A stretch of DNA of 64,000 nucleotides from Thermophilibacter mediterraneus. GTDB taxonomy: Bacteria > Actinomycetota > Coriobacteriia > Coriobacteriales > Atopobiaceae. The translations under genes and the position numbers were made by a program. The stretch is from positions 62,001 through 126,000 of the forward strand of contig NZ_FPKO01000009.1 of assembly GCF_900119385.1 (NCBI RefSeq), read 5' to 3'. The notes under the pieces were generated by a model. That model had not been told where the DNA came from, made no database searches, and worked only from the letters and a program-made list of their open reading frames with translations. Shown here in pieces: positions 1 through 64,000 of the stretch (positions within the stretch are counted from its first letter, which is position 1; each line of letters opens with the position of its first letter).

Positions 1-52
1 CTTGCCCCGCGGCGGCTGCCCCCCGCACGCGAAGCCCTCGACGATGATTCGT

Positions 53-67
53 GGCATGAAACATGCC
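53..67. repeat. short palindrome, 3' of the first gene
   Basis: A 6-bp perfect stem (GGCATG/CATGCC) with an AAA loop. It lies downstream of the S-component gene, which reads on the minus strand. It could be a weak terminator, but no T-run follows. Nothing else is recognisable in bases 1-130. Confidence 0.3.
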
Positions 68-130
68 TACGATAGCCAAGTGACGTGACGATGTAAAGGG
101 GCACACGACAGTTGTGGAGACGCGTCCCAC

Positions 131-841
131 TCACAGGTCGTACTTCTCCACGACGCGACGGATGGCGCGACCCCAGCCCTCCCAGATCGCAGCGAGGAAG
201 CCCGTCGTTGCCACGCCGTGCGTGACGTCGAGCGGCAGGCTCGCAGCGCAGGCCGCGAGCGCCGCCTGCCAGGTGAGCGGCTGCACGTAGCCGAGCACGT
301 GATAGCCGTTGAGGATGAGGCCGTACACCAGGCCGGAGGCGAGCCCCCAGCCGTAGAGGACCCAGCGCCGGTCGAGGGCGCCGCGCTCGGCGAGGATCCC
401 GCCCACGTAGCCCACGAGGCCCCACGCGTACATCTGCCAGGGCGTCCACGGCCCCTGCCCGAAGAAGAAGTTGGAGAGCAGCGCAGCGAGCGCCCCCACC
501 ACGAAGCCGCTGCGCCTCCCGAGCGCCGCGCCCGCGACGATGGCGATCGCCGAGACGGGCTTGACGTCGGGCAGCGGCGCAAAGAGCACGCGCCCCGCCG
601 CGGCGAGCGCGGCGAGGACCGCCGTGGGCATGAGCTGGCGAAGCGCCGGGCGCGACGACTCGAAGCTCGCGAGCACGAGAACGACGGCGAGCGCGCACAC
701 CATGAGCGTGAGGCCCGCCGTGGCACGCACCCCCGCGGCCGCGAGCGCCACCAGCGCGACGGGGACCGCCGCGAGCGCGGGCATCTCGACGGCGCCAAAG
801 AGGCCGGCGGTCGACGGGCGTGTTTGCTTCTTTGCGTTCAT
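131..841 (-). CDS. ECF-type transporter S component (probable corrinoid uptake)
   Basis: A 236-residue hydrophobic protein with about six membrane segments. It is the probable substrate-binding membrane subunit of an energy-coupling-factor importer. The motif FFFGQGPWTPWQM near residue 130, in a loop after a helix, resembles one I associate with a group of ECF S components. The partner subunits EcfA and EcfT and a DUF4430 lipoprotein lie just upstream on the same strand, which fits one import system. The start is the ATG giving MNAKKQ; its ribosome site is weak. The substrate is inferred to be a cobalamin-type compound from the DUF4430 gene (domain also found in transcobalamins) and the riboswitch-like leader at 4145-4285. 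It is separated from ecfA by an unrelated gene on the other strand. Confidence 0.75.
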   Translation of the reverse strand: MNAKKQTRPSTAGLFGAVEMPALAAVPVALVALAAAGVRATAGLTLMVCALAVVLVLASFESSRPALRQLMPTAVLAALAAAGRVLFAPLPDVKPVSAIAIVAGAALGRRSGFVVGALAALLSNFFFGQGPWTPWQMYAWGLVGYVGGILAERGALDRRWVLYGWGLASGLVYGLILNGYHVLGYVQPLTWQAALAACAASLPLDVTHGVATTGFLAAIWEGWGRAIRRVVEKYDL

Positions 842-886
842 GGGTACCAGTTTGCCATAGCGCACGCCGCGAGCGAGGAGGACACC

Positions 887-1315
887 ATGCTGTACATCGG
901 CAACTTCAGCTACAACGACGACTCGGACGGCAAGGACAACTACTGCCTCATGCCCTGCGTCGTGCAGGCGGAGAGCGCCGACGAGGCGATGGAGAAGTTC
1001 GCCGAGCACTTCCAGTCGATCCGCAAGAACTCGGACCTCCTCGACGGGGCGCACGAGATCTTCCTCGACTCGCTCTGCGAGCTCGAGGAGGCCCCCTCCG
1101 ACCCCGTCATCTGCCAGTGGCAGAAGATCGTGCCCGCCATGGACGGCCTGTGCTCCATCACGAGCGCACTGCCCGTGGTCGACGAGGACAACGACTTCGC
1201 CAACGCCTACGGCTGGGGCGAGGAGGACGAGGACGACGAGCACGGCCACTACGACGACCTGGACGACATCGACGAGGACGCCATGTCGGAGAGCGAGCCG
1301 TTCCTGCTGTTCTAA
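887..1315 (+). CDS. acidic hypothetical protein
   Basis: A 142-residue protein of unknown function with no signal peptide or membrane segment. The first 90 residues look like a compact folded domain. The C-terminal 45 residues are extremely acidic (runs of Glu and Asp around residues 110-135). The start ATG has a good GAGGAGG site. It sits alone on the plus strand between the two halves of the ECF locus, and its 5' end is only 45 bp from the divergent S-component start. Codon use looks native. I recognise no family. Confidence 0.7.
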   Translation: MLYIGNFSYNDDSDGKDNYCLMPCVVQAESADEAMEKFAEHFQSIRKNSDLLDGAHEIFLDSLCELEEAPSDPVICQWQKIVPAMDGLCSITSALPVVDEDNDFANAYGWGEEDEDDEHGHYDDLDDIDEDAMSESEPFLLF

Positions 1316-1358
1316 GTGCCCCGCGGGCGGCCTCTGCCCCGGTGGCCCGGGACGGGGC

Positions 1359-2753
1359 TCAGCCCCACAGCCAAGACGTCGCGAAGAACTCCCCAGTGGG
1401 CTCGGTCGCGGCGATCGCGCCGTCGAACATGAGCGAGACCCGGTCGGCCACGGCGCGGACGAACCCCATGTCGTGCGTGGCGAGAAGAACCGTGGCGCCG
1501 TCGTCGCGCGCCGACGCGAGGCGCTCGGCGAGCCGCTCGCGCGCGGCTCGGTCGAGGCCCTTGGTGGGCTCGTCGAGCAGCAGCAGGCGCGGGTGCACGA
1601 GCAGCAGCTTCTCGAGCGCGAGGAGATGCTGCTGGCCGCCGGAGAGGTCGTAGGGATGACGGTCGGGCGCGTCGGCGAGGCCCATGCGCCCGAGCGCGGC
1701 GTCGACCTCCGCGCGCGCGTAGCCGCCGGTGCGCGACCACTCTGTCAGCTCGTCGAGCACGGTCTCGCGCGAGAGCAGCGCCCGAGGGGACTGGGGCAGC
1801 AGCGCCTGGGATGCCCCGAGGCGGTTGCGCACGCGCCCGCGGGCCGGGCGCAGCACCCCCGCCGCCACGGAGAGCAGCGTCGACTTGCCACAGCCGTTCG
1901 ACCCCACGAGCGCGCGGACCTCGCCCTCCCCCACCTCGAGGTCGAGCTCGCGCAGAACCCAGCCCCCCTCGCGGTCGTAGCGGTACCAGACGTCGCGCGC
2001 CGAGAGCGCAGGCGCGGCGGGGACCCGTGCGTCGGCACGCGGCGCGGGTGCGGCCAGCGGACGCTCGGAAAGCCCCTCGAGCGGGACCTCGCGCACGGAG
2101 CCTCCCGAGAGCTCGAGCGCGCGCGTGGCGTACTCGACCATCGCCGCGGGGGAGTGCGTGGCGACCACGACGGTCAGGCCCAGCTCGCGATTGGCGCGGA
2201 ACAGCAGGCCGAGGAAGCGCTTCTCCGCGAGGGGGTCGAGCATGCTCGTGGGCTCGTCGAGCAGCAGCAGGCGCGGGCGCATCACGAGCGCGGAGGCGAG
2301 CGCGAGAACCTGGCGCTGGCCCCCTGAGAGCTGGGCGGTGCGCGCGCGGAACCACGGCTCGATGCCCAGGAAGTTGCAGCACTCCGCCACGCGCCGGCGC
2401 ATCTCCGCCTCCGGCACGCCGAGGTTCTCGAGCCCAAAGGCCAGCTCGTGCCAGACCGTGTCGCAGACGACCTGCGCGTCGGGGCTCTGGAAGACGTAGC
2501 CCACGGCGCGCGCGGAAGCGACGGGGTCGAGCGCGCGAACATCCTCGCCGTGGACGCGCACCGACCCAAAGCGCTCGCCCCCCGGCGAGATCTCCGGCTT
2601 CGCCAGGCGCAGAAGCGTTGACTTGCCCGAACCCGTCGCGCCCACGAGCAGGCAGAACTCCCCCTCCCCCACCGAGAGGCTGGCGTCGCGGAGCACGGGC
2701 GCCGAGGCGCCCGCGTACGAGAAGGACACGCGATCGTACTCAAGCGCGCCCAC
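1359..2753 (-). CDS. ECF transporter ATPase, two ATP-binding domains fused
   Basis: A 464-residue fusion of two ABC ATPase domains, equivalent to EcfA1 plus EcfA2, that powers the ECF importer. Domain 1 (about residues 5-220) has Walker A GATGSGKST, signature LSGGQRQ and Walker B LLLLDEPT. Domain 2 (about 245-460) has GSNGCGKST, LSGGQQH and LLLLDEPT. The fused form is common in Actinobacteria. I chose a GTG start preceded by GGGAGGTGG; another GTG lies nine bases upstream. The start overlaps the 3' end of ecfT, so translation is probably coupled. Confidence 0.85.
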   Translation of the reverse strand: MGALEYDRVSFSYAGASAPVLRDASLSVGEGEFCLLVGATGSGKSTLLRLAKPEISPGGERFGSVRVHGEDVRALDPVASARAVGYVFQSPDAQVVCDTVWHELAFGLENLGVPEAEMRRRVAECCNFLGIEPWFRARTAQLSGGQRQVLALASALVMRPRLLLLDEPTSMLDPLAEKRFLGLLFRANRELGLTVVVATHSPAAMVEYATRALELSGGSVREVPLEGLSERPLAAPAPRADARVPAAPALSARDVWYRYDREGGWVLRELDLEVGEGEVRALVGSNGCGKSTLLSVAAGVLRPARGRVRNRLGASQALLPQSPRALLSRETVLDELTEWSRTGGYARAEVDAALGRMGLADAPDRHPYDLSGGQQHLLALEKLLLVHPRLLLLDEPTKGLDRAARERLAERLASARDDGATVLLATHDMGFVRAVADRVSLMFDGAIAATEPTGEFFATSWLWG

Positions 2754-3624
2754 GCGGACCACCTCCCCCGTCGCGGGAGGACGCCAGGGAGAGCGTCGCC
2801 GGGAGCGCCGCGAGGACGGCCCACGGCAGGTAGCGCCACCAGGGGCCCAGGTCGGACATGCGCGGGTAGAACCGCCAGCCGGAGCACGTCTCCCAGGTGC
2901 ACCAGGCGCAGAGGGCGAGGAGCGCGACGATGCCCGCCAGGGCGGCGGCGTCGCACCCGCGCACCCGCTCGGGCCGGTAGCAGGTGCGCGGTCGGCCGGA
3001 CTCCCACCCGCGGGCGCGCATCGAGTCCGCGCGCTCGACGGAGTCCTCGAGCGACCAGGCGAGCAGCATGGTCGAGGTGCGAACAAGCTCGTCGCGCAGG
3101 CCGAGGCGCGCGCCGGCGGCGGTGCAGGCGGAGGCGGTCGCGCGCATCGTGCGGGCGCGGGAGAGCATCTGCGGCAGGAGCTGCGACGCCATCGACGCCA
3201 CGAGCGGCAGCGAGCGGGCACGGCGCGGCGAGAGCGCGAGGAGGCGGTCCTGCGTGAGCACCGCCGCGGCGCCCTCGAGCCACAGGGCGACAGCCACCAT
3301 GAGCGCGCCCATCGTCGCCCCGTAGGCGAGGCTCTCCGCGTACACGCTGCGCGGCCCCACCTTGAGCAGGAGCGTGGATCCGGACGCCGAGAAGAACGGG
3401 TTGGCCAGGCACACGAGCGCGAGCAGGGGGAGCTGCCAGCGCAGCCCCCGGAGCGTGGCGCGGCCGCCGCGCGCGACCAGGGAGAAGGTCAGCGCGCCCG
3501 CGAGGGAGAGCGCCACGTAGACGGGCTGCACCGACAGCATCGACAGCAGGGCCGTCCCCGCGAGGAGCGTCGCGGGGACGGCCGCATGACAAGCGTCGAA
3601 GGGTGTGGGGCGCGCGGACGCCAC
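2740..3624 (-). CDS. ecfT: ECF transporter transmembrane protein EcfT
   Basis: A 294-residue membrane protein that links the S component to the ATPases. About five membrane helices are visible, with a cytoplasmic helical region between them. The conserved EcfT coupling motif appears as SMRARGWES near residue 205 (the Ala-Arg-Gly type signature that contacts the ATPase grooves). It follows the DUF4430 lipoprotein gene by 15 bp and overlaps the ATPase gene by about 14 bp, so the three genes form one operon. Confidence 0.85.
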   Translation of the reverse strand: MASARPTPFDACHAAVPATLLAGTALLSMLSVQPVYVALSLAGALTFSLVARGGRATLRGLRWQLPLLALVCLANPFFSASGSTLLLKVGPRSVYAESLAYGATMGALMVAVALWLEGAAAVLTQDRLLALSPRRARSLPLVASMASQLLPQMLSRARTMRATASACTAAGARLGLRDELVRTSTMLLAWSLEDSVERADSMRARGWESGRPRTCYRPERVRGCDAAALAGIVALLALCAWCTWETCSGWRFYPRMSDLGPWWRYLPWAVLAALPATLSLASSRDGGGGPRGRA

Positions 3625-3639
3625 GTTCTTCTCGCCGCG

Positions 3640-4113
3640 CTACTCGGTGAACTCGGTCACGTAGGTCCAGGTGACGACGTCACCGTCGGCAACCTCGAGC
3701 TGGGAGCAGCCCACCTCTGCCATCTCTCCGTTGACCTCGAACATCCAGCCGCTCATGTCGCCGAAGTCCCCGCCCGCAAGACCGCCTATGCCCTGAACGT
3801 ACATGCCGTAGTCGGAGTCCGACGCGTTGACGTCGGCCCCGGTGGCGACCAGGGCGTCGTAGACCGTGGAGCCCTCGGGCACGTCGACCTCGGTGGTGGA
3901 GGACTCGCCCTCGCCCGCGGTGGCGTCGATGGTCACCGAGACGGAGACGGTCGCCTGCTGCTCCTGCGCCGCGTCGGTGCCGGAGCTCGCGGAGCCGCCC
4001 GTGGCGGGTGCGGTGCCGCACGCGGCCAGGCCCACGGCGAGCGCGAGCGCCGCGAAGACGGCGCCGAGACGCGCGATCGGGTTCTTCTCGACAGTGCTGT
4101 TCTTCTGAGACAT
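3640..4113 (-). CDS. DUF4430 lipoprotein, transcobalamin-like
   Basis: A 157-residue lipoprotein. The signal peptide ends in the lipobox LAAC (Cys32). A Gly/Ser/Thr-rich linker follows, then a C-terminal domain of about 80 residues with the DUF4430 pattern, including GSTVYDALVATGAD and SGWMFEVNGE. DUF4430 resembles the C-terminal domain of transcobalamin/intrinsic factor and is often next to ECF transporters. I infer that it captures a corrinoid at the cell surface for the EcfT/A/S system. It is the first gene of the operon, behind a leader with a cobalamin-riboswitch-like core. Confidence 0.8.
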   Translation of the reverse strand: MSQKNSTVEKNPIARLGAVFAALALAVGLAACGTAPATGGSASSGTDAAQEQQATVSVSVTIDATAGEGESSTTEVDVPEGSTVYDALVATGADVNASDSDYGMYVQGIGGLAGGDFGDMSGWMFEVNGEMAEVGCSQLEVADGDVVTWTYVTEFTE

Positions 4114-4144
4114 CGTGCCTCGCTCTCTGCCCCCAGGGGGCGTC

Positions 4145-4285
4145 GGGAGGGCAAGGCAGGACAGGCGGCACGCGCGGCCGCCAACCTATGAACACAGTCT
4201 TGTGCTGTTCCGGAGTCAAACCGGAATCCTTTTTTCATCTACTAGGCGTAGCAGCTCTTCGAACCGTGCCCTCGATATGCAGTTG
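4145..4285 (-). promoter_or_regulatory. cobalamin riboswitch-like leader (diverged)
   Basis: On the minus strand, upstream of the DUF4430-EcfTA operon, the leader reads GGATTCCGGTTTGACTCCGG, followed within a few bases by AACAGCAC and AAGACTGTG. This matches the cobalamin aptamer core (GGNANNCGGTGNNANTCCG, then CNG and ACTGT), with some changes, notably GGTTTG for GGTGNN. The B12 box GCCACTG is not seen in canonical form, so the call is tentative. The predicted control (repression of corrinoid uptake when cobalamin is plentiful) fits the downstream genes. Confidence 0.5.
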
Positions 4286-4293
4286 CGGGGCCT

Positions 4294-4301
4294 AGTGTAG
4301 C
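4294..4301 (-). promoter_or_regulatory. -10 element for the ECF leader
   Basis: The minus strand reads GCTACACT, an extended -10 (TACACT). It would start transcription around 4287, just ahead of the riboswitch-like leader. The same GCTAYNMT word precedes several other genes in this window. Confidence 0.45.
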
Positions 4302-4452
4302 ATGCGACGGGCCTCGGGTCGGCGCGGCGGGGGCGCCGGGGCCCAGGCGGCAAAGCGGCCCCGACGGAGCCCCTGCGCCGACGGGACCGCCCAGCCGAGG
4401 GCCCGCGGGGCACAGGGAGGCCCCAGCCGAATGCCCGCCCCGCTGGGCGTCA

Positions 4453-4662
4453 CCGAAACGGAGCATCTGACGAAAGCCCCACCGAGCGCGCCGCCGAAAC
4501 GGAGCGTCTGACGAAAGCCCCACCGAGGGCGCCGCCGAAACGGAGCGTCTGACGAAAGCCCCACCGAAACGGAGCATCTGACGAAACTGGGCCTCCTGAG
4601 GGCGCGATTTTTGCAAGATGCTCCGTCTCGGCGGCGCCCTCGGTGGGGCTTTCGTCAGACGG
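4453..4662. repeat. 41-bp direct repeats with a terminal inverted copy
   Basis: Two complete 41-bp units begin CCGAAACGGAGC, at 4453 and 4494. Two shortened units follow at 4535 and 4564. One inverted copy lies at 4619-4662 (TGCTCCGTCTCGGCGGCGCC and onwards). The inverted copy can pair with any direct copy to make a stem of about 40 bp. The array lies between the ECF operon promoter and the 3' end of the SGNH hydrolase gene. No protein-like reading was found in it. The GC-rich bases 4302-4450 hold nothing I recognise. Confidence 0.8.
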
Positions 4663-4721
4663 GGGGCAGGAACGACGCCGGAGCGCGGGGACCGGGGCCG
4701 AGCGGCGTGGGACGATCGCGC

Positions 4722-5387
4722 CTACATCCCCAGCAGGCGGTGGATCTCGGGCCGCAGGAGCTCGGCGAGAAGCGCGAAGCCCTCGTCGCTCAGGTGCAGG
4801 CCGTCGCGATAGAGGCGCACGTCGGCGTCGCCCCGCTCGTCGAGAAACGCGTCGAAGACGTCGAGGAACGCCACACGCCCGTCGCGGATGAGCTCGCGCT
4901 CCTGGGGCAAGATCATGCGCAGCAGGTCGTTGCTGCGCCCGCAGGGCTTGGCGCGGTATCCGTCGAGCTCCTCCACGCACGGCAGCGGGCTCCACAGCAA
5001 AACGCGCGCCTCCGGCAGGTTGCCCAGGACGAGGTCCACGAGGTCGCGCACGTTGCAGGCGACGTCGCGCGGGCTTGCCATCACGGTGTTGCCCAGGTCG
5101 TTGGTGCCCACCATCAGGACCACGAGGCGCGGGCGGCGCTTGATGACGGCCTCGTCGGCCATCCAGAGCAGCTCCTGCGAGACGGAGCCGGCGATGCCGC
5201 AGTTGTGCCTGACAGCCAGCTCGGGAAAGTGGAGGTCGACGGGGAAGAGCTCGGTGAGAGAGTCGCCGAGGAAGACCACGCCCCCTCCCTCGGCGTCCCT
5301 GCCGCTCCGAACGATCTCGAGCATGCGCTCGAGCTGGCGCTCTCGCAGCTGAAAGAAGCGGGGGTTGTAGGTCATGCTCTCCCTCAT
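4722..5387 (-). CDS. SGNH/GDSL-family hydrolase
   Basis: A 221-residue serine esterase/lipase-like hydrolase without a signal peptide, so probably cytoplasmic. Block I is GDSLTE with nucleophile Ser43. The block III motif VGTNDLGN supplies the oxyanion Asn. Block V DGLHLSDEGF supplies the catalytic Asp and His. The likely substrates are acyl or acetyl esters of sugars or lipids; the exact one cannot be read. The start is the ATG after GGAGGT (spacing short); the next in-frame ATG four codons on is possible. It is monocistronic. Confidence 0.85.
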   Translation of the reverse strand: MRESMTYNPRFFQLRERQLERMLEIVRSGRDAEGGGVVFLGDSLTELFPVDLHFPELAVRHNCGIAGSVSQELLWMADEAVIKRRPRLVVLMVGTNDLGNTVMASPRDVACNVRDLVDLVLGNLPEARVLLWSPLPCVEELDGYRAKPCGRSNDLLRMILPQERELIRDGRVAFLDVFDAFLDERGDADVRLYRDGLHLSDEGFALLAELLRPEIHRLLGM

Positions 5388-5521
5388 GGGACCTCCATGT
5401 TCACGGGGCGGGGGCGCCGATGCGCCGCGCACCATTGTCGCACGAAGCGGGGCTGCCGCGAGCGGGTGGGGCGGGCGCGCTCGCCCGTCCGCTCACGGCC
5501 GTCGGGTCTAGTTCTCTCAAA

Positions 5522-5548
5522 TGTGGGTAAACGAGGCTCATTTACCCC
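5522..5548. promoter_or_regulatory. palindrome ahead of the large surface-protein gene
   Basis: Seven-base arms GGGTAAA and TTTACCC are separated by nine bases, about 20 bp upstream of the chosen start codon. This could be an operator or a 5'UTR hairpin. No T-run follows, so it is not a terminator. Confidence 0.4.
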
Positions 5549-5568
5549 CTCGACCGAATCGAGCCCCC

Positions 5569-8500
5569 ATGTCCAGCGCACCGCGCACCCCACGCCTCGC
5601 GGCCCTCGCCCTCGTCCTTCTCGCCCTCGTCCTCTCCGTCCTCGCCCCGGCGCCCGCTCGCGCCGAGCCAATCCTCAAGCTCACCGACCCGGGCACCTCG
5701 CAGGGCTGGGTCGACCTCTTTGGCGACGGGTCCGGCCCGCTCTCCTACTCGACCGGGCAGTCCGGGCGCATCTGGGTAGACAAGTCCGTCTACGGCAGCT
5801 CCGAGGAGGCGCGAGCCGCGGGCCTGCCCGCCTCCCTCGAGGACGAGGAGCACGGCTTTCTCGTGGGCCTCTCCGCCCTCTCGAGCGCCGCGTCCTTCCG
5901 CCACGAGGGCGGGCCCGCCCACGACGTCGCCATCGTGGTCCCGCTCAACCGCCTGCTCGTTGACAGGACCTACGACGGGCGCGCCCAGGCGGCGCACCTC
6001 GCCGACGCCCTCAACGCAGCGATATCGCGCCTCATGGCCGAGAACGCCGACGGGGCGACGCCCACCCGCGTGAGCGTGGTCGGCTACAGCTCCGACGTGA
6101 CGACGCTCATGCCGCTCGCGTCGTACGTGCCCGACGACCAGGGGCGCTACGTACGCTTTGTCCCGGCGACCGCCTCCTCCCCCGCCGCGCTCGAGGTGGT
6201 GGCGAGCCCCTCCGACCCGCACGTCGAGACCCGGAGCGGCTCCTTCGGTTCCGGCCTCTACCTGCAGCGGGCGGCGTACGTGGCGGGAGAGTCCCTCGTG
6301 GAGGCCGCCGACGACGCGGGCGCGTCGGGGCGTGCGCCCGTGATGGCGCTCGTGTCCCTCGAGGCGCCGTCGATGGCGAGCGCCCAGATCGACGAGCCGA
6401 GCGCCTACACGGGTGACCCGACGGGCTTCCTCGGCCCGCTGCCGGGCTCGCACGAGACCGGGTACGGCACGGACGCGCCGCTCGCGACGATGCTCACCGT
6501 GCGCCTCGAGGCCCGGCGCGTGGCAGCGGCGTGGGAGGGGGCCAGCGCGCACGGCGACCTCGAGCTCTACACCACCGGGCTCGACACCACGGACATGGCG
6601 GCCTACCTGCTCGAGACCGCGAGCGCCCAGGAGTCGATGACGCTCGAGGACACGGTCGCCGGCCAGCGGGTCGACCTGGCGCAGAACCTGCGCGATGCCG
6701 CCCGCGCCTACGGCGAGGCTGCCGCCGCGGGCGAGAGGGGCGTGTCGCTCGACCTCGTGGGGTCGAGCGGATCGGGCCTCGTGAGCGAGAGCGTGACGCT
6801 TCCCGTCGTGGACGGCCTCGTCTCCGCGGACGACGGCTACGCACTCTCCTCCGTCGACGAGTACCTCTCCGCCCGCAGCGCGCGGGCGCTCTCCTGGGCG
6901 CTCGACACCGTGGTCGACCGCATGCTCGACGTCGAGTACGACGCCCCCGCCTCGGGCGGGGAGGGATCGGAGCTGCCCGGCGGGAGCCGCGTGAGCGTGA
7001 GCGACCGCGTGGGGGCCGGCATGCTCGTCGGCCGCGTGGACGGCATCGCATACGGTGACGAGCTGCTCGACGGCGCGCTCGCCGCGCGTGCCGTCCAGAT
7101 CAGCCTCGACAACCCCGTCCACATCGAGGCGACGCACGAGTTCGCCTACCTCATCAGCGCCGTGAACGCCCGCTACCACCTTGGCGGCGCCGCGTACGGC
7201 CTCTTCTACGACGCCCTCCTCGACCGCCAGATCTACTACGACGGCGAGACGTCCTTCTCCAACCGCGCCTCGTGGTACGTCGACGCCGACCACGGCATGG
7301 TCGCAGGCGACGGCCTCCCCTACCGCTTCGCCCGCGCCGACGAGGTGAACGCCATCGCCAACGGCACCTGGGAGCAGGACGAGGGCGTGCGCCCGCGCGT
7401 CGAGGCGTCGCGCGACGCCGGGGCCTCCGCCGTGTGCGAGACCTACTTCTACATCGGCAACCTCGAGAACCAGTACACGGGCGGGGACGCGGCGCTCTAC
7501 GACTTCGTGGTCATGGTCGAGACCGACCTCGACACCGGACGGCAGACGCTTTTGCTCTCCGCGCCCGTCGAGGCCGTGCCTGCCCGCCTCGCGAGCGTGA
7601 CCGTCCACGAGGACGGCTCCGCGACGATGGCGCTCGGGGACAGCGGGGACACCCGCCCCGTGCGCCTCGTCTACGAGGTGCGGCCCACCGCCCCCGTCGA
7701 GGCGCTCCTCGAGCGCATCGAGGCGGGCGGGACCGTGAGCGACGAGGAGCTCGCGCGGGCCGCGGGCGCGGGCGTCGCCCAGACGGCGTCGGGCGGGCGG
7801 CTGCTCTACGCGAGCGCCTTCGACGGCTCCGGCGCGCAGGCCGAGGCCGGCGCGAGCGCCTCGGCCTGGGTCGCCCCCGGCAACTCCTACTACTCATTCG
7901 CGCACGACGCGCCGCTCTTCTCGCTCAAGGGCGACCAGACGCTCCCCGCGTCGGGTCTCCCCGCGGCAGATCAGCTCGAGCCGCTCACGACCGAGCCCGT
8001 CGCCGGCGCGACCTACTACTACGCCAAGGTGATCTACGACGCCGCCCTCACCGCGCCCGGCGCGGAGGTGCCCGCTGAGCAGCGCACCGTCTACCTGCCC
8101 TACGTTGCCCCGAGCGAGCAGGAGGGGCGCCTCGCCATGGGCCGGGACGGCCAGTGGCTCGCACTCGCCGGCACGCCCAAGCACCTCGTCCCCATCGAGC
8201 TCGGATCTCACGAGAAGGACGTCAACGTCACGGGCAGCGCCCCGTACTCCGAGCGCCTGGGCATCGAGCAGACGCGAGACGACGGAATCCGCCTCCGGGC
8301 GCGACTGGGAAACAACGGCCTGCTCGTCCTGCCCCCGCAGGCAGGAAGCGCGGGGCTCGTAGTGGAGAAGAGCCTCGACGGCGGGGGGCACGCGCTCACG
8401 GACGCCGAGCGCTCCCGCGCGTTCGCCTTTGACGTCACGCTCGCACGGGCGGACGGCACGCCGCTCGACGCCCCCGTCCTGGTGACGGGGCCGTCCGGCG

Positions 8501-10605
8501 AGGCCGAGCTCGTCACGCCCGAGGACGGCCGCATCGCGCTCTCGCTGGCGGACGGCCAGTCCGCGCGGGTCTCGGGGGTGCCGGCGGGCACGCTCTTCTC
8601 GGTGAGCGAGCGGGCCGTCCCCGGGTTCTCGCCCTCCGTCGAGGTCGAGGGCGCGGACGGCGCGTCATCCTCCGGCGGCGCGGCGGCGGGCACGCTCGCG
8701 ACCGGGACCACCACGGTTCGCTTCACCAACACGCGCATTGCCTACGGGAGCCTCTCCGTGGAGAAGCGCGTTGCCGGGGGCGACCACCAGCGCGCGTTCG
8801 AGTTCACGGTGACGCTCACCGACGGCGAGGGCGGAGAGCCGCTCTCCGGCGAGGTGACCTACGAGGTCGACGGGACCGGGAGGACCGCGACCCTCGACGC
8901 GGGCGGCTCGTTCGCCGACTCGCTCTCGGACGCTCAGCGGCTCACCATCGACGGGCTGCCCCAGGGGACCGCCTTCGAGGTGCGCGAGAAGGACTATACG
9001 GCCGAGGGCTACCTCACGATCGCCTCGGGCGATCGGGGCGTCATCGGCGACGAGCCGGCAATCGCGGCCTTCACCAACGTGAGCACGTCCGGCGCGCTCG
9101 GCATCGCCAAGGCGGTCGCCGGCAACGCGACGGACCCAGGGGCGACGTTCGACTTCATCGTGCGGGTGGACGGGCTCTCGAGCGGGCGCGCGTACGACAT
9201 GACGCGCTACCGCAGCGACGGAACGGCGCAGGCAAAGGAGTCCGTCGTCTTCGACGACGACGGGTCGGCAACCGTCGACGGCCTACGAGGCGGTGAGGGC
9301 GTCCTCATCGAGGGGCTGCCCGAGGGGGCGGAGTACACCGTCACCGAGCAGGGGGCCGAGGACTACGTGACCTACTCGGGCACCGCCGATGACGTCGCAG
9401 GCGGCAGGGAGTCGAAGTCCTGCTCGGGCACCGTCGCGGGAGGCGGCGCCGTGAGCGCGGCCTACTTCCTCAACGTGCGCGACCTTCACGGCTCGCTCGA
9501 GATAGAGAGCCTGGTCAAGGGAGACGCGGCGCTGGACGAGGCCGCGGCGGGCAGGTCCTTCTCGTATACCGTCGAGGCAGCGACGCAGAACGGCTCGCCC
9601 GTGACCGGAGAGGTCGCCTATGTGCTCGGCGACGGCGCGGCGGGGACTGCCACGTTCGTGAACGGGCAGGCAACGGTCAGCGTGCCGGCAGGTGGGAGCC
9701 TGACCTTCGAGCGCTTCCCGGCAGGAGTCGTCCGCGTGACGCAGGCAGACGCCTCCGCGCAGGGCTACGTCACCACGCCGGACCTCTCCCAGGACGGCAC
9801 GGTCGCCGGAGGGGCGCTCACCACGCTGACCTTCACCAACGAGAAGAGCTACGTGGCAGCCACGTGGACGCCCGACGCCAGCTCGACGCTCGTGGGCCGC
9901 GCACAGGCCACGGGCGAGTTCACCTACCAGCTCGCGAGGCGCGGCGACGGCGCAATCGTGGCGAGCGCCGCGAGCGTCTCGTCGCCTGACGGGGTGGCGT
10001 CGCCGCTCCCCTTCCCCGAGCTGACGCTCGACCGACCGGGGACGCACGAGTTCCTGATGAGCCAGGTGCTCCCGGAGAGCCCGGAGGCAGGCGTGAGCTA
10101 CGACCGCCGCAGCTTTGCGCTCGAGGTCGACGTCACCGTCGACGCGCTCGGGCACCTCTCCGCAGGAGAGACGCGGGTCGCGCTGCTCGGTGACGACGGG
10201 GAGGAACCTGTCGCCGAGGCCGCCTTCGTCAACCGCGTGACCGGGGACGGCGGCGGCACGACCGACCCGGGCGATCCCGGCGACCCGGGCGATCCCGGCG
10301 ACCCGGGCGACCCTGGAGACCCGGGCGACCCTGGAGACCCCGGCGACCCGGGCGACCCCGGCGATCCGGGCGACCCCGGCGACCCCGGCGATTCGGGTGA
10401 CCACGGCGATTCGGAAGACCCGGGCAACTCGGGCACGGACGACGGCTCGACCGGCTCCTCCGGATCCGAGCAGCAGACGAGCGGAGGCACCGAGACGGTT
10501 CCGTTCACCTCCGACGCGTCGGTGCGGCCCGAGGTGCTTCTCGCCCTCGCGCTGCTCGGCGTCGCCATGATCGTCGCCGCCCGAGCCCTGAGGCGTCGGG
10601 CGTGA
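5569..10605 (+). CDS. pilin-like cell-surface protein with Gly-Asp-Pro stalk
   Basis: A 1678-residue secreted protein. An N-terminal signal peptide ends near ARA-EP (residue about 33). Residues about 60-450 resemble a von Willebrand A fold, but the metal site is degenerate: DVAIVVPLN replaces DxSxS. From about residue 930 there are four repeated beta domains of the SpaA/DUF7601 type (starts GSAGLVVEKSL, GSLSVEKRV, GALGIAKAV, GSLEIESLV). They are followed by a streptococcal pilin isopeptide-linkage-type domain to about 1560. A stalk of about fifteen GDP triplets follows, then a Ser/Thr/Gly linker, the motif VPFTSD in place of LPxTG, a membrane helix and an Arg-rich tail. It is probably an adhesin or pilus tip. 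An in-frame ATG at 5521 would add 16 residues ahead of the signal peptide. Confidence 0.85.
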   Translation: MSSAPRTPRLAALALVLLALVLSVLAPAPARAEPILKLTDPGTSQGWVDLFGDGSGPLSYSTGQSGRIWVDKSVYGSSEEARAAGLPASLEDEEHGFLVGLSALSSAASFRHEGGPAHDVAIVVPLNRLLVDRTYDGRAQAAHLADALNAAISRLMAENADGATPTRVSVVGYSSDVTTLMPLASYVPDDQGRYVRFVPATASSPAALEVVASPSDPHVETRSGSFGSGLYLQRAAYVAGESLVEAADDAGASGRAPVMALVSLEAPSMASAQIDEPSAYTGDPTGFLGPLPGSHETGYGTDAPLATMLTVRLEARRVAAAWEGASAHGDLELYTTGLDTTDMAAYLLETASAQESMTLEDTVAGQRVDLAQNLRDAARAYGEAAAAGERGVSLDLVGSSGSGLVSESVTLPVVDGLVSADDGYALSSVDEYLSARSARALSWALDTVVDRMLDVEYDAPASGGEGSELPGGSRVSVSDRVGAGMLVGRVDGIAYGDELLDGALAARAVQISLDNPVHIEATHEFAYLISAVNARYHLGGAAYGLFYDALLDRQIYYDGETSFSNRASWYVDADHGMVAGDGLPYRFARADEVNAIANGTWEQDEGVRPRVEASRDAGASAVCETYFYIGNLENQYTGGDAALYDFVVMVETDLDTGRQTLLLSAPVEAVPARLASVTVHEDGSATMALGDSGDTRPVRLVYEVRPTAPVEALLERIEAGGTVSDEELARAAGAGVAQTASGGRLLYASAFDGSGAQAEAGASASAWVAPGNSYYSFAHDAPLFSLKGDQTLPASGLPAADQLEPLTTEPVAGATYYYAKVIYDAALTAPGAEVPAEQRTVYLPYVAPSEQEGRLAMGRDGQWLALAGTPKHLVPIELGSHEKDVNVTGSAPYSERLGIEQTRDDGIRLRARLGNNGLLVLPPQAGSAGLVVEKSLDGGGHALTDAERSRAFAFDVTLARADGTPLDAPVLVTGPSGEAELVTPEDGRIALSLADGQSARVSGVPAGTLFSVSERAVPGFSPSVEVEGADGASSSGGAAAGTLATGTTTVRFTNTRIAYGSLSVEKRVAGGDHQRAFEFTVTLTDGEGGEPLSGEVTYEVDGTGRTATLDAGGSFADSLSDAQRLTIDGLPQGTAFEVREKDYTAEGYLTIASGDRGVIGDEPAIAAFTNVSTSGALGIAKAVAGNATDPGATFDFIVRVDGLSSGRAYDMTRYRSDGTAQAKESVVFDDDGSATVDGLRGGEGVLIEGLPEGAEYTVTEQGAEDYVTYSGTADDVAGGRESKSCSGTVAGGGAVSAAYFLNVRDLHGSLEIESLVKGDAALDEAAAGRSFSYTVEAATQNGSPVTGEVAYVLGDGAAGTATFVNGQATVSVPAGGSLTFERFPAGVVRVTQADASAQGYVTTPDLSQDGTVAGGALTTLTFTNEKSYVAATWTPDASSTLVGRAQATGEFTYQLARRGDGAIVASAASVSSPDGVASPLPFPELTLDRPGTHEFLMSQVLPESPEAGVSYDRRSFALEVDVTVDALGHLSAGETRVALLGDDGEEPVAEAAFVNRVTGDGGGTTDPGDPGDPGDPGDPGDPGDPGDPGDPGDPGDPGDPGDPGDPGDSGDHGDSEDPGNSGTDDGSTGSSGSEQQTSGGTETVPFTSDASVRPEVLLALALLGVAMIVAARALRRRA
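10265..10400 (+). repeat. 9-bp tandem repeat coding (Gly-Asp-Pro)n
   Basis: About fifteen tandem copies of GGCGAYCCS inside the surface-protein gene encode a collagen-like rigid stalk. Synonymous third-base changes between copies show that they are selected as protein. Array length is likely to vary between strains. Confidence 0.85.
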
Positions 10606-10662
10606 GGAAAGGGATGATCACGCCGAGACAGCATGACACCGTCGACCGAGAGGAACGCCCAG

Positions 10663-10851
10663 ATGACCACGACACCCTTTGACGCGCGCATCGCCGCGCT
10701 CGACGCCGGCGCGCTGCCCGCGCTCTCGTGCGGAAAGGTCGACCTCGGCATCGCCAGGCTTCACTTCGAGCTGGGTGCCAACGCGCTCTCGCGACTGGGC
10801 GTTCGAGCGGTAGCCTGCGGCTCGGCAGGCCCGTCGCGTCCCAAGACCTAG
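10663..10851 (+). CDS. short hypothetical protein, possibly a truncated gene
   Basis: A 62-residue reading frame starting MTTTPFDARI with a GAGAGGA ribosome site. The first 45 residues look like the native N-terminus of an enzyme or regulator. The last 15 (VACGSAGPSRPKT) look non-conserved, as if the original 3' part was lost. It ends tail to tail with the reductase gene on the other strand, the two stop codons sharing bases 10849-10850. No family is recognised. Confidence 0.4.
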   Translation: MTTTPFDARIAALDAGALPALSCGKVDLGIARLHFELGANALSRLGVRAVACGSAGPSRPKT

Positions 10852-11762
10852 AAGCCCGCCTCGATCTCGTGGATGCGCCCGTAGAGCCAGCGGTTGGTGG
10901 GCACGAGGATGCCGTGCCGCTCGGCGAGCCGGATGACGGTGCCCGCGAACTCCTCCACCTCGGTCGGCTTGCGGTTGACGCGGTCCTGCGCCATGGACGG
11001 CAGGCCGTCCGGGTCGAGCGACGCCACGAGGCCGGCCATCTGCGCGAGGTCTGCCTCCGTGACGTCCACGCCCTCGGCGCGCGCCACGGCCAGCGCCTCG
11101 CGCATCGCGGCCACGAAGCACCGGTTCTGCTCGCCGCCCGGCTCGCTCGCCGAGCCGTACGTGCCGCCATAGGCCATGCAGGTCTGGTTTATCCCGACGT
11201 TGAGCATGAGCTTCACCCACATGCGGCGGCGGATGTCGGCCTCCACCACGTGCGGGATGCCGGCGCGCCCGTAGAGGTCGGCGACGTCGCCCACCACGCC
11301 CGGCTCGGTCCCCTGCGCGGCACCGAAGCGGATCTCGCCGGGATGCGTGTAGGTCATCTCGCCGCCGATGAAGACGGCGTCCATGCCCTGCGCGACCGAG
11401 AGCACGGTGCGCCCCCAGCCAAAGCGCTCGGCGACGCGCTCCTCGCTCGTGACGCCGTTGAGCAGCGAGGCGATCGCCGTGCGCGGCCCCACGAGCCGCT
11501 CCATGGTGTCGAGCGCCCGGTCGAGCCCGGTCGCCTTGGTGGCGAGAATGACCAGGTCGACGGGGCCGGCCTCGCTCGCGGGCAGGGTGCGCACGCGCAG
11601 CGGCTCCCCGTTGACGGTGGGCACCTCCCCCGCGTGCCGGGCAAAGCGCTCGTCGTCCATCACGAACTCGACGGCGCCCGGCCCGAGGCTCTTCTCGGCG
11701 ATGGAGCCGTAGAGCATCCCCACCGCGCCGCGCCCGATGATGGCCACGCTCTCGATTGCCAT
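10848..11762 (-). CDS. ketopantoate reductase (PanE/ApbA)-family oxidoreductase
   Basis: A 304-residue NADP-dependent 2-ketoacid reductase. The N-terminal Rossmann motif is GRGAVGMLYG (residues about 10-20). The substrate-domain motif containing Lys is WVKLMLNVGINQ near residue 180. The length fits the family. The biological substrate may be 2-dehydropantoate (coenzyme A route) or another branched ketoacid; family members often diverge, so I give no symbol. Start: the ATG five bases after GGAGGT; a GTG two codons earlier overlaps the ribosome site and is rejected. A -10 like TACAAT lies at 11798-11803. Confidence 0.8.
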   Translation of the reverse strand: MAIESVAIIGRGAVGMLYGSIAEKSLGPGAVEFVMDDERFARHAGEVPTVNGEPLRVRTLPASEAGPVDLVILATKATGLDRALDTMERLVGPRTAIASLLNGVTSEERVAERFGWGRTVLSVAQGMDAVFIGGEMTYTHPGEIRFGAAQGTEPGVVGDVADLYGRAGIPHVVEADIRRRMWVKLMLNVGINQTCMAYGGTYGSASEPGGEQNRCFVAAMREALAVARAEGVDVTEADLAQMAGLVASLDPDGLPSMAQDRVNRKPTEVEEFAGTVIRLAERHGILVPTNRWLYGRIHEIEAGF

Positions 11763-11797
11763 GCGCACCTCCCTGCCCCGCCATTCTTCTCGCTGAA

Positions 11798-11805
11798 ATT
11801 GTAGC
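11798..11805 (-). promoter_or_regulatory. -10 element for the reductase gene
   Basis: The minus strand reads GCTACAAT, 36 bp ahead of the start codon. No clear -35 is seen. Confidence 0.4.
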
Positions 11806-11831
11806 GCGCAGAGGGCCCGTGACCCGACGGG

Positions 11832-12155
11832 CTAGTGGGACCCGCCCACGACCTTGAGGCCCACCACGCAGCCGACGAGCCCCGCGAGCAGCAAGACCTT
11901 GGCCCACGAGAAGGGCTCCGCACCGGTGACGATGCCGTAGGCCACCGTAATCGCCGCTCCGATGCCCACCCATACGGCGTATGCGGTCCCGATGGGGATG
12001 GTGCGGACGGCATGGCTGAGGCCGATCATGCTCGCGGCGAGCGCCGCCACGAAGACGACCGAGGGCAGGAGCCTGGTGAATCCCTCGGCGCGGTCGAGTG
12101 CCAGGGCCCACACCGCCTCGAGCATCCCGGAGCACACGAGCACGACCCAGTCCAT
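11832..12155 (-). CDS. gdx: small multidrug resistance family guanidinium exporter (Gdx/SugE)
   Basis: A 107-residue, four-helix SMR protein. Glu13 in SGMLEAVWALAL is the coupling glutamate. The Gdx/SugE subgroup features GTAYAVWVGIGA (residues about 57-68) and the adjacent small-residue helix are present. Gdx proteins exchange protons for guanidinium. The guanidine-III riboswitch in its leader (12176-12216) strongly supports that substrate. Start: ATG after GGGAGG. It is monocistronic. Confidence 0.9.
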   Translation of the reverse strand: MDWVVLVCSGMLEAVWALALDRAEGFTRLLPSVVFVAALAASMIGLSHAVRTIPIGTAYAVWVGIGAAITVAYGIVTGAEPFSWAKVLLLAGLVGCVVGLKVVGGSH

Positions 12156-12175
12156 ATAAGCCTCCCTCGGTAGAT

Positions 12176-12216
12176 GCGCCGTCTTTGCGTTCCTGGTACG
12201 GCTGCCCTCGTCAGGG
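12176..12216 (-). promoter_or_regulatory. guanidine-III riboswitch
   Basis: The minus-strand leader contains TGACGAGGGCAGCCGTACC, then AGGAACGC, then AAAGACGGCGC. This follows the known class III guanidine aptamer, whose published core has GGACGAGGUGCGCCGUACC and ends CAAGACGGCGC (from memory). It ends about 20 bases before the gdx start codon, with the ribosome site immediately after it. Control is therefore probably at translation initiation, turning on when guanidine binds. A TACACT -10 is at 12236-12241. Confidence 0.85.
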
Positions 12217-12235
12217 GCCCGGTGGGCCACAGGGC

Positions 12236-12243
12236 AGTGTAGC
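12236..12243 (-). promoter_or_regulatory. -10 element for the gdx leader
   Basis: The minus strand reads GCTACACT; the expected start point near 12229 places the whole aptamer in the transcript. Confidence 0.45.
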
Positions 12244-12347
12244 ACGTCGCGAGCGGCGAGATGACGACCAGGGGGCGCGGGCCGTCCAACAGCCTATCCT
12301 GGCCTCAAATCATCCGGCATTTCTCAGTCCGTCTTTCATAATCGATG

Positions 12348-12360
12348 AAGTGAATCACTT
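12348..12360. promoter_or_regulatory. palindrome in the AT-rich promoter of the ATPase gene
   Basis: AAGTGAATCACTT is a perfect 5-bp-arm inverted repeat in a markedly AT-rich stretch (12300-12420), unlike the surroundings. It is a candidate operator. AAAGACGAA and GAAGACAAG further on look like degenerate direct repeats. Confidence 0.35.
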
Positions 12361-12433
12361 TTGCCGAATATAAAAGACGAATTTGATATAGTTTTGTCGA
12401 CTATAGAAGACAAGATGGATGAGGCGAGGTGCC

Positions 12434-13711
12434 ATGAATCGAGAGGCGCTCAAGCGCATCATCTTCGACCGGCATGAGGTCATCCGCAACGCGCAAGTCG
12501 TTCCTCGCCGCTACTCGCTCGACCCCCAGGCAAACTACGTCATCACGGGCCTGCGACGCGCGGGAAAGTCGACCCTGCTCTATGGAGTGGCGCAGGGTCT
12601 TGTGGAGAGCGGTGTCGCGTGGGAGCGCATCATCTACGTCAACTTTGAGGACGAACGACTCGTAGGCTTCACCTCCGACGACTTTCAGGACATCCTGCTC
12701 GCTCAGAGCGAACTCAGCGACGAGCGAGGCTACTACTTCTTTGACGAGATTCAGATCGTCGCCAACTGGGAGAAGTTTGCCCGCCGCCTCGCAGACGCGG
12801 GCGAGCGCGTGTATATCACGGGCAGCAGCGCCACGATGCTTGGCCGGCAGGTCTCCTCGACGCTGGGGGGCAGGTACTTCACGCTGCACGTGACGCCCTA
12901 CCGCTTCGACGAGTATCTCGATGCTCGTGGACAGGCTCACGAGGGGGGCGCGCTCTACGCAACGCGGGACGTCGGGCGCATCTCGCGTCACTTCGACGCC
13001 TTCTACCAGCAGGGAGGATTTCCCGAGTCGCTGCGCTACGCCTCCCCGCGCGAGTACGTCGAGAACGTCTACCAGAAGGTGCTCCTCGGCGACATCGCAG
13101 CCCGCTACAACGTGCGCAACGTCGACGCGCTGCGCGTGCTCATGAAGAAGGTCGCCGAGACAGTCCGCACGGGCGTATCGTTCTCCACGCTTCACAACGC
13201 CCTGAAGGGCATCGGGTACGGTATCTCCAAAGACACTGTCATCTCATATGTTGGCTACGCGAGAGAGGCATACCTCCTCTTCAGCATCACCAACGCAACC
13301 GCAAAGTTCGTTGAGCGAGAGGGGTCACCCAAGTACTACTTCTCGGACAACGGCCTTCTGAACCTGTTCCTCTTCGACCGGGAGACGGCCCTGCTTGAAA
13401 ACGAGATAGCGGTTGCGCTCTACGACCGATTTGGCGAGGAGCTTCACTACGCAAAGTCCTCGCGAACGGGCGTTGACGTTGACTTCTACGTCCCCGAGGC
13501 CGGTCTTGCCGTCCAGGTTGCCTACTCGATCGCCGGCGAGGCGCGTGAGCGCGAGGTGAGCAACCTCATCCGGTTGGCGCGCGCAGACGATACGACCAAG
13601 CGGCTTGTCATTGTGACCAAGGAGGAAGAGGGGATCCTTGAGCAAGACGGGGCGCGCGTGGAGGTGGTGCCCGCCTGGAGGTTCCTGCTGAACGAGCGCG
13701 CGCAGGCGTAG
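12434..13711 (+). CDS. AAA ATPase with C-terminal DUF4143 domain
   Basis: A 425-residue protein of the ATP-binding/DUF4143 family. Residues about 30-160 form the AAA domain: Walker A GLRRAGKST, Walker B YYFFDEIQ and a sensor-like YITGSS. Residues about 220-400 hold the DUF4143 domain with SPKYYFSDNGLLN and the nuclease-like GVDVDFYVPEAGLAVQV, which has the spacing of a PD-(D/E)xK-type core. The cellular role of the family is unclear. The start at MNREAL follows GAGGCGAGG; an upstream ATG (12419) has a weaker site. The gene body has somewhat lower GC than its neighbours, suggesting transfer. Confidence 0.85.
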   Translation: MNREALKRIIFDRHEVIRNAQVVPRRYSLDPQANYVITGLRRAGKSTLLYGVAQGLVESGVAWERIIYVNFEDERLVGFTSDDFQDILLAQSELSDERGYYFFDEIQIVANWEKFARRLADAGERVYITGSSATMLGRQVSSTLGGRYFTLHVTPYRFDEYLDARGQAHEGGALYATRDVGRISRHFDAFYQQGGFPESLRYASPREYVENVYQKVLLGDIAARYNVRNVDALRVLMKKVAETVRTGVSFSTLHNALKGIGYGISKDTVISYVGYAREAYLLFSITNATAKFVEREGSPKYYFSDNGLLNLFLFDRETALLENEIAVALYDRFGEELHYAKSSRTGVDVDFYVPEAGLAVQVAYSIAGEAREREVSNLIRLARADDTTKRLVIVTKEEEGILEQDGARVEVVPAWRFLLNERAQA

Positions 13712-13778
13712 ATCTGTGGATTCGCTCGGGAGTCGGAGGACGACCGCATCTTGGGCAGATTTCCCTCAGGAATACTAG

Positions 13779-14774
13779 ATGTGGTATCCCCGACCCGAAA
13801 GGATCGTCGTGCTTCTGAGCCTTCTCGCAATCGTCGTTGGTTTTGGCCTGCTCGTGGGCGGAGCCAACCTCCTCGTGGACGGCGCCTGCCGCCTCGCAGC
13901 GCGCTTCGGCATGCCCGAGCGCGTGGCCGGCCTCACCGTCGTCGCCATCGGAACCTCCCTGCCCGAGCTCGTCGTGAGCATCACCTCGGCCGCGGCGGGC
14001 CACGCCGACATGGCCTTCGGCAACGTGGTCGGCAGCTGCCTCGCCAACCTGCTGCTCATCCTCGGCCTCTCCGCCGTCATCGCCCCCGTCGCGCTCTCGC
14101 GCGGCACCATCCGCTTCGAGATACCGGTGGGCGTGGCGGCCTGCGCGCTGCTCGCGCTGCTCGCCAACACCGGCGGCGAGGTCACCCAGCTCGAGGGCGT
14201 CGTGCTGCTCGTGGCGTTCGCCGCGTTTCTCGTGCGAACCACGCAGATGGGCCTCAGGGAGGGCGCGGACGAGAAGGACGCGGGGCCGGAGGCCGACGGG
14301 GCGGAGGCCCCCGCGAAGAAGCCGAGCGTCGCGGTGGCGCTCTGGCTCGTCGTCGTGGGCGCGGTCATGCTCAAGGTGGGCGCCGACCTCGTGGTGGACA
14401 ACGCCACGCTCGTCGCCAGCGCCGCCGGCATCTCCGAGCGCGTCATCGGCATCACCGTGGTGGCGCTCGGCACCTGCCTGCCCGAGCTCGTCACGAGCGT
14501 CGTCGCGGCACTGCGCGGCAACTCCGACATCGCCGTGGGCAACGTCACCGGCTCCAACATCGCCAACCTGCTGCTCGTCATGGGCGGCCCGGCGCTCGTC
14601 TCGTCGATTCCCTACGACGCGGCGTACAACCTCGACCTCGCGCTCGTCGCCGTGTTCTCGCTCGCGCTCGTGGGCTTTGCCTACGTGGGGCGCCGGCACG
14701 AGATGAGCCGCGTGAACGGCGTGATCTTCGTGGTGCTCTACGCCGCCTACATCGCGGCGTCCGTGCTGAGGTAG
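13779..14774 (+). CDS. CaCA-family sodium/calcium exchanger
   Basis: A 331-residue membrane antiporter of the YrbG type with two inverted halves of about five helices each. The alpha-1 repeat is GTSLPELVVS plus GNVVGSCLANL. The alpha-2 repeat is GTCLPELVTS plus GNVTGSNIANL. These helices carry the ion-binding Glu and Asn/Ser residues. A charged loop rich in Glu, Asp and Ala links the halves (about 155-180). Start: ATG with AGGA eight bases upstream. It converges on the LysE gene with a 24-bp gap and no obvious terminator. Confidence 0.85.
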   Translation: MWYPRPERIVVLLSLLAIVVGFGLLVGGANLLVDGACRLAARFGMPERVAGLTVVAIGTSLPELVVSITSAAAGHADMAFGNVVGSCLANLLLILGLSAVIAPVALSRGTIRFEIPVGVAACALLALLANTGGEVTQLEGVVLLVAFAAFLVRTTQMGLREGADEKDAGPEADGAEAPAKKPSVAVALWLVVVGAVMLKVGADLVVDNATLVASAAGISERVIGITVVALGTCLPELVTSVVAALRGNSDIAVGNVTGSNIANLLLVMGGPALVSSIPYDAAYNLDLALVAVFSLALVGFAYVGRRHEMSRVNGVIFVVLYAAYIAASVLR

Positions 14775-14798
14775 CGCGGGCCCGGAGACGCCCCTCCC

Positions 14799-15434
14799 TC
14801 ACGCCGTGAGCAGTATCGTCGCCCCGAGGGCGATGTAGACGAGGCCGGAGACCACCGAGGTCACGCGCCCCGCGCGCGGGCTCGTCGTGAGCAGGCGCGA
14901 GAAGGGCGACGCCACGGCCACGATCACCACGGTCCAGAGCGTTGAGAGCGCCACGTAGGTGAGCCCGAGCGCCAGGAACGGCAGCGGTCCGAAGCCGTTG
15001 GGAGTGGCCACGAACTGGGGCAGCAGCGCGAGGAAGAACAGGATGATCTTGGGGTTGAGCACGTTGGTCAGCACGCCCTGGGCATAGACGCGCAGGGCCG
15101 AGGCGGCCGGCGCCCCCTCGTCCTTCTCGCCCACCGAGAGGGACGAGCCGCCGGAGAGGATGCTCCGCACGCCCATCACCGCGAGGTACGCTGCGCCCGC
15201 GACCTTGATCGCGCCGAACGCGACCGGTGAGGCCGCAAGCACGAGCGAGAGCCCTGCCGCCACGAGGACCGTGTGAACCACGAGGCCCGTGTTGATGCCG
15301 AGCGCGCTCGCCAGCCCCTCGCGACGTCCCCCCGCCATCGTGCGCGTGAAAATGTAGACGGTGTCGATGCCCGGCGTGAGGCACAGCGCCGCCGCGGACG
15401 CGACGAAGCCCCCGTATCCGACGATGCCCAGCAC
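14799..15434 (-). CDS. LysE/RhtB-family amino-acid exporter
   Basis: A 211-residue, six-helix exporter. The family signature ALCLTPGIDTVYI is near residue 20 (the ..PGP.. type motif, here PGID). The conserved GVLTNVLNPKIILFFLALLPQF lies around residue 120-140. It probably exports an amino acid or derivative; the substrate cannot be read. A charged loop (SVGEKDEGAP) carries the GAGAAGGAC word. It lies 15 bp upstream of the ABC transporter ATPase stop, in the same direction. Confidence 0.85.
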   Translation of the reverse strand: MLGIVGYGGFVASAAALCLTPGIDTVYIFTRTMAGGRREGLASALGINTGLVVHTVLVAAGLSLVLAASPVAFGAIKVAGAAYLAVMGVRSILSGGSSLSVGEKDEGAPAASALRVYAQGVLTNVLNPKIILFFLALLPQFVATPNGFGPLPFLALGLTYVALSTLWTVVIVAVASPFSRLLTTSPRAGRVTSVVSGLVYIALGATILLTA

Positions 15435-15449
15435 CCTGCGGCCCCGAGC

Positions 15450-16204
<755 letters not shown>

Positions 16205-16205
<1 letters not shown>

Positions 16206-16882
16206 TACTTGCGCATCCTTTTCTCGAGCTGGGACGAGACGACCATGAGCACGCTGGTGATCACCAGGAAGATGACCGCCACCCAGGTGTAGGTGGCGAA
16301 GGTGTCCATCGTGCGGCCAACGTACACGCGCGCCTGGTTCATGATCTCCGGCAGGCCGATGGCATACATGATCGTGGAGTCCTTGAGCGTGATGATGCAC
16401 TGGTTCACGAGGCTCGGCAGGCAGATGCGCACGGCCTGGGGCAGGATGATCTTACGCATGGTGGTGGCGTGGCCCACGCCGAGCGAGCGCGAGGCCTCCA
16501 TCTGCCCCTTGTCAACGGACTGGACGGCGCCTCGGAAGATCTCGGAGATGTAGGCCCCGGCGTTGAGGATCAGCGTGACGATGCTCGCCGTGATCACGTC
16601 GATGCGGAAGTCCGGGAAGAAGAGCACCTGAATCAGCTGGGGCACCGCGAAGTAGAGGTAGAACGCCTGGACCAGCATCGGGGTGCCGCGGATGATCCAG
16701 ATGTAGAACTTTGCCACGCCGCGAAGCACCTTGATGCGCGAGAGGTTCATCAGGCAGGTGAACACGCCGAGGACCATGGCGACGACAAGGGAGACGACGG
16801 TCACGTAGACCGTCGTCTGCAGGCCGTTCCAGAGCAGCGGCCACGCCGCCGACAGCGTGTCGATAAGGCTCGCAGGATCCAT
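16205..16882 (-). CDS. polar amino-acid ABC transporter, permease
   Basis: A 225-residue inner-membrane permease of the HisM/GlnP type with about five helices. The EAA loop that docks to the ATPase reads [17 protein letters not shown] near residue 130-146. RGTPMLVQ, typical of this family, is at about residue 66. It probably forms a homodimer, since only one permease gene is present. It follows the binding-protein gene after a 78-bp gap holding a strong hairpin. Confidence 0.9.
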
Positions 16883-16899
16883 AACGCTCCTTAACTCAG

Positions 16900-16936
16900 G
16901 GCGCTGCGCGGCACCGTTGCAGCGCCGCGCAGCGCC
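16900..16936 (-). promoter_or_regulatory. intercistronic hairpin between binding-protein and permease genes
   Basis: Perfect 13-bp arms (GGCGCTGCGCGGC/GCCGCGCAGCGCC) with an 11-base loop and no T-run. Such hairpins after binding-protein genes commonly protect the upstream mRNA and lower expression of the membrane parts. That is inference here. Confidence 0.7.
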
Positions 16937-16960
16937 AAATTACCCTCTTTCCCGGAGCGT

Positions 16961-17773
16961 CTAGGCCTCGAGATACGCGGCGACGATCTCGTCGTACTCC
17001 CCGCTCTCGCGGATGTTGGCGAGGCCGGCGTTGAACATCTCGAGCAGGTCGGCGTTCTGGCCCTTGAGCACGGCGAAGGCGTAGGGGGTGGCGAACTCCT
17101 CCTCCTCGGTGGCGATCACGGTGAGCCCGTTGCCCTGCGCCACGCCGTAGGCCATGACGGGGTAGTCCTCGAAGCAGGCGGCGGAGTTGCCGGTGAGGAC
17201 GTCCTGGTACATCATGTCGGAGTCGGTGAAGTAGGTGATGGTGAGCCCGTACTCCTCGGCGATGGACTCGGCCCAGCTAGCGCTCTGCGTGGCCGTCTTG
17301 CAGGCGACGGTCTGGCCGCGAAGGTCCTCGAGGCTCTGGTAGTCCCCGCCGTCGCGCGCGGCCGCGCAGACGTAGGAGTCGTAGTAGGGGTCAGAGAAGT
17401 CGTAGCTCTCCTGACGCTCCTCGGTGATGGACATGCCGGCGATGACGCCGTCGGCCTGGTTGGACTCGAGGGCGGCGCAGGCGGCCTCGAAGCCGAGGGA
17501 GTTGACGTCATAGGCAAAGCCCTGGTCGGCGGCGACGGCGGCGAGGATGTCCATGTCGATGCCCACGAACTCGCCCGCCTCGTTGGTGAACTCGAACGGC
17601 GCGAAGGTGGTGTCGGTGGCGATGATGTAGGTCGTGCCCGAGGTGTCGTCGGAGGCGGCGCTGGCGTCATCGGTGGTGCCGGAGTCAGCGGAGTTGCAGG
17701 CCACGAGGCCCAGGACGGAGACGGCGCCACCAGCGATGCCGAGGAACGTGCGACGAGAGACGGAAGCGGACAT
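16961..17773 (-). CDS. polar amino-acid ABC transporter, substrate-binding lipoprotein
   Basis: A 270-residue extracellular binding protein. The signal region has both a twin-arginine-like SRRTFLG and a lipobox LVAC, so it may be exported folded and lipid-anchored. A Ser/Thr/Asp linker precedes the family-3 solute-binding fold with APFEFTNEAGEFVGIDMDI near residue 60 and DPYYDS about residue 125. The ligand is likely a polar amino acid (Gln, His, Arg or Cys type). Start: ATG seven bases after GGAGGAG. It is the first gene of the importer operon. Confidence 0.9.
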   Translation of the reverse strand: MSASVSRRTFLGIAGGAVSVLGLVACNSADSGTTDDASAASDDTSGTTYIIATDTTFAPFEFTNEAGEFVGIDMDILAAVAADQGFAYDVNSLGFEAACAALESNQADGVIAGMSITEERQESYDFSDPYYDSYVCAAARDGGDYQSLEDLRGQTVACKTATQSASWAESIAEEYGLTITYFTDSDMMYQDVLTGNSAACFEDYPVMAYGVAQGNGLTVIATEEEEFATPYAFAVLKGQNADLLEMFNAGLANIRESGEYDEIVAAYLEA

Positions 17774-17803
17774 GGCAACTCCTCCTTTGGAAAATGCTCG
17801 CAA

Positions 17804-17831
17804 CGAAAAAGGGCCCCGCGCCTGCGAGGCC
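17804..17831 (-). terminator. leader terminator upstream of the binding-protein gene
   Basis: On the minus strand GGCCTCGC and GCGGGGCC pair around AGGC, followed by CTTTTTCG. It ends about 30 bases before the start codon. CTCGCA in the first arm can instead pair with TGCGAG just after the T-run, so two exclusive structures are possible, as in attenuation. Upstream bases 17832-18073 are GC-rich and structured but match no aptamer I know. Confidence 0.6.
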
Positions 17832-18073
17832 GCTCCTGTACTGTAGCTGAGCGTTATTTCGGTTCCTTTAACACTTTGCAGCAAAGTCCCACAGCGAACC
17901 GGGCTCCACTCCGGAGCGCGGCCGCTGGGGCCCGCGACGCCCTCCACCACGCAGCGCTCGGTGATGGCCGCGCCCTCGCCTCTCAGGGGTAGGGCAGACG
18001 TCAGTGGGCTCCGGGCAACCGAAGCCCAGAGCACGTGAAGAAGCTGTCCAGATCGGGAGGGTCCGCAGCCACG

Positions 18074-18571
18074 CTAGTCTGACGACCTGACCGGCACCCA
18101 GACCTCGCTGTAGGCGGTGCCGTCGGCGCGGACGCGGCAGAACGAGAACATCCTGAACCCGTCGAGCTCGTAGGGGGCCGTCGCGAGCCACGTGCCGTAG
18201 ATGTCCGCCGTCGCCTGCTGCATGGCCTCGGGGAAGGGGCCGTCGCTCGGGAAGACCGCCCACGTGCCAGCCGCCGCCTCGAGCGTCGCGAGCCCCGCGC
18301 CGACCTCGGCCGCGGGACGCGTGGTGAGCACGCCAATCAGGTGCGTGAGCTCGCCCTCCTCGCGCTGGAAGTCGGTGTCGGAGTCCCACGAGACGTTCAC
18401 CACCTCGCGCGGGTCGAGGTCCATGAGGCGACGCATCTCCGCGCGCTGCGTCTCAGTGATGCCCTCGGCGAGCCGCGCGATCGCCGGGTTCTCGCCCTCG
18501 TACTGCAGGGGCACCCGCGCCGACACGCCCGCGAAGCGAAACGTCGGCATGTCCACGATTCGGTACTCCAC
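18074..18571 (-). CDS. GyrI-like/AraC effector-binding domain protein
   Basis: A 165-residue stand-alone effector-binding domain of the GyrI/SOUL-like fold, without an HTH. It has VPLQYEGENPAIARLAEGI near residue 25-45 and the alternating pattern ending YSEVWVPV typical of the family C-terminus. These domains bind small hydrophobic ligands; a specific role cannot be read. The start is the GTG giving VEYRIVDMP, five bases after GGGAGG. A TACCAT -10 lies 33 bases upstream. Confidence 0.75.
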   Translation of the reverse strand: MEYRIVDMPTFRFAGVSARVPLQYEGENPAIARLAEGITETQRAEMRRLMDLDPREVVNVSWDSDTDFQREEGELTHLIGVLTTRPAAEVGAGLATLEAAAGTWAVFPSDGPFPEAMQQATADIYGTWLATAPYELDGFRMFSFCRVRADGTAYSEVWVPVRSSD

Positions 18572-18603
18572 GGAACCTCCCTTGCCCCACATGCTGGCCT
18601 CCC

Positions 18604-18613
18604 ATGGTAGCGC
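18604..18613 (-). promoter_or_regulatory. -10 element GCGCTACCAT
   Basis: The same ten bases occur ahead of three other minus-strand genes here (GrpB, Ogt, Fe-S reductase), 26-55 bases before the start codons. Confidence 0.45.
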
Positions 18614-18667
18614 TTGAGGCCGCCGGGTCTTCTCGCCCGCGTCGCCTTTGTCTCCGTTCATCGGAGT

Positions 18668-18733
18668 ATGCAAAGTTTACTTGTCATAGAATGCAAAGCG
18701 TACTATGCTTATCTTGCAAAGCGCGCTTGTCAT
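18668..18733. promoter_or_regulatory. three 23-bp-spaced operator repeats ahead of the Xre gene
   Basis: Three direct copies of WTGCAAAGYGYRCTTGTCAT begin at 18668, 18691 and 18714, a regular 23-bp spacing (about two helical turns). The middle copy is changed at its 3' end. They cover the promoter of the Xre-membrane-protein operon, so they are probably autoregulatory sites. Confidence 0.6.
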
Positions 18734-18764
18734 TTTTGCAGCCGTCGACCGAGGAGGCGATGCC

Positions 18765-18974
18765 GTGCGAACGAGGATCAAGGAGCTGCGTCGGGAGCGG
18801 AGGCTCTCCCAGGCCGAGCTTGCCGACGCCGTGGGCACCACGCGCCAGACCATCACCTCCATCGAGGTGGGCAGGTACACGGCCTCACTGCCGCTCGCCC
18901 ACAAGATCGCCCGCTACTTCGGGCTCACCATCGAGGAGGTCTTTGACTTTTCCGAGATAGACGAGGAGCTGTGA
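18765..18974 (+). CDS. Xre-family transcriptional regulator (short)
   Basis: A 69-residue Cro/CI-type helix-turn-helix protein, nearly all HTH (residues about 5-58), with AELADAVGTTRQTITSIE as the recognition region. The GTG start lies seven bases after GAGGAGG. Small regulators of this type usually pair with a membrane protein in the same operon, as here. Three operator-like repeats precede it. Confidence 0.85.
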   Translation: MRTRIKELRRERRLSQAELADAVGTTRQTITSIEVGRYTASLPLAHKIARYFGLTIEEVFDFSEIDEEL

Positions 18975-18979
18975 TTCAC

Positions 18980-19540
18980 ATGAGCAAGCTTGACACCCTG
19001 CGCCGCGGCCTCGACCTCTTCCCCGGCGAGAAGGACCCCGCGCCCGGACGCTCCCTCGACGCCATGCGCGCGGACGCACGGCGCCGCCTGGGCCGCGAGA
19101 GCGCCTCGGTGGCCGTCATCTGCGCCTCGATCGTCGCCCTGAGCGTCCTCGCGGTGACCGAGAGCCTGCCTGCCCTGCGCGGCAGCACGCTCTCGTCCAG
19201 CTTCCTGGGCGGCGTCCTCATGGGCCTCTTCTGCGTCGCGGGCGTCGTCAGCGTCCGCCAGGTCGCGGCGCTCAGGCGCGCGCTCGCAGACGAGCGGGAG
19301 CTCCGCCGCTACTATGCGCGCGAGAACGACGAGCTCACGGCCCACATGGAGCGCGAGGTGGCACGAACGTTCGTGCGGGCCATCCCCGCCCTCGCCGTGG
19401 TGGCGATCTTCGCTGGGGCGCTCGTGAGCTTCGAGGCGATGGCGGCCGTGGCGGCGACGCTCGTCTTCCTCTCGCTGGCGCTGCTCGCCGTCAAGCTCTC
19501 GTACCGGGCGCGCTTCCGCGCGGAGGCCGAGACCGAGTAG
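18980..19540 (+). CDS. small integral membrane protein paired with the Xre regulator
   Basis: A 186-residue protein with four predicted helices, in two pairs (about 43-90 and 130-175), separated by a charged helical stretch. The family is not named with confidence. A GTG at 18971 overlapping the HTH stop (GTGA) is an alternative start and would couple translation. Its C-terminal 50 residues match a frameshifted fragment at 54649-54811, showing a second, decayed copy. Confidence 0.7.
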   Translation: MSKLDTLRRGLDLFPGEKDPAPGRSLDAMRADARRRLGRESASVAVICASIVALSVLAVTESLPALRGSTLSSSFLGGVLMGLFCVAGVVSVRQVAALRRALADERELRRYYARENDELTAHMEREVARTFVRAIPALAVVAIFAGALVSFEAMAAVAATLVFLSLALLAVKLSYRARFRAEAETE

Positions 19541-19548
19541 CGCGCCCT

Positions 19549-19709
19549 GCCCGCTGCCGGCCGCTGCCGGCCGCACAATTCCGGAAATGTGCGCCAGCGG
19601 ACGAGCGTCGGGGGACAAAAGCCCTGTTGGAGGTTCTTCTCGCTTAAGAAAACGCCGTCGTAGCAGGCCGCATTTCGCACAGTTCCGGAATTGTTCGGCC
19701 GGCAGCGGG
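19549..19709. repeat. palindromic intergenic element, CACAATTCCGG family
   Basis: Outer arms CCCGCTGCCGGCC and GGCCGGCAGCGGG flank inner CGCACAATTCCGGAAATGTG and CGCACAGTTCCGGAATTG. The central part carries GTTCTTCTC, the reverse of GAGAAGAAC. It fills most of the 344-bp gap between two regulator loci; a related element is at 38684-38830. The rest (19710-19884) shows only the next gene's ribosome site. Confidence 0.7.
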
Positions 19710-19884
19710 CGACGTCTGGAACCCTTCAACCGAGAAGCACAAGCCGGGTTCGCACGCTCGATGCCGGCAGGAGGCCAAAGGAAGGGCCCGCTCCGTCGCC
19801 TCGTCCCGCGCAACGAAGCGTTGCTTGGAGCGGGGCCTCCGTGCGGCGATACTGGTGCCAGCAACCAAGCCGAAGGGAGGCCTC

Positions 19885-20334
19885 ATGGCCATCAAGGACG
19901 TGCTGCCCCGCCTGCGCCGCGAGCGCGGGCTCACGCAGGAGGAGCTGGCTCGCAGGCTCTACATCACCCGCCAGGCCGTGAGCCGCTGGGAGCGCGGAGA
20001 GACCACGCCGGGGATCGACATGACCAAGCTCATCGCGCGCGAGCTCGACGTCCCCGTGACCGAGCTGCTGGAGATGCCCGAGCACTACTGCCAGAGCTGC
20101 GGCATGATGTTCACCGGACCCGACCAGCTCGGGCACGACGCGGACGGCGCCGAGAACCCCGACTTCTGCCGCTGGTGCTACGACGGCGGCTCCTACACCT
20201 ACGAGACCACGATGGACGAGATGATCGAGGACTGCGCGCCGCGCATGGCCGAGGCGATGGGCTGGACCGTGGACGAGAGCGCGTCGCTTCTGGGCGCGGT
20301 GCTGCCCACCCTCGAGCGCTGGCGCGACGCGTAG
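19885..20334 (+). CDS. Xre regulator with zinc-ribbon domain
   Basis: A 149-residue protein. Residues about 5-60 are an HTH (EELARRLYITRQAVSRWE). Residues about 68-105 carry a zinc-ribbon-like region with Cys pairs YCQSCGMMF and FCRWCYDGG, resembling the putative zinc ribbon domain often attached to such regulators. The C-terminal part is helical. Start: ATG after AAGGGAGG. It probably senses or binds a metal, or is a structural zinc protein; the target is unknown. Confidence 0.8.
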   Translation: MAIKDVLPRLRRERGLTQEELARRLYITRQAVSRWERGETTPGIDMTKLIARELDVPVTELLEMPEHYCQSCGMMFTGPDQLGHDADGAENPDFCRWCYDGGSYTYETTMDEMIEDCAPRMAEAMGWTVDESASLLGAVLPTLERWRDA

Positions 20335-20364
20335 GGCAACGGGGCGAGAAGGACGTCGGGTCGT

Positions 20365-20931
20365 CTACGCGCCGGCAAAGTAGGGGCACACGCCCGCAAG
20401 GCACGCGCCGTTGCGGCCGGAGACCGCGCAGCGCGGCTCGGAGGCGGCAGGCGCGAGCTCCACGCCGAGCAGGCGCTCGAACCACGGGACCGCACCGCGC
20501 ACGGCGATGCGGGCGTCGCGCTTGCAGCAGCGCGGGGCACCCGCCTCCGCGATCGCTCGCAGCAGGTCGGAGACCATGAGCTGGCACTCGCTCCAGCCCT
20601 CGGGCTTAAGCGGGGCGTTCTCCAGCAGGATCGCGAGCGCCATGCCGCACGACGCCGCCGCGCCGCACACGCCCCAGCGCGCGCACGCCGCGCCAGGAAC
20701 CGCTCCCGAGCGCGCCCGGAGCTCTGCGAGCTGCGCGGGCAGGTCCCCCTCCCCACGTGCGTTGCGAACGCAGGTAACGAGCGCTGCCCCCACCAGATAG
20801 TGATGCACAGGCCCGAAGGCGTCGCACTCCGGCGCCGCCATGAGCTCCTCGAGGAGGTCGGCGGGGCTCAGCGCGTCGCTCTTCTCGCAGGTTCTTGTCG
20901 CCCAGGCGTACGCCTCCTGCTGGTCGCTCAT
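20365..20931 (-). CDS. DUF5714-type Cys-rich protein
   Basis: A 188-residue cytoplasmic protein. The core CGAAASCGMALAILLENAPL near residue 95 matches the DUF5714/C-GCAxxG type. Further Cys residues (SECQLM, RCCKRDA and the C-terminal GACLAGVCPYF) suggest metal or Fe-S binding. It is divergently transcribed from the ArsR-ATPase gene with a shared 100-bp promoter holding two operator copies. The function is not established. Confidence 0.7.
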   Translation of the reverse strand: MSDQQEAYAWATRTCEKSDALSPADLLEELMAAPECDAFGPVHHYLVGAALVTCVRNARGEGDLPAQLAELRARSGAVPGAACARWGVCGAAASCGMALAILLENAPLKPEGWSECQLMVSDLLRAIAEAGAPRCCKRDARIAVRGAVPWFERLLGVELAPAASEPRCAVSGRNGACLAGVCPYFAGA

Positions 20932-20944
20932 TGCGCCCCTCCAT

Positions 20945-20999
20945 ATCGATGATTATCAATATATAGGAGAGTGTATACTCTGCATCGACGTTTATCAAT
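20945..20999. promoter_or_regulatory. paired ArsR-type operators in the divergent promoter
   Basis: Two copies of ATCGAYGWTTATCAAT, at 20945-20960 and 20984-20999, flank the promoter. Their A+T-rich palindromic centres resemble ArsR/SmtB sites. They are well placed to control both divergent genes. Confidence 0.65.
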
Positions 21000-21032
21000 C
21001 TGTTGGGCAGGGAGAGCGCGAAGGGAGCCACC

Positions 21033-21887
21033 ATGGGCGTCACGTTGGGGGATACCGACAATCGCGATGGGCTCGCCACGGACGCGCTCAAGGCGCTCGC
21101 GGACGAGAGGCGCCTCGCCGTCCTGCGCATGCTCTCCCAGGCCAACGAGCTCTGCGCCTGTAGGCTGCTCGAGCGCCTCGACATCAGCCAGCCCACGCTC
21201 TCCCACCACATGGCGCTGCTCGTCTCCGCGGGCCTCGTCAGCGCGGAGCGCCACGGCCGCTGGACGCACTACCGCCTCCGCCGCGAGCGCGTGGCGCAGC
21301 TCGCCGCCGCGCTCGGCGGGCTCTGCGGCGCAGGGGCGGCAGGGCAGGACGAGACCGAGCCCGCCGCCGCGCGCAAGACCCTCTACCTCGTCGGCGGCCC
21401 GATGGGCGTCGGCAAGTCGACCGTGTGCCGCGAGCTCAACCGCATGCTGCCGCGCTCGGTCCTTCTCGACGGGGACTGGTGCTGGCAGGCGGACCCCTTC
21501 CAGGTCACGCCCGAGACAAAGGCGCTGGTGCTCGACAACGTCTGCCACGCGCTCGGCAACTTCCTGCGCTGCGGCGCCTACGAGAACGTGGTCTTTGGGT
21601 GGGTGATGCACGAGCGGGCGATCGTCGAGGAGATTCTCGCGCGCCTGCCGATCGCCGAGTGCGGGGCGCGGGTGCGCTGGGTCTCGCTCGTGGCGAGCGA
21701 GGAGGAGCTGCGCGGACGCATCGAGCGGGACGTGGACGCCGGGCTGCGCGAGGCGGACGCGGTGAAGCGCGCCCTCGCCTACCTGCCGCTCTACCGGGAG
21801 CTCGGCTCCGAGCTCGTGGACACCACCGGGCGCTCGCCCCGCGAGGTGGCGGAGCTCGTCACGGGCGTCGCGCACAAGGGCCGCTAG
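21033..21887 (+). CDS. ArsR-family regulator fused to a P-loop ATPase/kinase-like domain
   Basis: A 284-residue fusion. Residues about 8-95 are an ArsR winged helix with ELCACRLLERLDISQPTLSHHM, whose Cys pair matches the metal-site position of thiol-sensing ArsR proteins. Residues about 112-280 are a nucleotide-kinase-like domain with Walker A GGPMGVGKST. A regulator carrying its own ATPase is uncommon. It faces the DUF5714 gene, so the pair may form a small sensing module. Start: ATG after AAGGGAG. The ligand is unknown. Confidence 0.8.
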   Translation: MGVTLGDTDNRDGLATDALKALADERRLAVLRMLSQANELCACRLLERLDISQPTLSHHMALLVSAGLVSAERHGRWTHYRLRRERVAQLAAALGGLCGAGAAGQDETEPAAARKTLYLVGGPMGVGKSTVCRELNRMLPRSVLLDGDWCWQADPFQVTPETKALVLDNVCHALGNFLRCGAYENVVFGWVMHERAIVEEILARLPIAECGARVRWVSLVASEEELRGRIERDVDAGLREADAVKRALAYLPLYRELGSELVDTTGRSPREVAELVTGVAHKGR

Positions 21888-22040
21888 GCGCCCGGCGCCA
21901 TGCGCTCGTCCGCCCACCACCCCGGCACCAGCTCGCCGAGCCGGACCACGCGTCGCGACTCGTAGTCAAGAAGCACCTCGACCTCCCGCGCCTCGGGGTC
22001 GAGCTGCATCATGAGCTCCCGGCACGCGCCGGGCGGCGAG
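21884..22040 (-). pseudogene. 3' remnant of a cytidine-deaminase-like gene
   Basis: In a different frame from grpB, the minus strand encodes GACRELMMQLD, then VLLDYESRRVVRLGELVPGW and a stop at 21884. This matches the C-terminal half of cytidine/blasticidin-deaminase-like proteins, where the zinc motif is PCGACRE. Here the residue before GACRE is Pro, not Cys, and there is no upstream homology, so only the 3' end survives. It abuts the end of grpB. Confidence 0.6.
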
Positions 22041-22574
22041 GTAGAGGCGGTCCCACGCGTCGTCGTAGCACGCGAGCGCCCGCGCCTCCAGCGCGCGCAC
22101 GAAGCGGTCCTTGCCGTCGCAGTAGCCCTCGATGTCGTACGGAAAGCGCCGCGCGAGGGAGCGCTTGAGGGCAGCGTACTCGTCACGCGCGCCCTCGTGA
22201 GAGCGCAGGTAGTCGCAGAGCGCCAGGTGACGGGCGACATTCTCCCGGTCGCCCGCGTCAAAGACGTGGACCTGGTGCGTACGCTCGTCGCCGCCCTTGC
22301 GAAAGTAGCGCCGCCCCGGGATGCCGAACTCGCCGAGGCACTCGTAGCCCAGCTCGCGCATGCGCGGCTCCGCGGCGTCGACCTCCTCGAGGCTGCGCGC
22401 CGCCACGAGCACGTCCACGACCGGCTTGGCGGCAAGGCCCGGCACCGACGTGCTCCCGATGTGCCATATCGCGAGCGCCGCCTCGCCGAGCGCGCCGCAA
22501 AGCCGGTCGCGCTCCTCCCGAAAGCGCTGCGGCCAGGACGGGTCGTAGTCAACGACGGTGACGTGCTGGGGCAT
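21966..22574 (-). CDS. GrpB-family nucleotidyltransferase-like protein
   Basis: A 202-residue GrpB/UPF0157 protein: YDPSWPQRF near residue 10, HIGSTSVPGLAAKPVVDVLV about residue 38-57 (the NTP-transferase-like core), and RFPYDIEGYCDGKDRFV near residue 145. The family can resemble minimal nucleotidyltransferases; the substrate is unknown. The last 30 residues (from about RRVPGAHD) are out-of-frame translation of a deaminase remnant, so the native C-terminus has been replaced. A GCGCTACCAT promoter word lies 55 bases upstream. Confidence 0.8.
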   Translation of the reverse strand: MPQHVTVVDYDPSWPQRFREERDRLCGALGEAALAIWHIGSTSVPGLAAKPVVDVLVAARSLEEVDAAEPRMRELGYECLGEFGIPGRRYFRKGGDERTHQVHVFDAGDRENVARHLALCDYLRSHEGARDEYAALKRSLARRFPYDIEGYCDGKDRFVRALEARALACYDDAWDRLYLAARRVPGAHDAARPRGAGGRGAS

Positions 22575-22678
22575 GGGGGCATCGCTCCTCTCGCGTCGCG
22601 CGCGGCTTGGATTGGCGTGTTCCGCAGATGGTAGCGCTTTCGTCGCACGACATCCAAAACGACGCGACCCATTGTGGC

Positions 22679-22698
22679 TACATATTGTACAATGTAGC
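22679..22698. promoter_or_regulatory. operator of the Phd-PIN module
   Basis: CTACATATTGTACAATGTAG is an almost perfect 20-bp palindrome immediately upstream of the antitoxin ribosome site, typical of an antitoxin-bound operator. Confidence 0.65.
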
Positions 22699-22726
22699 TA
22701 CAATAGGAGGTGCAAGGAGGTGCACC

Positions 22727-23008
22727 ATGAGCGAGCCTGTCGGCGTGCGCGAGGCAAAGAACCGGTTCAGCGAGCTGACCACGGAGGTCAACGCGTCCGG
22801 CGTGCCCCTGACCGTGCTGAGGAACAACCGGCCCTGGGTCGTCATCTACCCTGCCGACGAGGCGGCGGCGAGCCGTCGCGAGCGGCTCGAGCGCTTCCGA
22901 CGGCTCACGCAGGCCATCGAGGCCGATGCGGCGACCGAGCCAGCGTGGGACCCCTCCGTCTCCGACCGGGACCTTCTCAATGCGGAGCGGGCGAGCCGCT
23001 TTGACTAG
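22727..23008 (+). CDS. Phd/YefM-type antitoxin
   Basis: A 93-residue antitoxin. The N-terminal Phd/YefM fold reads GVREAKNRFSELTTEVNASG (residues about 5-24) and VLRNNRPWVVIYPADE (about 30-45). The charged helical C-terminus would wrap the toxin. It overlaps the PIN-domain gene and has a palindromic operator in its promoter. Start: ATG with a consensus AAGGAGG. Confidence 0.85.
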   Translation: MSEPVGVREAKNRFSELTTEVNASGVPLTVLRNNRPWVVIYPADEAAASRRERLERFRRLTQAIEADAATEPAWDPSVSDRDLLNAERASRFD

Positions 23009-23420
23009 GATCGTCCTCGACACCAATATCGTGCTCGACTATCTGAGCGCCACGAGGCCTCGTCACCTCGATGCCGTCGACCTGCTGGAAAGCCTCCTGT
23101 CGTCAGGGGACGTCAGGGCGGTCGTTCCCGCCGGCAGCATCAAAGACGCCTACTACATCCTCTGCCGGCATTACCGCAACGAGAAGATCGTGCGCTCACG
23201 GATCGACGACTTCAGGAGGCTCGTCGACGTCGCCGAGCTCACGGTTCCCGTGCTCGACGCGGCGTTCTCCTCCGACGAGCCCGACCTCGAGGACGCCATC
23301 GTGCGCTCGACGGCCGAGCTGCTGGGGGCGAAGGCCATCGTCACACGCGACGCCACCGCCTACGCCCGCTCGTCGGTGCCCAGCATGGACGCGCGGACGT
23401 ACTGCTCGCAGCAACCGTAG
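23001..23420 (+). CDS. PIN-domain ribonuclease toxin
   Basis: A 139-residue PIN toxin. Acidic residues for metal-dependent RNA cleavage are Asp in RIVLDTNIVLDYL near the start, Glu/Asp in EPDLEDAIV and Asp in IVTRDATAY. I propose a TTG start whose codon lies in the antitoxin stop region (TTGACTAG), giving the canonical N-terminus. An ATG at 22980 would add seven residues but lacks a ribosome site. Translation is probably coupled to the antitoxin. Confidence 0.8.
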   Translation: MTRIVLDTNIVLDYLSATRPRHLDAVDLLESLLSSGDVRAVVPAGSIKDAYYILCRHYRNEKIVRSRIDDFRRLVDVAELTVPVLDAAFSSDEPDLEDAIVRSTAELLGAKAIVTRDATAYARSSVPSMDARTYCSQQP

Positions 23421-23457
23421 ACAGCCCCTTCCCGGACGCCCCGCGTCGCCGTCCCGC

Positions 23458-23465
23458 GCGCTACA
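23458..23465 (+). promoter_or_regulatory. -10 element for the DUF2200 gene
   Basis: GCTACACT lies about 35 bases ahead of the DUF2200 start codon. Confidence 0.4.
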
Positions 23466-23499
23466 CTGGGCCCACGTCCACACCACGGAAGGAGGCACC

Positions 23500-23850
23500 A
23501 TGCCGCGCACGCCCATCGCAAGGATGTCGCTCGCCAAGGTCTACCCGCTGCTCGTCCAGAAGGCCGAGCGCAAAGGGCGGACGCGCGAGGAGGTCGACGA
23601 GGTGACCTGCTGGCTCACCGGCTACGACGTCGCCGGCCTGGAGCGCCAGATCGCCGCGGGAGTGGACTACGAGACGTTCTTCTCGGAGGCGCCCGCGCTC
23701 AACCCCAACAGGACGCTCATCACCGGCAAGGTCTGCGGCGTAGACGTTGCCGCCATCTCCGACCCCGTGGAGCAGAACGCCCGCTACCTCGACAAGCTCG
23801 TCGACGAGCTCGCCCGCGGGCGCGCCATGGAGAAGATCCTGCGCTCGTAG
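23500..23850 (+). CDS. DUF2200-family protein
   Basis: A 116-residue cytoplasmic protein of the DUF2200 family. It shows ARMSLAKVYPLLVQKAERKG near residue 7-26, VTCWLTGYD about residue 40, and PNRTLITGKVCGVDVA and VEQNARYLDKLVDELARG toward the end. The family is small and often horizontally spread, with unknown function. Start: ATG after AAGGAGG. It is monocistronic. Confidence 0.85.
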   Translation: MPRTPIARMSLAKVYPLLVQKAERKGRTREEVDEVTCWLTGYDVAGLERQIAAGVDYETFFSEAPALNPNRTLITGKVCGVDVAAISDPVEQNARYLDKLVDELARGRAMEKILRS

Positions 23851-23960
23851 CCGACGCATGCGTTTCCGCAGGTAGATGCCCACTCGACTAACGGTCGATT
23901 GACGTGTGGGAGGCCGCGGCGCAGCATCGTGGTCACGTTCCGACCCAGGAGGGAGACCAC

Positions 23961-24746
23961 ATGGCAGACGACCCAAAGCCGAGCGAGCCGAAGGTCCCGC
24001 AGCTCGACGCCGCCACCCTCGGCTCCTTTGTCGCCCGCGTCCGCGCCGAGCGCGGGCTCACGCAGCGACAGCTCGCCGAGCGCCTCTACGTCAGCGACAA
24101 GACCGTGAGCAAGTGGGAGCGTGGGCTCAGCCTGCCGAGCGTCCCTTTGCTCATGCCGCTCGCCGACGCGCTCGGCCTCTCCATCTCCGAGCTCATGGCC
24201 TGCGAGGAAGCGCCGCACGAGGAGCGCCTGGGGCGCGCGGAGGCCGACCGGCTCATCGCCGCCTCGCTCGACCTCTCGGGCGCGACGCTCACCGGGCGGC
24301 AGCGGGCGCTGCGGTGCGCCGCCTTTGCGGCGACGGTCACCGTCTGGGGCCTGCTCACCGCGCGCGTGGTCTTCTCGCGTGAGCTGGACCAGCTCCTCTC
24401 GGGCCTCGCCGACCCGGCCGTCGCCGGAGGCCTCCTCATGCTCGTGGCGCTGGCGTGGTTCTCGTTCTTCTGCCACGAGACCCTGCCCGGATACTACGAC
24501 GAGAACCGCATCTCCTTCGTGACGCAGGGCCCCTTCCGCATGAACCTCGGCTGCCTCATGCGCGTCCACAACGGCAACTGGCCCGCCATCTGCCGCGCGG
24601 CCCGCTGGTCGGCCGCAGCGGCGGCGGTCCTGCTGCCGGCGCTCGAGCTTGCGCTGGGAGACGTCCTGCCCAACACCACGGTCGGGCTTCTCGGCTGCGC
24701 GGTCTTCTTCGTGCCGATCCTCGTGGCGGGCAAGCTGAACGAGTAG
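23961..24746 (+). CDS. Xre regulator with membrane domain
   Basis: A 261-residue protein. Residues about 18-80 form an HTH (QLAERLYVSDKTVSKWE). The C-terminal half has four predicted membrane helices (about 112-132, 152-170, 210-228, 238-256). The last is followed by KLNE. Such membrane-tethered Xre proteins may sense envelope conditions. Start: ATG after GGAGGGAGACC. Upstream, GCCCAC...GTGTGGG around 23879-23910 can form a hairpin, perhaps the end of the DUF2200 transcript. Confidence 0.8.
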   Translation: MADDPKPSEPKVPQLDAATLGSFVARVRAERGLTQRQLAERLYVSDKTVSKWERGLSLPSVPLLMPLADALGLSISELMACEEAPHEERLGRAEADRLIAASLDLSGATLTGRQRALRCAAFAATVTVWGLLTARVVFSRELDQLLSGLADPAVAGGLLMLVALAWFSFFCHETLPGYYDENRISFVTQGPFRMNLGCLMRVHNGNWPAICRAARWSAAAAAVLLPALELALGDVLPNTTVGLLGCAVFFVPILVAGKLNE

Positions 24747-24767
24747 CGAGGGGGGCGCGTCCTGCCA

Positions 24768-24896
24768 TAGCCCGAGCCAGGCGCACGGTATTGCGCCCCA
24801 AAGCGTGCGTTTGACTCGTACTTTAGAGGCGGCGCGCCAATAGTCCGAGCCAAGCGCACGCTTTGGCGAGAAGAACCGTGCGTCTGGCTCGGACTA
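24768..24896. repeat. two copies of a 55-bp palindromic element (CGAGCC family)
   Basis: Each copy is bounded by CCGAGCC and GGCTCGG, with inner arms GCGCACGCTTT and AGCGTGCGT or CCGTGCGT. Copy 2 carries GGCGAGAAGAAC in its centre and ends inside the stop codon of the following acetyltransferase gene. Two more copies lie at 28288-28415. Confidence 0.8.
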
Positions 24897-25397
24897 CCGT
24901 CCGGCGTCCAGGTCCTTCTCCATGAGGAAGTTCGTGAGTCGCACGCCTGCGCGCACGACGACGTTCTCGTGCAGCACGACGTAGCCCCGGCGCTCGAAGA
25001 ACGGACGAGCCGTGATGGACGCGAGGGTGCGGATGGCCCGCGCGCCCCGCTCGCGCGCCTCGCGCTCGAGCGCCCCCGCGATGAGGCGTGCCGCGCCCCG
25101 ACCCCGGTAATCCTTGTGCACGTAGAGCATGTCGAGAAGGTCCGCGCCCTCGAGGCTGCCAAAGCCCACGAGGGCGCTGCCGTCCCAGGCGCCGAGCGCG
25201 CCCTGTTCGAGCAGCCGGGCGGCCATGCGGCGCACCGGCTCGGCCCCGCCAGGTGCCCATGCCTCGAGCTGCTCGGGCGCGTAGTCTCGCGCGTTCACCG
25301 CGTGCACCGTCTCGTGGAAGAGCTCCGCCGCCGCGGGCGCGTCGCAGGAGGAGAGCGGCGCCAGCCGAAGCGCGGGGCGGGCGGTCCTCTCGCACAT
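24894..25397 (-). CDS. GNAT-family N-acetyltransferase
   Basis: A 167-residue acetyl-CoA-dependent acetyltransferase. Motif A (pyrophosphate-binding) is VHKDYRGRGAARLI near residue 95. The strand-helix ending TARPFFERRGYVVL is about residue 130. The substrate is unknown. Start: ATG after GGAGGGG. It runs with the MerR-type gene upstream (17-bp gap), so the two are probably co-transcribed. Confidence 0.85.
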   Translation of the reverse strand: MCERTARPALRLAPLSSCDAPAAAELFHETVHAVNARDYAPEQLEAWAPGGAEPVRRMAARLLEQGALGAWDGSALVGFGSLEGADLLDMLYVHKDYRGRGAARLIAGALEREARERGARAIRTLASITARPFFERRGYVVLHENVVVRAGVRLTNFLMEKDLDAGR

Positions 25398-25414
25398 GAA
25401 GCCCCTCCTGCCGG

Positions 25415-26200
25415 CTACGCCAGGTAGGACTCGAGCGCGGCGATCAGAAACTCCGTCGCGCCCTCGCCCGCCGCCGTGTCGTAGCACGCGCGGAAGCGCT
25501 CGTCCGCGAGGTACATCTGCGCGAGGCCCTGGTGCGCCTCGCGCGAGTAGCGGCCCTCGCCCCAATGCAGGGCGATCCAGCGCGCGTGCATGCGCGCAAG
25601 CTCGCGGGCCGGTTCGCCCGCCGGGTCACCCGTCGCCATCGCGACGCGCAGCTGCTCCCGGATGGCCCGCTCGAGCTGGCCCTTCTCGTCCCACTCGTCG
25701 CGGGAGAGCGAGGCCAGCCGCTCGTTTGCGGCGTCCACCGCATCGTCCCCGTGGCGCGCTCGCGCCTCGCGGCCATACGCGCGCTCGTTCTCCTCGATCG
25801 CGTGACGCTTGAGCGCCTCGAAGGCGTCGTGCTCGCTCATGTTCCCTATCCTTTCCACCGCAGCCAGGGCTGCCTCAGTGTGAGCTATCGCTCCCTCCAG
25901 TTCTGCCTTCCGCGCGCGCAGGACCAGGAGATGCTCCAAGAGCGTGTCGCGCAGCTCAGAACCCGAGTCGCCAAGCAGGTGGCGAATCGTTGCCAGGGGC
26001 AGGTCGCACGAACGCATGGCGAGAATCGCAGCGAGCCGCCGGGCATCGCGCGACGTATAGACGCGATACCCCGACCGTGTGCGCGCCGGAGCAAGAAGTC
26101 CCAGCTCCTCATAGTGTCGCAGCGTCCGTGCGCTCACGCCCGAGAGATTGGCCAGTTCCCCCACCGTGTATCGGACGTTGCGCACCATGCCTTCGCTCAT
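25415..26200 (-). CDS. MerR-family regulator with TipAS drug-sensing domain
   Basis: A 261-residue regulator. Residues about 10-75 are a MerR HTH with wing (YTVGELANLSGVSARTLRHY). A coiled coil follows to about 125. The C-terminal domain (about 140-255) matches TipAS, which binds peptide antibiotics and related ligands. It shows YSREAHQGLAQMYLADERF near residue 217. Probably a drug-responsive activator of its own operon, which includes the acetyltransferase. Confidence 0.85.
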   Translation of the reverse strand: MSEGMVRNVRYTVGELANLSGVSARTLRHYEELGLLAPARTRSGYRVYTSRDARRLAAILAMRSCDLPLATIRHLLGDSGSELRDTLLEHLLVLRARKAELEGAIAHTEAALAAVERIGNMSEHDAFEALKRHAIEENERAYGREARARHGDDAVDAANERLASLSRDEWDEKGQLERAIREQLRVAMATGDPAGEPARELARMHARWIALHWGEGRYSREAHQGLAQMYLADERFRACYDTAAGEGATEFLIAALESYLA

Positions 26201-26309
26201 GCTCTCGTTGCACCTCCTAGGGACATTGTGAAGCCTGACGCAACGGAAAGGTCAAGCGAGAAGTGCAAAGGGGAATTATAGGGATACATGCGAAACCGTA
26301 TATCTCTGT

Positions 26310-26350
26310 TTGCAATTGGGTATACTTTATTCGAAGTTATTTGATTGCAA
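26310..26350. promoter_or_regulatory. promoter region of the RelB-YoeB module
   Basis: A TATACT -10 (26321-26326) lies between 7-bp inverted repeats TTGCAAT and ATTGCAA. This suggests antitoxin autoregulation. Confidence 0.4.
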
Positions 26351-26359
26351 GGAGTCACC

Positions 26360-26620
26360 ATGTCGGTATCAACTGTACCTCTTGGCAATCGCGTTGACGC
26401 CAACCTCAAGCGCGCCTTCGACGCAACCGCGGAGGAGCTCGGGCTCTCGCCCACCTCAGCGCTCACCGTCTTCATGAAGCGCTTTGTCGAGGAGGGCGGC
26501 TTCCCCTTCGCCGTTCGTAAGCGCATGCCCACCGAGGCGGAGTACGCCGCCGAGATGGACGCTCGCTATCGCGCGATGCGCAACGGCAGCGAGCAGACGC
26601 ACGACCTCGTGGAGGCATAG
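26360..26620 (+). CDS. relB: RelB/DinJ-family antitoxin
   Basis: An 86-residue antitoxin with the ribbon-helix-helix N-terminus of the DinJ/RelB type: VPLGNRVDANLKRAFDATAE, then LGLSPTSALTVFMKRFV. The C-terminus is toxin-binding. The stop codon directly abuts the YoeB start. Start: ATG after AAGGAG. Confidence 0.88.
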   Translation: MSVSTVPLGNRVDANLKRAFDATAEELGLSPTSALTVFMKRFVEEGGFPFAVRKRMPTEAEYAAEMDARYRAMRNGSEQTHDLVEA

Positions 26621-26890
26621 ATGCCCTACCTCTGGGATGACCAGGCGTGGGCCGACTACCAGTACTGGCTGACACAGGACAAGAAGACCCTGCGACGCAT
26701 CAACGCGCTGCTCAAGGACATCGCAAGAACCGGTGGAACGGAGCGCGGCATCGGGAAGAGCGAGCTGCTCAGGCACTCAGCAGAGGGCCTGAGCAGCGTC
26801 CGTATAGACGCAAAGAATCGGCTAACCTACAAGGTCGAGGACGGAGTCGTGCGCGTGGTCTCGTGCCGCGGGCACTACGAGGACCGCTAG
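26621..26890 (+). CDS. yoeB: YoeB/Txe-family mRNA interferase toxin
   Basis: An 89-residue ribosome-dependent mRNA-cleaving toxin. YoeB features are WADYQYWLTQDKKTLRRIN, the GIGKSELL motif and the C-terminal RGHYED with the catalytic His-Tyr pair. Its gene directly follows the antitoxin stop with no gap, so translation is coupled. The pairing of a DinJ/RelB-type antitoxin with YoeB is a common mixed arrangement. Confidence 0.88.
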   Translation: MPYLWDDQAWADYQYWLTQDKKTLRRINALLKDIARTGGTERGIGKSELLRHSAEGLSSVRIDAKNRLTYKVEDGVVRVVSCRGHYEDR

Positions 26891-26899
26891 GCCGGCGCG

Positions 26900-27541
26900 T
26901 CACGCGTCCTTGCGCGCCACCGCGACGCAGGCCGTGACGCCCACGCGGTGCCAGCTCACCCGGCTGAACCACGTTCCCAGAATGTCACGCATCTCAGACT
27001 CGGAGTAGATGCGCACGTCACCCTCGCGCGAGCGCGGCATCCACGCGTTCATGAGCGCCCGGGCCGGAGCGGGCTGCCAGACGTCGCCCAGCACGAGCGC
27101 GCCTCCCGCCACGAGCACCCGCCACGCTTGGAACGCAGCCCTTTCCGGATCCGGGTAGTGGTGGAACGAGTCGTTGCAGACCACCACGTCAAAGGCGCCG
27201 TCATGGAAGGGCAGGCGCTCCGCGTCGCCGAGAAGGACCTCGGCTCGTCCCGCCAGCCGCGCGCGGGCCACCTCGACCATGCGCGGCGAGAGGTCCACTC
27301 CCGTGAGCCCGCACCCCAGGATAGCGTCGAGCAGGCGCTCCGCGAGCGCGCCCGTCCCGCAGCCGAGGTCGAGCACGCGCGGGGCCGGCATGCCCGCCAC
27401 AGCGCGCACCGCCTCGCCAACAACGTGCTGGTAGAGGCGTCGGGCATGGTCGCCCTCCATGCCCTCGTCGTAGGTTGCGGCCTGCGCGTCGAACGCGGCG
27501 CGCGTACGGACGCGCAGAAGCTCGGCGTTCTTCTCGTCCAT
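26900..27541 (-). CDS. class I SAM-dependent methyltransferase
   Basis: A 213-residue methyltransferase. Motif I VLDLGCGTGALAERLL is near residue 56. The acidic loop VDLSPRMVE follows, then DAERLPFHDGAFDVVVCNDSFHHYPDP. The UbiE/Methyltransf_11 type suggests a small-molecule substrate, perhaps a xenobiotic. Start: ATG after AAGGAG. Its promoter carries a site like the operator of the upstream TetR gene, so that regulator probably controls it. Confidence 0.85.
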   Translation of the reverse strand: MDEKNAELLRVRTRAAFDAQAATYDEGMEGDHARRLYQHVVGEAVRAVAGMPAPRVLDLGCGTGALAERLLDAILGCGLTGVDLSPRMVEVARARLAGRAEVLLGDAERLPFHDGAFDVVVCNDSFHHYPDPERAAFQAWRVLVAGGALVLGDVWQPAPARALMNAWMPRSREGDVRIYSESEMRDILGTWFSRVSWHRVGVTACVAVARKDA

Positions 27542-27556
27542 TCCCGTCTCCTTTTG

Positions 27557-27574
27557 TTGAGCAATGTTCAATAC
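27557..27574. promoter_or_regulatory. TetR operator at the methyltransferase promoter
   Basis: On the minus strand TATTGAACATTGCTCAA shares TATTGAACATT..TCAA with the perfect palindrome at 28251-28275 upstream of the tetR gene. Confidence 0.6.
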
Positions 27575-27583
27575 AACGTCTCG

Positions 27584-27615
27584 AAAAGAGCCCCGGACCA
27601 AGCCGGGGCGGTTTT
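27584..27615. terminator. terminator after the tetR gene
   Basis: GCCCCGG/CCGGGGC arms with a six-base loop are followed on the minus strand by TCTTTT. It separates the tetR transcript from the methyltransferase promoter. Confidence 0.75.
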
Positions 27616-27616
27616 C

Positions 27617-28219
27617 CTATCTCGAGGCCGCGGCGAGCGCGTCCCCCGCACGAAACTCGGCGAGAAGCGCGCGCAGGTAGCGGCGCGCCGCGGCAATCGC
27701 GGCCTCGTCCGGCATGCCCGGGCCGCTCGCAAGCCCCACGCACCCGTAGACCATGATGGCCGCGAGCTGGTTCGCATCCGCTGCGGGCGCCCCCCGCTCC
27801 GCCGCATCGAGCTCGAGCGCGGCTCGCAGGTGCGGCCGCACCGCCTCGCACATGGCGAGCGAGAGACGATCGTGCAGCGCGCCCGCGCCCTCGGCGTGAA
27901 AGAACTCGGCATAGGGATAGCCGTCGTGGGCAGCCCCCGCCTCGAGCGCGCGCTCGAGCCTCTCGTCGAGCGAGGGCCCCCGCTCGTCAAGGACCTCGCA
28001 CACATGCTCCGCACAGCGGCGCGCGTAGTCCTCGATCGCGGCGGAGAAGAGCGCCTGCTTGGAGTCGAAGTAGTGGTACGCGAGGCCGGGCGCGACACCC
28101 GCGGCCCGCGCCACCGCGCGCACGGACACGTTGTCGTAGCCCTGCTCGGCGAAGAGCCGCATCGCGCACGCCAGCAGCTCGCGCCTGCGCTCCTCGGGCT
28201 CCTTCACGGTCCTTGTCAT
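27617..28219 (-). CDS. TetR-family repressor
   Basis: A 200-residue TetR protein. The HTH is about residues 25-47 (VSVRAVARAAGVAPGLAYHYF). The variable C-terminal domain presumably binds a ligand. The start is the ATG after GGGAGGTGG; a GTG three codons earlier overlaps the ribosome site. It has a perfect palindrome in its own promoter and a second, partial copy before the downstream methyltransferase, so it is probably the local repressor of both. Confidence 0.85.
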   Translation of the reverse strand: MTRTVKEPEERRRELLACAMRLFAEQGYDNVSVRAVARAAGVAPGLAYHYFDSKQALFSAAIEDYARRCAEHVCEVLDERGPSLDERLERALEAGAAHDGYPYAEFFHAEGAGALHDRLSLAMCEAVRPHLRAALELDAAERGAPAADANQLAAIMVYGCVGLASGPGMPDEAAIAAARRYLRALLAEFRAGDALAAASR

Positions 28220-28250
28220 GCGCGCCACCTCCCAGCTTCGGAGGCTAACA

Positions 28251-28275
28251 CGCTATTGAACATTAGTCAATAGCG
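28251..28275. promoter_or_regulatory. TetR operator (perfect palindrome)
   Basis: CGCTATTGA and TCAATAGCG are separated by seven bases (ACATTAG), 31 bp ahead of the tetR start codon. Confidence 0.75.
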
Positions 28276-28287
28276 TGGCGATACCGC

Positions 28288-28415
28288 CTAGCCCGAGCCT
28301 TGCGAACAGTTCCGACCAAGAAAGCGTGCGTCTGGCTCGGGCTTGGCGTTCTTCTCGGCTTTGTCCGAGCCTAACGCACGCTCTCTTGCCCCAGAGCGTG
28401 CGTCTGGCTCGGAAT
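28288..28415. repeat. two more copies of the 55-bp CGAGCC palindrome
   Basis: Copies at 28288-28343 and 28361-28415 share bounding CCGAGCC/GGCTCGG and inner AGCGTGCGTCTGG with the pair at 24768-24896. GTTCTTCTC lies between them. Confidence 0.8.
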
Positions 28416-28444
28416 ACGCTCCCGCAACGCCCTTGTCCCTTTCT

Positions 28445-28471
28445 CTAAACCTATCGTATACTAGGTTTTAG
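28445..28471. promoter_or_regulatory. operator of the second TetR gene
   Basis: CTAAACCTA and TAGGTTTTAG form inverted arms around TCGTATAC, about 28 bp upstream of the start codon; the centre could also serve as a -10. Confidence 0.6.
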
Positions 28472-28498
28472 CGACAACGGGACACCACGGAAGGCAGT

Positions 28499-29122
28499 AT
28501 GGGACGACCGGCCGGGCCAACGCGCGACACCAAGCGCCTCATCTGCGAGCGCGCCCTCGAGGTGTTTGCCGAGAAGGGCTACGCCGCGGCAACGATGCGC
28601 GACGTCGCGGCCGCGGTGGGCATGCGCGACGCCTCCCTCTACAGCCACTACCCCAGCAAGCAGGCCATCTTCGACGCGGCGGTGGAACACCAGCTCGATC
28701 GCCTCACGCAGGCGCTGCGCTCCCGGCGCGCCCTCGCCCACCCCACCGACGACGCGAGCGCCTACCTCGCGGACGGTCCCGCGCTCACCGAGGTGGTTCT
28801 CGCCAGCTACGAGCCCCTCTTCGCAGACGCCGGCATCGTGCGCCTGCGCCACGTGCTCGAGGGTGCGCGCCATGCGGACCCGCGCTGCGACGAGCTCTAC
28901 CGCACCGTCTTCGTCGAGCGCCCGCTCGAGCTGCAGCGCGCGATCTTCTCGCGCCTCGTCGACGCCGGCCTCTTCTCCCCCTGCGACGTCGACCTCGCGG
29001 CCCGGCAGTTCCACGGCCCCGTGTTCCTCGCGCTCTGCGAGGACGCGCCCTGGCCGGAGGCGCGCCGCCTCGTCGAGCGCCACCTCGTGGCGTTTCTCGC
29101 CCAGCATCGAGCGAAGGAGTGA
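28499..29122 (+). CDS. TetR-family repressor upstream of a flavodoxin gene
   Basis: A 207-residue TetR protein: HTH MRDVAAAVGMRDASLYSHYPSK near residue 37-58, then an all-helical ligand domain. Start: ATG eight bases after GGAAGG. It is followed after 2 bp by a flavodoxin-like gene, so both are in one operon that the regulator probably controls through the palindrome at 28445. Confidence 0.85.
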   Translation: MGRPAGPTRDTKRLICERALEVFAEKGYAAATMRDVAAAVGMRDASLYSHYPSKQAIFDAAVEHQLDRLTQALRSRRALAHPTDDASAYLADGPALTEVVLASYEPLFADAGIVRLRHVLEGARHADPRCDELYRTVFVERPLELQRAIFSRLVDAGLFSPCDVDLAARQFHGPVFLALCEDAPWPEARRLVERHLVAFLAQHRAKE

Positions 29123-29124
29123 GC

Positions 29125-29661
29125 ATGAGCACCGCCGTCGTCTACTGCTCGCAGACCGGGTTCACCGAGAGGTACGCCCGCTGGCTCGCCGACTCCGTCG
29201 GCTGCGAGCCCATCCCGTTTGCCGAGCGCGGGTCCGCCGCCGTCGAGGCCGCCGACACCGTGGTGCTTCTGGGCTGGTTCCACGCGGGGGGCCTCAAGGG
29301 GGCGCGCTGGCTGCGCTCCCTCATGGACGCCCGGCCCGAGCGCCGCTACGTCGTGGTCGGCGTGGGGGCCTACCCCATGCCGAGCGACGAGTGGCCCAGG
29401 AGCGAGACCGACGCCGCCTTCGAGCACGCCTTCCCGCACGAGCGTTACCCCCACCTCGCGCGCTTCTACTGCCAGGGCGGCTTTGACTTCGACCGCCTGT
29501 GCGCCGTTGACAAGCTGGCCATGCGCGCCTTCTTCCGCATGCAGGCCAAGGCGGCAAAGACCGACCCGCGCGCCGCCTTCGCGCTCGACGCCATGCGAGA
29601 GGGCTTCGACGGGACGCGGCGCGAGTACCTCGAGCCGGTGCTCGACCACCTGCGGGGCTGA
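29125..29661 (+). CDS. flavodoxin-like protein
   Basis: A 178-residue flavodoxin-fold protein. The FMN phosphate loop is SQTGFTERYA near residue 9. The strand-loop VVLLGWFHAGGLKGARWL follows near residue 46, as in Flavodoxin_5-type proteins, and ends in a helical tail. It probably carries electrons with bound FMN. The partner is unknown. It meets the AlkZ-like gene tail to tail with only 4 bp between stop codons and no terminator. Confidence 0.75.
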   Translation: MSTAVVYCSQTGFTERYARWLADSVGCEPIPFAERGSAAVEAADTVVLLGWFHAGGLKGARWLRSLMDARPERRYVVVGVGAYPMPSDEWPRSETDAAFEHAFPHERYPHLARFYCQGGFDFDRLCAVDKLAMRAFFRMQAKAAKTDPRAAFALDAMREGFDGTRREYLEPVLDHLRG

Positions 29662-29665
29662 GACG

Positions 29666-30811
29666 TTACTCCCCCGCTCCCCCGCGCGCACGCAGCTCGC
29701 TCGGGAGGCCGTCCGTGTCGAAGGGGCGCGGGGCCGGCGCGTCCTTCTCGCCCCTAAAGAGCACCTCAACCCGCTCCGGCGAGAAGAACCTCCTCGCGCG
29801 GCCCGCGATCGTCGCGCGCGCCGTGCCCGAGAGCGGGCGGAACTCCGTGACCGTCACGCGGCGCCCCTCGCGCCTCCAGCGCGCACGCGCGCGGCCCCGG
29901 TAGAGGACCGTCGCGAAGACGATGCCCGCCCGGTTGGTGACGCGCGGCAGGTCCCGCTCGTCGATGAGGCGGGAGCGGTCGCGATAGCCCAGCACGAGCT
30001 GGTCGAAGGGCGCGAGAAGGACGCAGCCGGGCACGCGCGCCTCCGACGGCGAGGGCAGCTCGCCGAGGTAGGCCAGCTCGACTCCCCCGCAGGTCAGCTT
30101 GCGCAGCGGCAGCGCCGATCGCCGGGCCAGCTCGGCCACCTCCGAGACGCGGTACCCCAGGAATGAGGCACAGTCCTGCAGCGTGGCGGGACCGTAGCGC
30201 TCGAAGTAGCGGCCGACGAGCTCGGCGCGCGCCTCATCGCGCGGCCGCCAGTCGACGGGCTCGGGAGGAACGGAGAAGCGCCTGTCCGTCCCCGGCTCGT
30301 AGACGAGCTCCCCGCGGTCGCACATCTCCTTGAGCAGCCCGCCCCAGCCGTTGAACACGCGCGCGAGCAGCCACTCCGACATTCCCGCCGCGCGGCACGC
30401 CTCCTTGAGCTCCTCGCGCCCGCGCGGGCCGGACGACACCTCGGCACGGATGACGTCTGCCCAGCGCGCCGCCTCGTCGGCCGGGATGCCCCAGCCGCCC
30501 CAGAGGTCGGCGAGCGGGCCGCGGTTGTCGCGGGCGGAGAGGTGCAGGCCCAGCTCGCGTGCCGGAACCACGTGAATGGTCCCCCGGTGCGACCAGATCT
30601 TGACCAGGCCGCGCCCCCAGCCCTCCGGCGTGAAGTCGGCCGCGCGGGCGCGCAGGGCGTCGCGCGGGCCGGTGGGGAACTGCGCCTGGAGTCCCAGCAG
30701 GTCGGAGGCCACCTGCGCGCACGACGCGTCGCGGCGCAGCAGGTGCTGGCGCTCCAGCGTGACGCCCAGGAGCTCGGCGCGGGTGAGCGCCGGGCCGGTG
30801 GGCGCGGTCAC
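29666..30811 (-). CDS. AlkZ-like winged-helix DNA glycosylase
   Basis: A 381-residue protein of the HTH_42/AlkZ (YcaQ) type, built of tandem winged helices. The catalytic QxQ motif appears as GLQAQF near residue 37. Members remove alkylated or crosslinked bases from DNA, often beside toxins. The C-terminal half contains LLAPFDQLVLGYRDRSR typical of the family. Start: a GTG overlapping the previous gene's stop (GTGA), so translation is coupled to the Ogt-GNAT gene, also a DNA-repair protein. Confidence 0.85.
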   Translation of the reverse strand: MTAPTGPALTRAELLGVTLERQHLLRRDASCAQVASDLLGLQAQFPTGPRDALRARAADFTPEGWGRGLVKIWSHRGTIHVVPARELGLHLSARDNRGPLADLWGGWGIPADEAARWADVIRAEVSSGPRGREELKEACRAAGMSEWLLARVFNGWGGLLKEMCDRGELVYEPGTDRRFSVPPEPVDWRPRDEARAELVGRYFERYGPATLQDCASFLGYRVSEVAELARRSALPLRKLTCGGVELAYLGELPSPSEARVPGCVLLAPFDQLVLGYRDRSRLIDERDLPRVTNRAGIVFATVLYRGRARARWRREGRRVTVTEFRPLSGTARATIAGRARRFFSPERVEVLFRGEKDAPAPRPFDTDGLPSELRARGGAGE

Positions 30812-31764
30812 GGGGCCACCCCGTCGTCGCGGTCGGGACGGCGCATGAAGAGCAGCGGGTAGGGACGGCCATCGTCGTCGACGGGGGTGCGACGGTACGC
30901 GGAGAAGCCCAGGTGCTCGTAGAAGCCGACGGCCTGCGCGTTCTGCTCGTTGACGGAGACCTCCCGCGCGCCGAGCAGGCAGACGGCGCGCTCCATGAGG
31001 AGGCGCCCCACGCCGCGCCCGCGCGAGGCGGGGTCCACGAAGAGCATCTCGACGAACGCGTCGCCCATGCCGAGAAACCCCACCGGCACGCCCGCGCGGC
31101 TCGCCACGAGCAGGCGGGGAACCCCGTCGACGGCCCCCGGGACGACGGGCGCCATCCGCTCGACCTCGCCCGGCAGCAGAAAGCCGTGCGTTGCGCGCAC
31201 GGAGCGCTCCCACACGCCCACGAGCGAGCGCACGAGCGCGGCGGGACGCTCGGAGACCTCGTCGACGACCAGGCCCTCGCGCTCCAGGGCGAGAAGCGCC
31301 CGCTTGCGCCAGACCCCGCCGGCGTATCCCGTGAGGCTCCCGTCAGAGCCGAGCACGCGATGGCACCCCACGATCACCGAGACGGGGTTGCGGCCCACCG
31401 CCGACCCCACGGCGCGCGCCGAGGTGGGGCGACCGAGGCTCGCGCCGACGCGCGACGCGAGCTCGCCGTAGGTGACGGTGCGTCCGTACGGCACCTCGCG
31501 CAGGGCGGCCCAGACGCAGCGCTGGAAGGGCGTCCCCGCGAGCAGGAGCTCCGGCGGCCCCACGTCCTTCTCGCCTGCGAAGTACGCGCGGAGCCAGGTG
31601 CGCGCGACGTCGAAGACGGGCAGGTCGTCGAGGGGACTCGCGTCCGGCGAGAGCCCCGCGGCGGCGTGGCGCTGGCCCGCGAACCACAGGCCGGTGAGCG
31701 CGCGACCGTCGCTCGCGAGCAGCACCTCGCCCAGCGGGGTATCGTATGCGGTCGTGTGGCGCAT
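30808..31764 (-). CDS. ogt: O6-alkylguanine-DNA alkyltransferase fused to GNAT acetyltransferase
   Basis: A 318-residue protein if begun at its own ATG, which follows GAGGGAGGG and a GCGCTACCAT promoter word at 31790. Residues about 1-170 are Ogt: the active-site Cys lies in VIVGCHRVLGSDGSLTGYAGG. The usual PCHR is GCHR here. Residues about 185-318 are a GNAT domain with motif A VDPASRGRGVGRLLMER and VNEQNAQAVGFYEHLGFS. It would repair alkylated guanine; the GNAT partner's role is unknown. The frame stays open upstream into the MFS transporter. Confidence 0.8.
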   Translation of the reverse strand: MRHTTAYDTPLGEVLLASDGRALTGLWFAGQRHAAAGLSPDASPLDDLPVFDVARTWLRAYFAGEKDVGPPELLLAGTPFQRCVWAALREVPYGRTVTYGELASRVGASLGRPTSARAVGSAVGRNPVSVIVGCHRVLGSDGSLTGYAGGVWRKRALLALEREGLVVDEVSERPAALVRSLVGVWERSVRATHGFLLPGEVERMAPVVPGAVDGVPRLLVASRAGVPVGFLGMGDAFVEMLFVDPASRGRGVGRLLMERAVCLLGAREVSVNEQNAQAVGFYEHLGFSAYRRTPVDDDGRPYPLLFMRRPDRDDGVAP

Positions 31765-33096
31765 GGGCATCCCTCCCTCGTTGCCGCCCATGGTAGCGCT
31801 TGCGGGCCCCGCGGCGCGCGCACCTGGCTCCGCGCGTACTTCGCAGGCGAGAAGGACGTGGGGCCGCCGGAGCTCCTGCTCGCGGGGTCGACGGCGGTCC
31901 AGCGCCAGCGTCACCCCCACGAGCGCCATCGCCACGAGCGAGAGCGCCGCGCCCACGAGGCCCACGAGCGGCATCCCCGGCCCCGAGACCACCGCGCCGC
32001 CCACCGCCGTCCCAAACGCAATCCCGCAGTTGAACGACATCGGCTCGAGCGAGCTCGCCAGTGTGAGCGCCTTGGGGTGGCGCCGACGCGCCACGCGCAT
32101 GAACAGGCTGATGCACGGCACCGAGACCACGTACATCGTGACGCCGAGGAGCAGCACCGCCACAAGGGCGGCGGGCATGGACGGCCCCGCCAGGTAGAGC
32201 GCGAGCAGCAGGGTCGCCTGCGCCGGGAAGCTCGCCAGGAGCGCGCGCATGCCAAACCGGGCGTCCGCCCAGCCGGAGAGCAGGTTCGAGAGGAAGCACG
32301 CCGCGCCGTATCCCATGAGCGCGGCGCTCGCCCCGAGTGGGCTCATGCCCAGCACGTCCTCGAGGTAGGGGGTGATGTAGCCGTAGAACACGTAGACCGA
32401 GCCCACGCCAAAGACAAAGATCGCCATGCCCGTGAGCACCTGCGGCTCGCCGAGAAGCGCCGCCTGCTCGCGCATGGTGGCGGGCTCGTCGGTGGCCCCG
32501 GAGCGCGGCAGCACCAGCAGCAGCGCGGCGCTCACCAGCACCGCGAGCGCCAGGGCGACGAGCATGGCGGCGTGCCACCCCAGGGCGTCCGCCACGATCT
32601 TTCCCGCAGAGGTCGCCACGACCATGGCCACGGAGAACGCCGCGTAGACCACCGAGATCGTCATGGAGGTGCGCTCGACCCCCACGAGCTCGGGGATGAA
32701 GGTCACGCCCACCGCGAGCAGCGCGCCCGAGACCATCCCCAGAAGGACGCGCGAGCCGAGAAGGACCTCGAAGCTCGGCGCGAACCCCATGGCGGCGTTT
32801 GCGAGCACGAAGACGACCGAGTAGGCGGCGAGCAGCTGAAAGCGCCTGAGGCGCCCCGTCGCTATCGCGAGCACGGGCGTGCAGACGGCATAGGCGACCG
32901 AGAACAGGCTGATGAGCTCGCCCACCCGGGCAAGGCTCACGCCGAAGGCCTCGGCGAGCTCGGGCTCGATGCCGATGACCACGAACTCCGAGCACCCGAG
33001 CGAAAAGCCGAGGACGACGAGGAGCGCCACGCAGGCGCCCGTGCGGGCGCGAGAGAGGGCGGGCAAGGGGGAGGTGGTCGGCGAGGCGTCGCTCAT
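30808..33096 (-). CDS. MFS transporter fused in frame to Ogt-GNAT (possible fusion or lost stop)
   Basis: The complete open frame is 762 residues. Residues about 1-400 form a twelve-helix major-facilitator exporter of the drug/arabinose-efflux type (start MSDASPTT after AAAGGTG; GIEPELAEAFGVS, GVTFIPELVGVERTSM). The native C-terminus appears to end near LALDRRR. The frame then crosses a 73-bp inverted copy of ogt DNA and 40 codons of leader without a stop and enters Ogt. Either one long fusion protein is made, or MFS has lost its stop and Ogt is made from its own promoter. The second seems likelier. Confidence 0.65.
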   Translation of the reverse strand: MSDASPTTSPLPALSRARTGACVALLVVLGFSLGCSEFVVIGIEPELAEAFGVSLARVGELISLFSVAYAVCTPVLAIATGRLRRFQLLAAYSVVFVLANAAMGFAPSFEVLLGSRVLLGMVSGALLAVGVTFIPELVGVERTSMTISVVYAAFSVAMVVATSAGKIVADALGWHAAMLVALALAVLVSAALLLVLPRSGATDEPATMREQAALLGEPQVLTGMAIFVFGVGSVYVFYGYITPYLEDVLGMSPLGASAALMGYGAACFLSNLLSGWADARFGMRALLASFPAQATLLLALYLAGPSMPAALVAVLLLGVTMYVVSVPCISLFMRVARRRHPKALTLASSLEPMSFNCGIAFGTAVGGAVVSGPGMPLVGLVGAALSLVAMALVGVTLALDRRRPREQELRRPHVLLACEVRAEPGARAAGPASATMGGNEGGMPMRHTTAYDTPLGEVLLASDGRALTGLWFAGQRHAAAGLSPDASPLDDLPVFDVARTWLRAYFAGEKDVGPPELLLAGTPFQRCVWAALREVPYGRTVTYGELASRVGASLGRPTSARAVGSAVGRNPVSVIVGCHRVLGSDGSLTGYAGGVWRKRALLALEREGLVVDEVSERPAALVRSLVGVWERSVRATHGFLLPGEVERMAPVVPGAVDGVPRLLVASRAGVPVGFLGMGDAFVEMLFVDPASRGRGVGRLLMERAVCLLGAREVSVNEQNAQAVGFYEHLGFSAYRRTPVDDDGRPYPLLFMRRPDRDDGVAP
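31534..31887. repeat. 73-bp perfect inverted repeat inside the MFS-Ogt frame
   Basis: Bases 31534-31606 and 31815-31887 are identical in opposite orientation, 208 bp apart. The left copy codes an internal Ogt segment (LRAYFAGEKDVGPPELLLAG). The right copy sits at the 3' end of the MFS region. The spacer holds the Ogt start, ribosome site and promoter word. Both copies contain GGCGAGAAGGACG. Confidence 0.95.
31790..31799 (-). promoter_or_regulatory. -10 element ahead of ogt
   Basis: GCGCTACCAT lies 26 bases before the Ogt start codon, within the open frame that joins MFS and Ogt. It supports independent expression of Ogt. Confidence 0.45.
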
Positions 33097-33181
33097 GGTC
33101 ACCTTTCTGAGGGGGTGGGACGGCCGACGGGCATTGTGCCACATCTCGCGGCACGCGGGCGCGGGGCTGGGCTGGGCTGGC

Positions 33182-33497
33182 GCGCACTCGACGCGATTGC
33201 GCGCATCCCCGTCGAATGCGCGCTCCCTCCCCCGCCTGGGCGCGCACTCGACGGGCTTCTCGTCCGCGCGGACAGGAGTGACGCCGAGTGCGCGGTGGGC
33301 GGAGCGCACTCGACGGGCTTCTCGTCCGCGCGGACAGGAACTGGGCCGAGTGCGCGTTGTGCGGCGCGCACTCGACGGACTTCATGTCCGCGCGGACAGG
33401 AACGGCGCCGAATGCGCGGCGGTCGGCGCGCACTCGACGGGCTTCTCGTCCGCGCCTCGGCGCACGGCCCCGCGCCTCGGCGCACGGCCCCGCGCGC
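33182..33497. repeat. five-unit 62-bp palindromic repeat array
   Basis: Units start GCGCACTCGACG at 33182, 33242, 33304, 33366 and 33428. Most units contain GTCCGCGCGGAC and close with CGAGTGCGC or CGAATGCGC, so each can fold alone. A 20-bp tandem duplication (GCCTCGGCGCACGGCCCCGC) follows. The array fills the 400-bp gap between the MFS promoter and the stop of the next gene. I see no gene in it. Confidence 0.85.
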
Positions 33498-33935
33498 CTA
33501 CTGCGGGAGGTCCGCGCGGCGGCGCAGCTCGCGCATGAGGTTGTCGTTTCCGATCACCGACACCGCCGCGTCACCGTCGGTCGGGGCGTCGATGAAGACG
33601 CCGTCCATCGAGGCGGCGCAGTTGTGCATGGTCGCCTGCCCGAAGCCGCCCTCGAGGCGGCGCACGTCGCGCACGTGGTCGTACGGGATGATCGTGCGAC
33701 TCCACCCGAAGACGATCTCCAGGCGGTCGGGGTAGAGCTCCACGCGATTTCGCACCACCACGGGCCACAGCACGAAGGCGCCCACGACCAGCAACGCCGC
33801 CGGCACGAGCGGGGTCATTCCCGGCTGGAGCGCGAGCACCGCGACGGCCGCGCACAGCGCACCCGAGAGCGCCCCGTACCACGGCGCCACCCGTCCGCGA
33901 AAGACCAGCTCCGGATTGCCCTTGTAGATGCGCAT
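33498..33935 (-). CDS. small membrane protein with PH-like domain
   Basis: A 145-residue protein: two membrane helices (about 20-60), then a bacterial PH-like region with VRNRVELYPDRLEIVFGWS and IPYDHVRDVRRLEGGF, as in DUF304/bPH-type proteins. The function is unknown. Its stop is at the edge of the 62-bp repeat array. Start: ATG with a GAGGGGCGGTGGGG-type upstream purine run. Confidence 0.7.
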   Translation of the reverse strand: MRIYKGNPELVFRGRVAPWYGALSGALCAAVAVLALQPGMTPLVPAALLVVGAFVLWPVVVRNRVELYPDRLEIVFGWSRTIIPYDHVRDVRRLEGGFGQATMHNCAASMDGVFIDAPTDGDAAVSVIGNDNLMRELRRRADLPQ

Positions 33936-34051
33936 GCCCCACCGCCCCTCTCAGCTGACCCGAGCATAGCAGAGCAGCGCGACGCGAGCGGGTCGGCGCC
34001 TCGGGGGGCAAGGCTATCTCCGCGGACAGGTCGGCACCTCGGGGGGCGAGG

Positions 34052-35260
34052 CTACCCCTGCGAGCGCACCAGGCGCGCGGCCGCCGCGCGCGGGCTCCAG
34101 CCCTTGAGCGTCATGAGGGCGACGAAGGCCCCCAGCACCACGAGGCTCAGCGCGAGCAGCGCCACCGGGAAGAGCCAGAAGCCGAGGCTCTGCCCCACCA
34201 CGCCGAACAGCGGCGCGAGGGCGAGCGAGCCCACGTACGACGCCGCCATCTGCACGCCAATCACCGACTGCGAGAGCTCTCGGCCGAACAGCCTCGGCGT
34301 GAGGTGCAGCATGTTGGGATAGAGCGGGCTGTTGCCAAAGCCCACGAGGAAGAGGCCGACCGAGGCGGCTCCGACGGGCAGCGGCGCAAGCAGCACGAGC
34401 ACGGCCGCAAAGGTGACGAGCTGCCCCAGCCCCACGAGCTGCTTGCTCGAGAGGCGGTTGGCGAGCACGCCGGAGAGGAAGCGCCCCAGCGTCACGCCCA
34501 CGTAGTAGACGGTCACCGTGCCGGCCGCCTCCCCCGCCCCCATGCCGCGCGCGTTCACGAGGTAGCTCGTGCCCCAGGTGTTGCAGATTCCCTCGATGGC
34601 GACGGACGCCAGGAACACGAGGCAGGCCAGGCGCACGTCACGCCGGCGGACGAGCGCGAGCGGGCTCTCGGTGCGGGGCTCCGCGTCCTTCTCGCCCCGC
34701 TCCTCGTCGGCCCTGGCGACCTTCCCCCAGAGCGGCAGGATCGCAATGGTGAGCAGCGCGATCGCCGCCTGGCAGATAGTCGCGCCAAGGTAGCCCTCGC
34801 GCCACGTGCCCGCGGAGAGCGCGAAGGACATGATGAACGGGCTGACGGTCACGCCCACGCCATAGGCGCAGTGCAGGAAGTTCATGTGCGTGGCGCGATA
34901 GTGCAGCGCAACGTAGTTGTTGAGCGCCGTGTCGATGGCCCCGGCCCCGAGACCCAGCGGGACGGCGAGCAGGCACAGCCACAGCAGACTCGGCGCGAGC
35001 GAGAAGCCCAGGAGGGCCGCAGCGGTGAGGACCGTGGAGGCGGCGGTCACCCTGCCGGTCCCGAAGCGGTTGATGACGGCGGCCGAGCTCAGGCTGGAGA
35101 CGATGGTCCCGCACGAGATGATCATCGTGACGACGCTGCCCAGCGAGACCGGGAGCCCCAGGTCGGCGTACATGGCCGGCCACGCGGCGCCGAAGAGCGA
35201 GTCGGGTATGCCAAGGCCCACGAAGGCCACGTAGATGACGACGAGAAGGACGATGGTCAT
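34052..35260 (-). CDS. MFS transporter, sugar-type (FucP-like)
   Basis: A 402-residue, twelve-helix transporter: VGLGIPDSLFGAAWPAMYADLG in helix 1, LNNYVALHYRATHMNFLHCAYG in the middle, FGNSPLYPNMLHLTP near residue 300. This resembles fucose-permease-like and related sugar MFS members. The substrate is probably a sugar. The promoter has a LacI-type palindrome TGGAAACGTTTCCA at 35301. Start: ATG after GGAGGAG. Confidence 0.8.
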   Translation of the reverse strand: MTIVLLVVIYVAFVGLGIPDSLFGAAWPAMYADLGLPVSLGSVVTMIISCGTIVSSLSSAAVINRFGTGRVTAASTVLTAAALLGFSLAPSLLWLCLLAVPLGLGAGAIDTALNNYVALHYRATHMNFLHCAYGVGVTVSPFIMSFALSAGTWREGYLGATICQAAIALLTIAILPLWGKVARADEERGEKDAEPRTESPLALVRRRDVRLACLVFLASVAIEGICNTWGTSYLVNARGMGAGEAAGTVTVYYVGVTLGRFLSGVLANRLSSKQLVGLGQLVTFAAVLVLLAPLPVGAASVGLFLVGFGNSPLYPNMLHLTPRLFGRELSQSVIGVQMAASYVGSLALAPLFGVVGQSLGFWLFPVALLALSLVVLGAFVALMTLKGWSPRAAAARLVRSQG

Positions 35261-35300
35261 GGTGCTCCTCCGCACCCCGGCGACGTGCGCGACACCAGGG

Positions 35301-35314
35301 TGGAAACGTTTCCA
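35301..35314. promoter_or_regulatory. LacI-family operator
   Basis: TGGAAACGTTTCCA is a perfect 14-bp palindrome with the central CG typical of LacI/GalR operators. It is 41 bp upstream of the MFS gene; no LacI gene is in the window. Confidence 0.65.
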
Positions 35315-35373
35315 AACACTTCCCGCCACCATGATAGTCGTTTTCCGGGCGCGCGCCCTTGCGAAACCACCGC

Positions 35374-35408
35374 AACCGTGGAAAAGGGACAGGCACTTTT
35401 CCACGGTT
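35374..35408. repeat. GGGACAGGCAC palindrome (13-bp arms)
   Basis: Perfect arms AACCGTGGAAAAG and CTTTTCCACGGTT flank GGACAGGCA. It belongs to the GGGACAGKCAC family seen at 36524, 39035, 46952 and 49512. It lies in the gap between divergent MFS and VanZ genes, so it is not simply a terminator. Confidence 0.85.
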
Positions 35409-35530
35409 CTTGCCCGCATCCGATGAGCCTTGCGAAACCGTAAGGAACTTCGATGGCTCCGGTGCGCGCCGCGGGGAACAATGGGCACAGTGACCGCGAC
35501 AGGCGACAGAAGACGAGAAGAACGGTCGAC

Positions 35531-36526
35531 ATGAACCTCATCAGGCGATTCCTCTCCGGGTACACCGACAACTTCCTCATGGCGGTCGCGCTGTGGCCGC
35601 TGGCTTCGGTGGTGCTCACGCTGCCGATCCTGGCATGGCTCTACCACCGCGACGGGCGCCTTCGCTTCGCCTCGGCGGTCTCGACGTACCTCGCGGTGCT
35701 CTACGTGCTCGGCCTGGGCTGCTTCACGCTCTGGCCGCTGCCGAGCGGGGACTCCGGGCTCGGCATCACCTACGGCGTCCCCTGGCAGCTCGACCCGCTG
35801 GCCTTCGTCGGAGACTTCGCGCGCGAGGGCGTGAGCACGCTGCCGCAGATCGCCTTCAACGTGGTGCTCTTCATGCCGCTCGGCTTTATCGCGGGACGCC
35901 TCCTGCGCTGGGGGCCCTGGCGCTCCGTCGCCGCGGGGCTGGCGGCGTCGCTCGTCATCGAGGTCGCCCAGGGCACGGGGCTCTTCGGCGTCTACCCCTA
36001 CGCCTACCGCACCGCCGACGTGGACGACCTCATCTACAACACCCTCGGCGCGGCGCTGGGCTGGGCGTGCGCAGCGGCGCTCGCCCGCGTGCTGCCGCCG
36101 GGGGCGCTCGCCGAGGAGGGCGAGGTCACGCACGATCCCGGGTTCGTCCGCAGGTGCGTGGCGCTCTGGCTGGACACGCTGGTCGTGGGGCTGGCGTCGC
36201 TCGCCGCCGGCGGCGTGGCCGGCATCCTCCTCGGGGCGGCGGGCGCCCCGGACGGGATGAGGCAGCAGGTCATGGAGCTCGCGCTCTACGTCGCGTTCGC
36301 CTGGGTGGAGGTCGTGGTGCCCTGGCGCCGCGGCGGGTCGACCCCCGGAGGCGCCTTCGTGCGCATGAGCTGCGAGACGAGGGAGCGCACGGGGACGCGG
36401 CGGCTGGCGTTCTATGCCGCGCGCACCGTGGTGCTGGGAGGCGCGTACCTCTTCTTCCCGCTGGCGTGGCCGCTGCTCGCGCTCTTCTACCTCGTCGCTC
36501 GCAAGATGCCCTACGACCTCGTATGA
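35531..36526 (+). CDS. VanZ-like protein with C-terminal RDD domain
   Basis: A 331-residue membrane protein. Residues about 15-200 are VanZ-like (NVVLFMPLGFIAGRLL near residue 120, VDDLIYNTLGAALGW about residue 160). From about 215 an RDD-type domain starts FVRRCVALWLDTLVVG and shows RRGGSTPGGAFV. VanZ domains can affect teicoplanin susceptibility, but most have no defined role. The ribosome site is weak: GAGAAGAAC is the closest purine run. The TGA stop forms the first base pairs of a hairpin. Confidence 0.8.
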   Translation: MNLIRRFLSGYTDNFLMAVALWPLASVVLTLPILAWLYHRDGRLRFASAVSTYLAVLYVLGLGCFTLWPLPSGDSGLGITYGVPWQLDPLAFVGDFAREGVSTLPQIAFNVVLFMPLGFIAGRLLRWGPWRSVAAGLAASLVIEVAQGTGLFGVYPYAYRTADVDDLIYNTLGAALGWACAAALARVLPPGALAEEGEVTHDPGFVRRCVALWLDTLVVGLASLAAGGVAGILLGAAGAPDGMRQQVMELALYVAFAWVEVVVPWRRGGSTPGGAFVRMSCETRERTGTRRLAFYAARTVVLGGAYLFFPLAWPLLALFYLVARKMPYDLV

Positions 36527-36554
36527 GTCAAAAGGGACAGTCACTTTTGACTCA
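36524..36554. terminator. shared hairpin terminator between convergent genes (GGGACAGTCAC family)
   Basis: Arms TGAGTCAAAAG and CTTTTGACTCA flank GGACAGTCA. The outer three bases of each arm are the TGA stop codons of VanZ (plus) and the TetM-like gene (minus). CTTTTGACTCA provides a T-run in both directions. Confidence 0.8.
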
Positions 36555-38555
36555 CTTCGAGAAGAACGACGCGTCGGCGGGGCGGTACGGGCGCAGCCGC
36601 GCGGGGTCGACCGCGGTGTGGGCATGCCCCGGGACGTCGAACCACTTGACGGTGTGGCCCGCCCCGTGACTGCAGAAGACGGAGTCGGGCGTGTTGGGGA
36701 GGTCCGCCTCGGGGTCGTATGCCGCCGCCGCGACGACCTCGTCGGCGTCGTGGCACGCCCGGTAGCCGGCGAGCTCGAGCGAGACCCGCCCGCGACCCCC
36801 CGTGTAGCGCGCGACCTCGAGCGCGTACTCCCCCACCTCGGATGCCGGGACCTCGCCGGTAACGCGCGCCGTCTCGCCCGCCGCGACCGGGGGCTCGAAG
36901 ACGGCCGCCATGCGCGTGAGGTCGGTGAGCGCGCGGCCCACTCGCTCGACGGGCACCGTCAGGCGAAAGCGGTACCAGGGCTCGAGCAGCAGGCACTCCC
37001 CGCGCTCCCGCGCGACCATGAGCGCCTGTCGCACGGCGCGGTACGTCGCCTGGCGAAAGTCCCCGCCCTCGGTGTGCTTGGGGTGAGCCCGACCCGAGAG
37101 GAGCGTGATGCGCGCGTCGGTGAGCGGCGCGCCGACGAGCGTCCCCAGATGGTCGCGCTCCATCGCGTTGGTGAGGATGAGGCGCTGCCAGTTGAGGTCG
37201 AGGTCGTCCGTAGAGCAGCGCGTGCCGAACTCGACCCCCGAGCCGCGCGGAAGCGGTTCGACGAGCACGCGCGCCTCCGCGTAGTGGCGCAGCGGCTCGA
37301 AGTGACCCACGCCCTCAACGGGCGCGGTCACGGTCTCCTTGTAGAGGATGCCGCCGGGCCCGAAGCCGACGTCGAAGCCATGGCGGGAGCGCAGCAGCTC
37401 GCGCACCACGTCCTGCTGAACCTCGCCCATGAGCTGGACGTGAACCTCCTGGAGACGCTCGTGCCAGGTCACGCCGAGCATGGGGTCCTCGTCGGCGAGC
37501 TCGCGCAGCGCGCGCACGAGGGCGGGGACGTCCGTGCCGGGCTCGGGCACCACCTGGTAGGAGAGCACCGGCGCGAGCACGGGGCGATCGGCGGCGGGCT
37601 CCGCGCCCAGGGCGCTGCCGGGGATGACGTGCGAGAGGCCCGTGACGGCGCAGATGCGCCCCGCGGGAACCTCGGTCACGGTCTCGAAGCTCGCGCCCTG
37701 GTAGACGCGCACCTCGTTGATCTTCTCGCTCCAGGGCACCCCACGCTCGCTGCCCGAGAGCTGCGCCTTGGCGCGCAGCACGCCTCCGGTGACCTTCACC
37801 CACGCGAGGCGCTCGCCGCGCGCCCCGCGCGAGACCCGGTAGACGCGCGCGGCGAACTCGTCCGGCCACGCACGGTCCGGGAGCAGCGACACGAGGGCGT
37901 CGAGGAGCTCGCTCACCCCCTCGCCGCGCGGGGCGGCCCCGAAGAGCACGGGGAAGACCGCGCGCTCCCCGACCAGGCGCGCGAGCGTCCCGGGCTCGAG
38001 CGTCCCGCTGTCGAGGTACTCGTCCAGGGCTGCCTCGTCGCTCGCGGCGGCCTCCTCCGTGGCGGCGCCGTCGCCAGCGAGCAGCGCGTCGGCGTCGAGG
38101 CAGCCCGGCGAGAGCCGCGCGGAGAGATCGGCGAGCAGCGCCCCTCGCCCCGGGTTCTCGAGGTCGCACTTGCTCACGAAGACGACGGTCGGAACGGCAT
38201 GGCGCTCGAGCAGGTCCCAGAGCGTCTCGGTGTGGCCCTGGACTCCGTCGTTGGCCCCCACCACCAGGACGGCGGCGTCGAGCGCGGCAACGGTTCGCTC
38301 GGCCTCGGCGGAGAAGTCCACGTGACCCGGGGCGTCCACGAGCGTGAGGCGCGCGCCGCCCCACTCGAGCGACGCCGTCGCCGAGAAGATCGTGATGCCG
38401 CGCTCGCGCTCCATCGCATCGGTGTCGAGGTGGGTGCTCCCGTCGTCCACGCTCCCGGGAGCGCGAATGGCCCCCGACGCCGCGAGCATCGCCTCCGCGA
38501 GCGTGGTCTTGCCCGCGTCCACGTGCGCCAGAAGGCCCACGACCGCCTGCCTCAT
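36552..38555 (-). CDS. TetM-like translational GTPase (EF-G family)
   Basis: A 667-residue EF-G-like GTPase with the domain order of ribosome-protection proteins. G1 AHVDAGKTTL is near residue 10. GITIFSATASLEW then leads to DAPGHVDFSAEAERT. G4 is SKCD instead of NKxD. The C-terminal half resembles TetM/TetO domains III-V, ending with a CSHGAGHTVKW segment. Many such genes are chromosomal and not shown to give tetracycline resistance, so I call it TetM-like only. Start: ATG giving MRQAVVG; its site is modest. Confidence 0.8.
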   Translation of the reverse strand: MRQAVVGLLAHVDAGKTTLAEAMLAASGAIRAPGSVDDGSTHLDTDAMERERGITIFSATASLEWGGARLTLVDAPGHVDFSAEAERTVAALDAAVLVVGANDGVQGHTETLWDLLERHAVPTVVFVSKCDLENPGRGALLADLSARLSPGCLDADALLAGDGAATEEAAASDEAALDEYLDSGTLEPGTLARLVGERAVFPVLFGAAPRGEGVSELLDALVSLLPDRAWPDEFAARVYRVSRGARGERLAWVKVTGGVLRAKAQLSGSERGVPWSEKINEVRVYQGASFETVTEVPAGRICAVTGLSHVIPGSALGAEPAADRPVLAPVLSYQVVPEPGTDVPALVRALRELADEDPMLGVTWHERLQEVHVQLMGEVQQDVVRELLRSRHGFDVGFGPGGILYKETVTAPVEGVGHFEPLRHYAEARVLVEPLPRGSGVEFGTRCSTDDLDLNWQRLILTNAMERDHLGTLVGAPLTDARITLLSGRAHPKHTEGGDFRQATYRAVRQALMVARERGECLLLEPWYRFRLTVPVERVGRALTDLTRMAAVFEPPVAAGETARVTGEVPASEVGEYALEVARYTGGRGRVSLELAGYRACHDADEVVAAAAYDPEADLPNTPDSVFCSHGAGHTVKWFDVPGHAHTAVDPARLRPYRPADASFFSK

Positions 38556-38683
38556 GCAACCCCCATCCCACGCTGCCGTCCCCGACATCTTACGGCAAGC
38601 GAACGCGGCCCTCGCGACGCAGACCGGAAGGTGCTTCTCGCCCCCTCGTTCTTCTCGTCCGGCCTCCCGCGCCTGCCGCGCCC

Positions 38684-38830
38684 GCCCCCATGCCGCACAA
38701 TTTTGAGATTGTGCGGCGCAGAGAGCGCAGCGGGGGGATTCTCTGTCCGCAAGTAATTCAATAGCTGGGAAAACGCTCCGAGACACCCCCAACGAGCAGC
38801 CCAATTCCGGAATTGTGCAGACAGCAGGGC
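38684..38830. repeat. palindromic element of the CACAATTCCGG family
   Basis: TGCCGCACAATTTTGAGATT folds with its own 3' partner TGTGCGGC. CCCAATTCCGGAATTGTGC is palindromic, as in the element at 19549-19709. It occupies the 515-bp gap between the TetM-like and ABC-F genes. The rest (38831-39034) shows no gene; 38634-38660 has two reverse GAGAAG words. Confidence 0.6.
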
Positions 38831-39034
38831 CGTACCCCCGTCCGCACCCCGCCGCCTGACACGCTACGACGCCGGGGCAGGTCGGCCTTGACCGGCGCTC
38901 GATCCGGGCGCATACTGGCGCCATCGGCCGAGCGGGGAATGGGCCCCGCAGCGCGGGTGGCGCCGCCATCGGACCGGAGAGAGGCACGGGAAGCGTGGGC
39001 ATTCGCTAGACATCCTCAACCAAGAAACCCCGAT

Positions 39035-39061
39035 GTGCAAAAGTGCCTGTCCCTTTTGCAC
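39035..39061. repeat. GTGCCTGTCCC palindrome
   Basis: Arms GTGCAAAAG and CTTTTGCAC flank TGCCTGTCC. It ends ten bases before the ABC-F start codon, next to its ribosome site, so it may mask or time translation. Confidence 0.8.
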
Positions 39062-39070
39062 GGAGAAGAG

Positions 39071-40573
39071 ATGTCTATGCAACTGATGCTCTCTGGCGTC
39101 ACCTACGCCTATCCCTCGGCGCTCGCGCCCATCATCGACAACGTGACCATCACCTTCGCGCAAGGCTGGACCGCCCTCCTGGGTGACAACGGCTGCGGCA
39201 AGACCACGCTCGCCAAGATTGCGTGCGGCCTCATCGAGCCCGACGCCGGCTCCGTCACGCGCGGCCTCGTCTGCGCCTACGTGGCGCAGGACGCCGACGA
39301 GCCGCCAGAGGGTCTCGCGGACTTCGCGCTCGACTACGGCCGAGCCGCCCGGGAGCTCCGCAAGGCCTTCCGCATCGAGGACGACATGCCCTGGCGCTTC
39401 GACGAGCTCTCCTTCGGCGAGCGCAAGAAGCTGCAGGTGGCCGTCGCCCTCTGGGGTCGCCCCGACGTGCTCGTTGCAGACGAGCCAACCAACCACCTTG
39501 ACGCGGACGCCCGCGAGCAGCTGGGCGCGGCGCTCGAGCGCTTCCGCGGCATCGGGATTCTCGTGAGCCACGACCGCGACCTCGTGGACCTTCTCGCCGA
39601 GCGGTGCGCGTCCTTTGAGCCAGACGGGGTCGTGGTGCGTCCGGGCGGCTACAGCGCGGCGCACGGCCAGGCGGAGCTCGAGCGCGCGACGGCCGTCGCG
39701 GAGCGCGCGAGCGCCAGGCGCGAGCTGATGCGCCTCTCCGCCGAGAAGGACGCTCGGGCCCACGAGGCCGCCCGCGCCGACGCGCGGCGCAGCAAGCGGA
39801 ACCTGGACCCACGCGACCGCGACGCGCGCGGCAAGATCGACCTCGCCATCTTCACCGGCAAGGACGGGCAGGCGGGCCGCCTCTCGTCCCAGATGGACGC
39901 ACGGGTGGCCGCCGCACGGGAGCGCCTGGCCGCAGCGCGCGTGGCCAAGCGCTACGACGGCGACCTGTGGGTCGACGCCGAGCCGGCGCGCCGTCGCACG
40001 GTGCTGCACGTACCGGCCGCGACCATCCCCTGCGGGCCCGAGGGGACCCTCGAGGTCCCCGAGCTCTGGGTGGGCAACGCCGACCACGTGGGCGTGGTCG
40101 GGCCCAACGGCGCCGGGAAGTCGACGCTGCTCGCGCACCTGCGCGTCCTTCTCGCCCGGGCGGAGGACGCCGGGAGGGGCCTGGAGGTGCTCGACGTCCC
40201 GCAGGAGCTGCCCGCGGAGGCCCGCGACGCGATGGTGGCTCGAGTGAGCTCGCTCTCCCCCGCCGAGCGCGGGCGCGTGCTCTCCACGGTGGCGCAGCTC
40301 AACTCCGACCCGGACCGCATCCTCGAGGGCGGCCGCACGAGTCCCGGCGAGCTGCGCAAGCTCATGCTGGCGGAGGGCATCCTGCGCCACCCCGCGCTCA
40401 TCGTCATGGACGAGCCCACCAACCACCTGGACCTGCACTCGACCGAGGCACTCGAGCGCGCGCTCGCCGCCTACCCCGGCGCGCTCGTGCTGGTGAGCCA
40501 CGACCGGCGGTTCCTCTCCGCATGCACCTCGCGCACCTGGGAGGTCCGCGACGGCCGCGTGCGCGAGGCGTGA
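39071..40573 (+). CDS. ABC-F family ATPase
   Basis: A 500-residue soluble protein with two ABC domains. The first has GDNGCGKT, LSFGERKK and VADEPTNHLD. The second has GPNGAGKST, SPGELRKLM and IVMDEPTNHLD. A charged linker (about 225-300) separates them. No transmembrane domain is present, as in translation-acting ABC-F proteins, some of which give antibiotic resistance by ribosome protection. Which type this is cannot be told. Start: ATG five bases after GGAG. Confidence 0.85.
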   Translation: MSMQLMLSGVTYAYPSALAPIIDNVTITFAQGWTALLGDNGCGKTTLAKIACGLIEPDAGSVTRGLVCAYVAQDADEPPEGLADFALDYGRAARELRKAFRIEDDMPWRFDELSFGERKKLQVAVALWGRPDVLVADEPTNHLDADAREQLGAALERFRGIGILVSHDRDLVDLLAERCASFEPDGVVVRPGGYSAAHGQAELERATAVAERASARRELMRLSAEKDARAHEAARADARRSKRNLDPRDRDARGKIDLAIFTGKDGQAGRLSSQMDARVAAARERLAAARVAKRYDGDLWVDAEPARRRTVLHVPAATIPCGPEGTLEVPELWVGNADHVGVVGPNGAGKSTLLAHLRVLLARAEDAGRGLEVLDVPQELPAEARDAMVARVSSLSPAERGRVLSTVAQLNSDPDRILEGGRTSPGELRKLMLAEGILRHPALIVMDEPTNHLDLHSTEALERALAAYPGALVLVSHDRRFLSACTSRTWEVRDGRVREA

Positions 40574-40575
40574 GC

Positions 40576-40693
40576 AAAAAGGGGACGGGTCCACTCTCTC
40601 AGAGTTTTTGGGACAGGTCTGGGGTGCCAAGCCATGGCGCGGGGTCCGACCTGTCCCGCTTCTCTCAGAGAAAGCAGACCCGTCCCCTTTTCC
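40576..40693. terminator. nested palindrome between convergent genes
   Basis: The outer arms AAAAGGGGACGGGTC/GACCCGTCCCCTTTT enclose a second pair GGGACAGGTC/GACCTGTCCC, with CTCTCTCAGAG and TCTCTCAGAGA between. It is 118 bp and nearly symmetric. It lies 2 bp after the ABC-F stop and 7 bp before the SdpI-like stop on the other strand, so it probably terminates both. Confidence 0.75.
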
Positions 40694-40700
40694 CTTTGTA

Positions 40701-41384
40701 TCAGTCACGCCTCCAGATGATGAAGCTGTAGAGCGCGACCACGCCCACGCCGCCCAGCAGAAGCACCAGCAGTGCAATCGTGGCAAGCTCCGGCGCCAAG
40801 GGCGAGAGGAGCGCCATCGCGATGGTCCCCAGGCCCACCGCCACGAAGACCGGGCCCGCAAAGCGGTGCGTACGGCGCCAGTTGTCCGGGTCGGCCAGGG
40901 TCCACGGCAGGCGGATGCCAAAGGTGTAGTTGGGCTCGATGCGCGGGCAGACCACGCCGAGGCCCACCATGAGCGCCCCGATTCCGCCGAACGCGAACAG
41001 GCTCACGAACGACCCCGACTCCGGAACCACACCAAGCGCCGTGAGCGGGGTGAGCCAGGCAAACGCCAGCATGAAGAGGACGAAGGCCGCAGAGAATCCC
41101 TGGTAGATGCCCTTAAATCGGGTGAACGTCTCGCCGCGCGGGTCCAGGTGCGGCACGGCGAACATCAGCGCCAGCACCAGAAACGGCAGCACAACGCCCA
41201 GAAAGATCGTGGACTCCTTGGAGCCCCAGCCGTTGACCGCGCCGTCCGCGCCCCAGTGCACGGGGACGGTCTGGGGCATGGCGGGCAGCGCCCACAGCAG
41301 GTAGACGAGCGCATTCACCACACACAGGCCGAGCAGCGCCGCCCACAGCGCGCGGTCGCGGCGCTCGAGGGTCATTCCGGACAT
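40701..41384 (-). CDS. SdpI/DUF1648-family membrane protein
   Basis: A 227-residue protein with about six helices. The N-terminal DUF1648 region has PQTVPVHWGADGAVNGWGSK near residue 38. The SdpI-like C-terminal part has PNYTFGIRLPWTLADPDNWRRTHRF near residue 150. SdpI of Bacillus is an immunity/signalling membrane protein; related proteins exist without a toxin, as here. Start: ATG after GAGGAGG. Confidence 0.85.
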   Translation of the reverse strand: MSGMTLERRDRALWAALLGLCVVNALVYLLWALPAMPQTVPVHWGADGAVNGWGSKESTIFLGVVLPFLVLALMFAVPHLDPRGETFTRFKGIYQGFSAAFVLFMLAFAWLTPLTALGVVPESGSFVSLFAFGGIGALMVGLGVVCPRIEPNYTFGIRLPWTLADPDNWRRTHRFAGPVFVAVGLGTIAMALLSPLAPELATIALLVLLLGGVGVVALYSFIIWRRD

Positions 41385-41449
41385 GGCTGCCTCCTCCGAC
41401 GGGGCCACAAGCTTTGACCCCGACGGTATACCCCTATTGGAGACGGGCA

Positions 41450-42391
41450 TCAATCCGTCTGCCCGTCACGCCGCCGGCCGTCGTTGCGGTACCGTCCGCC
41501 GAAGCTCAGCCACCCGCGCCACGAGAAGAACGCGATTTCTGCGGCCGTTATCACCACGCACGCCACCGCCACCGCCGCGTAGCCCCACGGCGCGTCGAGA
41601 AGCGCCATGTGCGGGAAGTTCATCCCGTACCACCCGGTGACGAGGGTGAGCGGCATGACGATGGTGGTCACCACGGTCAGCCACTGCATGACCTGGTTCT
41701 GCCGCACGTCGATGGACTCCTGATAGAGGCTCTGAACCTGCAGGCCGTAGTCCTGGAGCGACTCCAGGCGCGCGGAGAGGCGGCCCAGCAGCCGCGAGAG
41801 CGAGCGCAGGCGCACGCGGTCAGCAGGGGCCACCAGGCCCGAGTCATCCTCCGCAAGCTCGCTCGCAAGGTCGGACATACCCTGATAGAACGTGTCGAGC
41901 CCGAGCATCTGGCGCGTGCCCGCCATCATTGCGCGACGGTCTGGGCGCTGGTGCCCCTCGAGAACCTGCTGCTCCACCAGCTCGAGCTCCTCGCGCATCC
42001 TCGAGAGACGCGCCGGGTGGTCTCCCAGCAGCTCTCGCAGGAGCGCGCAGAGCGCCCCGGCGGGACCGTCGACGGGCGCACGGCACTCCACGGCACGGCC
42101 GAGCGCCGGCGCGCAGGTGTTCCCATCGTCGATGAGCGCCAGCTCGGACGCCGTGAGGATGAAGCCAAAGCGGCGACGTCCGCTCGACGTGACCACGAGG
42201 CCCGCCGCACCTGTGGGCGTTCGCTCCAGGAAGGGAATCGCAGCGTGCTCCAGCTGCGCGAGCACCTCGCGCTGCACGTGCGAGAGCGGACGCGCCCTTG
42301 CCTCCTCGAGGCGCAGGAGGGAGACCACGTGCCCACCGTCCTTCTCGCCCGTCGCAAGGTGCCCGTTCGCGATGTGCCAGGACCGCGCCAT
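41450..42391 (-). CDS. corA: CorA-family divalent-cation transporter
   Basis: A 313-residue CorA-like magnesium/cobalt channel. The C-terminus has two membrane helices with the signature YGMNFP (residues about 257-262) after the first helix and an acidic-to-basic tail. The long N-terminal cytoplasmic domain is helical with SLYQESIDVRQNQVMQWLTV leading into helix 1. The N-terminal part is shorter than in Salmonella CorA. Start: ATG after GGGAGGTG. Confidence 0.85.
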   Translation of the reverse strand: MARSWHIANGHLATGEKDGGHVVSLLRLEEARARPLSHVQREVLAQLEHAAIPFLERTPTGAAGLVVTSSGRRRFGFILTASELALIDDGNTCAPALGRAVECRAPVDGPAGALCALLRELLGDHPARLSRMREELELVEQQVLEGHQRPDRRAMMAGTRQMLGLDTFYQGMSDLASELAEDDSGLVAPADRVRLRSLSRLLGRLSARLESLQDYGLQVQSLYQESIDVRQNQVMQWLTVVTTIVMPLTLVTGWYGMNFPHMALLDAPWGYAAVAVACVVITAAEIAFFSWRGWLSFGGRYRNDGRRRDGQTD

Positions 42392-42492
42392 CCCGCACCT
42401 CCCATGCCGATGCCAACGTTTCCCCGATGAGGGTTCTACCCGTTGGCGTGTGAGACAATAGCCTCGTTGGACGGCAATCAAAGGAGGCGGCC

Positions 42493-42765
42493 ATGGACTG
42501 GATCATGGAGCGCGACCGGGTGCAGGTTCTCGACGAGGCATGGAACGTGCTGGCAGAGGTCACCTTCCCGCAGGTGGAGCCCGGCATCGTGGAGATCGAC
42601 CACACCTTCGTGGACGAGTCGCTGCGCGGGCGGGGCGTCGCGGGGGAGCTTCTGGGTCGCGCCGTCGCGAGCATCGCCGCGAGCGGCCTCTACGCGCGCC
42701 CCACGTGCTCGTACGCCGTCAGCTGGTTCGAGAAGCACCCGGAGCACGCGGCCCTTCTCGCGTAA
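42493..42765 (+). CDS. short GNAT-type acetyltransferase (YjdJ-like)
   Basis: A 90-residue compact acetyltransferase of the Acetyltransf_CG (PF14542) type: IDHTFVDESLRGRGVAGELL near residue 35 is the acetyl-CoA loop and PTCSYAVSWFEKHPEH is the conserved C-terminal part. Its role is unknown. Start: ATG after GGAGGCGGCC. It converges with the cupin gene across a shared hairpin. Confidence 0.85.
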   Translation: MDWIMERDRVQVLDEAWNVLAEVTFPQVEPGIVEIDHTFVDESLRGRGVAGELLGRAVASIAASGLYARPTCSYAVSWFEKHPEHAALLA

Positions 42766-42766
42766 G

Positions 42767-42816
42767 TGGGACAGCGGGGACGGAGCGGTGACAGCGCCCC
42801 CGTCCCCGGTGTCCCA
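42767..42816. terminator. palindrome shared by convergent genes
   Basis: TGGGACA plus CGGGGACGG pairs with CCGTCCCC plus TGTCCCA. It starts just after the acetyltransferase stop and ends 3 bp before the cupin stop on the other strand. It lacks a long T-run. Confidence 0.65.
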
Positions 42817-42818
42817 GG

Positions 42819-43241
42819 CTATGCCTGCGGGTAGGAGGCGTCGTCCACGGGCTCGAGCCACTCGTTGGAGCAGCCCTCGCCCGGGGCCTCGAAGGCGATG
42901 TGGCTGAACCAGCTGTCGGCGGCGGCGCCATGCCAGTGCTTCACGCCGGCGGGGATCACCACCACGTCGCCGGGGACGAGCATCCGCGGCTCCTTGCCCC
43001 ACTCCTGGTACCAGCCGCGCCCATCGGTCACGATGAGGATCTGCCCGCCGCCCTTGGTGGCGTGGTGGACGTGCCAGTTGTTGCGGCAGCCCGGCTCGAA
43101 GGTCACGTTGGCGAGGCCCACGCCGCACTCGGCGGCGCTCGTGAGCGGGTTGAGGTAGGAGTTACCGATGAAGTACTGGGCGAAGGCCTCGTTCGGGGCG
43201 CCCTTGCCGAACATGGGGACGAAGTCGTTCTTCTCGCTCAT
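42819..43241 (-). CDS. cupin-domain protein
   Basis: A 140-residue single-cupin protein. The two cupin motifs are GCRNNWHVHHATKGG (residues about 52-66) and PGDVVVIPAGVKHWHG (about 90-105), with His residues for metal binding. Related cupins are found beside carboxymuconolactone-decarboxylase-like genes, as here. It is probably a small oxidoreductase, isomerase or binding protein. Start: MSEKND after AGAGAGGAACAGCG. It has its own gap upstream containing a tandem repeat. Confidence 0.8.
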   Translation of the reverse strand: MSEKNDFVPMFGKGAPNEAFAQYFIGNSYLNPLTSAAECGVGLANVTFEPGCRNNWHVHHATKGGGQILIVTDGRGWYQEWGKEPRMLVPGDVVVIPAGVKHWHGAAADSWFSHIAFEAPGEGCSNEWLEPVDDASYPQA

Positions 43242-43370
43242 CGCTGTTCCTCTCTCTTGTGGGCGGGACGAGTCTGTTTCGTCTCTGTAAACCCCACAGG
43301 TAGTCTCTCTTGCATCAATTTGCACTTAATTTATTTATTACAATCGAAGGAAAGTTCAGACCACCTGTGA

Positions 43371-43445
43371 GGTTTGCAGGGCCGCGGGGTTTGCGGGGCC
43401 GCAGGGTTTGCGGGGCCGCGAGGTTTGCGGGGCCGTGAGGGCTGC
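43371..43445. repeat. 17-bp tandem repeat
   Basis: Four units of GGTTTGCGGGGCCGCRG start at 43371, 43388, 43405 and 43422, plus a partial fifth. It lies just after the decarboxylase stop and before the cupin promoter. The flanking bases 43300-43370 are AT-rich and could hold the cupin promoter. Confidence 0.85.
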
Positions 43446-43450
43446 GAGGG

Positions 43451-44176
43451 TCAGCGCGCGGCCGCCGCGTCGTCGATGCAGGAAAGCGCGTTCAGGCTGC
43501 GCGGGTAGCCGATGTAGGGCAGCATCTGCGAGACCACGCGGTACATGAAATCCTTGGTGCGCCCGAGGTTCATGTTGCCGCCCGCGTGGGCCGTCGCCTG
43601 CGGCTCGCAGCCGCCCTGGGCCGCGATGTAGCAGAACGTGACCATCTCGCGGTCAAGGTCGGAGAGGCCGCCGCGCGTGTAGTAGTCGCCGAAGCAGTTC
43701 TCGGCGAGCCAGCGGTTGACGTGCGCGCGCTCCGCGGGGCCGCTCTCCCAGCTCTTGCGCATGCCCTCGCCGAAGTAGTCGACCTGCTTCTGGTTGCCGG
43801 CGTCGCGGCGCGTCTCGAGCGTGGTGGTCGCCTGGGGCGCAAGCGGCAGCTCCACGCCGCGCGCGGCGAGAAGCTCGTTCGCCGCGTCCAAGAACGGCCG
43901 CACCCTCCCGATGCCCAGGTAGGCGCACGCCTGGTAGACGACCTCCCTCAGCTCGACCGGCGTGATGCCCGCGTCGAGCGCCTCCGCGGCCATGAGGCGA
44001 AACTCGTCCAGCCCCTGGCAGCCGAGAAGGGCGGCGAGCACCGCGAGGTAGCGCTCGCGGGACGGAAGCTCGGCCGCGCCCTCTCCGGGCACCTCCTCGC
44101 CCGCGAAGTACGCGAAGCGCTCGGCGAACTCGGGGTCGGTCCGCTCGAGCCCCGCGACTCCCTGATAGCCTGCCAT
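43451..44176 (-). CDS. tandem carboxymuconolactone decarboxylase-family protein
   Basis: A 241-residue protein with two CMD/AhpD-like helical domains. The second (about 130-235) has DREMVTFCYIAAQGGCEPQA and GGNMNLGRTKDF. The first (about 20-110) has LLGCQGLDEFRLMAAEAL and the CXXX-like YQACAYLGIGRV. Members are peroxidase-like or decarboxylases; the substrate is unknown. It is 60 bp downstream of the aldo/keto reductase stop, in one operon. Start: ATG after AAGGAGAAG. Confidence 0.85.
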   Translation of the reverse strand: MAGYQGVAGLERTDPEFAERFAYFAGEEVPGEGAAELPSRERYLAVLAALLGCQGLDEFRLMAAEALDAGITPVELREVVYQACAYLGIGRVRPFLDAANELLAARGVELPLAPQATTTLETRRDAGNQKQVDYFGEGMRKSWESGPAERAHVNRWLAENCFGDYYTRGGLSDLDREMVTFCYIAAQGGCEPQATAHAGGNMNLGRTKDFMYRVVSQMLPYIGYPRSLNALSCIDDAAAAR

Positions 44177-44236
44177 GGTTCTTCTCCTTTCCCGTCCGCC
44201 GGGCGACGCCGCCTCGCGGGCCGCCCGCAGGCGACG

Positions 44237-45253
44237 CTACTTTGCGTTGGGATTCGCGGTGCCCGCGAGCGGCTTCTCTCCGGGGCGCGCCGCCGGACCC
44301 ACGAGCTCATGTGCCGTGTAGGGCTCCTCGAGGTAGGCAACCTCCTCGCCCGTGAGCTCCACGTCGAGTGCTGCCACGGCGTCGTCCACGCGCTCGGGCC
44401 TGGAGCAGCCCACGATCGGCGCGGTCACGCCGCGCGCCCAGTGCCAGGCCAGAGCCACGCTCGCCATGGGGACGCCGCGGCGCTCGGCCACCTCGGCCAC
44501 GCGGGAGACGATCGGCATGTCCTGGGCCTCGGCGGCGTCGTACTTGTTGCGCATGGTGGCGTCAGTGGTGCTACGCGCGCTCGCGGAGTTCCAGGTGGGA
44601 CGGCACAGGTGGCCAGAGGCCATGGGGCTGTAGGGCGTGAGCGCCACGTCGTACTGGCGGCACACCGGTATCATCTCGCGCTCGTCCTCGCGGTAGAGCA
44701 GGTTGTAGTGGTTCTGCATGCTCGTGAAGGGCGTCCAGCCGTTCTTCTCGGCCACGAGCTGCATGTTGTGGAACTGGTAGGCGTACATCGCGCTCGCGCC
44801 GAGCGCACGGACCTTGCCCGCGCGCACGAGGCCGTCGAGGGCCTCCATGGTCTCCTCCATGGGCGTGGCGTAGTCGAAGCGGTGGATGATGTAGAGGTCG
44901 AGGTAGTCGGTGCCCAGGCGGCGGAGGGTGCCGTCGATCTCGCGCTCGATCGCCTCGCGCGAGAGCCCTCCCTCGTTGAAGAAGACCTTGCTCGCGAGCA
45001 CCACCTCGTCGCGGGGCACGGCGAGCTCTCGCAGCGCCGCCCCGATGTACTCCTCGCTCGTGCCGTGCGCGTAGCAGTTGGCCGTGTCGATGAAGTTCAC
45101 GCCCAGCTCGAGCGCGCGGGCGATCACGGCGCGCGTCTCGTCCGGGCCGATGGTCCACTGGTGGAAGTCGGTCGAGGGGGCTCCGAAGCTCATGCCGCCC
45201 AGGCATAGGCGCGGAATCTTGATGCCGGAGTGTCCGAGTGTCGTGTAGCGCAT
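44237..45253 (-). CDS. aldo/keto reductase
   Basis: A 338-residue NADPH-dependent reductase. The catalytic tetrad is visible: Asp and Tyr in FIDTANCYAHGTSEEYIG near residue 55-60, Lys in VLASKVFF near residue 88, His in LYIIHRFDY near residue 122. The C-terminal part carries the cofactor-binding VGCSRPERVDDAV. Its substrate is an unknown aldehyde or ketone. It lies in a LysR-controlled operon with a cyclophilin-like protein and CMD protein. Confidence 0.88.
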   Translation of the reverse strand: MRYTTLGHSGIKIPRLCLGGMSFGAPSTDFHQWTIGPDETRAVIARALELGVNFIDTANCYAHGTSEEYIGAALRELAVPRDEVVLASKVFFNEGGLSREAIEREIDGTLRRLGTDYLDLYIIHRFDYATPMEETMEALDGLVRAGKVRALGASAMYAYQFHNMQLVAEKNGWTPFTSMQNHYNLLYREDEREMIPVCRQYDVALTPYSPMASGHLCRPTWNSASARSTTDATMRNKYDAAEAQDMPIVSRVAEVAERRGVPMASVALAWHWARGVTAPIVGCSRPERVDDAVAALDVELTGEEVAYLEEPYTAHELVGPAARPGEKPLAGTANPNAK

Positions 45254-45262
45254 GGTTGCCTC

Positions 45263-45694
45263 CTAGTCCGTGGTCGCCTGGTCGTTCTCGGTCGCGCCGC
45301 GCGGGGCGTCCCCGACGGTGCCGTCCGGATCGCCCGCGAGAGAGACGCGGGCCTCGAGCCTGCCGTCGAGGGAGCGAAGCGCGTCGAGCGGGCCCTCGAC
45401 GCGACCGATGGTGAGCTGGTCGCCGTAGCGAAGCGAGTTGCGCTCGTCGTCGAAGAAAATCGCGAGCCAGTCGCCCGACGGGTTGTAGTTGACGTCACCG
45501 TCGGTCCAGCCCCGGTGAACGAGCGCGGGATCGGCGGGAAGCGAGAAGGGCAGCGCGCCACAGCACCCCACGGTCGAGGCGCACATGCGCAGGTCGAGCG
45601 GCAGGCGCTGCGCGAGCGCGCGGGCGGCCGCCGTGTCGTTGAGCGAGGCTGGCACGGCGAGCTCTCCCAGCCGAAGCTCGATTCGCGCCCCCAT
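45263..45694 (-). CDS. cyclophilin-like fold protein
   Basis: A 143-residue protein of the cyclophilin-like (PF18050-type) family. SLNDTAAARALAQRLPLDL is near residue 17, DVNYNPSGDWLAIFFDDE about residue 70, and the end is charged. Such proteins are often beside flavin or aldo/keto reductases in anaerobes. Start: ATG four bases after GGAGGT. First gene of the operon facing the LysR gene. Confidence 0.8.
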   Translation of the reverse strand: MGARIELRLGELAVPASLNDTAAARALAQRLPLDLRMCASTVGCCGALPFSLPADPALVHRGWTDGDVNYNPSGDWLAIFFDDERNSLRYGDQLTIGRVEGPLDALRSLDGRLEARVSLAGDPDGTVGDAPRGATENDQATTD

Positions 45695-45771
45695 CGCCAC
45701 CTCCCAGCCGGTCCCAATCGCCTGAATCCAGTTTGTGCCTGCGCACGGGAAAACACAATTGCTTATACTCT

Positions 45772-45783
45772 ATATCGTGATAT
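45772..45783. promoter_or_regulatory. LysR-type operator in the divergent promoter
   Basis: ATATCGTGATAT is an inverted repeat with the T-N-A spacing of LysR sites, between the divergent LysR gene and the reductase operon. Confidence 0.5.
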
Positions 45784-45822
45784 GAGTTTCTCTTATACGT
45801 TTTGAGCCGTCCGGGAGGAGCC

Positions 45823-46707
45823 ATGGAGCTCAGGGCCCTGCGGTACTACCTCGCCGTCTGCGAGTGGGGCACCATGTCGCGCGCCGCCGAGGAGCTGCAC
45901 GTCACGCAGCCGGCGCTCTCGCGCCAGATCGCCGCGCTCGAGCGGGAGCTCGGCTGCGAGCTGCTCGAGCGCCACAGCCGCAGCGTGCGTCCCACCGAGA
46001 AGGGCCTCTACCTGCGAAGGCGCGCCCAGGAGATCGTGGGCCTGGCAGACCAGACCTCGGCGGACTTCTCGCACGGGGACGACATCGTGGCAGGCGACAT
46101 CCACATCGGCGCGGGGGAGAGCGCGAGCATGCGCCTCATCGCCCAGCGCGTGCGCGCCTTCCGGCGGCTCTACCCCGACGTGCGCTTCCACCTGCACAGC
46201 GCCGTCGCCACCGACCTCATGGAGCGCCTCGAGCACGGACTCGACGACCTCGTGGTGCTCATGTCCTACCCCAACGACGAGCGGTGCTCCCATCTGAGGC
46301 TGCCGCTCAGCGACGCATGGGGCGTCGCCATGCGCGCGGACGACCCCCTCGCGTCGCGCGAGGTGATCACGCCCGCCGACCTCGCCGAGGGGCCGCTCAT
46401 CATGCCCGAGCGCTCGTGGGCGGGCGAGCGCCTCGCGGGGCCGCTCGGCGCCTGGTTCGGAGACGACGGGGAGGCAATCGAGGTCGCGGCGACCTACAAC
46501 CTCTCCTTCAACGCCACGCTGCTCGTCCAGGAGGGCGTGGGGCGCATGCTCACCCTCGAGGGGCTCACGCCCTCCGGGCCGGGCAGCGGTCTCGCCTTCC
46601 GCCTGCTCTACCCTCCCGCGGTCTCCATCATCGACGTGGTGTGGAAGCGCGGCGCGACGCCCTCGCGCGCGGTGAGCCTGTTCCTCGAGAGCCTCCGGGA
46701 GGGCTGA
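45823..46707 (+). CDS. LysR-family transcriptional regulator
   Basis: A 294-residue LysR regulator: HTH at about residues 18-37 (MSRAAEELHVTQPALSRQI), then an effector-binding domain with two periplasmic-binding-like lobes. It is divergent from the cyclophilin-like/aldo-keto reductase/CMD operon, which it most likely controls; a LysR box lies between. Start: ATG after GGGAGGAG. Confidence 0.88.
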   Translation: MELRALRYYLAVCEWGTMSRAAEELHVTQPALSRQIAALERELGCELLERHSRSVRPTEKGLYLRRRAQEIVGLADQTSADFSHGDDIVAGDIHIGAGESASMRLIAQRVRAFRRLYPDVRFHLHSAVATDLMERLEHGLDDLVVLMSYPNDERCSHLRLPLSDAWGVAMRADDPLASREVITPADLAEGPLIMPERSWAGERLAGPLGAWFGDDGEAIEVAATYNLSFNATLLVQEGVGRMLTLEGLTPSGPGSGLAFRLLYPPAVSIIDVVWKRGATPSRAVSLFLESLREG

Positions 46708-47380
46708 TGGCGAGGTCCTGCGCCGCGCCGGGCGACAGCCCGCGCCGCGCGCACGGAATCAGCGCTCGGAGCGTGCGCGAGGCTCGGGGCAGCCGCCCGC
46801 CCCGCCGATGGCCCGCGCCGCGCGCACGGTTCTTCTCGCCAAAGCGTGCGCGAGAGGCGGAGCAAGCAGCCCGCGCGGGCGTGCGAAAGGGACCGTGCGA
46901 AAGGGAAGTCACTTTCGCACGCGCGCCGGGCACACGGCCCACCCGCGCCGGGCGTGCAAAAGTGACTGTCCCTTTTGCACGCCCACGCGGGAGCGCCCCC
47001 GGCTCGCCGGACTCGGCGAGCGGCGCATCCGTCACGTCGAGCCCCTCGGGTGGGTAGAAGACCTTCTCGTTATCCGAGAAGTCATCGACCTCCAGCGTGA
47101 GCGGCAGCTGGGCGAGAAGCCCCTCGGCCGCCGCGCTGTTGTTGAGCTCGTAGGTGATCACCGCGTCCCCGCAGGTCACGGTCATGAGCAGCTCACCCAC
47201 CGTGCCCACCTCCTCGTCACTCTCGTCCGTCACGTCCGCGGGGGCGTCCGCCGACGCCACCGCGCGACCCTGCGCCGCCGACCCCATGTCCTTCTCGCCC
47301 GCAAAGCAGCCGCCCAGAAGCGCTCCGGCCCCCAGCGCGACCGCCGCGGCGAGGAAGTCGCGGCGGCTCAGGCCCATCAT
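46628..47380 (-). pseudogene. Tat lipoprotein with cyclophilin-like domain, 3' end lost
   Basis: The open frame is 250 residues but only the first 130 look native. It starts MMGLSRRDFLAAA (twin-arginine motif), has lipobox LGGC, then a cyclophilin-like segment with YELNNSAAAEGLLAQLPLTL and KVFYPPEGLD. The expected C-terminal half (the PWGNLAIFY-type segment) is missing: after SGEPGALP the frame runs through repeats at 46740-46990 and on into the lysR 3' end, antisense. It overlaps the flavin reductase stop (ATGATG), so it was originally the second gene of that operon. Confidence 0.7.
46740..46990. repeat. cluster of palindromic repeats, including two GGGACAGKCAC-type hairpins
   Basis: Two copies of a GCCGCGCGCACGG...GCGTGCGCGAG hairpin lie at about 46740-46785 and 46812-46855; the second holds GTTCTTCTCGCC. 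A GTGCGAAAGGG hairpin is at 46881-46920. A GCGTGCAAAAG/CTTTTGCACGC hairpin with core TGACTGTCC is at 46952-46982. Together they replace the 3' end of the lipoprotein gene. Confidence 0.8.
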
Positions 47381-47931
47381 GCCCGCGCCTCCCTGGCAAA
47401 GTCCGCGCACGGCCCGATGACGTCGCCGGTGCGCAGGTAGCTGTAGGTGGGAAACTCAAAGAGGACGGGCTTGACGCGCGCGTAGTCGATCTTGCCCACC
47501 TCGGTGAGGTCGGACTCGTCCACGTAGGTGCCGTCGATCGTGCAGACGAAGGTCTCGAAGCCCGGCGTCTCGTAGGTGTCCACGACCGTGCACGCCACCG
47601 AGACCGGCGCCTCGCTGACGAGCGGCGCGCCGTTCTCCGCCGCCTCCCACGCAAAGAGGTCCGCCTTGCTCCGCTTGGCGCCCGAGACCGCGCCGGCCAC
47701 GGCGACGCGCGGCAGCATGTCCTCGCTCGCCAGGTTCACCGAGAGGCGCCCGGCCTCCTTGATGCGGCCGTTGATGAAGTGCGCCGAGGCCAGGCTCACC
47801 GTCACGCGGTCGTGGCCGATGATGCCCACGTGCGCGACGAGCGTCCAGGTGGGCTCGTCGCCGTTCATGGCGCCGACCACGGTAACCGGCATGGGGTAGA
47901 GCGCGAGCGCGCTGCCGATGTTCTTGCGCAT
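47377..47931 (-). CDS. flavin reductase-like FMN-binding protein
   Basis: A 184-residue flavin-binding protein of the flavin reductase/HpaC-like or flavoredoxin type: IGSALALYPMPVTVVGAM at the N-terminus, then HDRVTVSLASAHFINGRIKE near residue 40 and NLASEDMLPRVAVAG near residue 70. It probably reduces or carries FMN with a partner oxidoreductase. The IS110-type element begins about 30 bp upstream, so the original promoter has been separated from the gene. Start: ATG after GGAGATGCC. Confidence 0.85.
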   Translation of the reverse strand: MRKNIGSALALYPMPVTVVGAMNGDEPTWTLVAHVGIIGHDRVTVSLASAHFINGRIKEAGRLSVNLASEDMLPRVAVAGAVSGAKRSKADLFAWEAAENGAPLVSEAPVSVACTVVDTYETPGFETFVCTIDGTYVDESDLTEVGKIDYARVKPVLFEFPTYSYLRTGDVIGPCADFAREARA

Positions 47932-47960
47932 GGCATCTCCTATCTTTAAGTCGTTGCATC

Positions 47961-49423
47961 TGAGAGCCGGTTACCGGATGCTTTGGTGCAATGCAGACTC
48001 TGGCGGGCAGGGACGCCGACATGGCAGTTGGGGCGCCGCGCGCGACCCCGCAGGGGAGAGTGGCGTCCCGCCCCACCCGGGCATTTCCGCGGATCAGCTG
48101 GATGAGGGGCCATGCGCCACCTCGGATCTCTTCTAGGAGGCTGCGGTCCCGGGTGACGCGGGCAGGCGGCCCGCCGCCCTGCGGCGGAGAGGAGGGGCGG
48201 ACATGGTGTACGCCGGTGTGGACATCGCCAAGGTGGACCACGTGATAGGGGCCGTGGACGAGCGCGGCGAGGAGCAGGGCAAGCGGATGCCCTTCAAGAA
48301 CAGCGCCGCCGGCTTCGAGCGGTGCGAGGCCTGGCTCGAGGGGGTGGCCGAGAGGCCCTCGGACGTCCTCGTCGGCATGGAGGCCACCGGGCACTACTGG
48401 ATGGCGCTCTACGCCTTCCTGGTCTCGAGGGGCTACTCGGTCGCGGTGATCGACCCCGTGCAGGTGCGCGCCGTGCGCAGGCTGAAGGGGCTCGACAGGG
48501 TGAAGAACGACCGCGTGGACGCGGGCCTCATCGCCGAGACGCTGCGCATCGGCCAGTACGACCCGACGAGGCTCGCCACCGACGAGGTCCAGTCGCTGCG
48601 CTCGCTCACGCGATACCGGCAGTCGCTCAAGGCCGAGCTCGCCGAGGCGAAGACGCAGTGCCTGTGCCTGCTGGACTCCTACTTCCCGGAGCTCCCCGGG
48701 GCGTTCTCCGACGTGTTCGGGGCCGCCGGGCGCGCCGTGCTCTCCAGGAGCCCGCTGCCCTCCGAGCTCGCGCGCAGGCGCACGGACTCGCTGCAGCGCG
48801 ACATCTCCGAGGCCGCGCGCGGCAGCAGGCGCATGGACGGCAAGGCCGCCGAGCTCAGGGCGCTCGCGAAGGGCTCCGTCGGCATCAGGCTCGGCGAGGC
48901 GGCGGCGTCGATGCAGGTGAGGTCGCTCGTGCGCCAGATGGACTTCCTCGACGCGGAGTGCGCCAAGTTCGACGCGCTCATCAGGGAGCTGCTGGAGAGG
49001 GTGGAGCCGCTCGTGCTCACCATCCCCGGCGTCTCCTACGCCACCGGCGCCCAGATCGTCGCCGAGATAGGCGACATCTCGCGCTTCCGCAACGCCCCCG
49101 CGCTCGTGAGCTACGCCGGGCTGAACTCCGGGGTGAACCAGTCCGGGAAGTTCGACAGCGGGGGCGGGCCCATCACCAAGCACGGGTCGCCCTACCTGAG
49201 GAGGGCCCTCTGGCTCGCGGCCAGCAGGGCCCGGCAGTACGACCCGTCCCTGCGCGCCTTCTACGAGAGGAAGCGCGCGGAGGGCAAGTGCCACCGGGTG
49301 GCCGTGACCGCCGTGGCGCGCAAGCTATGCCACATCGTGTTCGCGGTGATGCGGGACGGGGTCCCGTACGACCCGGCGAGGCCGGGCAGGGACCCCTCAA
49401 AGCATTCGGTATCCGGTTCTCAA
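47961..49423 (+). mobile_element. IS110-family insertion sequence
   Basis: A 1.46-kb element. The left inverted repeat is at 47961-47986 and the right at 49398-49422; the right-hand CAAAGCATTCGGTATCCGG matches the reversed left with about 22 of 25 bases. A 216-bp non-coding left end precedes the transposase gene. The right repeat lies inside the last codons of the transposase. No target-site duplication is evident, as usual for this family. Exact ends are not determined. Confidence 0.8.
47987..48202 (+). ncRNA. candidate bridge RNA region of the IS110-type element
   Basis: IS110 elements encode a structured guide (bridge) RNA in the non-coding end, upstream of the transposase in the IS110 group. 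This 216-bp leader is structured: GGGACGCC (48010) pairs with GGCGTCCC (48062) and GGCGGCCCGCCGCC is palindromic. Target- and donor-binding loops cannot be assigned by eye. Confidence 0.4.
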
Positions 49424-49462
49424 GGTGCTGGTTCCGATGAATCTGGAAACGAGAAAAGCTAG
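48203..49462 (+). CDS. IS110-family transposase (DEDD recombinase)
   Basis: A 419-residue transposase. The N-terminal RuvC-like DEDD domain shows Asp in YAGVDIAKVDHV, Glu in LVGMEATGHYW and Asp in RVKNDRVDAGLIAE. The C-terminal Transposase_20 domain shows TIPGVSYATGAQIVAEIGD, FDSGGGPITKHGSPYLRRAL and the Ser of GSPYLRRAL expected as the nucleophile. It is full length with all motifs intact. Start: ATG after GGAGAGGAGGGG. The last 20 codons run through the right terminal repeat into flanking DNA. Confidence 0.92.
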   Translation: MVYAGVDIAKVDHVIGAVDERGEEQGKRMPFKNSAAGFERCEAWLEGVAERPSDVLVGMEATGHYWMALYAFLVSRGYSVAVIDPVQVRAVRRLKGLDRVKNDRVDAGLIAETLRIGQYDPTRLATDEVQSLRSLTRYRQSLKAELAEAKTQCLCLLDSYFPELPGAFSDVFGAAGRAVLSRSPLPSELARRRTDSLQRDISEAARGSRRMDGKAAELRALAKGSVGIRLGEAAASMQVRSLVRQMDFLDAECAKFDALIRELLERVEPLVLTIPGVSYATGAQIVAEIGDISRFRNAPALVSYAGLNSGVNQSGKFDSGGGPITKHGSPYLRRALWLAASRARQYDPSLRAFYERKRAEGKCHRVAVTAVARKLCHIVFAVMRDGVPYDPARPGRDPSKHSVSGSQGAGSDESGNEKS

Positions 49463-49511
49463 CCCTCGGGTCTTGACTTCATATAGCTGGTCTCCCCTTT
49501 CTTCGGGAAAT

Positions 49512-49538
49512 CGTGCAAAAGTGCCTGTCCCTTTTGCA
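49512..49538. repeat. GTGCCTGTCCC palindrome at the 3' end of the dehydrogenase gene
   Basis: Arms GTGCAAAAG and CTTTTGCAC flank TGCCTGTCC, identical to 39035-39061. It directly abuts the dehydrogenase stop codon and gives a T-run on either strand, so it may be its terminator. Confidence 0.8.
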
Positions 49539-50720
49539 CTACAGGCTCGCGCGGAGGACCGACACGATCTCGTCGCGCGTGAGCGGGTGGTAGCCGCCCT
49601 GCATCACGAGCGTGGAGTCGGCGATGCCCTCGACCATGTCCTCGGTGGCGCCGAGCTCGGAGATGCTCATCACGCAGCCGATCTCGCGCATCCAGGCCTC
49701 CATGGCGTCGAGGCCGGCGGCGGCGAGCTCCTCGCTCGTGCGACCCTCCGGCGAGACGCCCCACACGGCGGTCGCAAAGCGCGCGAACTTCTCCACCCCA
49801 TAGGGCATGACCAGGCGGTAGTACGGCAGCGCCACGGCGGAGAGCGTCATGCCGTGCGTTGCGTCGGTGTGGGCGCCCACGGCCTGGCCGAGCATGTGGA
49901 CCTCCCAGTCGGTGGACTTTCCGCAGGCCACGAGCGTGTTCAGCGCCCAGGTCGCGCACCACATGATGTTGGAGCGCGCCTCGTAGTCGTGCGCGTCCGC
50001 CACGGCGGCACGGCTCGCGGCCACAAGGCTGCGCATGAGGCCCTCGGAGAGATAGTCGCTCGTGTTGTCATCGGTGCCCGAGAAGTACTGCTCGGTGATG
50101 TGGTTCATGATGTCGAAGATGCCGGCGACCATCTGGTAGCGCGGGAGCGTGTAGGTGAACTCGGGGTTGAGCACGGCGAAGCGCGGGAACACGCGTGAGT
50201 CGGCGAAGACGTGGCCGACCTTCATCTTGGTCGCGTGGTTGGTGATGACCGAGCCACAGTTCATCTCGGACCCGGTGCCCACCATCGTGAGCACGCTGCC
50301 CACGGGAATCACCTCGAGATCCGCGGCGGGCTCGTCGAAGTCGACCCAGTACCTCTGCCAGGGGTCCACGTCCTCCGGGAGGTTGGCCGAGACGGCCACG
50401 CCCTTCGCGTAGTCGATGCACGAGCCGCCGCCCACGGCGAGGATGAGATCGACGTGGTTCTCGCGCGCGATGCGAACGCCCTCGTAGAGCTTCTCGACCG
50501 TGGGGTTGGGCATGACGCCCGCATCCTCGACGACGGTCTTGCCCGCCGCCGCGAGGGCCGCCATGACCTTGTCGTAGACGCCGTTGCGCTTGATGGAGCC
50601 ACCGCCGTAGACGAGCTGAACCACGGGGCCGAACGAGGCGAGCTCATCGGCGAGCGCGTCCATGGAGTCTGCGCCAAAGATGAGCTTGGTGGGGTTGTGA
50701 TAGGTGAAGTTGCCGAGCAT
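49539..50720 (-). CDS. iron-containing alcohol dehydrogenase
   Basis: A 393-residue NAD(P)H-dependent alcohol/aldehyde dehydrogenase (group III, YqhD/BdhA-like). The cofactor loop is LAVGGGSCIDYAKGVAV near residue 95. Fe ligands are Asp in GTDDN/AGIFDIMNHITEQYF near residue 195-215 and His in AVGAHTDATHGMTLS near residue 270. The start (MLGNFTYHN) follows GAGAGGAGAGG. A TetR gene faces it with a palindromic operator in the shared promoter, so aldehyde or alcohol stress may induce it. Confidence 0.9.
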   Translation of the reverse strand: MLGNFTYHNPTKLIFGADSMDALADELASFGPVVQLVYGGGSIKRNGVYDKVMAALAAAGKTVVEDAGVMPNPTVEKLYEGVRIARENHVDLILAVGGGSCIDYAKGVAVSANLPEDVDPWQRYWVDFDEPAADLEVIPVGSVLTMVGTGSEMNCGSVITNHATKMKVGHVFADSRVFPRFAVLNPEFTYTLPRYQMVAGIFDIMNHITEQYFSGTDDNTSDYLSEGLMRSLVAASRAAVADAHDYEARSNIMWCATWALNTLVACGKSTDWEVHMLGQAVGAHTDATHGMTLSAVALPYYRLVMPYGVEKFARFATAVWGVSPEGRTSEELAAAGLDAMEAWMREIGCVMSISELGATEDMVEGIADSTLVMQGGYHPLTRDEIVSVLRASL

Positions 50721-50774
50721 TGCCTCTCCTCTCGCCGGGTGCGGGGCGGGCGCCCCGTTCTTCTCGCCGTTTAG

Positions 50775-50794
50775 ATTACGCGACGTCACGTAAT
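50775..50794. promoter_or_regulatory. TetR operator in the divergent promoter
   Basis: ATTACGCGACGTCACGTAAT is a near-perfect 20-bp palindrome. A half-site-like AAGTGACGTTATT follows at 50808-50820, nearer the tetR gene. Confidence 0.7.
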
Positions 50795-50877
50795 TTGTAA
50801 AGGGTTAAGTGACGTTATTTTTTCTACAAAGCGGTTCTCTGCGCTATACTTCACCTAACGAGACATACGGAGGAGCC

Positions 50878-51519
50878 ATGGCAGAGTTCATTCGCGCGCG
50901 CAGCCCCGAGCAGAAGGGGCAGCGCCTCGACCAGATCAAGGGGGCCGTCCGCAGCCAGTTCGCGGAACGCCCCTACCACGAGATCACCCTCACCACGATC
51001 GCGGACGAGCTCGGCTGGTCGCGTGCCAACCTCTACAAGTACGTGAGCACCAAGGAGGAGGTCTTCCTGCTGCTCACGCAGGACGAGATGGCGGCCTACT
51101 TCGACGCCCTGCTCACCGCGCTCCCCGAGGGCTGCGGGTTCTCTCGCGAGACGGTCGCAGAGGTCTGGGCCGGCATCGCGGGCGCCCACCAGGAGTACTT
51201 CCGCCTCGGGGACATCCTCTCCACCATCATCGAGACCAACGTCACGGTGGAGCGACTCTCCGAGTTCAAGCAGGCCTACTACGGTCACGTCGCACGCATG
51301 GCCGAGCGCCTCCCGCCCATCCTGGGAATGCGCACGGAGCGCGTCGACGCGCTGCTCATGGCCATCTACTACCACGCCGTGGGATTCGTGAGCGGGTGCT
51401 GGAGCAACCCCCTCATCACGCAGGCGCTCGAGCTCGCCGGCATCGAGCGCCCCGCAATCGACTTCCGCGCCGAGATGCGCGACTTCATCGGCATGTGCCT
51501 CGGGCACTACTGCGCATAG
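50878..51519 (+). CDS. TetR-family regulator divergent from the alcohol dehydrogenase
   Basis: A 213-residue TetR protein: HTH ITLTTIADELGWSRANLYKYVS near residue 35-57. The helical C-terminal domain resembles that of regulators beside short-chain alcohol dehydrogenases. It probably represses the dehydrogenase gene through the ATTACG palindrome. Start: ATG after GGAGGAG. A GCGCTATACT -10 word precedes it (50841-50850). Confidence 0.85.
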   Translation: MAEFIRARSPEQKGQRLDQIKGAVRSQFAERPYHEITLTTIADELGWSRANLYKYVSTKEEVFLLLTQDEMAAYFDALLTALPEGCGFSRETVAEVWAGIAGAHQEYFRLGDILSTIIETNVTVERLSEFKQAYYGHVARMAERLPPILGMRTERVDALLMAIYYHAVGFVSGCWSNPLITQALELAGIERPAIDFRAEMRDFIGMCLGHYCA

Positions 51520-51551
51520 GCCGCGGGCGGGGGCCGGGCCGTCCCGCGCCT

Positions 51552-51727
51552 CGGAATCTGGGGCCGTCCCGTGCCTCGGAACCGTGCCGTTCCGAGGCAG
51601 TCGCCCTGTTGTATGCAGATTTCGCGAGACGACCCGATACACTCGCCAACGCGCTCGCAAAAGCGCAGGTATGACGTATAGCCTCCGGAGCGATACCCGG
51701 CACCGTCCCAAAAACTGCATACAACAG
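51552..51727. repeat. repeat region with a MITE-like 122-bp element
   Basis: Inverted terminal repeats CTGTTGTATGCAG (51606-51618) and CTGCATACAACAG (51715-51727) bound 122 bp. Just before it, GGGCCGTCCCGTGCCTCGGAA and TTCCGAGGCA form a second hairpin, with two near-copies of GGGCCGTCCCGYGCCTCGGA. No coding capacity is seen. Confidence 0.75.
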
Positions 51728-51764
51728 AGCGGCGCCGCCCAATCTTTGCCCGGGCGGCGCCCCC

Positions 51765-52919
51765 TCAGCAGCCGAAGAGCCCCGCCGCCCGCGCCATGCG
51801 GTCGGCAACGCGCACCCCGAAGGGGCAGCGCCCCTCGCACGCGCGGCACGCGACGCAGTCGGCGGCGGTGGCGCCGAGCGCGCGATAGTGCTCGCGCAGC
51901 GAGTCCGGCACCTCGTCATAGGCGCTCGCGAGGTCGAAGAACTTGTTCACCGCGGCGATGTCGATCCCCTTGGGGCAGGGGGCGCAGTGGCCGCAGTAGG
52001 TGCACTGCCCCACGAAGGCGTGGCGCGGCGCGCCCGCGAGCACGCGCGCGTAGTCCCGCTCGTCGTCCGACGCCGTCTCGTAGGCAACCGCCTCGGCGAC
52101 GTGCGCCGGCTCGCCGAAGCCCACCATCACGCTCGCCACGGCGGGGCGCGTGAGGGCGTAGTGCAGGCACTGGACCGGCGTGAGCGCCGTGCCGAAGGGC
52201 GACTGCGCCGCGTCGAGGAGCCGGCCGCCCATGTAGCCCTTCATGACCGTGATGCCCGTGCCCGTCTCCTCCGCGAGCGCGTAGAGCTCCGCGCGCTCGG
52301 GCGTCACGCCGTCCGTCGCCGCCGACTCGCCGCGCTCGTCGAAGTAGGCCTCGAGGTCGTCGGTCGCGGGCATCATGTCAAAGGCGGGGTTCACCGAGAA
52401 CAGTATCATCTCGATCTCCGGGCTCAGCACCGCGAGACGCGCGACCTCGGGATTGTGCGTCGAGAGGCCCACGTGCCGAATCGTCCCCGCACGGCGCAGC
52501 TCGCGCACGTAGCCCATGAAGGGGCTTCCCGCCATGAGCTCCTCGAACTCCGCGGGGCGATCGACGTAGTGAATCATGCCCAGGTCAACGTAGCTGGTGT
52601 GGAACCGAGCGAGAAGGTCCTCGAAGGCGGGGCGCACGTGGGCGAGCTCGCGCGTGCGAACGTACTGGCCATCCTGCCAGGTGGACCCCAGGTGCCCCTG
52701 GATGACCCACCGCTCGCGACTCCCGTTGGCGGCGAGGGCGTCGCCGAGGTTGGAGCGGCGCGTCGGGTCGGGCATCCAGCAGTCCAGGATGTTGATGCCC
52801 GCATCCTCGGCGGCATCCACCACGGCGCGCGCCTGGTCGGGCGTGCCGTCCATCCACTCCCCGCCAAAGCCGATCTCGCTCACCTCGAGCCCCGTGCCGC
52901 CCAGCTGCCGATAGCGCAT
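51765..52919 (-). CDS. aldo/keto reductase with C-terminal 4Fe-4S domain
   Basis: A 384-residue protein. Residues about 1-290 form an aldo/keto reductase barrel, but the usual Tyr and Lys of the tetrad are not present: LDCWMPDPTRR stands in place of D..Y and VIQGHLG in place of ..K.. The His in MIHYVD remains. Two ferredoxin-like clusters follow: CTYCGHCAPCPKG and CVACRACEGRCPFGV. Such proteins probably take part in electron transfer-linked redox in anaerobes. Start: MRYRQLGG, with a GCGCTACCAT word 30 bases upstream. Confidence 0.85.
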   Translation of the reverse strand: MRYRQLGGTGLEVSEIGFGGEWMDGTPDQARAVVDAAEDAGINILDCWMPDPTRRSNLGDALAANGSRERWVIQGHLGSTWQDGQYVRTRELAHVRPAFEDLLARFHTSYVDLGMIHYVDRPAEFEELMAGSPFMGYVRELRRAGTIRHVGLSTHNPEVARLAVLSPEIEMILFSVNPAFDMMPATDDLEAYFDERGESAATDGVTPERAELYALAEETGTGITVMKGYMGGRLLDAAQSPFGTALTPVQCLHYALTRPAVASVMVGFGEPAHVAEAVAYETASDDERDYARVLAGAPRHAFVGQCTYCGHCAPCPKGIDIAAVNKFFDLASAYDEVPDSLREHYRALGATAADCVACRACEGRCPFGVRVADRMARAAGLFGC

Positions 52920-52948
52920 CTCCGCTCCCCTCCTCGCGTCGTGGCCCC

Positions 52949-52958
52949 ATGGTAGCGC
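52949..52958 (-). promoter_or_regulatory. -10 element for the Fe-S reductase gene
   Basis: GCGCTACCAT, 30 bases upstream of the start codon. Confidence 0.45.
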
Positions 52959-53029
52959 AGCCAGGCGTCAGCGGGGGCGCGATGCCCTGTCGGCGGCAGA
53001 GACAGCCGCGCTCCCCGCGGGCAGGGCCC

Positions 53030-54286
53030 CTACTCCCCCTCGCGCGGGGAGCGCCCCAGCCACGCGGCGACCACGGCGACGGCGATCGCCGCAAGGGCGC
53101 CCACCGCCCAAGGCGCCACGTGGTCGAAGGCGACACCATAGATGAGCTGGCCCACCGGTGTGGCGAAGTTGGCGAGCATCACCGCGAGCGCCATCACCTT
53201 GCCCACCAGCGTTCCGGGCGTTCTCATCTGCAGGTAGGACGTCGCCACGATGGACATGGCCACGCACGCGCCCATGGTGGCGAGAAGGACCACGACGAGC
53301 CCCGCATACGTCCCGAGAGCGCCGAGCGGCAGGGCGAGCACCACAGCGCTCGCCGCGATGCCGGCAGCCACGCCCGCGAGCAGGCCCGGCACCCGCGCGA
53401 TACCCAGGCCTCCGGGGCGCAGCGCCACCACCGCCCCGCCGGCGAGCCCTCCCACCGCGATCGCCCCCTGGAGCGCGCCCATGTGCTGGTTGGTGAGGCC
53501 GAGCGACTCGGTCACGACGTAGGGGGCGCCCACGTTGAAGTACGACGAGCCGAAGAGGTTGGCGAGCGTCGCCGCCACGATCACGCGCAGGAAGAAGAGG
53601 TGGGACCGCAGGAAGCCGAGCGCCTCGGAGAGGTCGCCGCGGACGGTCTCGAGAGGACCCGCCGTGCGCGCGGGGGGCTCGTAGGGAACGCGGACGAAGG
53701 CGGCCGCGAGCGCGGCGGCCACGGCGAAGGAGCCCGCCGACAGGGCGACGATGGGGCCTATCCCCCAGAAGCCGAGCGCCAGCCCGCCCGCGACGGGACC
53801 GGCGATGCTCGTGACCATGCCGACCTGGTTGGCCACGGCAACGGCCTGCTCCAGGTGCCGCGGAGACACCACGTGCGGCATCGCGGACTGGACGCACGGC
53901 TGGTACAGCGCCTGCACGGCAAAGGCGACCATGAGGACGGCGATGGTGATCGCCACGATGCCCGAGGAGCCCTCGAGCGCGAGGTAGGCAGCCATCACCG
54001 CGGCGAGCGTCGCGTCGGCCGCCACCATGACGCCGCGCTTGCGCGTGCGGTCCGCGACGACCCCGCCCACCGGGGCGAGCAGCGTGTAGGGCACGAAGCC
54101 CGCCGCCAGCACCCCGCCGTAGAGCGTTCCCGACCCGGTGAGGTTGAGCAGGTGCAGCGGCAGGACGAACTGCAGGATCTCCATGCCGAGGAGCGAGAAG
54201 ACCTGCGCCGCGAGGATGGCGACGAAGCGCGGGTTGAGCAGGCGGTCGGAGGCGTCGGCCGCGGTGGGTGCCGTTCTCCCCTTCAT
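53030..54286 (-). CDS. MFS efflux transporter
   Basis: A 418-residue, twelve-helix major-facilitator exporter of the MacB/TetV-like MFS group: QVFSLLGMEILQFVLPLHLL in helix 1, GGVVADRTRKRGVMVAAD as the loop 2-3 motif A, GFWGIGPIVALSAGSF mid-protein. Substrates unknown. The start (MKGRT) follows AAAGGAA; an ATG five codons upstream is poorer. A CATAC...GTATG palindrome sits in the promoter. Confidence 0.85.
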   Translation of the reverse strand: MKGRTAPTAADASDRLLNPRFVAILAAQVFSLLGMEILQFVLPLHLLNLTGSGTLYGGVLAAGFVPYTLLAPVGGVVADRTRKRGVMVAADATLAAVMAAYLALEGSSGIVAITIAVLMVAFAVQALYQPCVQSAMPHVVSPRHLEQAVAVANQVGMVTSIAGPVAGGLALGFWGIGPIVALSAGSFAVAAALAAAFVRVPYEPPARTAGPLETVRGDLSEALGFLRSHLFFLRVIVAATLANLFGSSYFNVGAPYVVTESLGLTNQHMGALQGAIAVGGLAGGAVVALRPGGLGIARVPGLLAGVAAGIAASAVVLALPLGALGTYAGLVVVLLATMGACVAMSIVATSYLQMRTPGTLVGKVMALAVMLANFATPVGQLIYGVAFDHVAPWAVGALAAIAVAVVAAWLGRSPREGE

Positions 54287-54298
54287 CGTGGTTCCTTT

Positions 54299-54317
54299 CA
54301 TACGTACGGTTGGTATG
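54299..54317. promoter_or_regulatory. operator candidate of the MFS gene
   Basis: CATACGTACGGTTGGTATG has 5-bp inverted arms and lies in the MFS promoter. Confidence 0.4.
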
Positions 54318-54390
54318 TATCTTGGCTCGAGAGAAGGCCGCGCGCGGCGGCCCCTCCCCTCACGTATCCTGACGTCGCGCGACGGTTGCC

Positions 54391-54606
54391 TCAACCAACC
54401 GGCGGTTGCATCTCGGGCGCGCAACCGTCGGTCGCGTCGTCCGACGAGGCGTGGTCGCACTCCTCGAGGTGCCCCCAGGCCTCAGCGACCAGACGCGCCC
54501 GGTCCACGGAGTCCCACTCGACGACGTCGACGCCCAGGGCGTGCGTCACGGCGAGAAATACCTCCACCCGCCTTGCGAACTCCTCCCGTGACCTGACCGG
54601 ACCCAC
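54391..54606 (-). CDS. short hypothetical protein, possibly a regulator remnant
   Basis: A 71-residue reading frame from a GTG with GAGGAGGG about nine bases upstream. It looks protein-like (EEFARRVEVFLAVTHALG, DRARLVAEAWGHLEECDH) but ends in a low-complexity tail. It may be a real small protein or the surviving end of a decayed gene. It precedes the MFS promoter in the same direction. No family is recognised. Confidence 0.35.
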   Translation of the reverse strand: MGPVRSREEFARRVEVFLAVTHALGVDVVEWDSVDRARLVAEAWGHLEECDHASSDDATDGCAPEMQPPVG

Positions 54607-54648
54607 CCGGGCTCCACCCTCCTCTGCCTCGAAAAAGCTGCGGTCTCC

Positions 54649-54811
54649 TTGTTGCTCCCGGCGCTCGCCGTGGCGGCCATCTTCTCTGGGGCGCTCGTGG
54701 GCCTCAAGGCCATGGCGTCCGTTGCCGCCACGCCGGTCTTTCTCTCCCTGGCGTCGCTCGTCGTGAAGATTCGCTTTCTGCCTCTCCCTCCTCGGGGCCG
54801 AGGCGGAGTAG
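54649..54811 (+). pseudogene. frameshifted remnant of the small membrane-protein gene
   Basis: The plus-strand frame reads PALAVAAIFSGALVGLKAMA then SVAATPVFLSLASLVVK, matching the last 50 residues of the protein at 18980-19540 (PALAVVAIFAGALVSFEAMA). A frameshift before the end leads to AEAE and TAG instead of AEAETE. No 5' part is present. Evidence of a past second copy or recombination. Confidence 0.65.
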
Positions 54812-54851
54812 AGTGGTCGCAGCGGGCCCGACACGCGAGATTGGAGCACCC

Positions 54852-55250
54852 ATGGACGAGGTCCTCGCCTACCTCAAGGCAAACCCCACGTACTTCCTGG
54901 CAACCGTCGACGAGGCGGGCAACCCGCAGGTGCGCCCCTTCGGCACCATCGCGAAGTTCGAGGGAAGGCTCTACATCCAGACGGGGCGCGTGAAGAGCGT
55001 CTCCTACCAGATGCTCGCGCACCCACGCGTCGCCCTCTGCGCGACGGGGGCGGACGGGACGTGGCTGCGCATCGAGGCCGACGCGGTGCTCGACGACCGG
55101 CTCGAGGCGCGCGAGGCCGTCCTCGCCGAGTACCCCGAGCTGAGGCCCATGTACGCCGCGGACGACGGCAACTGCGAGGTCTTCGCCCTCGAGAACGTCA
55201 CCGCGACGTTCTGCTCGTTCACCGAGGCGCCCTACGTCGTTCGCTGGTAG
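54852..55250 (+). CDS. pyridoxamine 5'-phosphate oxidase-family protein
   Basis: A 132-residue FMN-binding split-barrel protein of the PPOX family: YFLATVDEAGNPQVRPFGT near residue 14, RLYIQTGRVKSVSYQMLAHP near residue 40, then NCEVFALENVTATFC. These small proteins often reduce or bind flavin- or F420-like cofactors; substrate unknown. Start: ATG; GGAGCACCC lies directly upstream. Confidence 0.85.
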   Translation: MDEVLAYLKANPTYFLATVDEAGNPQVRPFGTIAKFEGRLYIQTGRVKSVSYQMLAHPRVALCATGADGTWLRIEADAVLDDRLEAREAVLAEYPELRPMYAADDGNCEVFALENVTATFCSFTEAPYVVRW

Positions 55251-55278
55251 CCGCGACGACCCGGGCGCGGGCGCGCGC

Positions 55279-55782
55279 CTACTCCCCCTGCGAGAAGAGC
55301 GCCGCCCCCGCGCCCGCCGCGCGCCACGCGGCGACGACCGCCATCCGCTCCCTCGTCGAGGCGGAGAGCGGCTCGGGGAGGGCATCCGGCTCGAACCACC
55401 CCACCTCGAGCGACTCGTCGTCCGCCACGCGCGGCTCGGAGCGCCCACCGCGGGCGAGGCGGCACACGAAGGTGAGGTCGAGGTACTGCGTGCGGTCCCC
55501 GTTGGCGTAGACCGTGAGGTGCTGGGCCGCCTTCACGCGCACGAGGGCCGTGGGCTCGACGTCAACGCCCGTTTCCTCGGCGACCTCGCGCGCCACCGTG
55601 TCGGCGGGCTCCTCCCCGGGCTCGTTGATTCCGCAGACGAGCGCCCACTCTCCCGTGTCGGCGCGCCGGCCCAGCAGGAGGCGCCCCTCGTCGTCCTCGA
55701 CGTAGGCGCTCACGCCCACGAGCCAGAGCAGGTCGTGGCCGATCTTCTCCCGCAGCCGAACGATGAACTCGGGCGTTGCCAT
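55279..55782 (-). CDS. Nudix hydrolase
   Basis: A 167-residue Nudix enzyme that hydrolyses nucleoside-diphosphate-linked substrates. The Nudix box reads GINEPGEEPADTVAREVAEE followed by TGVDV, matching Gx5Ex7REUxEExGU in spacing. WLVGVSAYVEDDEGRLLLGRRA precedes it. Some members of this layout act on NDP-sugars or RNA caps; not decidable. It sits just downstream of a small membrane protein gene. Confidence 0.85.
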   Translation of the reverse strand: MATPEFIVRLREKIGHDLLWLVGVSAYVEDDEGRLLLGRRADTGEWALVCGINEPGEEPADTVAREVAEETGVDVEPTALVRVKAAQHLTVYANGDRTQYLDLTFVCRLARGGRSEPRVADDESLEVGWFEPDALPEPLSASTRERMAVVAAWRAAGAGAALFSQGE

Positions 55783-55791
55783 GGCCGCCCC

Positions 55792-55989
55792 CTACTCGCG
55801 GTCGCGGCGGTCGGGGAACTCAACGTGAATCCTCCCGCCGCGCACGAAAAACCAGATGACCAGGAGCACGAGCACCACCGGCAGGAGGCTGAGTGCCCCG
55901 GCGATGACGTTCACCACGAACGAGATGACGAGCGCCACCACCATGGCAATGGCAATGAGCGCGAGAAACGCGACGAGCAGCTCGGGCAT
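55792..55989 (-). CDS. small membrane protein
   Basis: A 65-residue protein: two hydrophobic segments (about 5-28 and 30-49), then a basic/acidic tail RGGRIHVEFPDRRDRE. Start: ATG four bases after GGAGG. The Nudix gene starts 9 bp after its stop. Function unknown. Confidence 0.65.
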   Translation of the reverse strand: MPELLVAFLALIAIAMVVALVISFVVNVIAGALSLLPVVLVLLVIWFFVRGGRIHVEFPDRRDRE

Positions 55990-56055
55990 GGGACCTCCGA
56001 TCACACGTGTCTGCTGGAAGTATACCCGGGCGCCGCGCGCGGCCCGGGGTCGGCA

Positions 56056-56892
56056 TCAGGCCTCGACGCGACTCCCGACGTGGAGGTAGCCCACGCGCGC
56101 GCCAAGCTCGTCGCGCAGCAGCGCGAAGGCGTCCGTGCCGGTGCAGTGGAACGTGAGGTAGCGCGCCCGCCGGGAGGCGAGCTCAGTCGCGAGCGCACGC
56201 GTGAGCGCCTCGTCCTCCACCGTGCCGCCACTCGGGTCCATGAGGTGAAAGCCCGCCACCACCGCATCGAGCGGGGCGCCGGCGAGCTCCTCCGCGGCGT
56301 CCATGATGTTAAGGATGCCGCCGTGCGAGCAGCCCGAGACCAGCAGGCGCCTCCCCTCCTCGGAGACGAGCAGGCTCTGCTCGTGGCGGAAGCGGTCCGG
56401 AACCAGCTCGCCCCCCACCCGCTCCATGAGGCGCGCGTTCGAGCGCGCCGCGGGGTGGTCCCGCCGGCCCGTCGAGAGGAGCGTGAGCCCCGGGGCGACC
56501 TCGCGCGTCCCGCGCAGCATGACCACGCGCGGGTCGGCGGCGAGCGCAGGGTCGATCCCGATGGCATGGTGCGCCGCCGGCGTTCCCGACGCATGCTCGT
56601 CGAAGGCGCCGTCGCGCACGTAGACGGGCACGTCGCGCCCCGCCTCTGAGCATGCGTCCAGAAACGCCCGAAGCCCGCCGCCGTGGTCGTAGTGCCCGTG
56701 CGAGACGACCGCCAGCTCCGCAGAGGTCACGTCTATGCCAAGCGCGCGGGCGTTGGCGAGAAATCCCTCGTCCGGCCCCATGTCAAACAGGACGCGCCTC
56801 CCGTCGGCGAGCTCGAGCCACAGGGAGAGCCCGTGCCGGGCCAGCAGGCGGCTCGACGGGGTGCAGTTCTCCATCAGCACCGTGACGCGCAT
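56056..56892 (-). CDS. metallo-beta-lactamase-fold hydrolase
   Basis: A 278-residue MBL-fold enzyme. The metal site is VVSHGHYDHGGGL (HxHxDH motif, here HGHYDH) near residue 65. VSGCSHGGILNIMD (residues about 190) and AGFHLMD supply other ligands. It resembles the 7,8-dihydropterin-6-methyl-ribofuranosylaminobenzene-phosphate synthase/PqsE-like hydrolase group often seen in anaerobes. The substrate is unknown. It has its own start (ATG giving MRVTVLMEN) after GGGAGGCGAGAGG. Confidence 0.8.
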   Translation of the reverse strand: MRVTVLMENCTPSSRLLARHGLSLWLELADGRRVLFDMGPDEGFLANARALGIDVTSAELAVVSHGHYDHGGGLRAFLDACSEAGRDVPVYVRDGAFDEHASGTPAAHHAIGIDPALAADPRVVMLRGTREVAPGLTLLSTGRRDHPAARSNARLMERVGGELVPDRFRHEQSLLVSEEGRRLLVSGCSHGGILNIMDAAEELAGAPLDAVVAGFHLMDPSGGTVEDEALTRALATELASRRARYLTFHCTGTDAFALLRDELGARVGYLHVGSRVEA

Positions 56893-57055
56893 GTGCCTCT
56901 CGCCTCCCCGACCGCCGGACACGGCCCCGATGGCCCGTCCCCACCCGATCATCATACGCCCACGGGCAACTCCGCAGCGCTTGCCGACGGCGCGACCGCC
57001 CGTCCCGGGGACGGGTATAACGCGGATAGGCGTCGACTTCGGCAAGGAGGCAACC

Positions 57056-57532
57056 ATGTACTTCAAGAACATCCTGGTCCCCTACGACGAGTCCGACCAC
57101 GCGAAGAGCGCCCTGCACATCGCACTCGGCCTGGCCGGCCCCTACGAGACCGCAACGGTCCACGTGGTGACCGTCATCCCCTCCGCGTCTCTGCCCAACC
57201 CCACGCTGCTCGGGGACATCGGCCTCGACACGCCCTATGCCATGGGCGACCCCACCACCTACGAGCGCATCATGGAGTCGACGGTCCAGCGCGCGGTCTC
57301 TGACGTCCAGAGCGCCGTCGACGAGTCGCGCGACGACGCGCGGTGCAAGATCGTGGCCGACGCGGTGATCTCAAACTCGCCGCTCGAGGGCATCGTCGAC
57401 TACGTCACGAGCCGCGACATCGACCTCGTGGTCATGGGCCGTCGCGGCCTGGGCGCCCTGCGCGGCATGCTCGGAAGCGTGAGCTTCGGCGTACTGCGCT
57501 CGGTCGACGTGCCCGTTCTCACGGTGAAGTAG
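57056..57532 (+). CDS. universal stress protein (UspA family)
   Basis: A 158-residue single-domain Usp. It starts NILVPYDESDHAKSALHIAL and ends with the nucleotide-binding GRRGLGALRGMLGSVS (G2xG9GS type, residues about 128-145), which predicts ATP binding. Start: ATG after AAGGAGG. A strong terminator follows at 57558. A -10-like TATAAC lies at 57016-57021 (GGGTATAACG). Confidence 0.9.
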   Translation: MYFKNILVPYDESDHAKSALHIALGLAGPYETATVHVVTVIPSASLPNPTLLGDIGLDTPYAMGDPTTYERIMESTVQRAVSDVQSAVDESRDDARCKIVADAVISNSPLEGIVDYVTSRDIDLVVMGRRGLGALRGMLGSVSFGVLRSVDVPVLTVK

Positions 57533-57557
57533 CGTGACGGGCGCAACCGTGGACAGA

Positions 57558-57591
57558 CGGGCTCGCCGCACCCCTCGGCGAGCCCGTTTTT
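57558..57591 (+). terminator. intrinsic terminator after the uspA-like gene
   Basis: CGGGCTCGCCG and CGGCGAGCCCG form an 11-bp stem with a seven-base loop, followed by TTTTT. Confidence 0.9.
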
Positions 57592-57601
57592 CGTCGGGAC
57601 G

Positions 57602-58198
57602 CTAGTCCAGGAGCTCGGAGACCCCTCCCTCGACGAGGAGCCCCGCGCGCCGCGTGACCTCCTCGAGCGGGATCGAGCGATCCGAGAGGAACCACCACCG
57701 GTAGAGCGAGAAGAGCCCTCCGAGGCCAAACGAGAGGAGCATCTCGAGGTCGTCTCCCGTGAGGGCCCCGCTCGCGAGGCCGCGGTCCACGATCTGCCGC
57801 ATGAGCGGGCGAGAGAGACGCTCGAAGAGCAGCTCCGAGGGGATGTGCTCGTAGTAGCGCTGCTCGAGGATGAGGTCCTCGCTGAGGTTTCTCATGAGCG
57901 CGTCGAAGAAGGCGTGGAGCCGCGCGCGGTCGCCGGGCGGGACGTCGTCGCCGACCGCCTGCTCGACCTCGTCGAGGATCTCCGAGACCGTCTGCTCCGC
58001 TATGGCGTCGAGAAGCCCGTCGATGGTCCCAAAGTGCTGGTAGAACGTCTTGCGGTCGACGTCTGCCTCGCGCGCGAGGGCGCTCACGGTGATCTCGTCG
58101 AGCTCGTAGCTCATGATGAGCCGCTCGAAGGCCTCGATGATGGCCCTGCGGCTCCTGCGGACGCGCCGATCGACGCCCCGCGCGCTCTTCTCGCCCAT
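57602..58198 (-). CDS. TetR-family regulator
   Basis: A 198-residue TetR protein with the DhaS/TetR-like C-terminal domain (YRWWFLSDRSIPLEEVTRR near the end). HTH is at about residues 29-50 (ITVSALAREADVDRKTFYQHF). The start MGEKSARG has only a GGGG-type site upstream; longer in-frame sequence upstream looks unlike protein. Its target might be the radical SAM/small-protein pair upstream. That is inference from location. Confidence 0.75.
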   Translation of the reverse strand: MGEKSARGVDRRVRRSRRAIIEAFERLIMSYELDEITVSALAREADVDRKTFYQHFGTIDGLLDAIAEQTVSEILDEVEQAVGDDVPPGDRARLHAFFDALMRNLSEDLILEQRYYEHIPSELLFERLSRPLMRQIVDRGLASGALTGDDLEMLLSFGLGGLFSLYRWWFLSDRSIPLEEVTRRAGLLVEGGVSELLD

Positions 58199-58344
58199 CC
58201 CGACCCCCGTGTCCCGTCGTCGCGTCCCGTGGCAAGAGTATCTCACGAGCGCGCCGCGCCACAGGCGACGGCGCCGCGGGACCTCGCCCGCCCGTCGCAA
58301 GGCCACCGACGCCCCCGCGCGGAGGAGGCGTCGCGACAGCAAGA

Positions 58345-58379
58345 GGGGGCGAGAGCCGCGCGTCCGGCCCTCGCCCCCC
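58345..58379 (-). terminator. terminator after the 49-residue gene
   Basis: GGGGGCGAGGGCC and GGCTCTCGCCCCC pair on the minus strand, followed by TCTTGC. The stem is strong, the T-run short. It separates the small gene from the TetR gene; bases 58199-58344 show nothing else. Confidence 0.65.
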
Positions 58380-58401
58380 AGGGGGTTCTCGTGCGTGGGT
58401 G

Positions 58402-58551
58402 CTAGGCGATGGGAAGCCTGGGGGCGCCGGAGCGAACGTCGACCTCGGCGCGAGCGAGCGAGAAGCTCTTGTCGCCCTGGTGACGGCGGGCGGCCTGGGA
58501 CTTGCTTCCGGAGAAGATGTGCGCGAACAGGTTGTTGAGCTTGCGGCCCAT
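58402..58551 (-). CDS. 49-residue small protein divergent from a radical SAM gene
   Basis: A short gene with an excellent ribosome site (GGGAGGACATC before ATG) and its own terminator. The peptide starts MGRKLNNLFAHIFSG and ends SGAPRLPIA; it has no Cys, is rich in Arg/Lys/Ser/Ala and has no signal peptide. It is divergent from the radical SAM enzyme with a 367-bp regulatory gap. It could be a precursor or partner peptide of that enzyme, or an unrelated small protein. No family is recognised. Confidence 0.6.
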   Translation of the reverse strand: MGRKLNNLFAHIFSGSKSQAARRHQGDKSFSLARAEVDVRSGAPRLPIA

Positions 58552-58666
58552 GATGTCCTCCCTGAGACGTCGCGCCCCGTGGCGGGTGGCGCATCTGCTT
58601 TCCGAGCAAAGAAATCTACTCGAAACAGAAGGGCAAATCTAGAGTGACTAGCATATTATCGACTGA

Positions 58667-58877
58667 TTCACACCAATTACATATTGTGTTCAAATTACGG
58701 CAATCTTAGGGTGTGAACGGAAGAAAAACGTCGGCAAGCGGTAGGGCGAATCCGCCCTGACAGGATACGTCCCCAGACCCGCGCCGATCTGTGGAATATG
58801 CCGCGAACCGCTCGCTTTCACGGAAGAGACACCTCTGCATTTCCACGTTTGTTGATTTTTCCCAATCTGGGTATAAC
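58667..58877. promoter_or_regulatory. divergent regulatory region of the radical SAM and small-protein genes
   Basis: The 367-bp gap 58552-58918 is AT-rich. It holds TTCACACC (58667) and GGTGTGAA (58711) as 8-bp inverted arms, a possible operator. A well-formed promoter for the plus-strand gene is TTGTTG (58849-58854), a 17-bp spacer and TATAAC (58872-58877). The minus-strand promoter is not clear. No other gene is seen. Confidence 0.55.
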
Positions 58878-58918
58878 GACTGGGTACCATTCGAGGCTGT
58901 CAGACGGAGGAGACACCC

Positions 58919-60361
58919 ATGACGCTCACCCAGACGGCGGAACGCGCCGCGCTCTACAAGCTCATCGACTACGTGAACGAGGACCCCGAGGCGCGCATCC
59001 CCAAGATCATGGACGCGATCGACCGCTACACGCCCAAGGGCGTCTTCCCCACGCAGCGCGAGGCGTTCAGGAGGGCCATCGACAGCCGGAGCAACTGGTA
59101 CGAGCTCATCCTGAGGGCGTTTCACCTCAACCCCGAGGTCCGCGCTCGGCTGCTCAAGGCCCTCATCGTGGACGCCAACATCCTCGCCTGGCCGGTCCAG
59201 GAGAGGGCGCGCGACGCCTACGGATGCAACATCCCGTGGGCGATCCTGCTCGACCCCACGAGCGCCTGCAACCTGCGCTGCACCGGATGCTGGGCGGCGG
59301 AGTACGGGCACGCGCTCAACCTCAGCTACGAGGACATCTGCTCGATCGTCGACCAGGGGCGCGCGCTCGGGTGCCACGTCTACATCTACACCGGGGGCGA
59401 GCCGCTCGTGCGCAAGGCCGACCTCGTGCGCATCTGCGAGCGCTACCCCGACTGCGTCTTTCTCTGCTTCACCAACGCCACGCTCATCGACGAGGGCTTC
59501 TGCCAGGAGATGATCCGCGTGGCCAACTTCGTGCCCGCCATCTCGGCCGAGGGCAACGAGCACACCACGGACGCGCGCCGCGGCACCGGCACCTACGCCA
59601 AGATCGAGCGCGCGATGGACCTCCTGCGCGAGCACGGCCTCCCCTTCGGCATCTCCTGCTGCTGGACGCGCGCCAACGCGGACGCCGTCGCCACCGAGGA
59701 GAACATGGACTGGATGATCGAGAAGGGCGCGCTGTTCTGCTGGTACTTCCACTTCATGCCCGTCGGCCGCTCGAGCACCCCCGACCTCATGCCCACGCCC
59801 GAGCAGCGCGAGCGCATGTACCGCTTCGTGCGCGAGATGCGCGGGGTCAAGCCGATCTTCACGCTCGACTTCCAGAACGACGGCGAGTACGTGGGCGGCT
59901 GCATCGCGGGAGGCCGGCGCTACCTGCACATCAACGCCGCGGGAGACGTCGAGCCGTGCGTCTTCATACACTACTCCAACGCCAACATCCATGACGTGAG
60001 CCTGCTCGACGCCCTGCGCTCCCCGCTCTTCATGAAGTACTACGAGGCCCAGCCGTTCAACACCAACCACCTGCGCCCCTGCCCCATGCTCGAGAACCCG
60101 GACGACCTGCCGCGCATGGTGGCCGAGACGGGAGCCCGCTCCACCGACCTCGTCGAGCAGGAGACGCCCGAGCAGCTGCGCGAGAAGACCGCCCCGGCGG
60201 CGGCCGCCTGGGCACCGGTGGCGGAGCGGCTCTGGTCGGACCCCGAGGATCCGGAGCACGCCAAGCGAGGGGACTGGCACGAGGGGCAGGCCGTGACCGA
60301 CGTCACCCGCCTCGCGCGCGTGGGACGCGACCTCGCGACCGAGCCGGAGCCGCGGCTGTAG
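58919..60361 (+). CDS. radical SAM enzyme
   Basis: A 480-residue radical SAM protein. The iron-sulfur motif CxxxCxxC is SACNLRCTGCWAAEYG near residue 118-125, followed by the GGEPL-like YTGGEPLVRK. A SPASM-like Cys set follows after residue 320 (GGCIAGGRRYLHINAAGDVE, then EPCVF, then RPCPMLENPDD), suggesting an auxiliary cluster. The helical N-terminal domain (about 1-100) and the acidic tail are unusual. It is the only biosynthetic-type gene in its neighbourhood, with a 49-residue gene divergent. Start: ATG after GGAGGAG. Substrate unknown. Confidence 0.8.
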   Translation: MTLTQTAERAALYKLIDYVNEDPEARIPKIMDAIDRYTPKGVFPTQREAFRRAIDSRSNWYELILRAFHLNPEVRARLLKALIVDANILAWPVQERARDAYGCNIPWAILLDPTSACNLRCTGCWAAEYGHALNLSYEDICSIVDQGRALGCHVYIYTGGEPLVRKADLVRICERYPDCVFLCFTNATLIDEGFCQEMIRVANFVPAISAEGNEHTTDARRGTGTYAKIERAMDLLREHGLPFGISCCWTRANADAVATEENMDWMIEKGALFCWYFHFMPVGRSSTPDLMPTPEQRERMYRFVREMRGVKPIFTLDFQNDGEYVGGCIAGGRRYLHINAAGDVEPCVFIHYSNANIHDVSLLDALRSPLFMKYYEAQPFNTNHLRPCPMLENPDDLPRMVAETGARSTDLVEQETPEQLREKTAPAAAAWAPVAERLWSDPEDPEHAKRGDWHEGQAVTDVTRLARVGRDLATEPEPRL

Positions 60362-60546
60362 GTCTTTCTCGGCCTCGGGTCCTTCTCGGCCTCGGGTCCT
60401 TCTCGGCCCTCGCCCTTCTCACAGGCGAGAAGAACGTGCGGGTTGCGGTCGAAATACGGTCCCAATCCGTCCGCAACCAGCACGCACCGAAAGGACGTGC
60501 GGATTGCGGTCGGTTCTCGACTAAATTCCGTCCGCAACCCGCACGC
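60362..60546. repeat. microrepeat and two copies of a 51-bp palindrome
   Basis: 60371-60420 has three copies of CTCGGSTCCTTCTCGGCC-like sequence. Copies A (60435-60485) and B (60496-60546) share CGTGCGGRTTGCGGTC and CGTCCGCAACCMGCACGC as arms, 61 bp apart. GGCGAGAAGAACG immediately precedes copy A. They lie between convergent genes (radical SAM and esterase). Confidence 0.8.
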
Positions 60547-60573
60547 AGTTGGAAGGCGCGCCGACCGGTCGCC

Positions 60574-61419
60574 CTACCCCCAGACGCGACGCCCCTCGGG
60601 CGCCTGTCCCGCATGCCACTCGACCGCCAGGTCGAGCCAGCACGCGGCGTGGGCGTTCACGCAATCCGGGTAGCGCGCCGACTCCTCGGTGGCGAGCGAC
60701 AGCCCGTGTCGGCCCTCGTGGAAGACGTGCAGCTCATGATCGACGCCGTGGGCGGCGAGGGCCTCCGCGTAGACGTAGGCGTTGCGCACCGGCACCGTCG
60801 CGTCCGACGCCGTGTGCCAGACGAAGGTGGGCGGCGTCCCCGCGTCAACGAGGCCTTGGGCGCGCCGCAGGGGCGAGCCCTCGGCGCAGAGGCGCGCGGC
60901 GTGGGCGGCGTCGGGCGGCCAGCCGGCGCCGAGGTCGATCACCGGGTAGCAGAGCACCTGCCAGTCGACGCGCGCCTCGTCAGCCGTCAGGCCGGCACGA
61001 GAGAGAAACGCCTCGTCGCGCGCGAGCGCCTCGTACGTGGCGCAGAGGTGCCCGCCCGCCGAGCAGCCGAGGACGCCCACGTCGCGCGGGTCCACGTGCC
61101 AGGCGTCGGCGCGGGCGCGCACGAGCGCCACGGCATGGGCGAGGTCGAGCTGCGGGAGCGGGAGCAGCGGCGCGGCCTCCGACGCGTCGAGCACCGTGTA
61201 GTCCAGAACAAAGGCCTGGCACCCCCGAGCGACGAACGCGAGCGCGACGGGCTCGGCCTCGAGGTCCGAGCAGAACTCGTACCCGCCCCCGGGGCACACG
61301 ACCACCGCCGGCCGCAGGCGCGACGACTGGGCCTCCACGTTGTCGCGCACATAGGCCGTGAGCGCGGGCACGCGGTGCCCGTAGCCGCTCGACGGCAGCT
61401 CGACCCTCTCGATGCGCAT
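60574..61419 (-). CDS. alpha/beta hydrolase (acetylesterase-like)
   Basis: A 281-residue alpha/beta hydrolase. The oxyanion-hole motif VCPGGGYEFCSDLE is near residue 41. The nucleophile elbow is LGCSAGGHLCATYE, a GxSxG-like site, near residue 115. The Asp is near HTASDATVPV and the His in VFHEGRHGLSL, completing the triad. Likely an acetyl-xylan or other carbohydrate ester hydrolase. Start: ATG after AGGAGG. Confidence 0.85.
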   Translation of the reverse strand: MRIERVELPSSGYGHRVPALTAYVRDNVEAQSSRLRPAVVVCPGGGYEFCSDLEAEPVALAFVARGCQAFVLDYTVLDASEAAPLLPLPQLDLAHAVALVRARADAWHVDPRDVGVLGCSAGGHLCATYEALARDEAFLSRAGLTADEARVDWQVLCYPVIDLGAGWPPDAAHAARLCAEGSPLRRAQGLVDAGTPPTFVWHTASDATVPVRNAYVYAEALAAHGVDHELHVFHEGRHGLSLATEESARYPDCVNAHAACWLDLAVEWHAGQAPEGRRVWG

Positions 61420-61597
61420 GACAGCCTCCTCTTTGTGGAAATCGGGGACGGACACCATTTTACAGACGCGGGGAGGGCGAGCACGTCCCGGGACGAGCGG
61501 TGACCCGGCACCCCGGGGGCACGGGGCATCCCTCCGGCTCGCGGGCGTATGATGGGAGCGCCCTGAAGATGGTGACGCCCGCCGTGAAAGGGGACCC

Positions 61598-62776
61598 ATG
61601 CCCGACACCTCAATCTCGCGCCGCTCCCTCCTGGCGGGCGCCCTGCTCGCCCTCCCCGGCCTCGCCCCGCTTGCGCTCGGGGGCTGCTCCGAGCCCGACC
61701 CCGTCTCACCGGGCGAGGAGGACGAGGAGAAGGGCCTCGCCACGCTCGGCGCGCCCGCGACCGTCCCGCTCGCCCACGCGACGCAGTTCTCCCTCGAGTC
61801 CTACGAGGGGGGCCACCGGCTCGCGAGCCTCGCAAACGGCGACCGCTTCCTCATCGTCCCCGAGGGCGCCGACGCACCGGCCGACCTGCCCGGGGACGTG
61901 GCGGCGATCCGGCTCCCGATCGAGGGCGTCTACCTGGTCTCGACCGCCATGATCTGCCTCGTGGACGCCATCGGCGCGCTCGACGCCGTTGCGGTGTCGT
62001 CCGTGCGCGCCGAGGACTCGCCCGTCGAGGACTTCGCCGCGCGGCTCGAGGACGGCCGCATCAGCTACGGGGGCATCTACCGCTCGCCCGACTACGAGCT
62101 CGTCGCCGCCACGGGCTGCCCGCTCGCCATCGAGAACACCAACATCGACCACGTCCCCGAGGTTCGCGCGAAGCTCGAGGAGCTCGGCGTGACCGTCCTC
62201 ATGGAGCAGTCGAGCCGCGAGGGGGACATGCTCGGCAGGCTTGAGTGGATCAAGCTCATGGGGGCGCTCTTCGGCCGCGACGAGGAGGCCGCCGCCGTCT
62301 TCGACGACGTCGCGGCGCGCGTCGACGAGGTCTCGCGGGAGGCCCCGACGGGCAGGAGCGTGGCCTTCTTCTACGTCAACGAGGACGGCGCCGCGGTCAC
62401 GCGCCGCGCGGGCGACTACTTCTGCCAGATGATCGAGGCCGCGGGCGGCGAGTACGTGAGCTTCTCCGAGGAGGGCGCCGCGGACTCCTCCCCCACCACC
62501 GTCACGGTGGAGATGGAGGCCTTCTACGCAGGGGCGCGCGACGCCGACGTCATCATCTACAACGGCACGATCGACGACGGCGTGGCCTCCCTCGACGCCC
62601 TCGTCAAGAAGAACGAGCTGCTCGCGGACTTCAGGGCGGTGCGCGAGGGACGCGTCTGGGCCTGCGACTCGAACCTCTACCAGCAGATCACCAGCATGGC
62701 GGACATCATCGAGGACGTGCGCCGCGCGCTCACCGACTCCGGCGAGCCCACGACCTACGTCTGGAGGCTCGAGTAG
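61598..62776 (+). CDS. FecB/BtuF-type ABC substrate-binding lipoprotein
   Basis: A 392-residue binding protein. The N-terminus has a twin-arginine-like SRRSLLAG and lipobox LGGC, so it may be Tat-exported and lipid-anchored. The PBP domain (about 110-385) has LVAATGCPLAIENTNIDHVP and ADVIIYNGTIDDG, as in helical-backbone metal/corrinoid/siderophore binding proteins. It is first in an operon with a FecCD permease and an ATPase. Ligand: an iron chelate, haem or corrinoid; not decidable. Start: ATG after AAAGGGG. Confidence 0.85.
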   Translation: MPDTSISRRSLLAGALLALPGLAPLALGGCSEPDPVSPGEEDEEKGLATLGAPATVPLAHATQFSLESYEGGHRLASLANGDRFLIVPEGADAPADLPGDVAAIRLPIEGVYLVSTAMICLVDAIGALDAVAVSSVRAEDSPVEDFAARLEDGRISYGGIYRSPDYELVAATGCPLAIENTNIDHVPEVRAKLEELGVTVLMEQSSREGDMLGRLEWIKLMGALFGRDEEAAAVFDDVAARVDEVSREAPTGRSVAFFYVNEDGAAVTRRAGDYFCQMIEAAGGEYVSFSEEGAADSSPTTVTVEMEAFYAGARDADVIIYNGTIDDGVASLDALVKKNELLADFRAVREGRVWACDSNLYQQITSMADIIEDVRRALTDSGEPTTYVWRLE

Positions 62777-62777
62777 C

Positions 62778-63833
62778 ATGGGGGGCGAAGGCGGCCTCGG
62801 CACGACGGGGCCTCGCCGCGCGCGGGGCGTGACGAGGGCGGCGGCCTTCGACCTCGTCGTCCTTCTCGCCCTGTGCGCGCTCTTCGCGGCGAGCCTGTGC
62901 CTGGGGAGCGTGGACACCGCGCCCGCCGAGGTGGCCCGCATCCTCGCGGCGGGGCCCGCCGACACGGGCACCGCAAGCCAGGTGATCTGGCAGATTCGCC
63001 TGCCGCGCGCCGTCGAGGCGCTGCTTCTGGGGGGCGGCCTCTCGCTCTCGGGGTTCCTGCTGCAGACCTTCTTCGCCAACCCCATCGCGGACCCCTTCGT
63101 CCTGGGCATATCCTCGGGGGCGAAGCTCGTGGTGGCCGTGGTGATGATCGTGGTGCTGGGCGCGGGACAGGTCATGAGCCCGGCTGCATCCGTGGGGTCG
63201 GCGTTCGCCGGGTCGCTCGCCACGATGGGGCTCGTGCTGCTCATCTCGCGGCGCGTGCGCACGCAGAGCATGCTCATCGTCGCCGGCGTGATGGTGGGCT
63301 ACATCTGCTCGGCCGCCACCAACTTCCTCGTGGCCTTTGCCGACGACCAGAGCATCGTGAACCTCGACAACTGGTCCCGGGGGAGCTTCTCGGGTGCCAC
63401 CTGGGGCGACGTGGCGATCGTCGCGGTCGCGGTGCTCGCGATGACGACCGCCGTGTTCGCGCTCTCGAAGCCCCTCGGCGCCTTCCAGCTCGGAGAGCCG
63501 CACGCCCAGAGCGTGGGCGTCAACGTCACCGGGCTGCGCATGCTCATCGTGGCCGTCTCGAGCCTGCTCTCGGCGTGCGTGGCCGCGTTCGCGGGACCGG
63601 TCTCGTTCGTCGGCATCGCGGCGCCCCACCTCGCCAGGCGCGGCGTGGGCTCGTCGCGGCCGATCCTCGTGACGCCCGCGTGCTTCCTCACGGGCGCGGC
63701 CTTCTGCTGCGGGTGCGACCTCCTGGCACGCACGCTCTTCTCGCCCGTCGAGCTCTCCGTGAGCGCGGTGACGGCGGTCTTCGGCGCGCCCGTCGTGATC
63801 GCCCTCATGCTGCGCGGAAGGGTCCCCCGATGA
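62778..63833 (+). CDS. FecCD-family ABC permease
   Basis: A 351-residue inner-membrane permease with about nine to ten helices of the FecCD/BtuC family: IWQIRLPRAVEALLLGGGLS near residue 75, NPIADPFVLGISSGAKL near residue 102, GPVSFVGIAAPHLARRGVG near residue 275 with the cytoplasmic coupling segment. It starts just after the binding-protein stop (2 bp) and its stop overlaps the next ATG (ATGA), all one operon. Confidence 0.9.
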   Translation: MGGEGGLGTTGPRRARGVTRAAAFDLVVLLALCALFAASLCLGSVDTAPAEVARILAAGPADTGTASQVIWQIRLPRAVEALLLGGGLSLSGFLLQTFFANPIADPFVLGISSGAKLVVAVVMIVVLGAGQVMSPAASVGSAFAGSLATMGLVLLISRRVRTQSMLIVAGVMVGYICSAATNFLVAFADDQSIVNLDNWSRGSFSGATWGDVAIVAVAVLAMTTAVFALSKPLGAFQLGEPHAQSVGVNVTGLRMLIVAVSSLLSACVAAFAGPVSFVGIAAPHLARRGVGSSRPILVTPACFLTGAAFCCGCDLLARTLFSPVELSVSAVTAVFGAPVVIALMLRGRVPR

Positions 63834-64000
63834 CTGCGAGACCCGTGCTCGAGCTACAGGACCTGGCGGTGGGCCACGGCGCGCGGGCCCTCGTGCGCGA
63901 CGTCTGCCTCGCCGTGCGCCCCGGACAGATCGTGGCGCTCGTCGGGCCCAACGGGTCCGGCAAGACCACGATCTTGCGCACCGTCGCCGGGCAGCTCCGC
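63830..64000 (+). CDS. FecE/BtuD-type ABC ATPase, 5' part only
   Basis: The first 57 codons of an ABC ATPase reach the end of the window. Walker A GPNGSGKTT is visible near residue 40. It starts in the ATGA overlap with the permease stop. It completes the importer. The rest is outside the window. Confidence 0.88.
   Translation, partial: MTARPVLELQDLAVGHGARALVRDVCLAVRPGQIVALVGPNGSGKTTILRTVAGQLR

Follow-up and report, generated by a model that had tools for sequence, protein, structure and literature searches.

The systems closest to the locus described here are radical SAM peptide maturases and small bacterial proteins of narrow distribution. A full SPASM auxiliary set consists of seven Cys residues, and some peptide maturases work without an RRE. 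Regulated orphan small proteins are a general kind among bacteria. A further point of comparison is the membrane-spanning lipid synthase Mss, for which PMC13274423 requires an E value of at most 1e-30 and more than 30% identity to a validated Mss, and with which archaeal Tes is said there to share its architecture. The locus lies in the window, the whole 64,000-nucleotide stretch of DNA that we analyzed.

Layout of the locus and the radical SAM enzyme

An earlier note on this DNA had described a 49-residue ORF with a strong ribosome site and no Cys, divergent from a radical SAM gene 367 bp away and lying beside a TetR gene. All of this is borne out by the coordinates (Table 1), by the good ribosome site GGGAGG and by a TetR_N match in the regulator (PF00440, E 1.1e-08, 35.1 bits against a cut-off of 24). 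On the 3' side of the enzyme gene come genes for an arylesterase-like hydrolase, with a further match to Peptidase_S9, and for the periplasmic binding protein of an ABC importer.

Table 1. Features of the locus, in window coordinates
Feature	Position	Strand	Basis or remark
Small protein gene, 49 aa	58402..58551	-	ATG start, stop included; ten homologues, ends kept, purifying selection in close pairs
Radical SAM enzyme gene, 480 aa	58919..60361	+	N-terminal domain 1-101, core C117 C121 C124, C-terminal part C328 C347 C388
TetR-family regulator gene, 198 aa	57602..58198	-	Beyond the small gene
Ribosome site GGGAGG of the small gene	58557..58562	-	Sequence; AGGAGG or GGGAGG type in 10/10 homologues
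Putative leader hairpin of the small gene, between 17-mer and ribosome site	58572..58592	-	Fold prediction for the window copy
17-bp element TGTTTCGAGTAGATTTC, upstream of the small gene	58611..58627	-	Exact in 10/10 genomes with the small gene
Three TTCAC-like units, 11-bp spacing, possible response-regulator site	58667..58693	.	Pattern and by eye
Strong GC hairpin 3' of the small gene, possible terminator	58342..58378	-	Predicted; no T run
Putative TetR operator region, radical SAM promoter (TGTGGAATA ... TTCCACA half-sites)	58790..58855	+	Pattern by eye
Conserved GGGTATAA, probable -10 region of the radical SAM gene	58869..58876	+	22 loci aligned

Other elements were seen in the window. At the end of the enzyme gene (60361-60411) there are three 17-bp direct repeats of the GGTCCTTCTCGGCCTCG type, and 3' of it (60435-60547) stand two tandem palindromic units with 61-bp spacing. 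The 17-bp arm of these units has 135 copies in the genome within 2 mismatches, compared to 12 for a reversed control, often at exactly the same 61-bp spacing. The element is a dispersed repeat of the REP-like kind, and its predicted fold is very stable (z -6.9). Far from the locus, at 12173-12233 on the minus strand, a Guanidine-III riboswitch was matched at 39 bits (gathering score 36).

The radical SAM core of the enzyme scores 58.3 bits against PF04055 (cut-off 29.5), and its CxxxCxxC motif (C117, C121, C124) does not vary in either of two alignments (21 and 49 sequences). The auxiliary-cluster Cys set attributed to the enzyme in the earlier note stands in part: C328, C347 and C388 are invariant and Pfam SPASM is matched at 22.1 bits against 21.5, but the set is reduced and the match marginal. 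With three invariant Cys outside CxxxCxxC in the same two alignments, the enzyme does not carry the full seven-Cys SPASM set. Its predicted structure (mean pLDDT 90.8) is closest, among solved folds, to SuiB, SkfB and anSME (Z 23.9-25.4 over 296-316 residues, rmsd 3.2-3.8), and SkfB and anSME are also its best sequence matches in the PDB. Comparison of the model to archaeal Tes and to MoaA gave Z scores of 18.3 and 18.7, respectively. In NCBIfam, none of the best 25 of the 59 matched families exceeded its cut-off, the top score being 68.7 bits against 500.

Modeled alone (pLDDT 88), the N-terminal domain is predicted to be all helical and to lack the strands of an RRE. No PDB match was found for it (the best Foldseek hit has E 6), which is no proof of a new fold, and it could be aligned in 39 relatives. 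The proposal that this helical domain serves as a recognition element for the small peptide is not supported, as the domain is family-wide and not dedicated to the peptide.

Relatives of the enzyme at E 1e-60 or better are present in 87 of the 140 family genomes, with up to four per genome. Among the named genomes of the best 80 loci, they occur in Clostridia, Erysipelotrichia and Coriobacteriia, many of them from gut samples; the matches listed include Lachnospiraceae, Oscillospiraceae, Erysipelotrichaceae, Coprobacillaceae (Eggerthia, Thomasclavelia) and Butyrivibrio fibrisolvens. Among the papers listed for this enzyme or layout in our literature search, none concerned the enzyme; streptococcal Rgg/RaS-RiPP systems were represented there. 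At four named loci, a degenerate relative sits beside an intact copy (L066:6385-7395, L062:970-2358, L068:3691-4857 and L086:3703-4719). The copy at L066 has no CxxxCxxC and can be aligned with residues 5 to 371 of the enzyme profile (hhalign 99%), and the other three were grouped with it by BLAST; judged from these alignments, such copies are possibly an inactive partner subunit.

We also analyzed the surroundings of the relatives, scanning 115 of the 131 genes that adjoin named relatives (at least 115 aa, clean translation). Counted raw, and among the best 25 of 119 families, these 115 neighbors include 17 with TetR_N, eight SAM synthetases, three DegV, three DUF308, two lysyl-PG synthases and two Zn phospholipases C. 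No small ORF was common to more than three of the 81 relatives' loci, in a scan with lighter masking whose sensitivity is limited (it recovered one of two known small-gene copies), and the sole group of three was of low complexity. Two loci carry valine-rich peptides of 25-27 aa, probably membrane-spanning, that adjoin the enzyme gene (L081:4712-4795, L081:4834-4917 and L079:6536-6613), while in two genomes of the window's genus two short genes are conserved 5' of a second enzyme paralogue (L045:3930-4360 and L046:2973-3416).

The small gene and its control region

A protein search found homologues of the small protein in ten of 140 same-family genomes, its own included, and all of these belong to one genus (10 of its 31 genomes; none of the other 109 in the family sample). 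In 396 genomes of the class, a profile of the protein retrieved seven genomes within the genus and a single partial match outside it (E 0.0066), which we judged to be chance. The ten copies are 49-50 aa long, with aligned ATG and ribosome site in every case. In their alignment, in which three rows lack their last residue, M1, K4, L8, F13, K28, A33, E36, G42, R45 and P47 are invariant; both ends are conserved and the middle is variable, and identity falls to 46%. The dN/dS ratio is 0-0.25 in close pairs and 0.35-1.29 in distant pairs, and the L020/L021 pair differs by two nonsynonymous and zero synonymous changes; the distant-pair values mean that long-term selection on the gene is poorly measured. 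Judged by these alignments, the small gene is coding and represents a conserved protein family tied to one spot. No credible family was found for it in Pfam, NCBIfam or PHROGs.

Residues 2-15 of the small protein form an amphipathic helix, with a hydrophobic moment of 0.50-0.59 in eight of the ten members and a weak one (0.35-0.36) in the other two. Net charge among members ranges from +7 to -1 and, together with the two weak helices, makes a simple cationic membrane anchor less likely. The terminator that the earlier note assigned to the small gene survives as a very strong GC hairpin after the stop codon, but its tail is TCTTGC without a U run, and a consensus terminator scan came back empty. 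Five of the ten homologues have a 3' hairpin with a T-rich tail, the window copy not being among them.

Upstream of the gene, the 17-mer TGTTTCGAGTAGATTTC is exact in 10/10 genomes with the small gene and in 0/130 others, and is unchanged across ten genomes among which the small protein drops to 46% identity. The next best copy in its own genome has 3 mismatches. A one-mismatch copy in another family genome (G120) lies in an unrelated stretch with no small-gene homologue, and was set aside as chance. Helix 2, the hairpin that separates the 17-mer from the ribosome site, has changes on both sides in five of its six pairs, with pairing kept. Both leader helices together are paired in 96.5% of cells, compared to 88.7 (sd 1.4) in shuffles, none of 500 of which was as high, and to 38.5-54.4% when slid; these figures come from nine distinct but mutually related rows. 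The hairpin of the window copy differs in shape and is gapped over most of helix 2, and the covariation rests on the other copies. Helix 1, which the 17-mer would form, is weak evidence, since an unchanging arm still pairs with most transitions opposite it, and since L015, L020 and L038 do not form it when folded as single sequences. Folded singly, the window copy and L020 show no unusual stability (z -0.48 each), and five other copies gave z -2.1 to -3.0. No significant Rfam match to the leader was found (best E 2.8). The leader would be transcribed with the small gene; the 17-mer, for its part, may lie 5' of the transcription start and serve as a DNA operator. If the element turns out to act as RNA, it would represent a leader motif of a new kind.

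Farther upstream, the first and third TTCAC-type units, with 11-bp spacing, were found by pattern in eight of the ten small-gene loci, the middle unit and the degenerate window copy having been set by eye with no shuffle control. We considered a Pho box for these repeats and rejected it: by eye, the genome's own pst/pstS promoter has TGTAAR-type units and the small gene TTCAC-type units.

Linkage of the small gene, tetR and the enzyme gene

For the linkage analysis we defined close loci as those with enzyme identity of at least 84% and upstream DNA (n = 21; a 22nd, G102, is cut by a contig end). A divergent tetR is present at 21/21 of them, and the small gene is intact at ten, a remnant at one (L018, in G094) and absent from ten. 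The core module is TetR plus the enzyme, and it persists without the small gene. At enzyme identities of 74-79%, tetR was found at one of five loci (L031; not L032-L035), and weak TetR matches (25-28%) appear again at L037, L039 and L040. All ten small-gene copies sit between tetR and the enzyme gene, at one copy and one site per genome. The remnant consists of the ORF's last 54 nt, followed by a 3' flank nearly as in L023; its ORF part alone gives a local score of 26, whereas none of 200 shuffles exceeded 20 and the ten close spacers that lack the gene scored 6-10.5. From tetR to the enzyme gene there are 150-183 bp at those ten loci, 362 bp at the remnant locus and 567-720 bp where the small gene is present, and from these length classes the cassette seems to have been gained or lost as a unit. 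In trees built without the partial enzyme copies of L036 and L038, resolution within the genus is poor; the simplest reading of the pattern would be one gain and several losses.

Wherever a homologue of the small gene was found, in ten genomes, it occupies this spot, but only 10 of the 21 close loci have it intact. The earlier note had staked its reading on the small gene not being absent beside close enzyme homologues, and absence is largely what we observed, with none at ten of 21 loci and a remnant at one more. Co-adaptation of the enzyme with the small gene was examined and rejected: no enzyme column separates nine loci with the gene from 11 without it, the largest frequency difference being 0.55.

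At the enzyme promoter, a TTCCACA/TGTGG palindrome is found in 18 of the 21 close loci (degenerate in the window, where the pattern is not matched) and GGGTATA in 20, both patterns having been set by eye. On sequence grounds, the palindrome is likely the TetR operator and GGGTATA the -10 region of the enzyme gene; TetR would probably repress the enzyme through the TTCCACA/TGTGGAA half-sites.

Readings of the locus and comparison with known systems

We favor, with modest confidence, a locus of two units that share one divergent intergenic region: a TetR-enzyme module and a separately controlled small-protein cassette whose product is a helper or a neighbor and not an obligatory substrate. The first unit would be the older, joining a TetR regulator to a radical SAM enzyme of a large gut-anaerobe family, and its enzyme would act on something encoded elsewhere and not beside the gene; our favored guess for this substrate is a membrane lipid. 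The second would be a one-genus cassette in which the 49-50 aa gene and a terminator-like hairpin are preceded by a control region, itself composed of the 11-bp repeats, the 17-bp element with its strict conservation and the covarying leader hairpin. Its protein, most likely made on its own signal, could dock on the membrane through the N-terminal amphipathic helix and carries a conserved C-terminal R-x-P tail; it may be a partner or helper of the enzyme. Among the findings against this explanation are that all ten small genes lie at one spot, as a functional link would also give, and that the enzyme's closest solved structures are peptide maturases. Against its lipid-linked part stands the small number of lipid-related neighbors, given as raw counts.

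The maturase folds invite another reading, in which the enzyme acts on the small protein as a RiPP precursor or protein substrate specific to the lineage, with the helix as leader and the C-terminal stretch (A33, E36, G42, R45, P47) as a core modified at a non-Cys residue. The gene adjoins this enzyme exclusively, its product has conserved ends around a variable middle, and the Peptidase_S9-matching hydrolase and importer binding protein follow the enzyme gene, although neither is a typical RiPP protease or exporter. A RiPP precursor gene is expected consistently beside its maturase, however, and here it was found at 10/21 close loci; the enzyme is kept without it at ten more and beside one remnant, shows no co-adaptation to it, and has an all-helical N-terminal domain without RRE strands. 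The divergent orientation and the small gene's own upstream element also speak against a precursor, as does the absence of a common small ORF near 81 relatives in a scan of limited sensitivity. We consider this reading quite improbable, and the new precursor type put forward in the earlier note is not upheld: the enzyme is retained without the gene, none of its residues separates the two sets of loci, and the scan of limited sensitivity found no small partner recurring around its relatives. A helper role or mere neighborhood fits better, with the link to the enzyme as a candidate. Mere neighborhood in its strict form, in which the small gene was gained once beside a promoter and kept by vertical descent with no functional link, would explain the single copy and site per genome, the patchy loss and the unaffected enzyme. 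All ten retained copies still adjoin the enzyme, however, and the shared regulatory space could couple transcription of both genes. We regard pure chance as somewhat unlikely.

Two further readings concern the leader and the enzyme's chemistry. The cassette could be mainly an RNA regulator, a transcript of about 300 nt that codes for the small protein as well and whose conserved leader segment targets mRNAs or is bound by a protein. The constancy of the 17-mer over ten genomes, the covarying leader hairpin and the hairpin 3' of the gene all suit an RNA, but purifying selection acts on the protein in close pairs, Rfam yields no significant match, the 17-mer may instead be an operator, and no match to it exists elsewhere in the genome within 2 mismatches, hence no long complementary target; we give this reading little credence. 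The enzyme, for its part, could be Mss or a relative coupling fatty-acyl tails, which would be compatible with the two-unit explanation. The host families of the relatives overlap those given with Mss and Ger in Table 2 of PMC13274423, and the neighbors include SAM synthetase, FakB/DegV, lysyl-PG synthase and phospholipase C. Overlap of common gut families is weak evidence, however; Tes fits the enzyme model no better than MoaA does, and its sequence match to the enzyme is marginal (E 0.025). Co-occurrence with Ger/PlsA was dropped as a test, as Ger/PlsA-type DUF2229, present in 130 of 140 genomes, has no power to discriminate, and the accessible parts of PMC11868695, PMC11604127, PMC8941075 and PMC13274423 give no Mss sequence. 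An assignment to Mss is doubtful.

The two-unit explanation detaches a large TetR-linked radical SAM family of gut anaerobes from the role of peptide maturase suggested by its fold, and it brings out an orphan small protein with a control element kept more strictly than the protein. If the enzyme acts on lipids, a membrane-modifying activity that can be tested would be added to the repertoire of many gut bacteria. In its boldest and least probable form, which we offer as speculation, the 17-bp element and hairpin would constitute a new cis-acting RNA or operator module for a new small-protein family, whose membrane-docking product would tune a TetR-controlled, lipid-acting radical SAM enzyme in one genus.

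Set against known systems, the enzyme resembles the peptide maturases SuiB, SkfB and anSME in having a radical SAM core and, after it, a C-terminal part that contains Cys; it differs from them in its three conserved auxiliary Cys and its helical N-terminal domain, and no precursor gene was found family-wide. Its core is homologous to the NCBIfam families StsB, NirJ2, AhbD and the mycofactocin maturase (E 5e-19 to 4e-15), although it scores 56-69 bits against their cut-offs of 265-625. Tes shares the radical SAM core but matches the enzyme no better than MoaA, and Mss, with its radical SAM core and overlapping bacterial families, is likened to the enzyme by hosts and not by sequence. The small protein, like the regulated orphan small proteins, is short and lineage-restricted and has an amphipathic helix, its own upstream region and a 3' hairpin. 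It departs from them in belonging to no Pfam, NCBIfam or PHROGs family, in a covarying leader hairpin without an Rfam match, and in the strict conservation of its upstream element.
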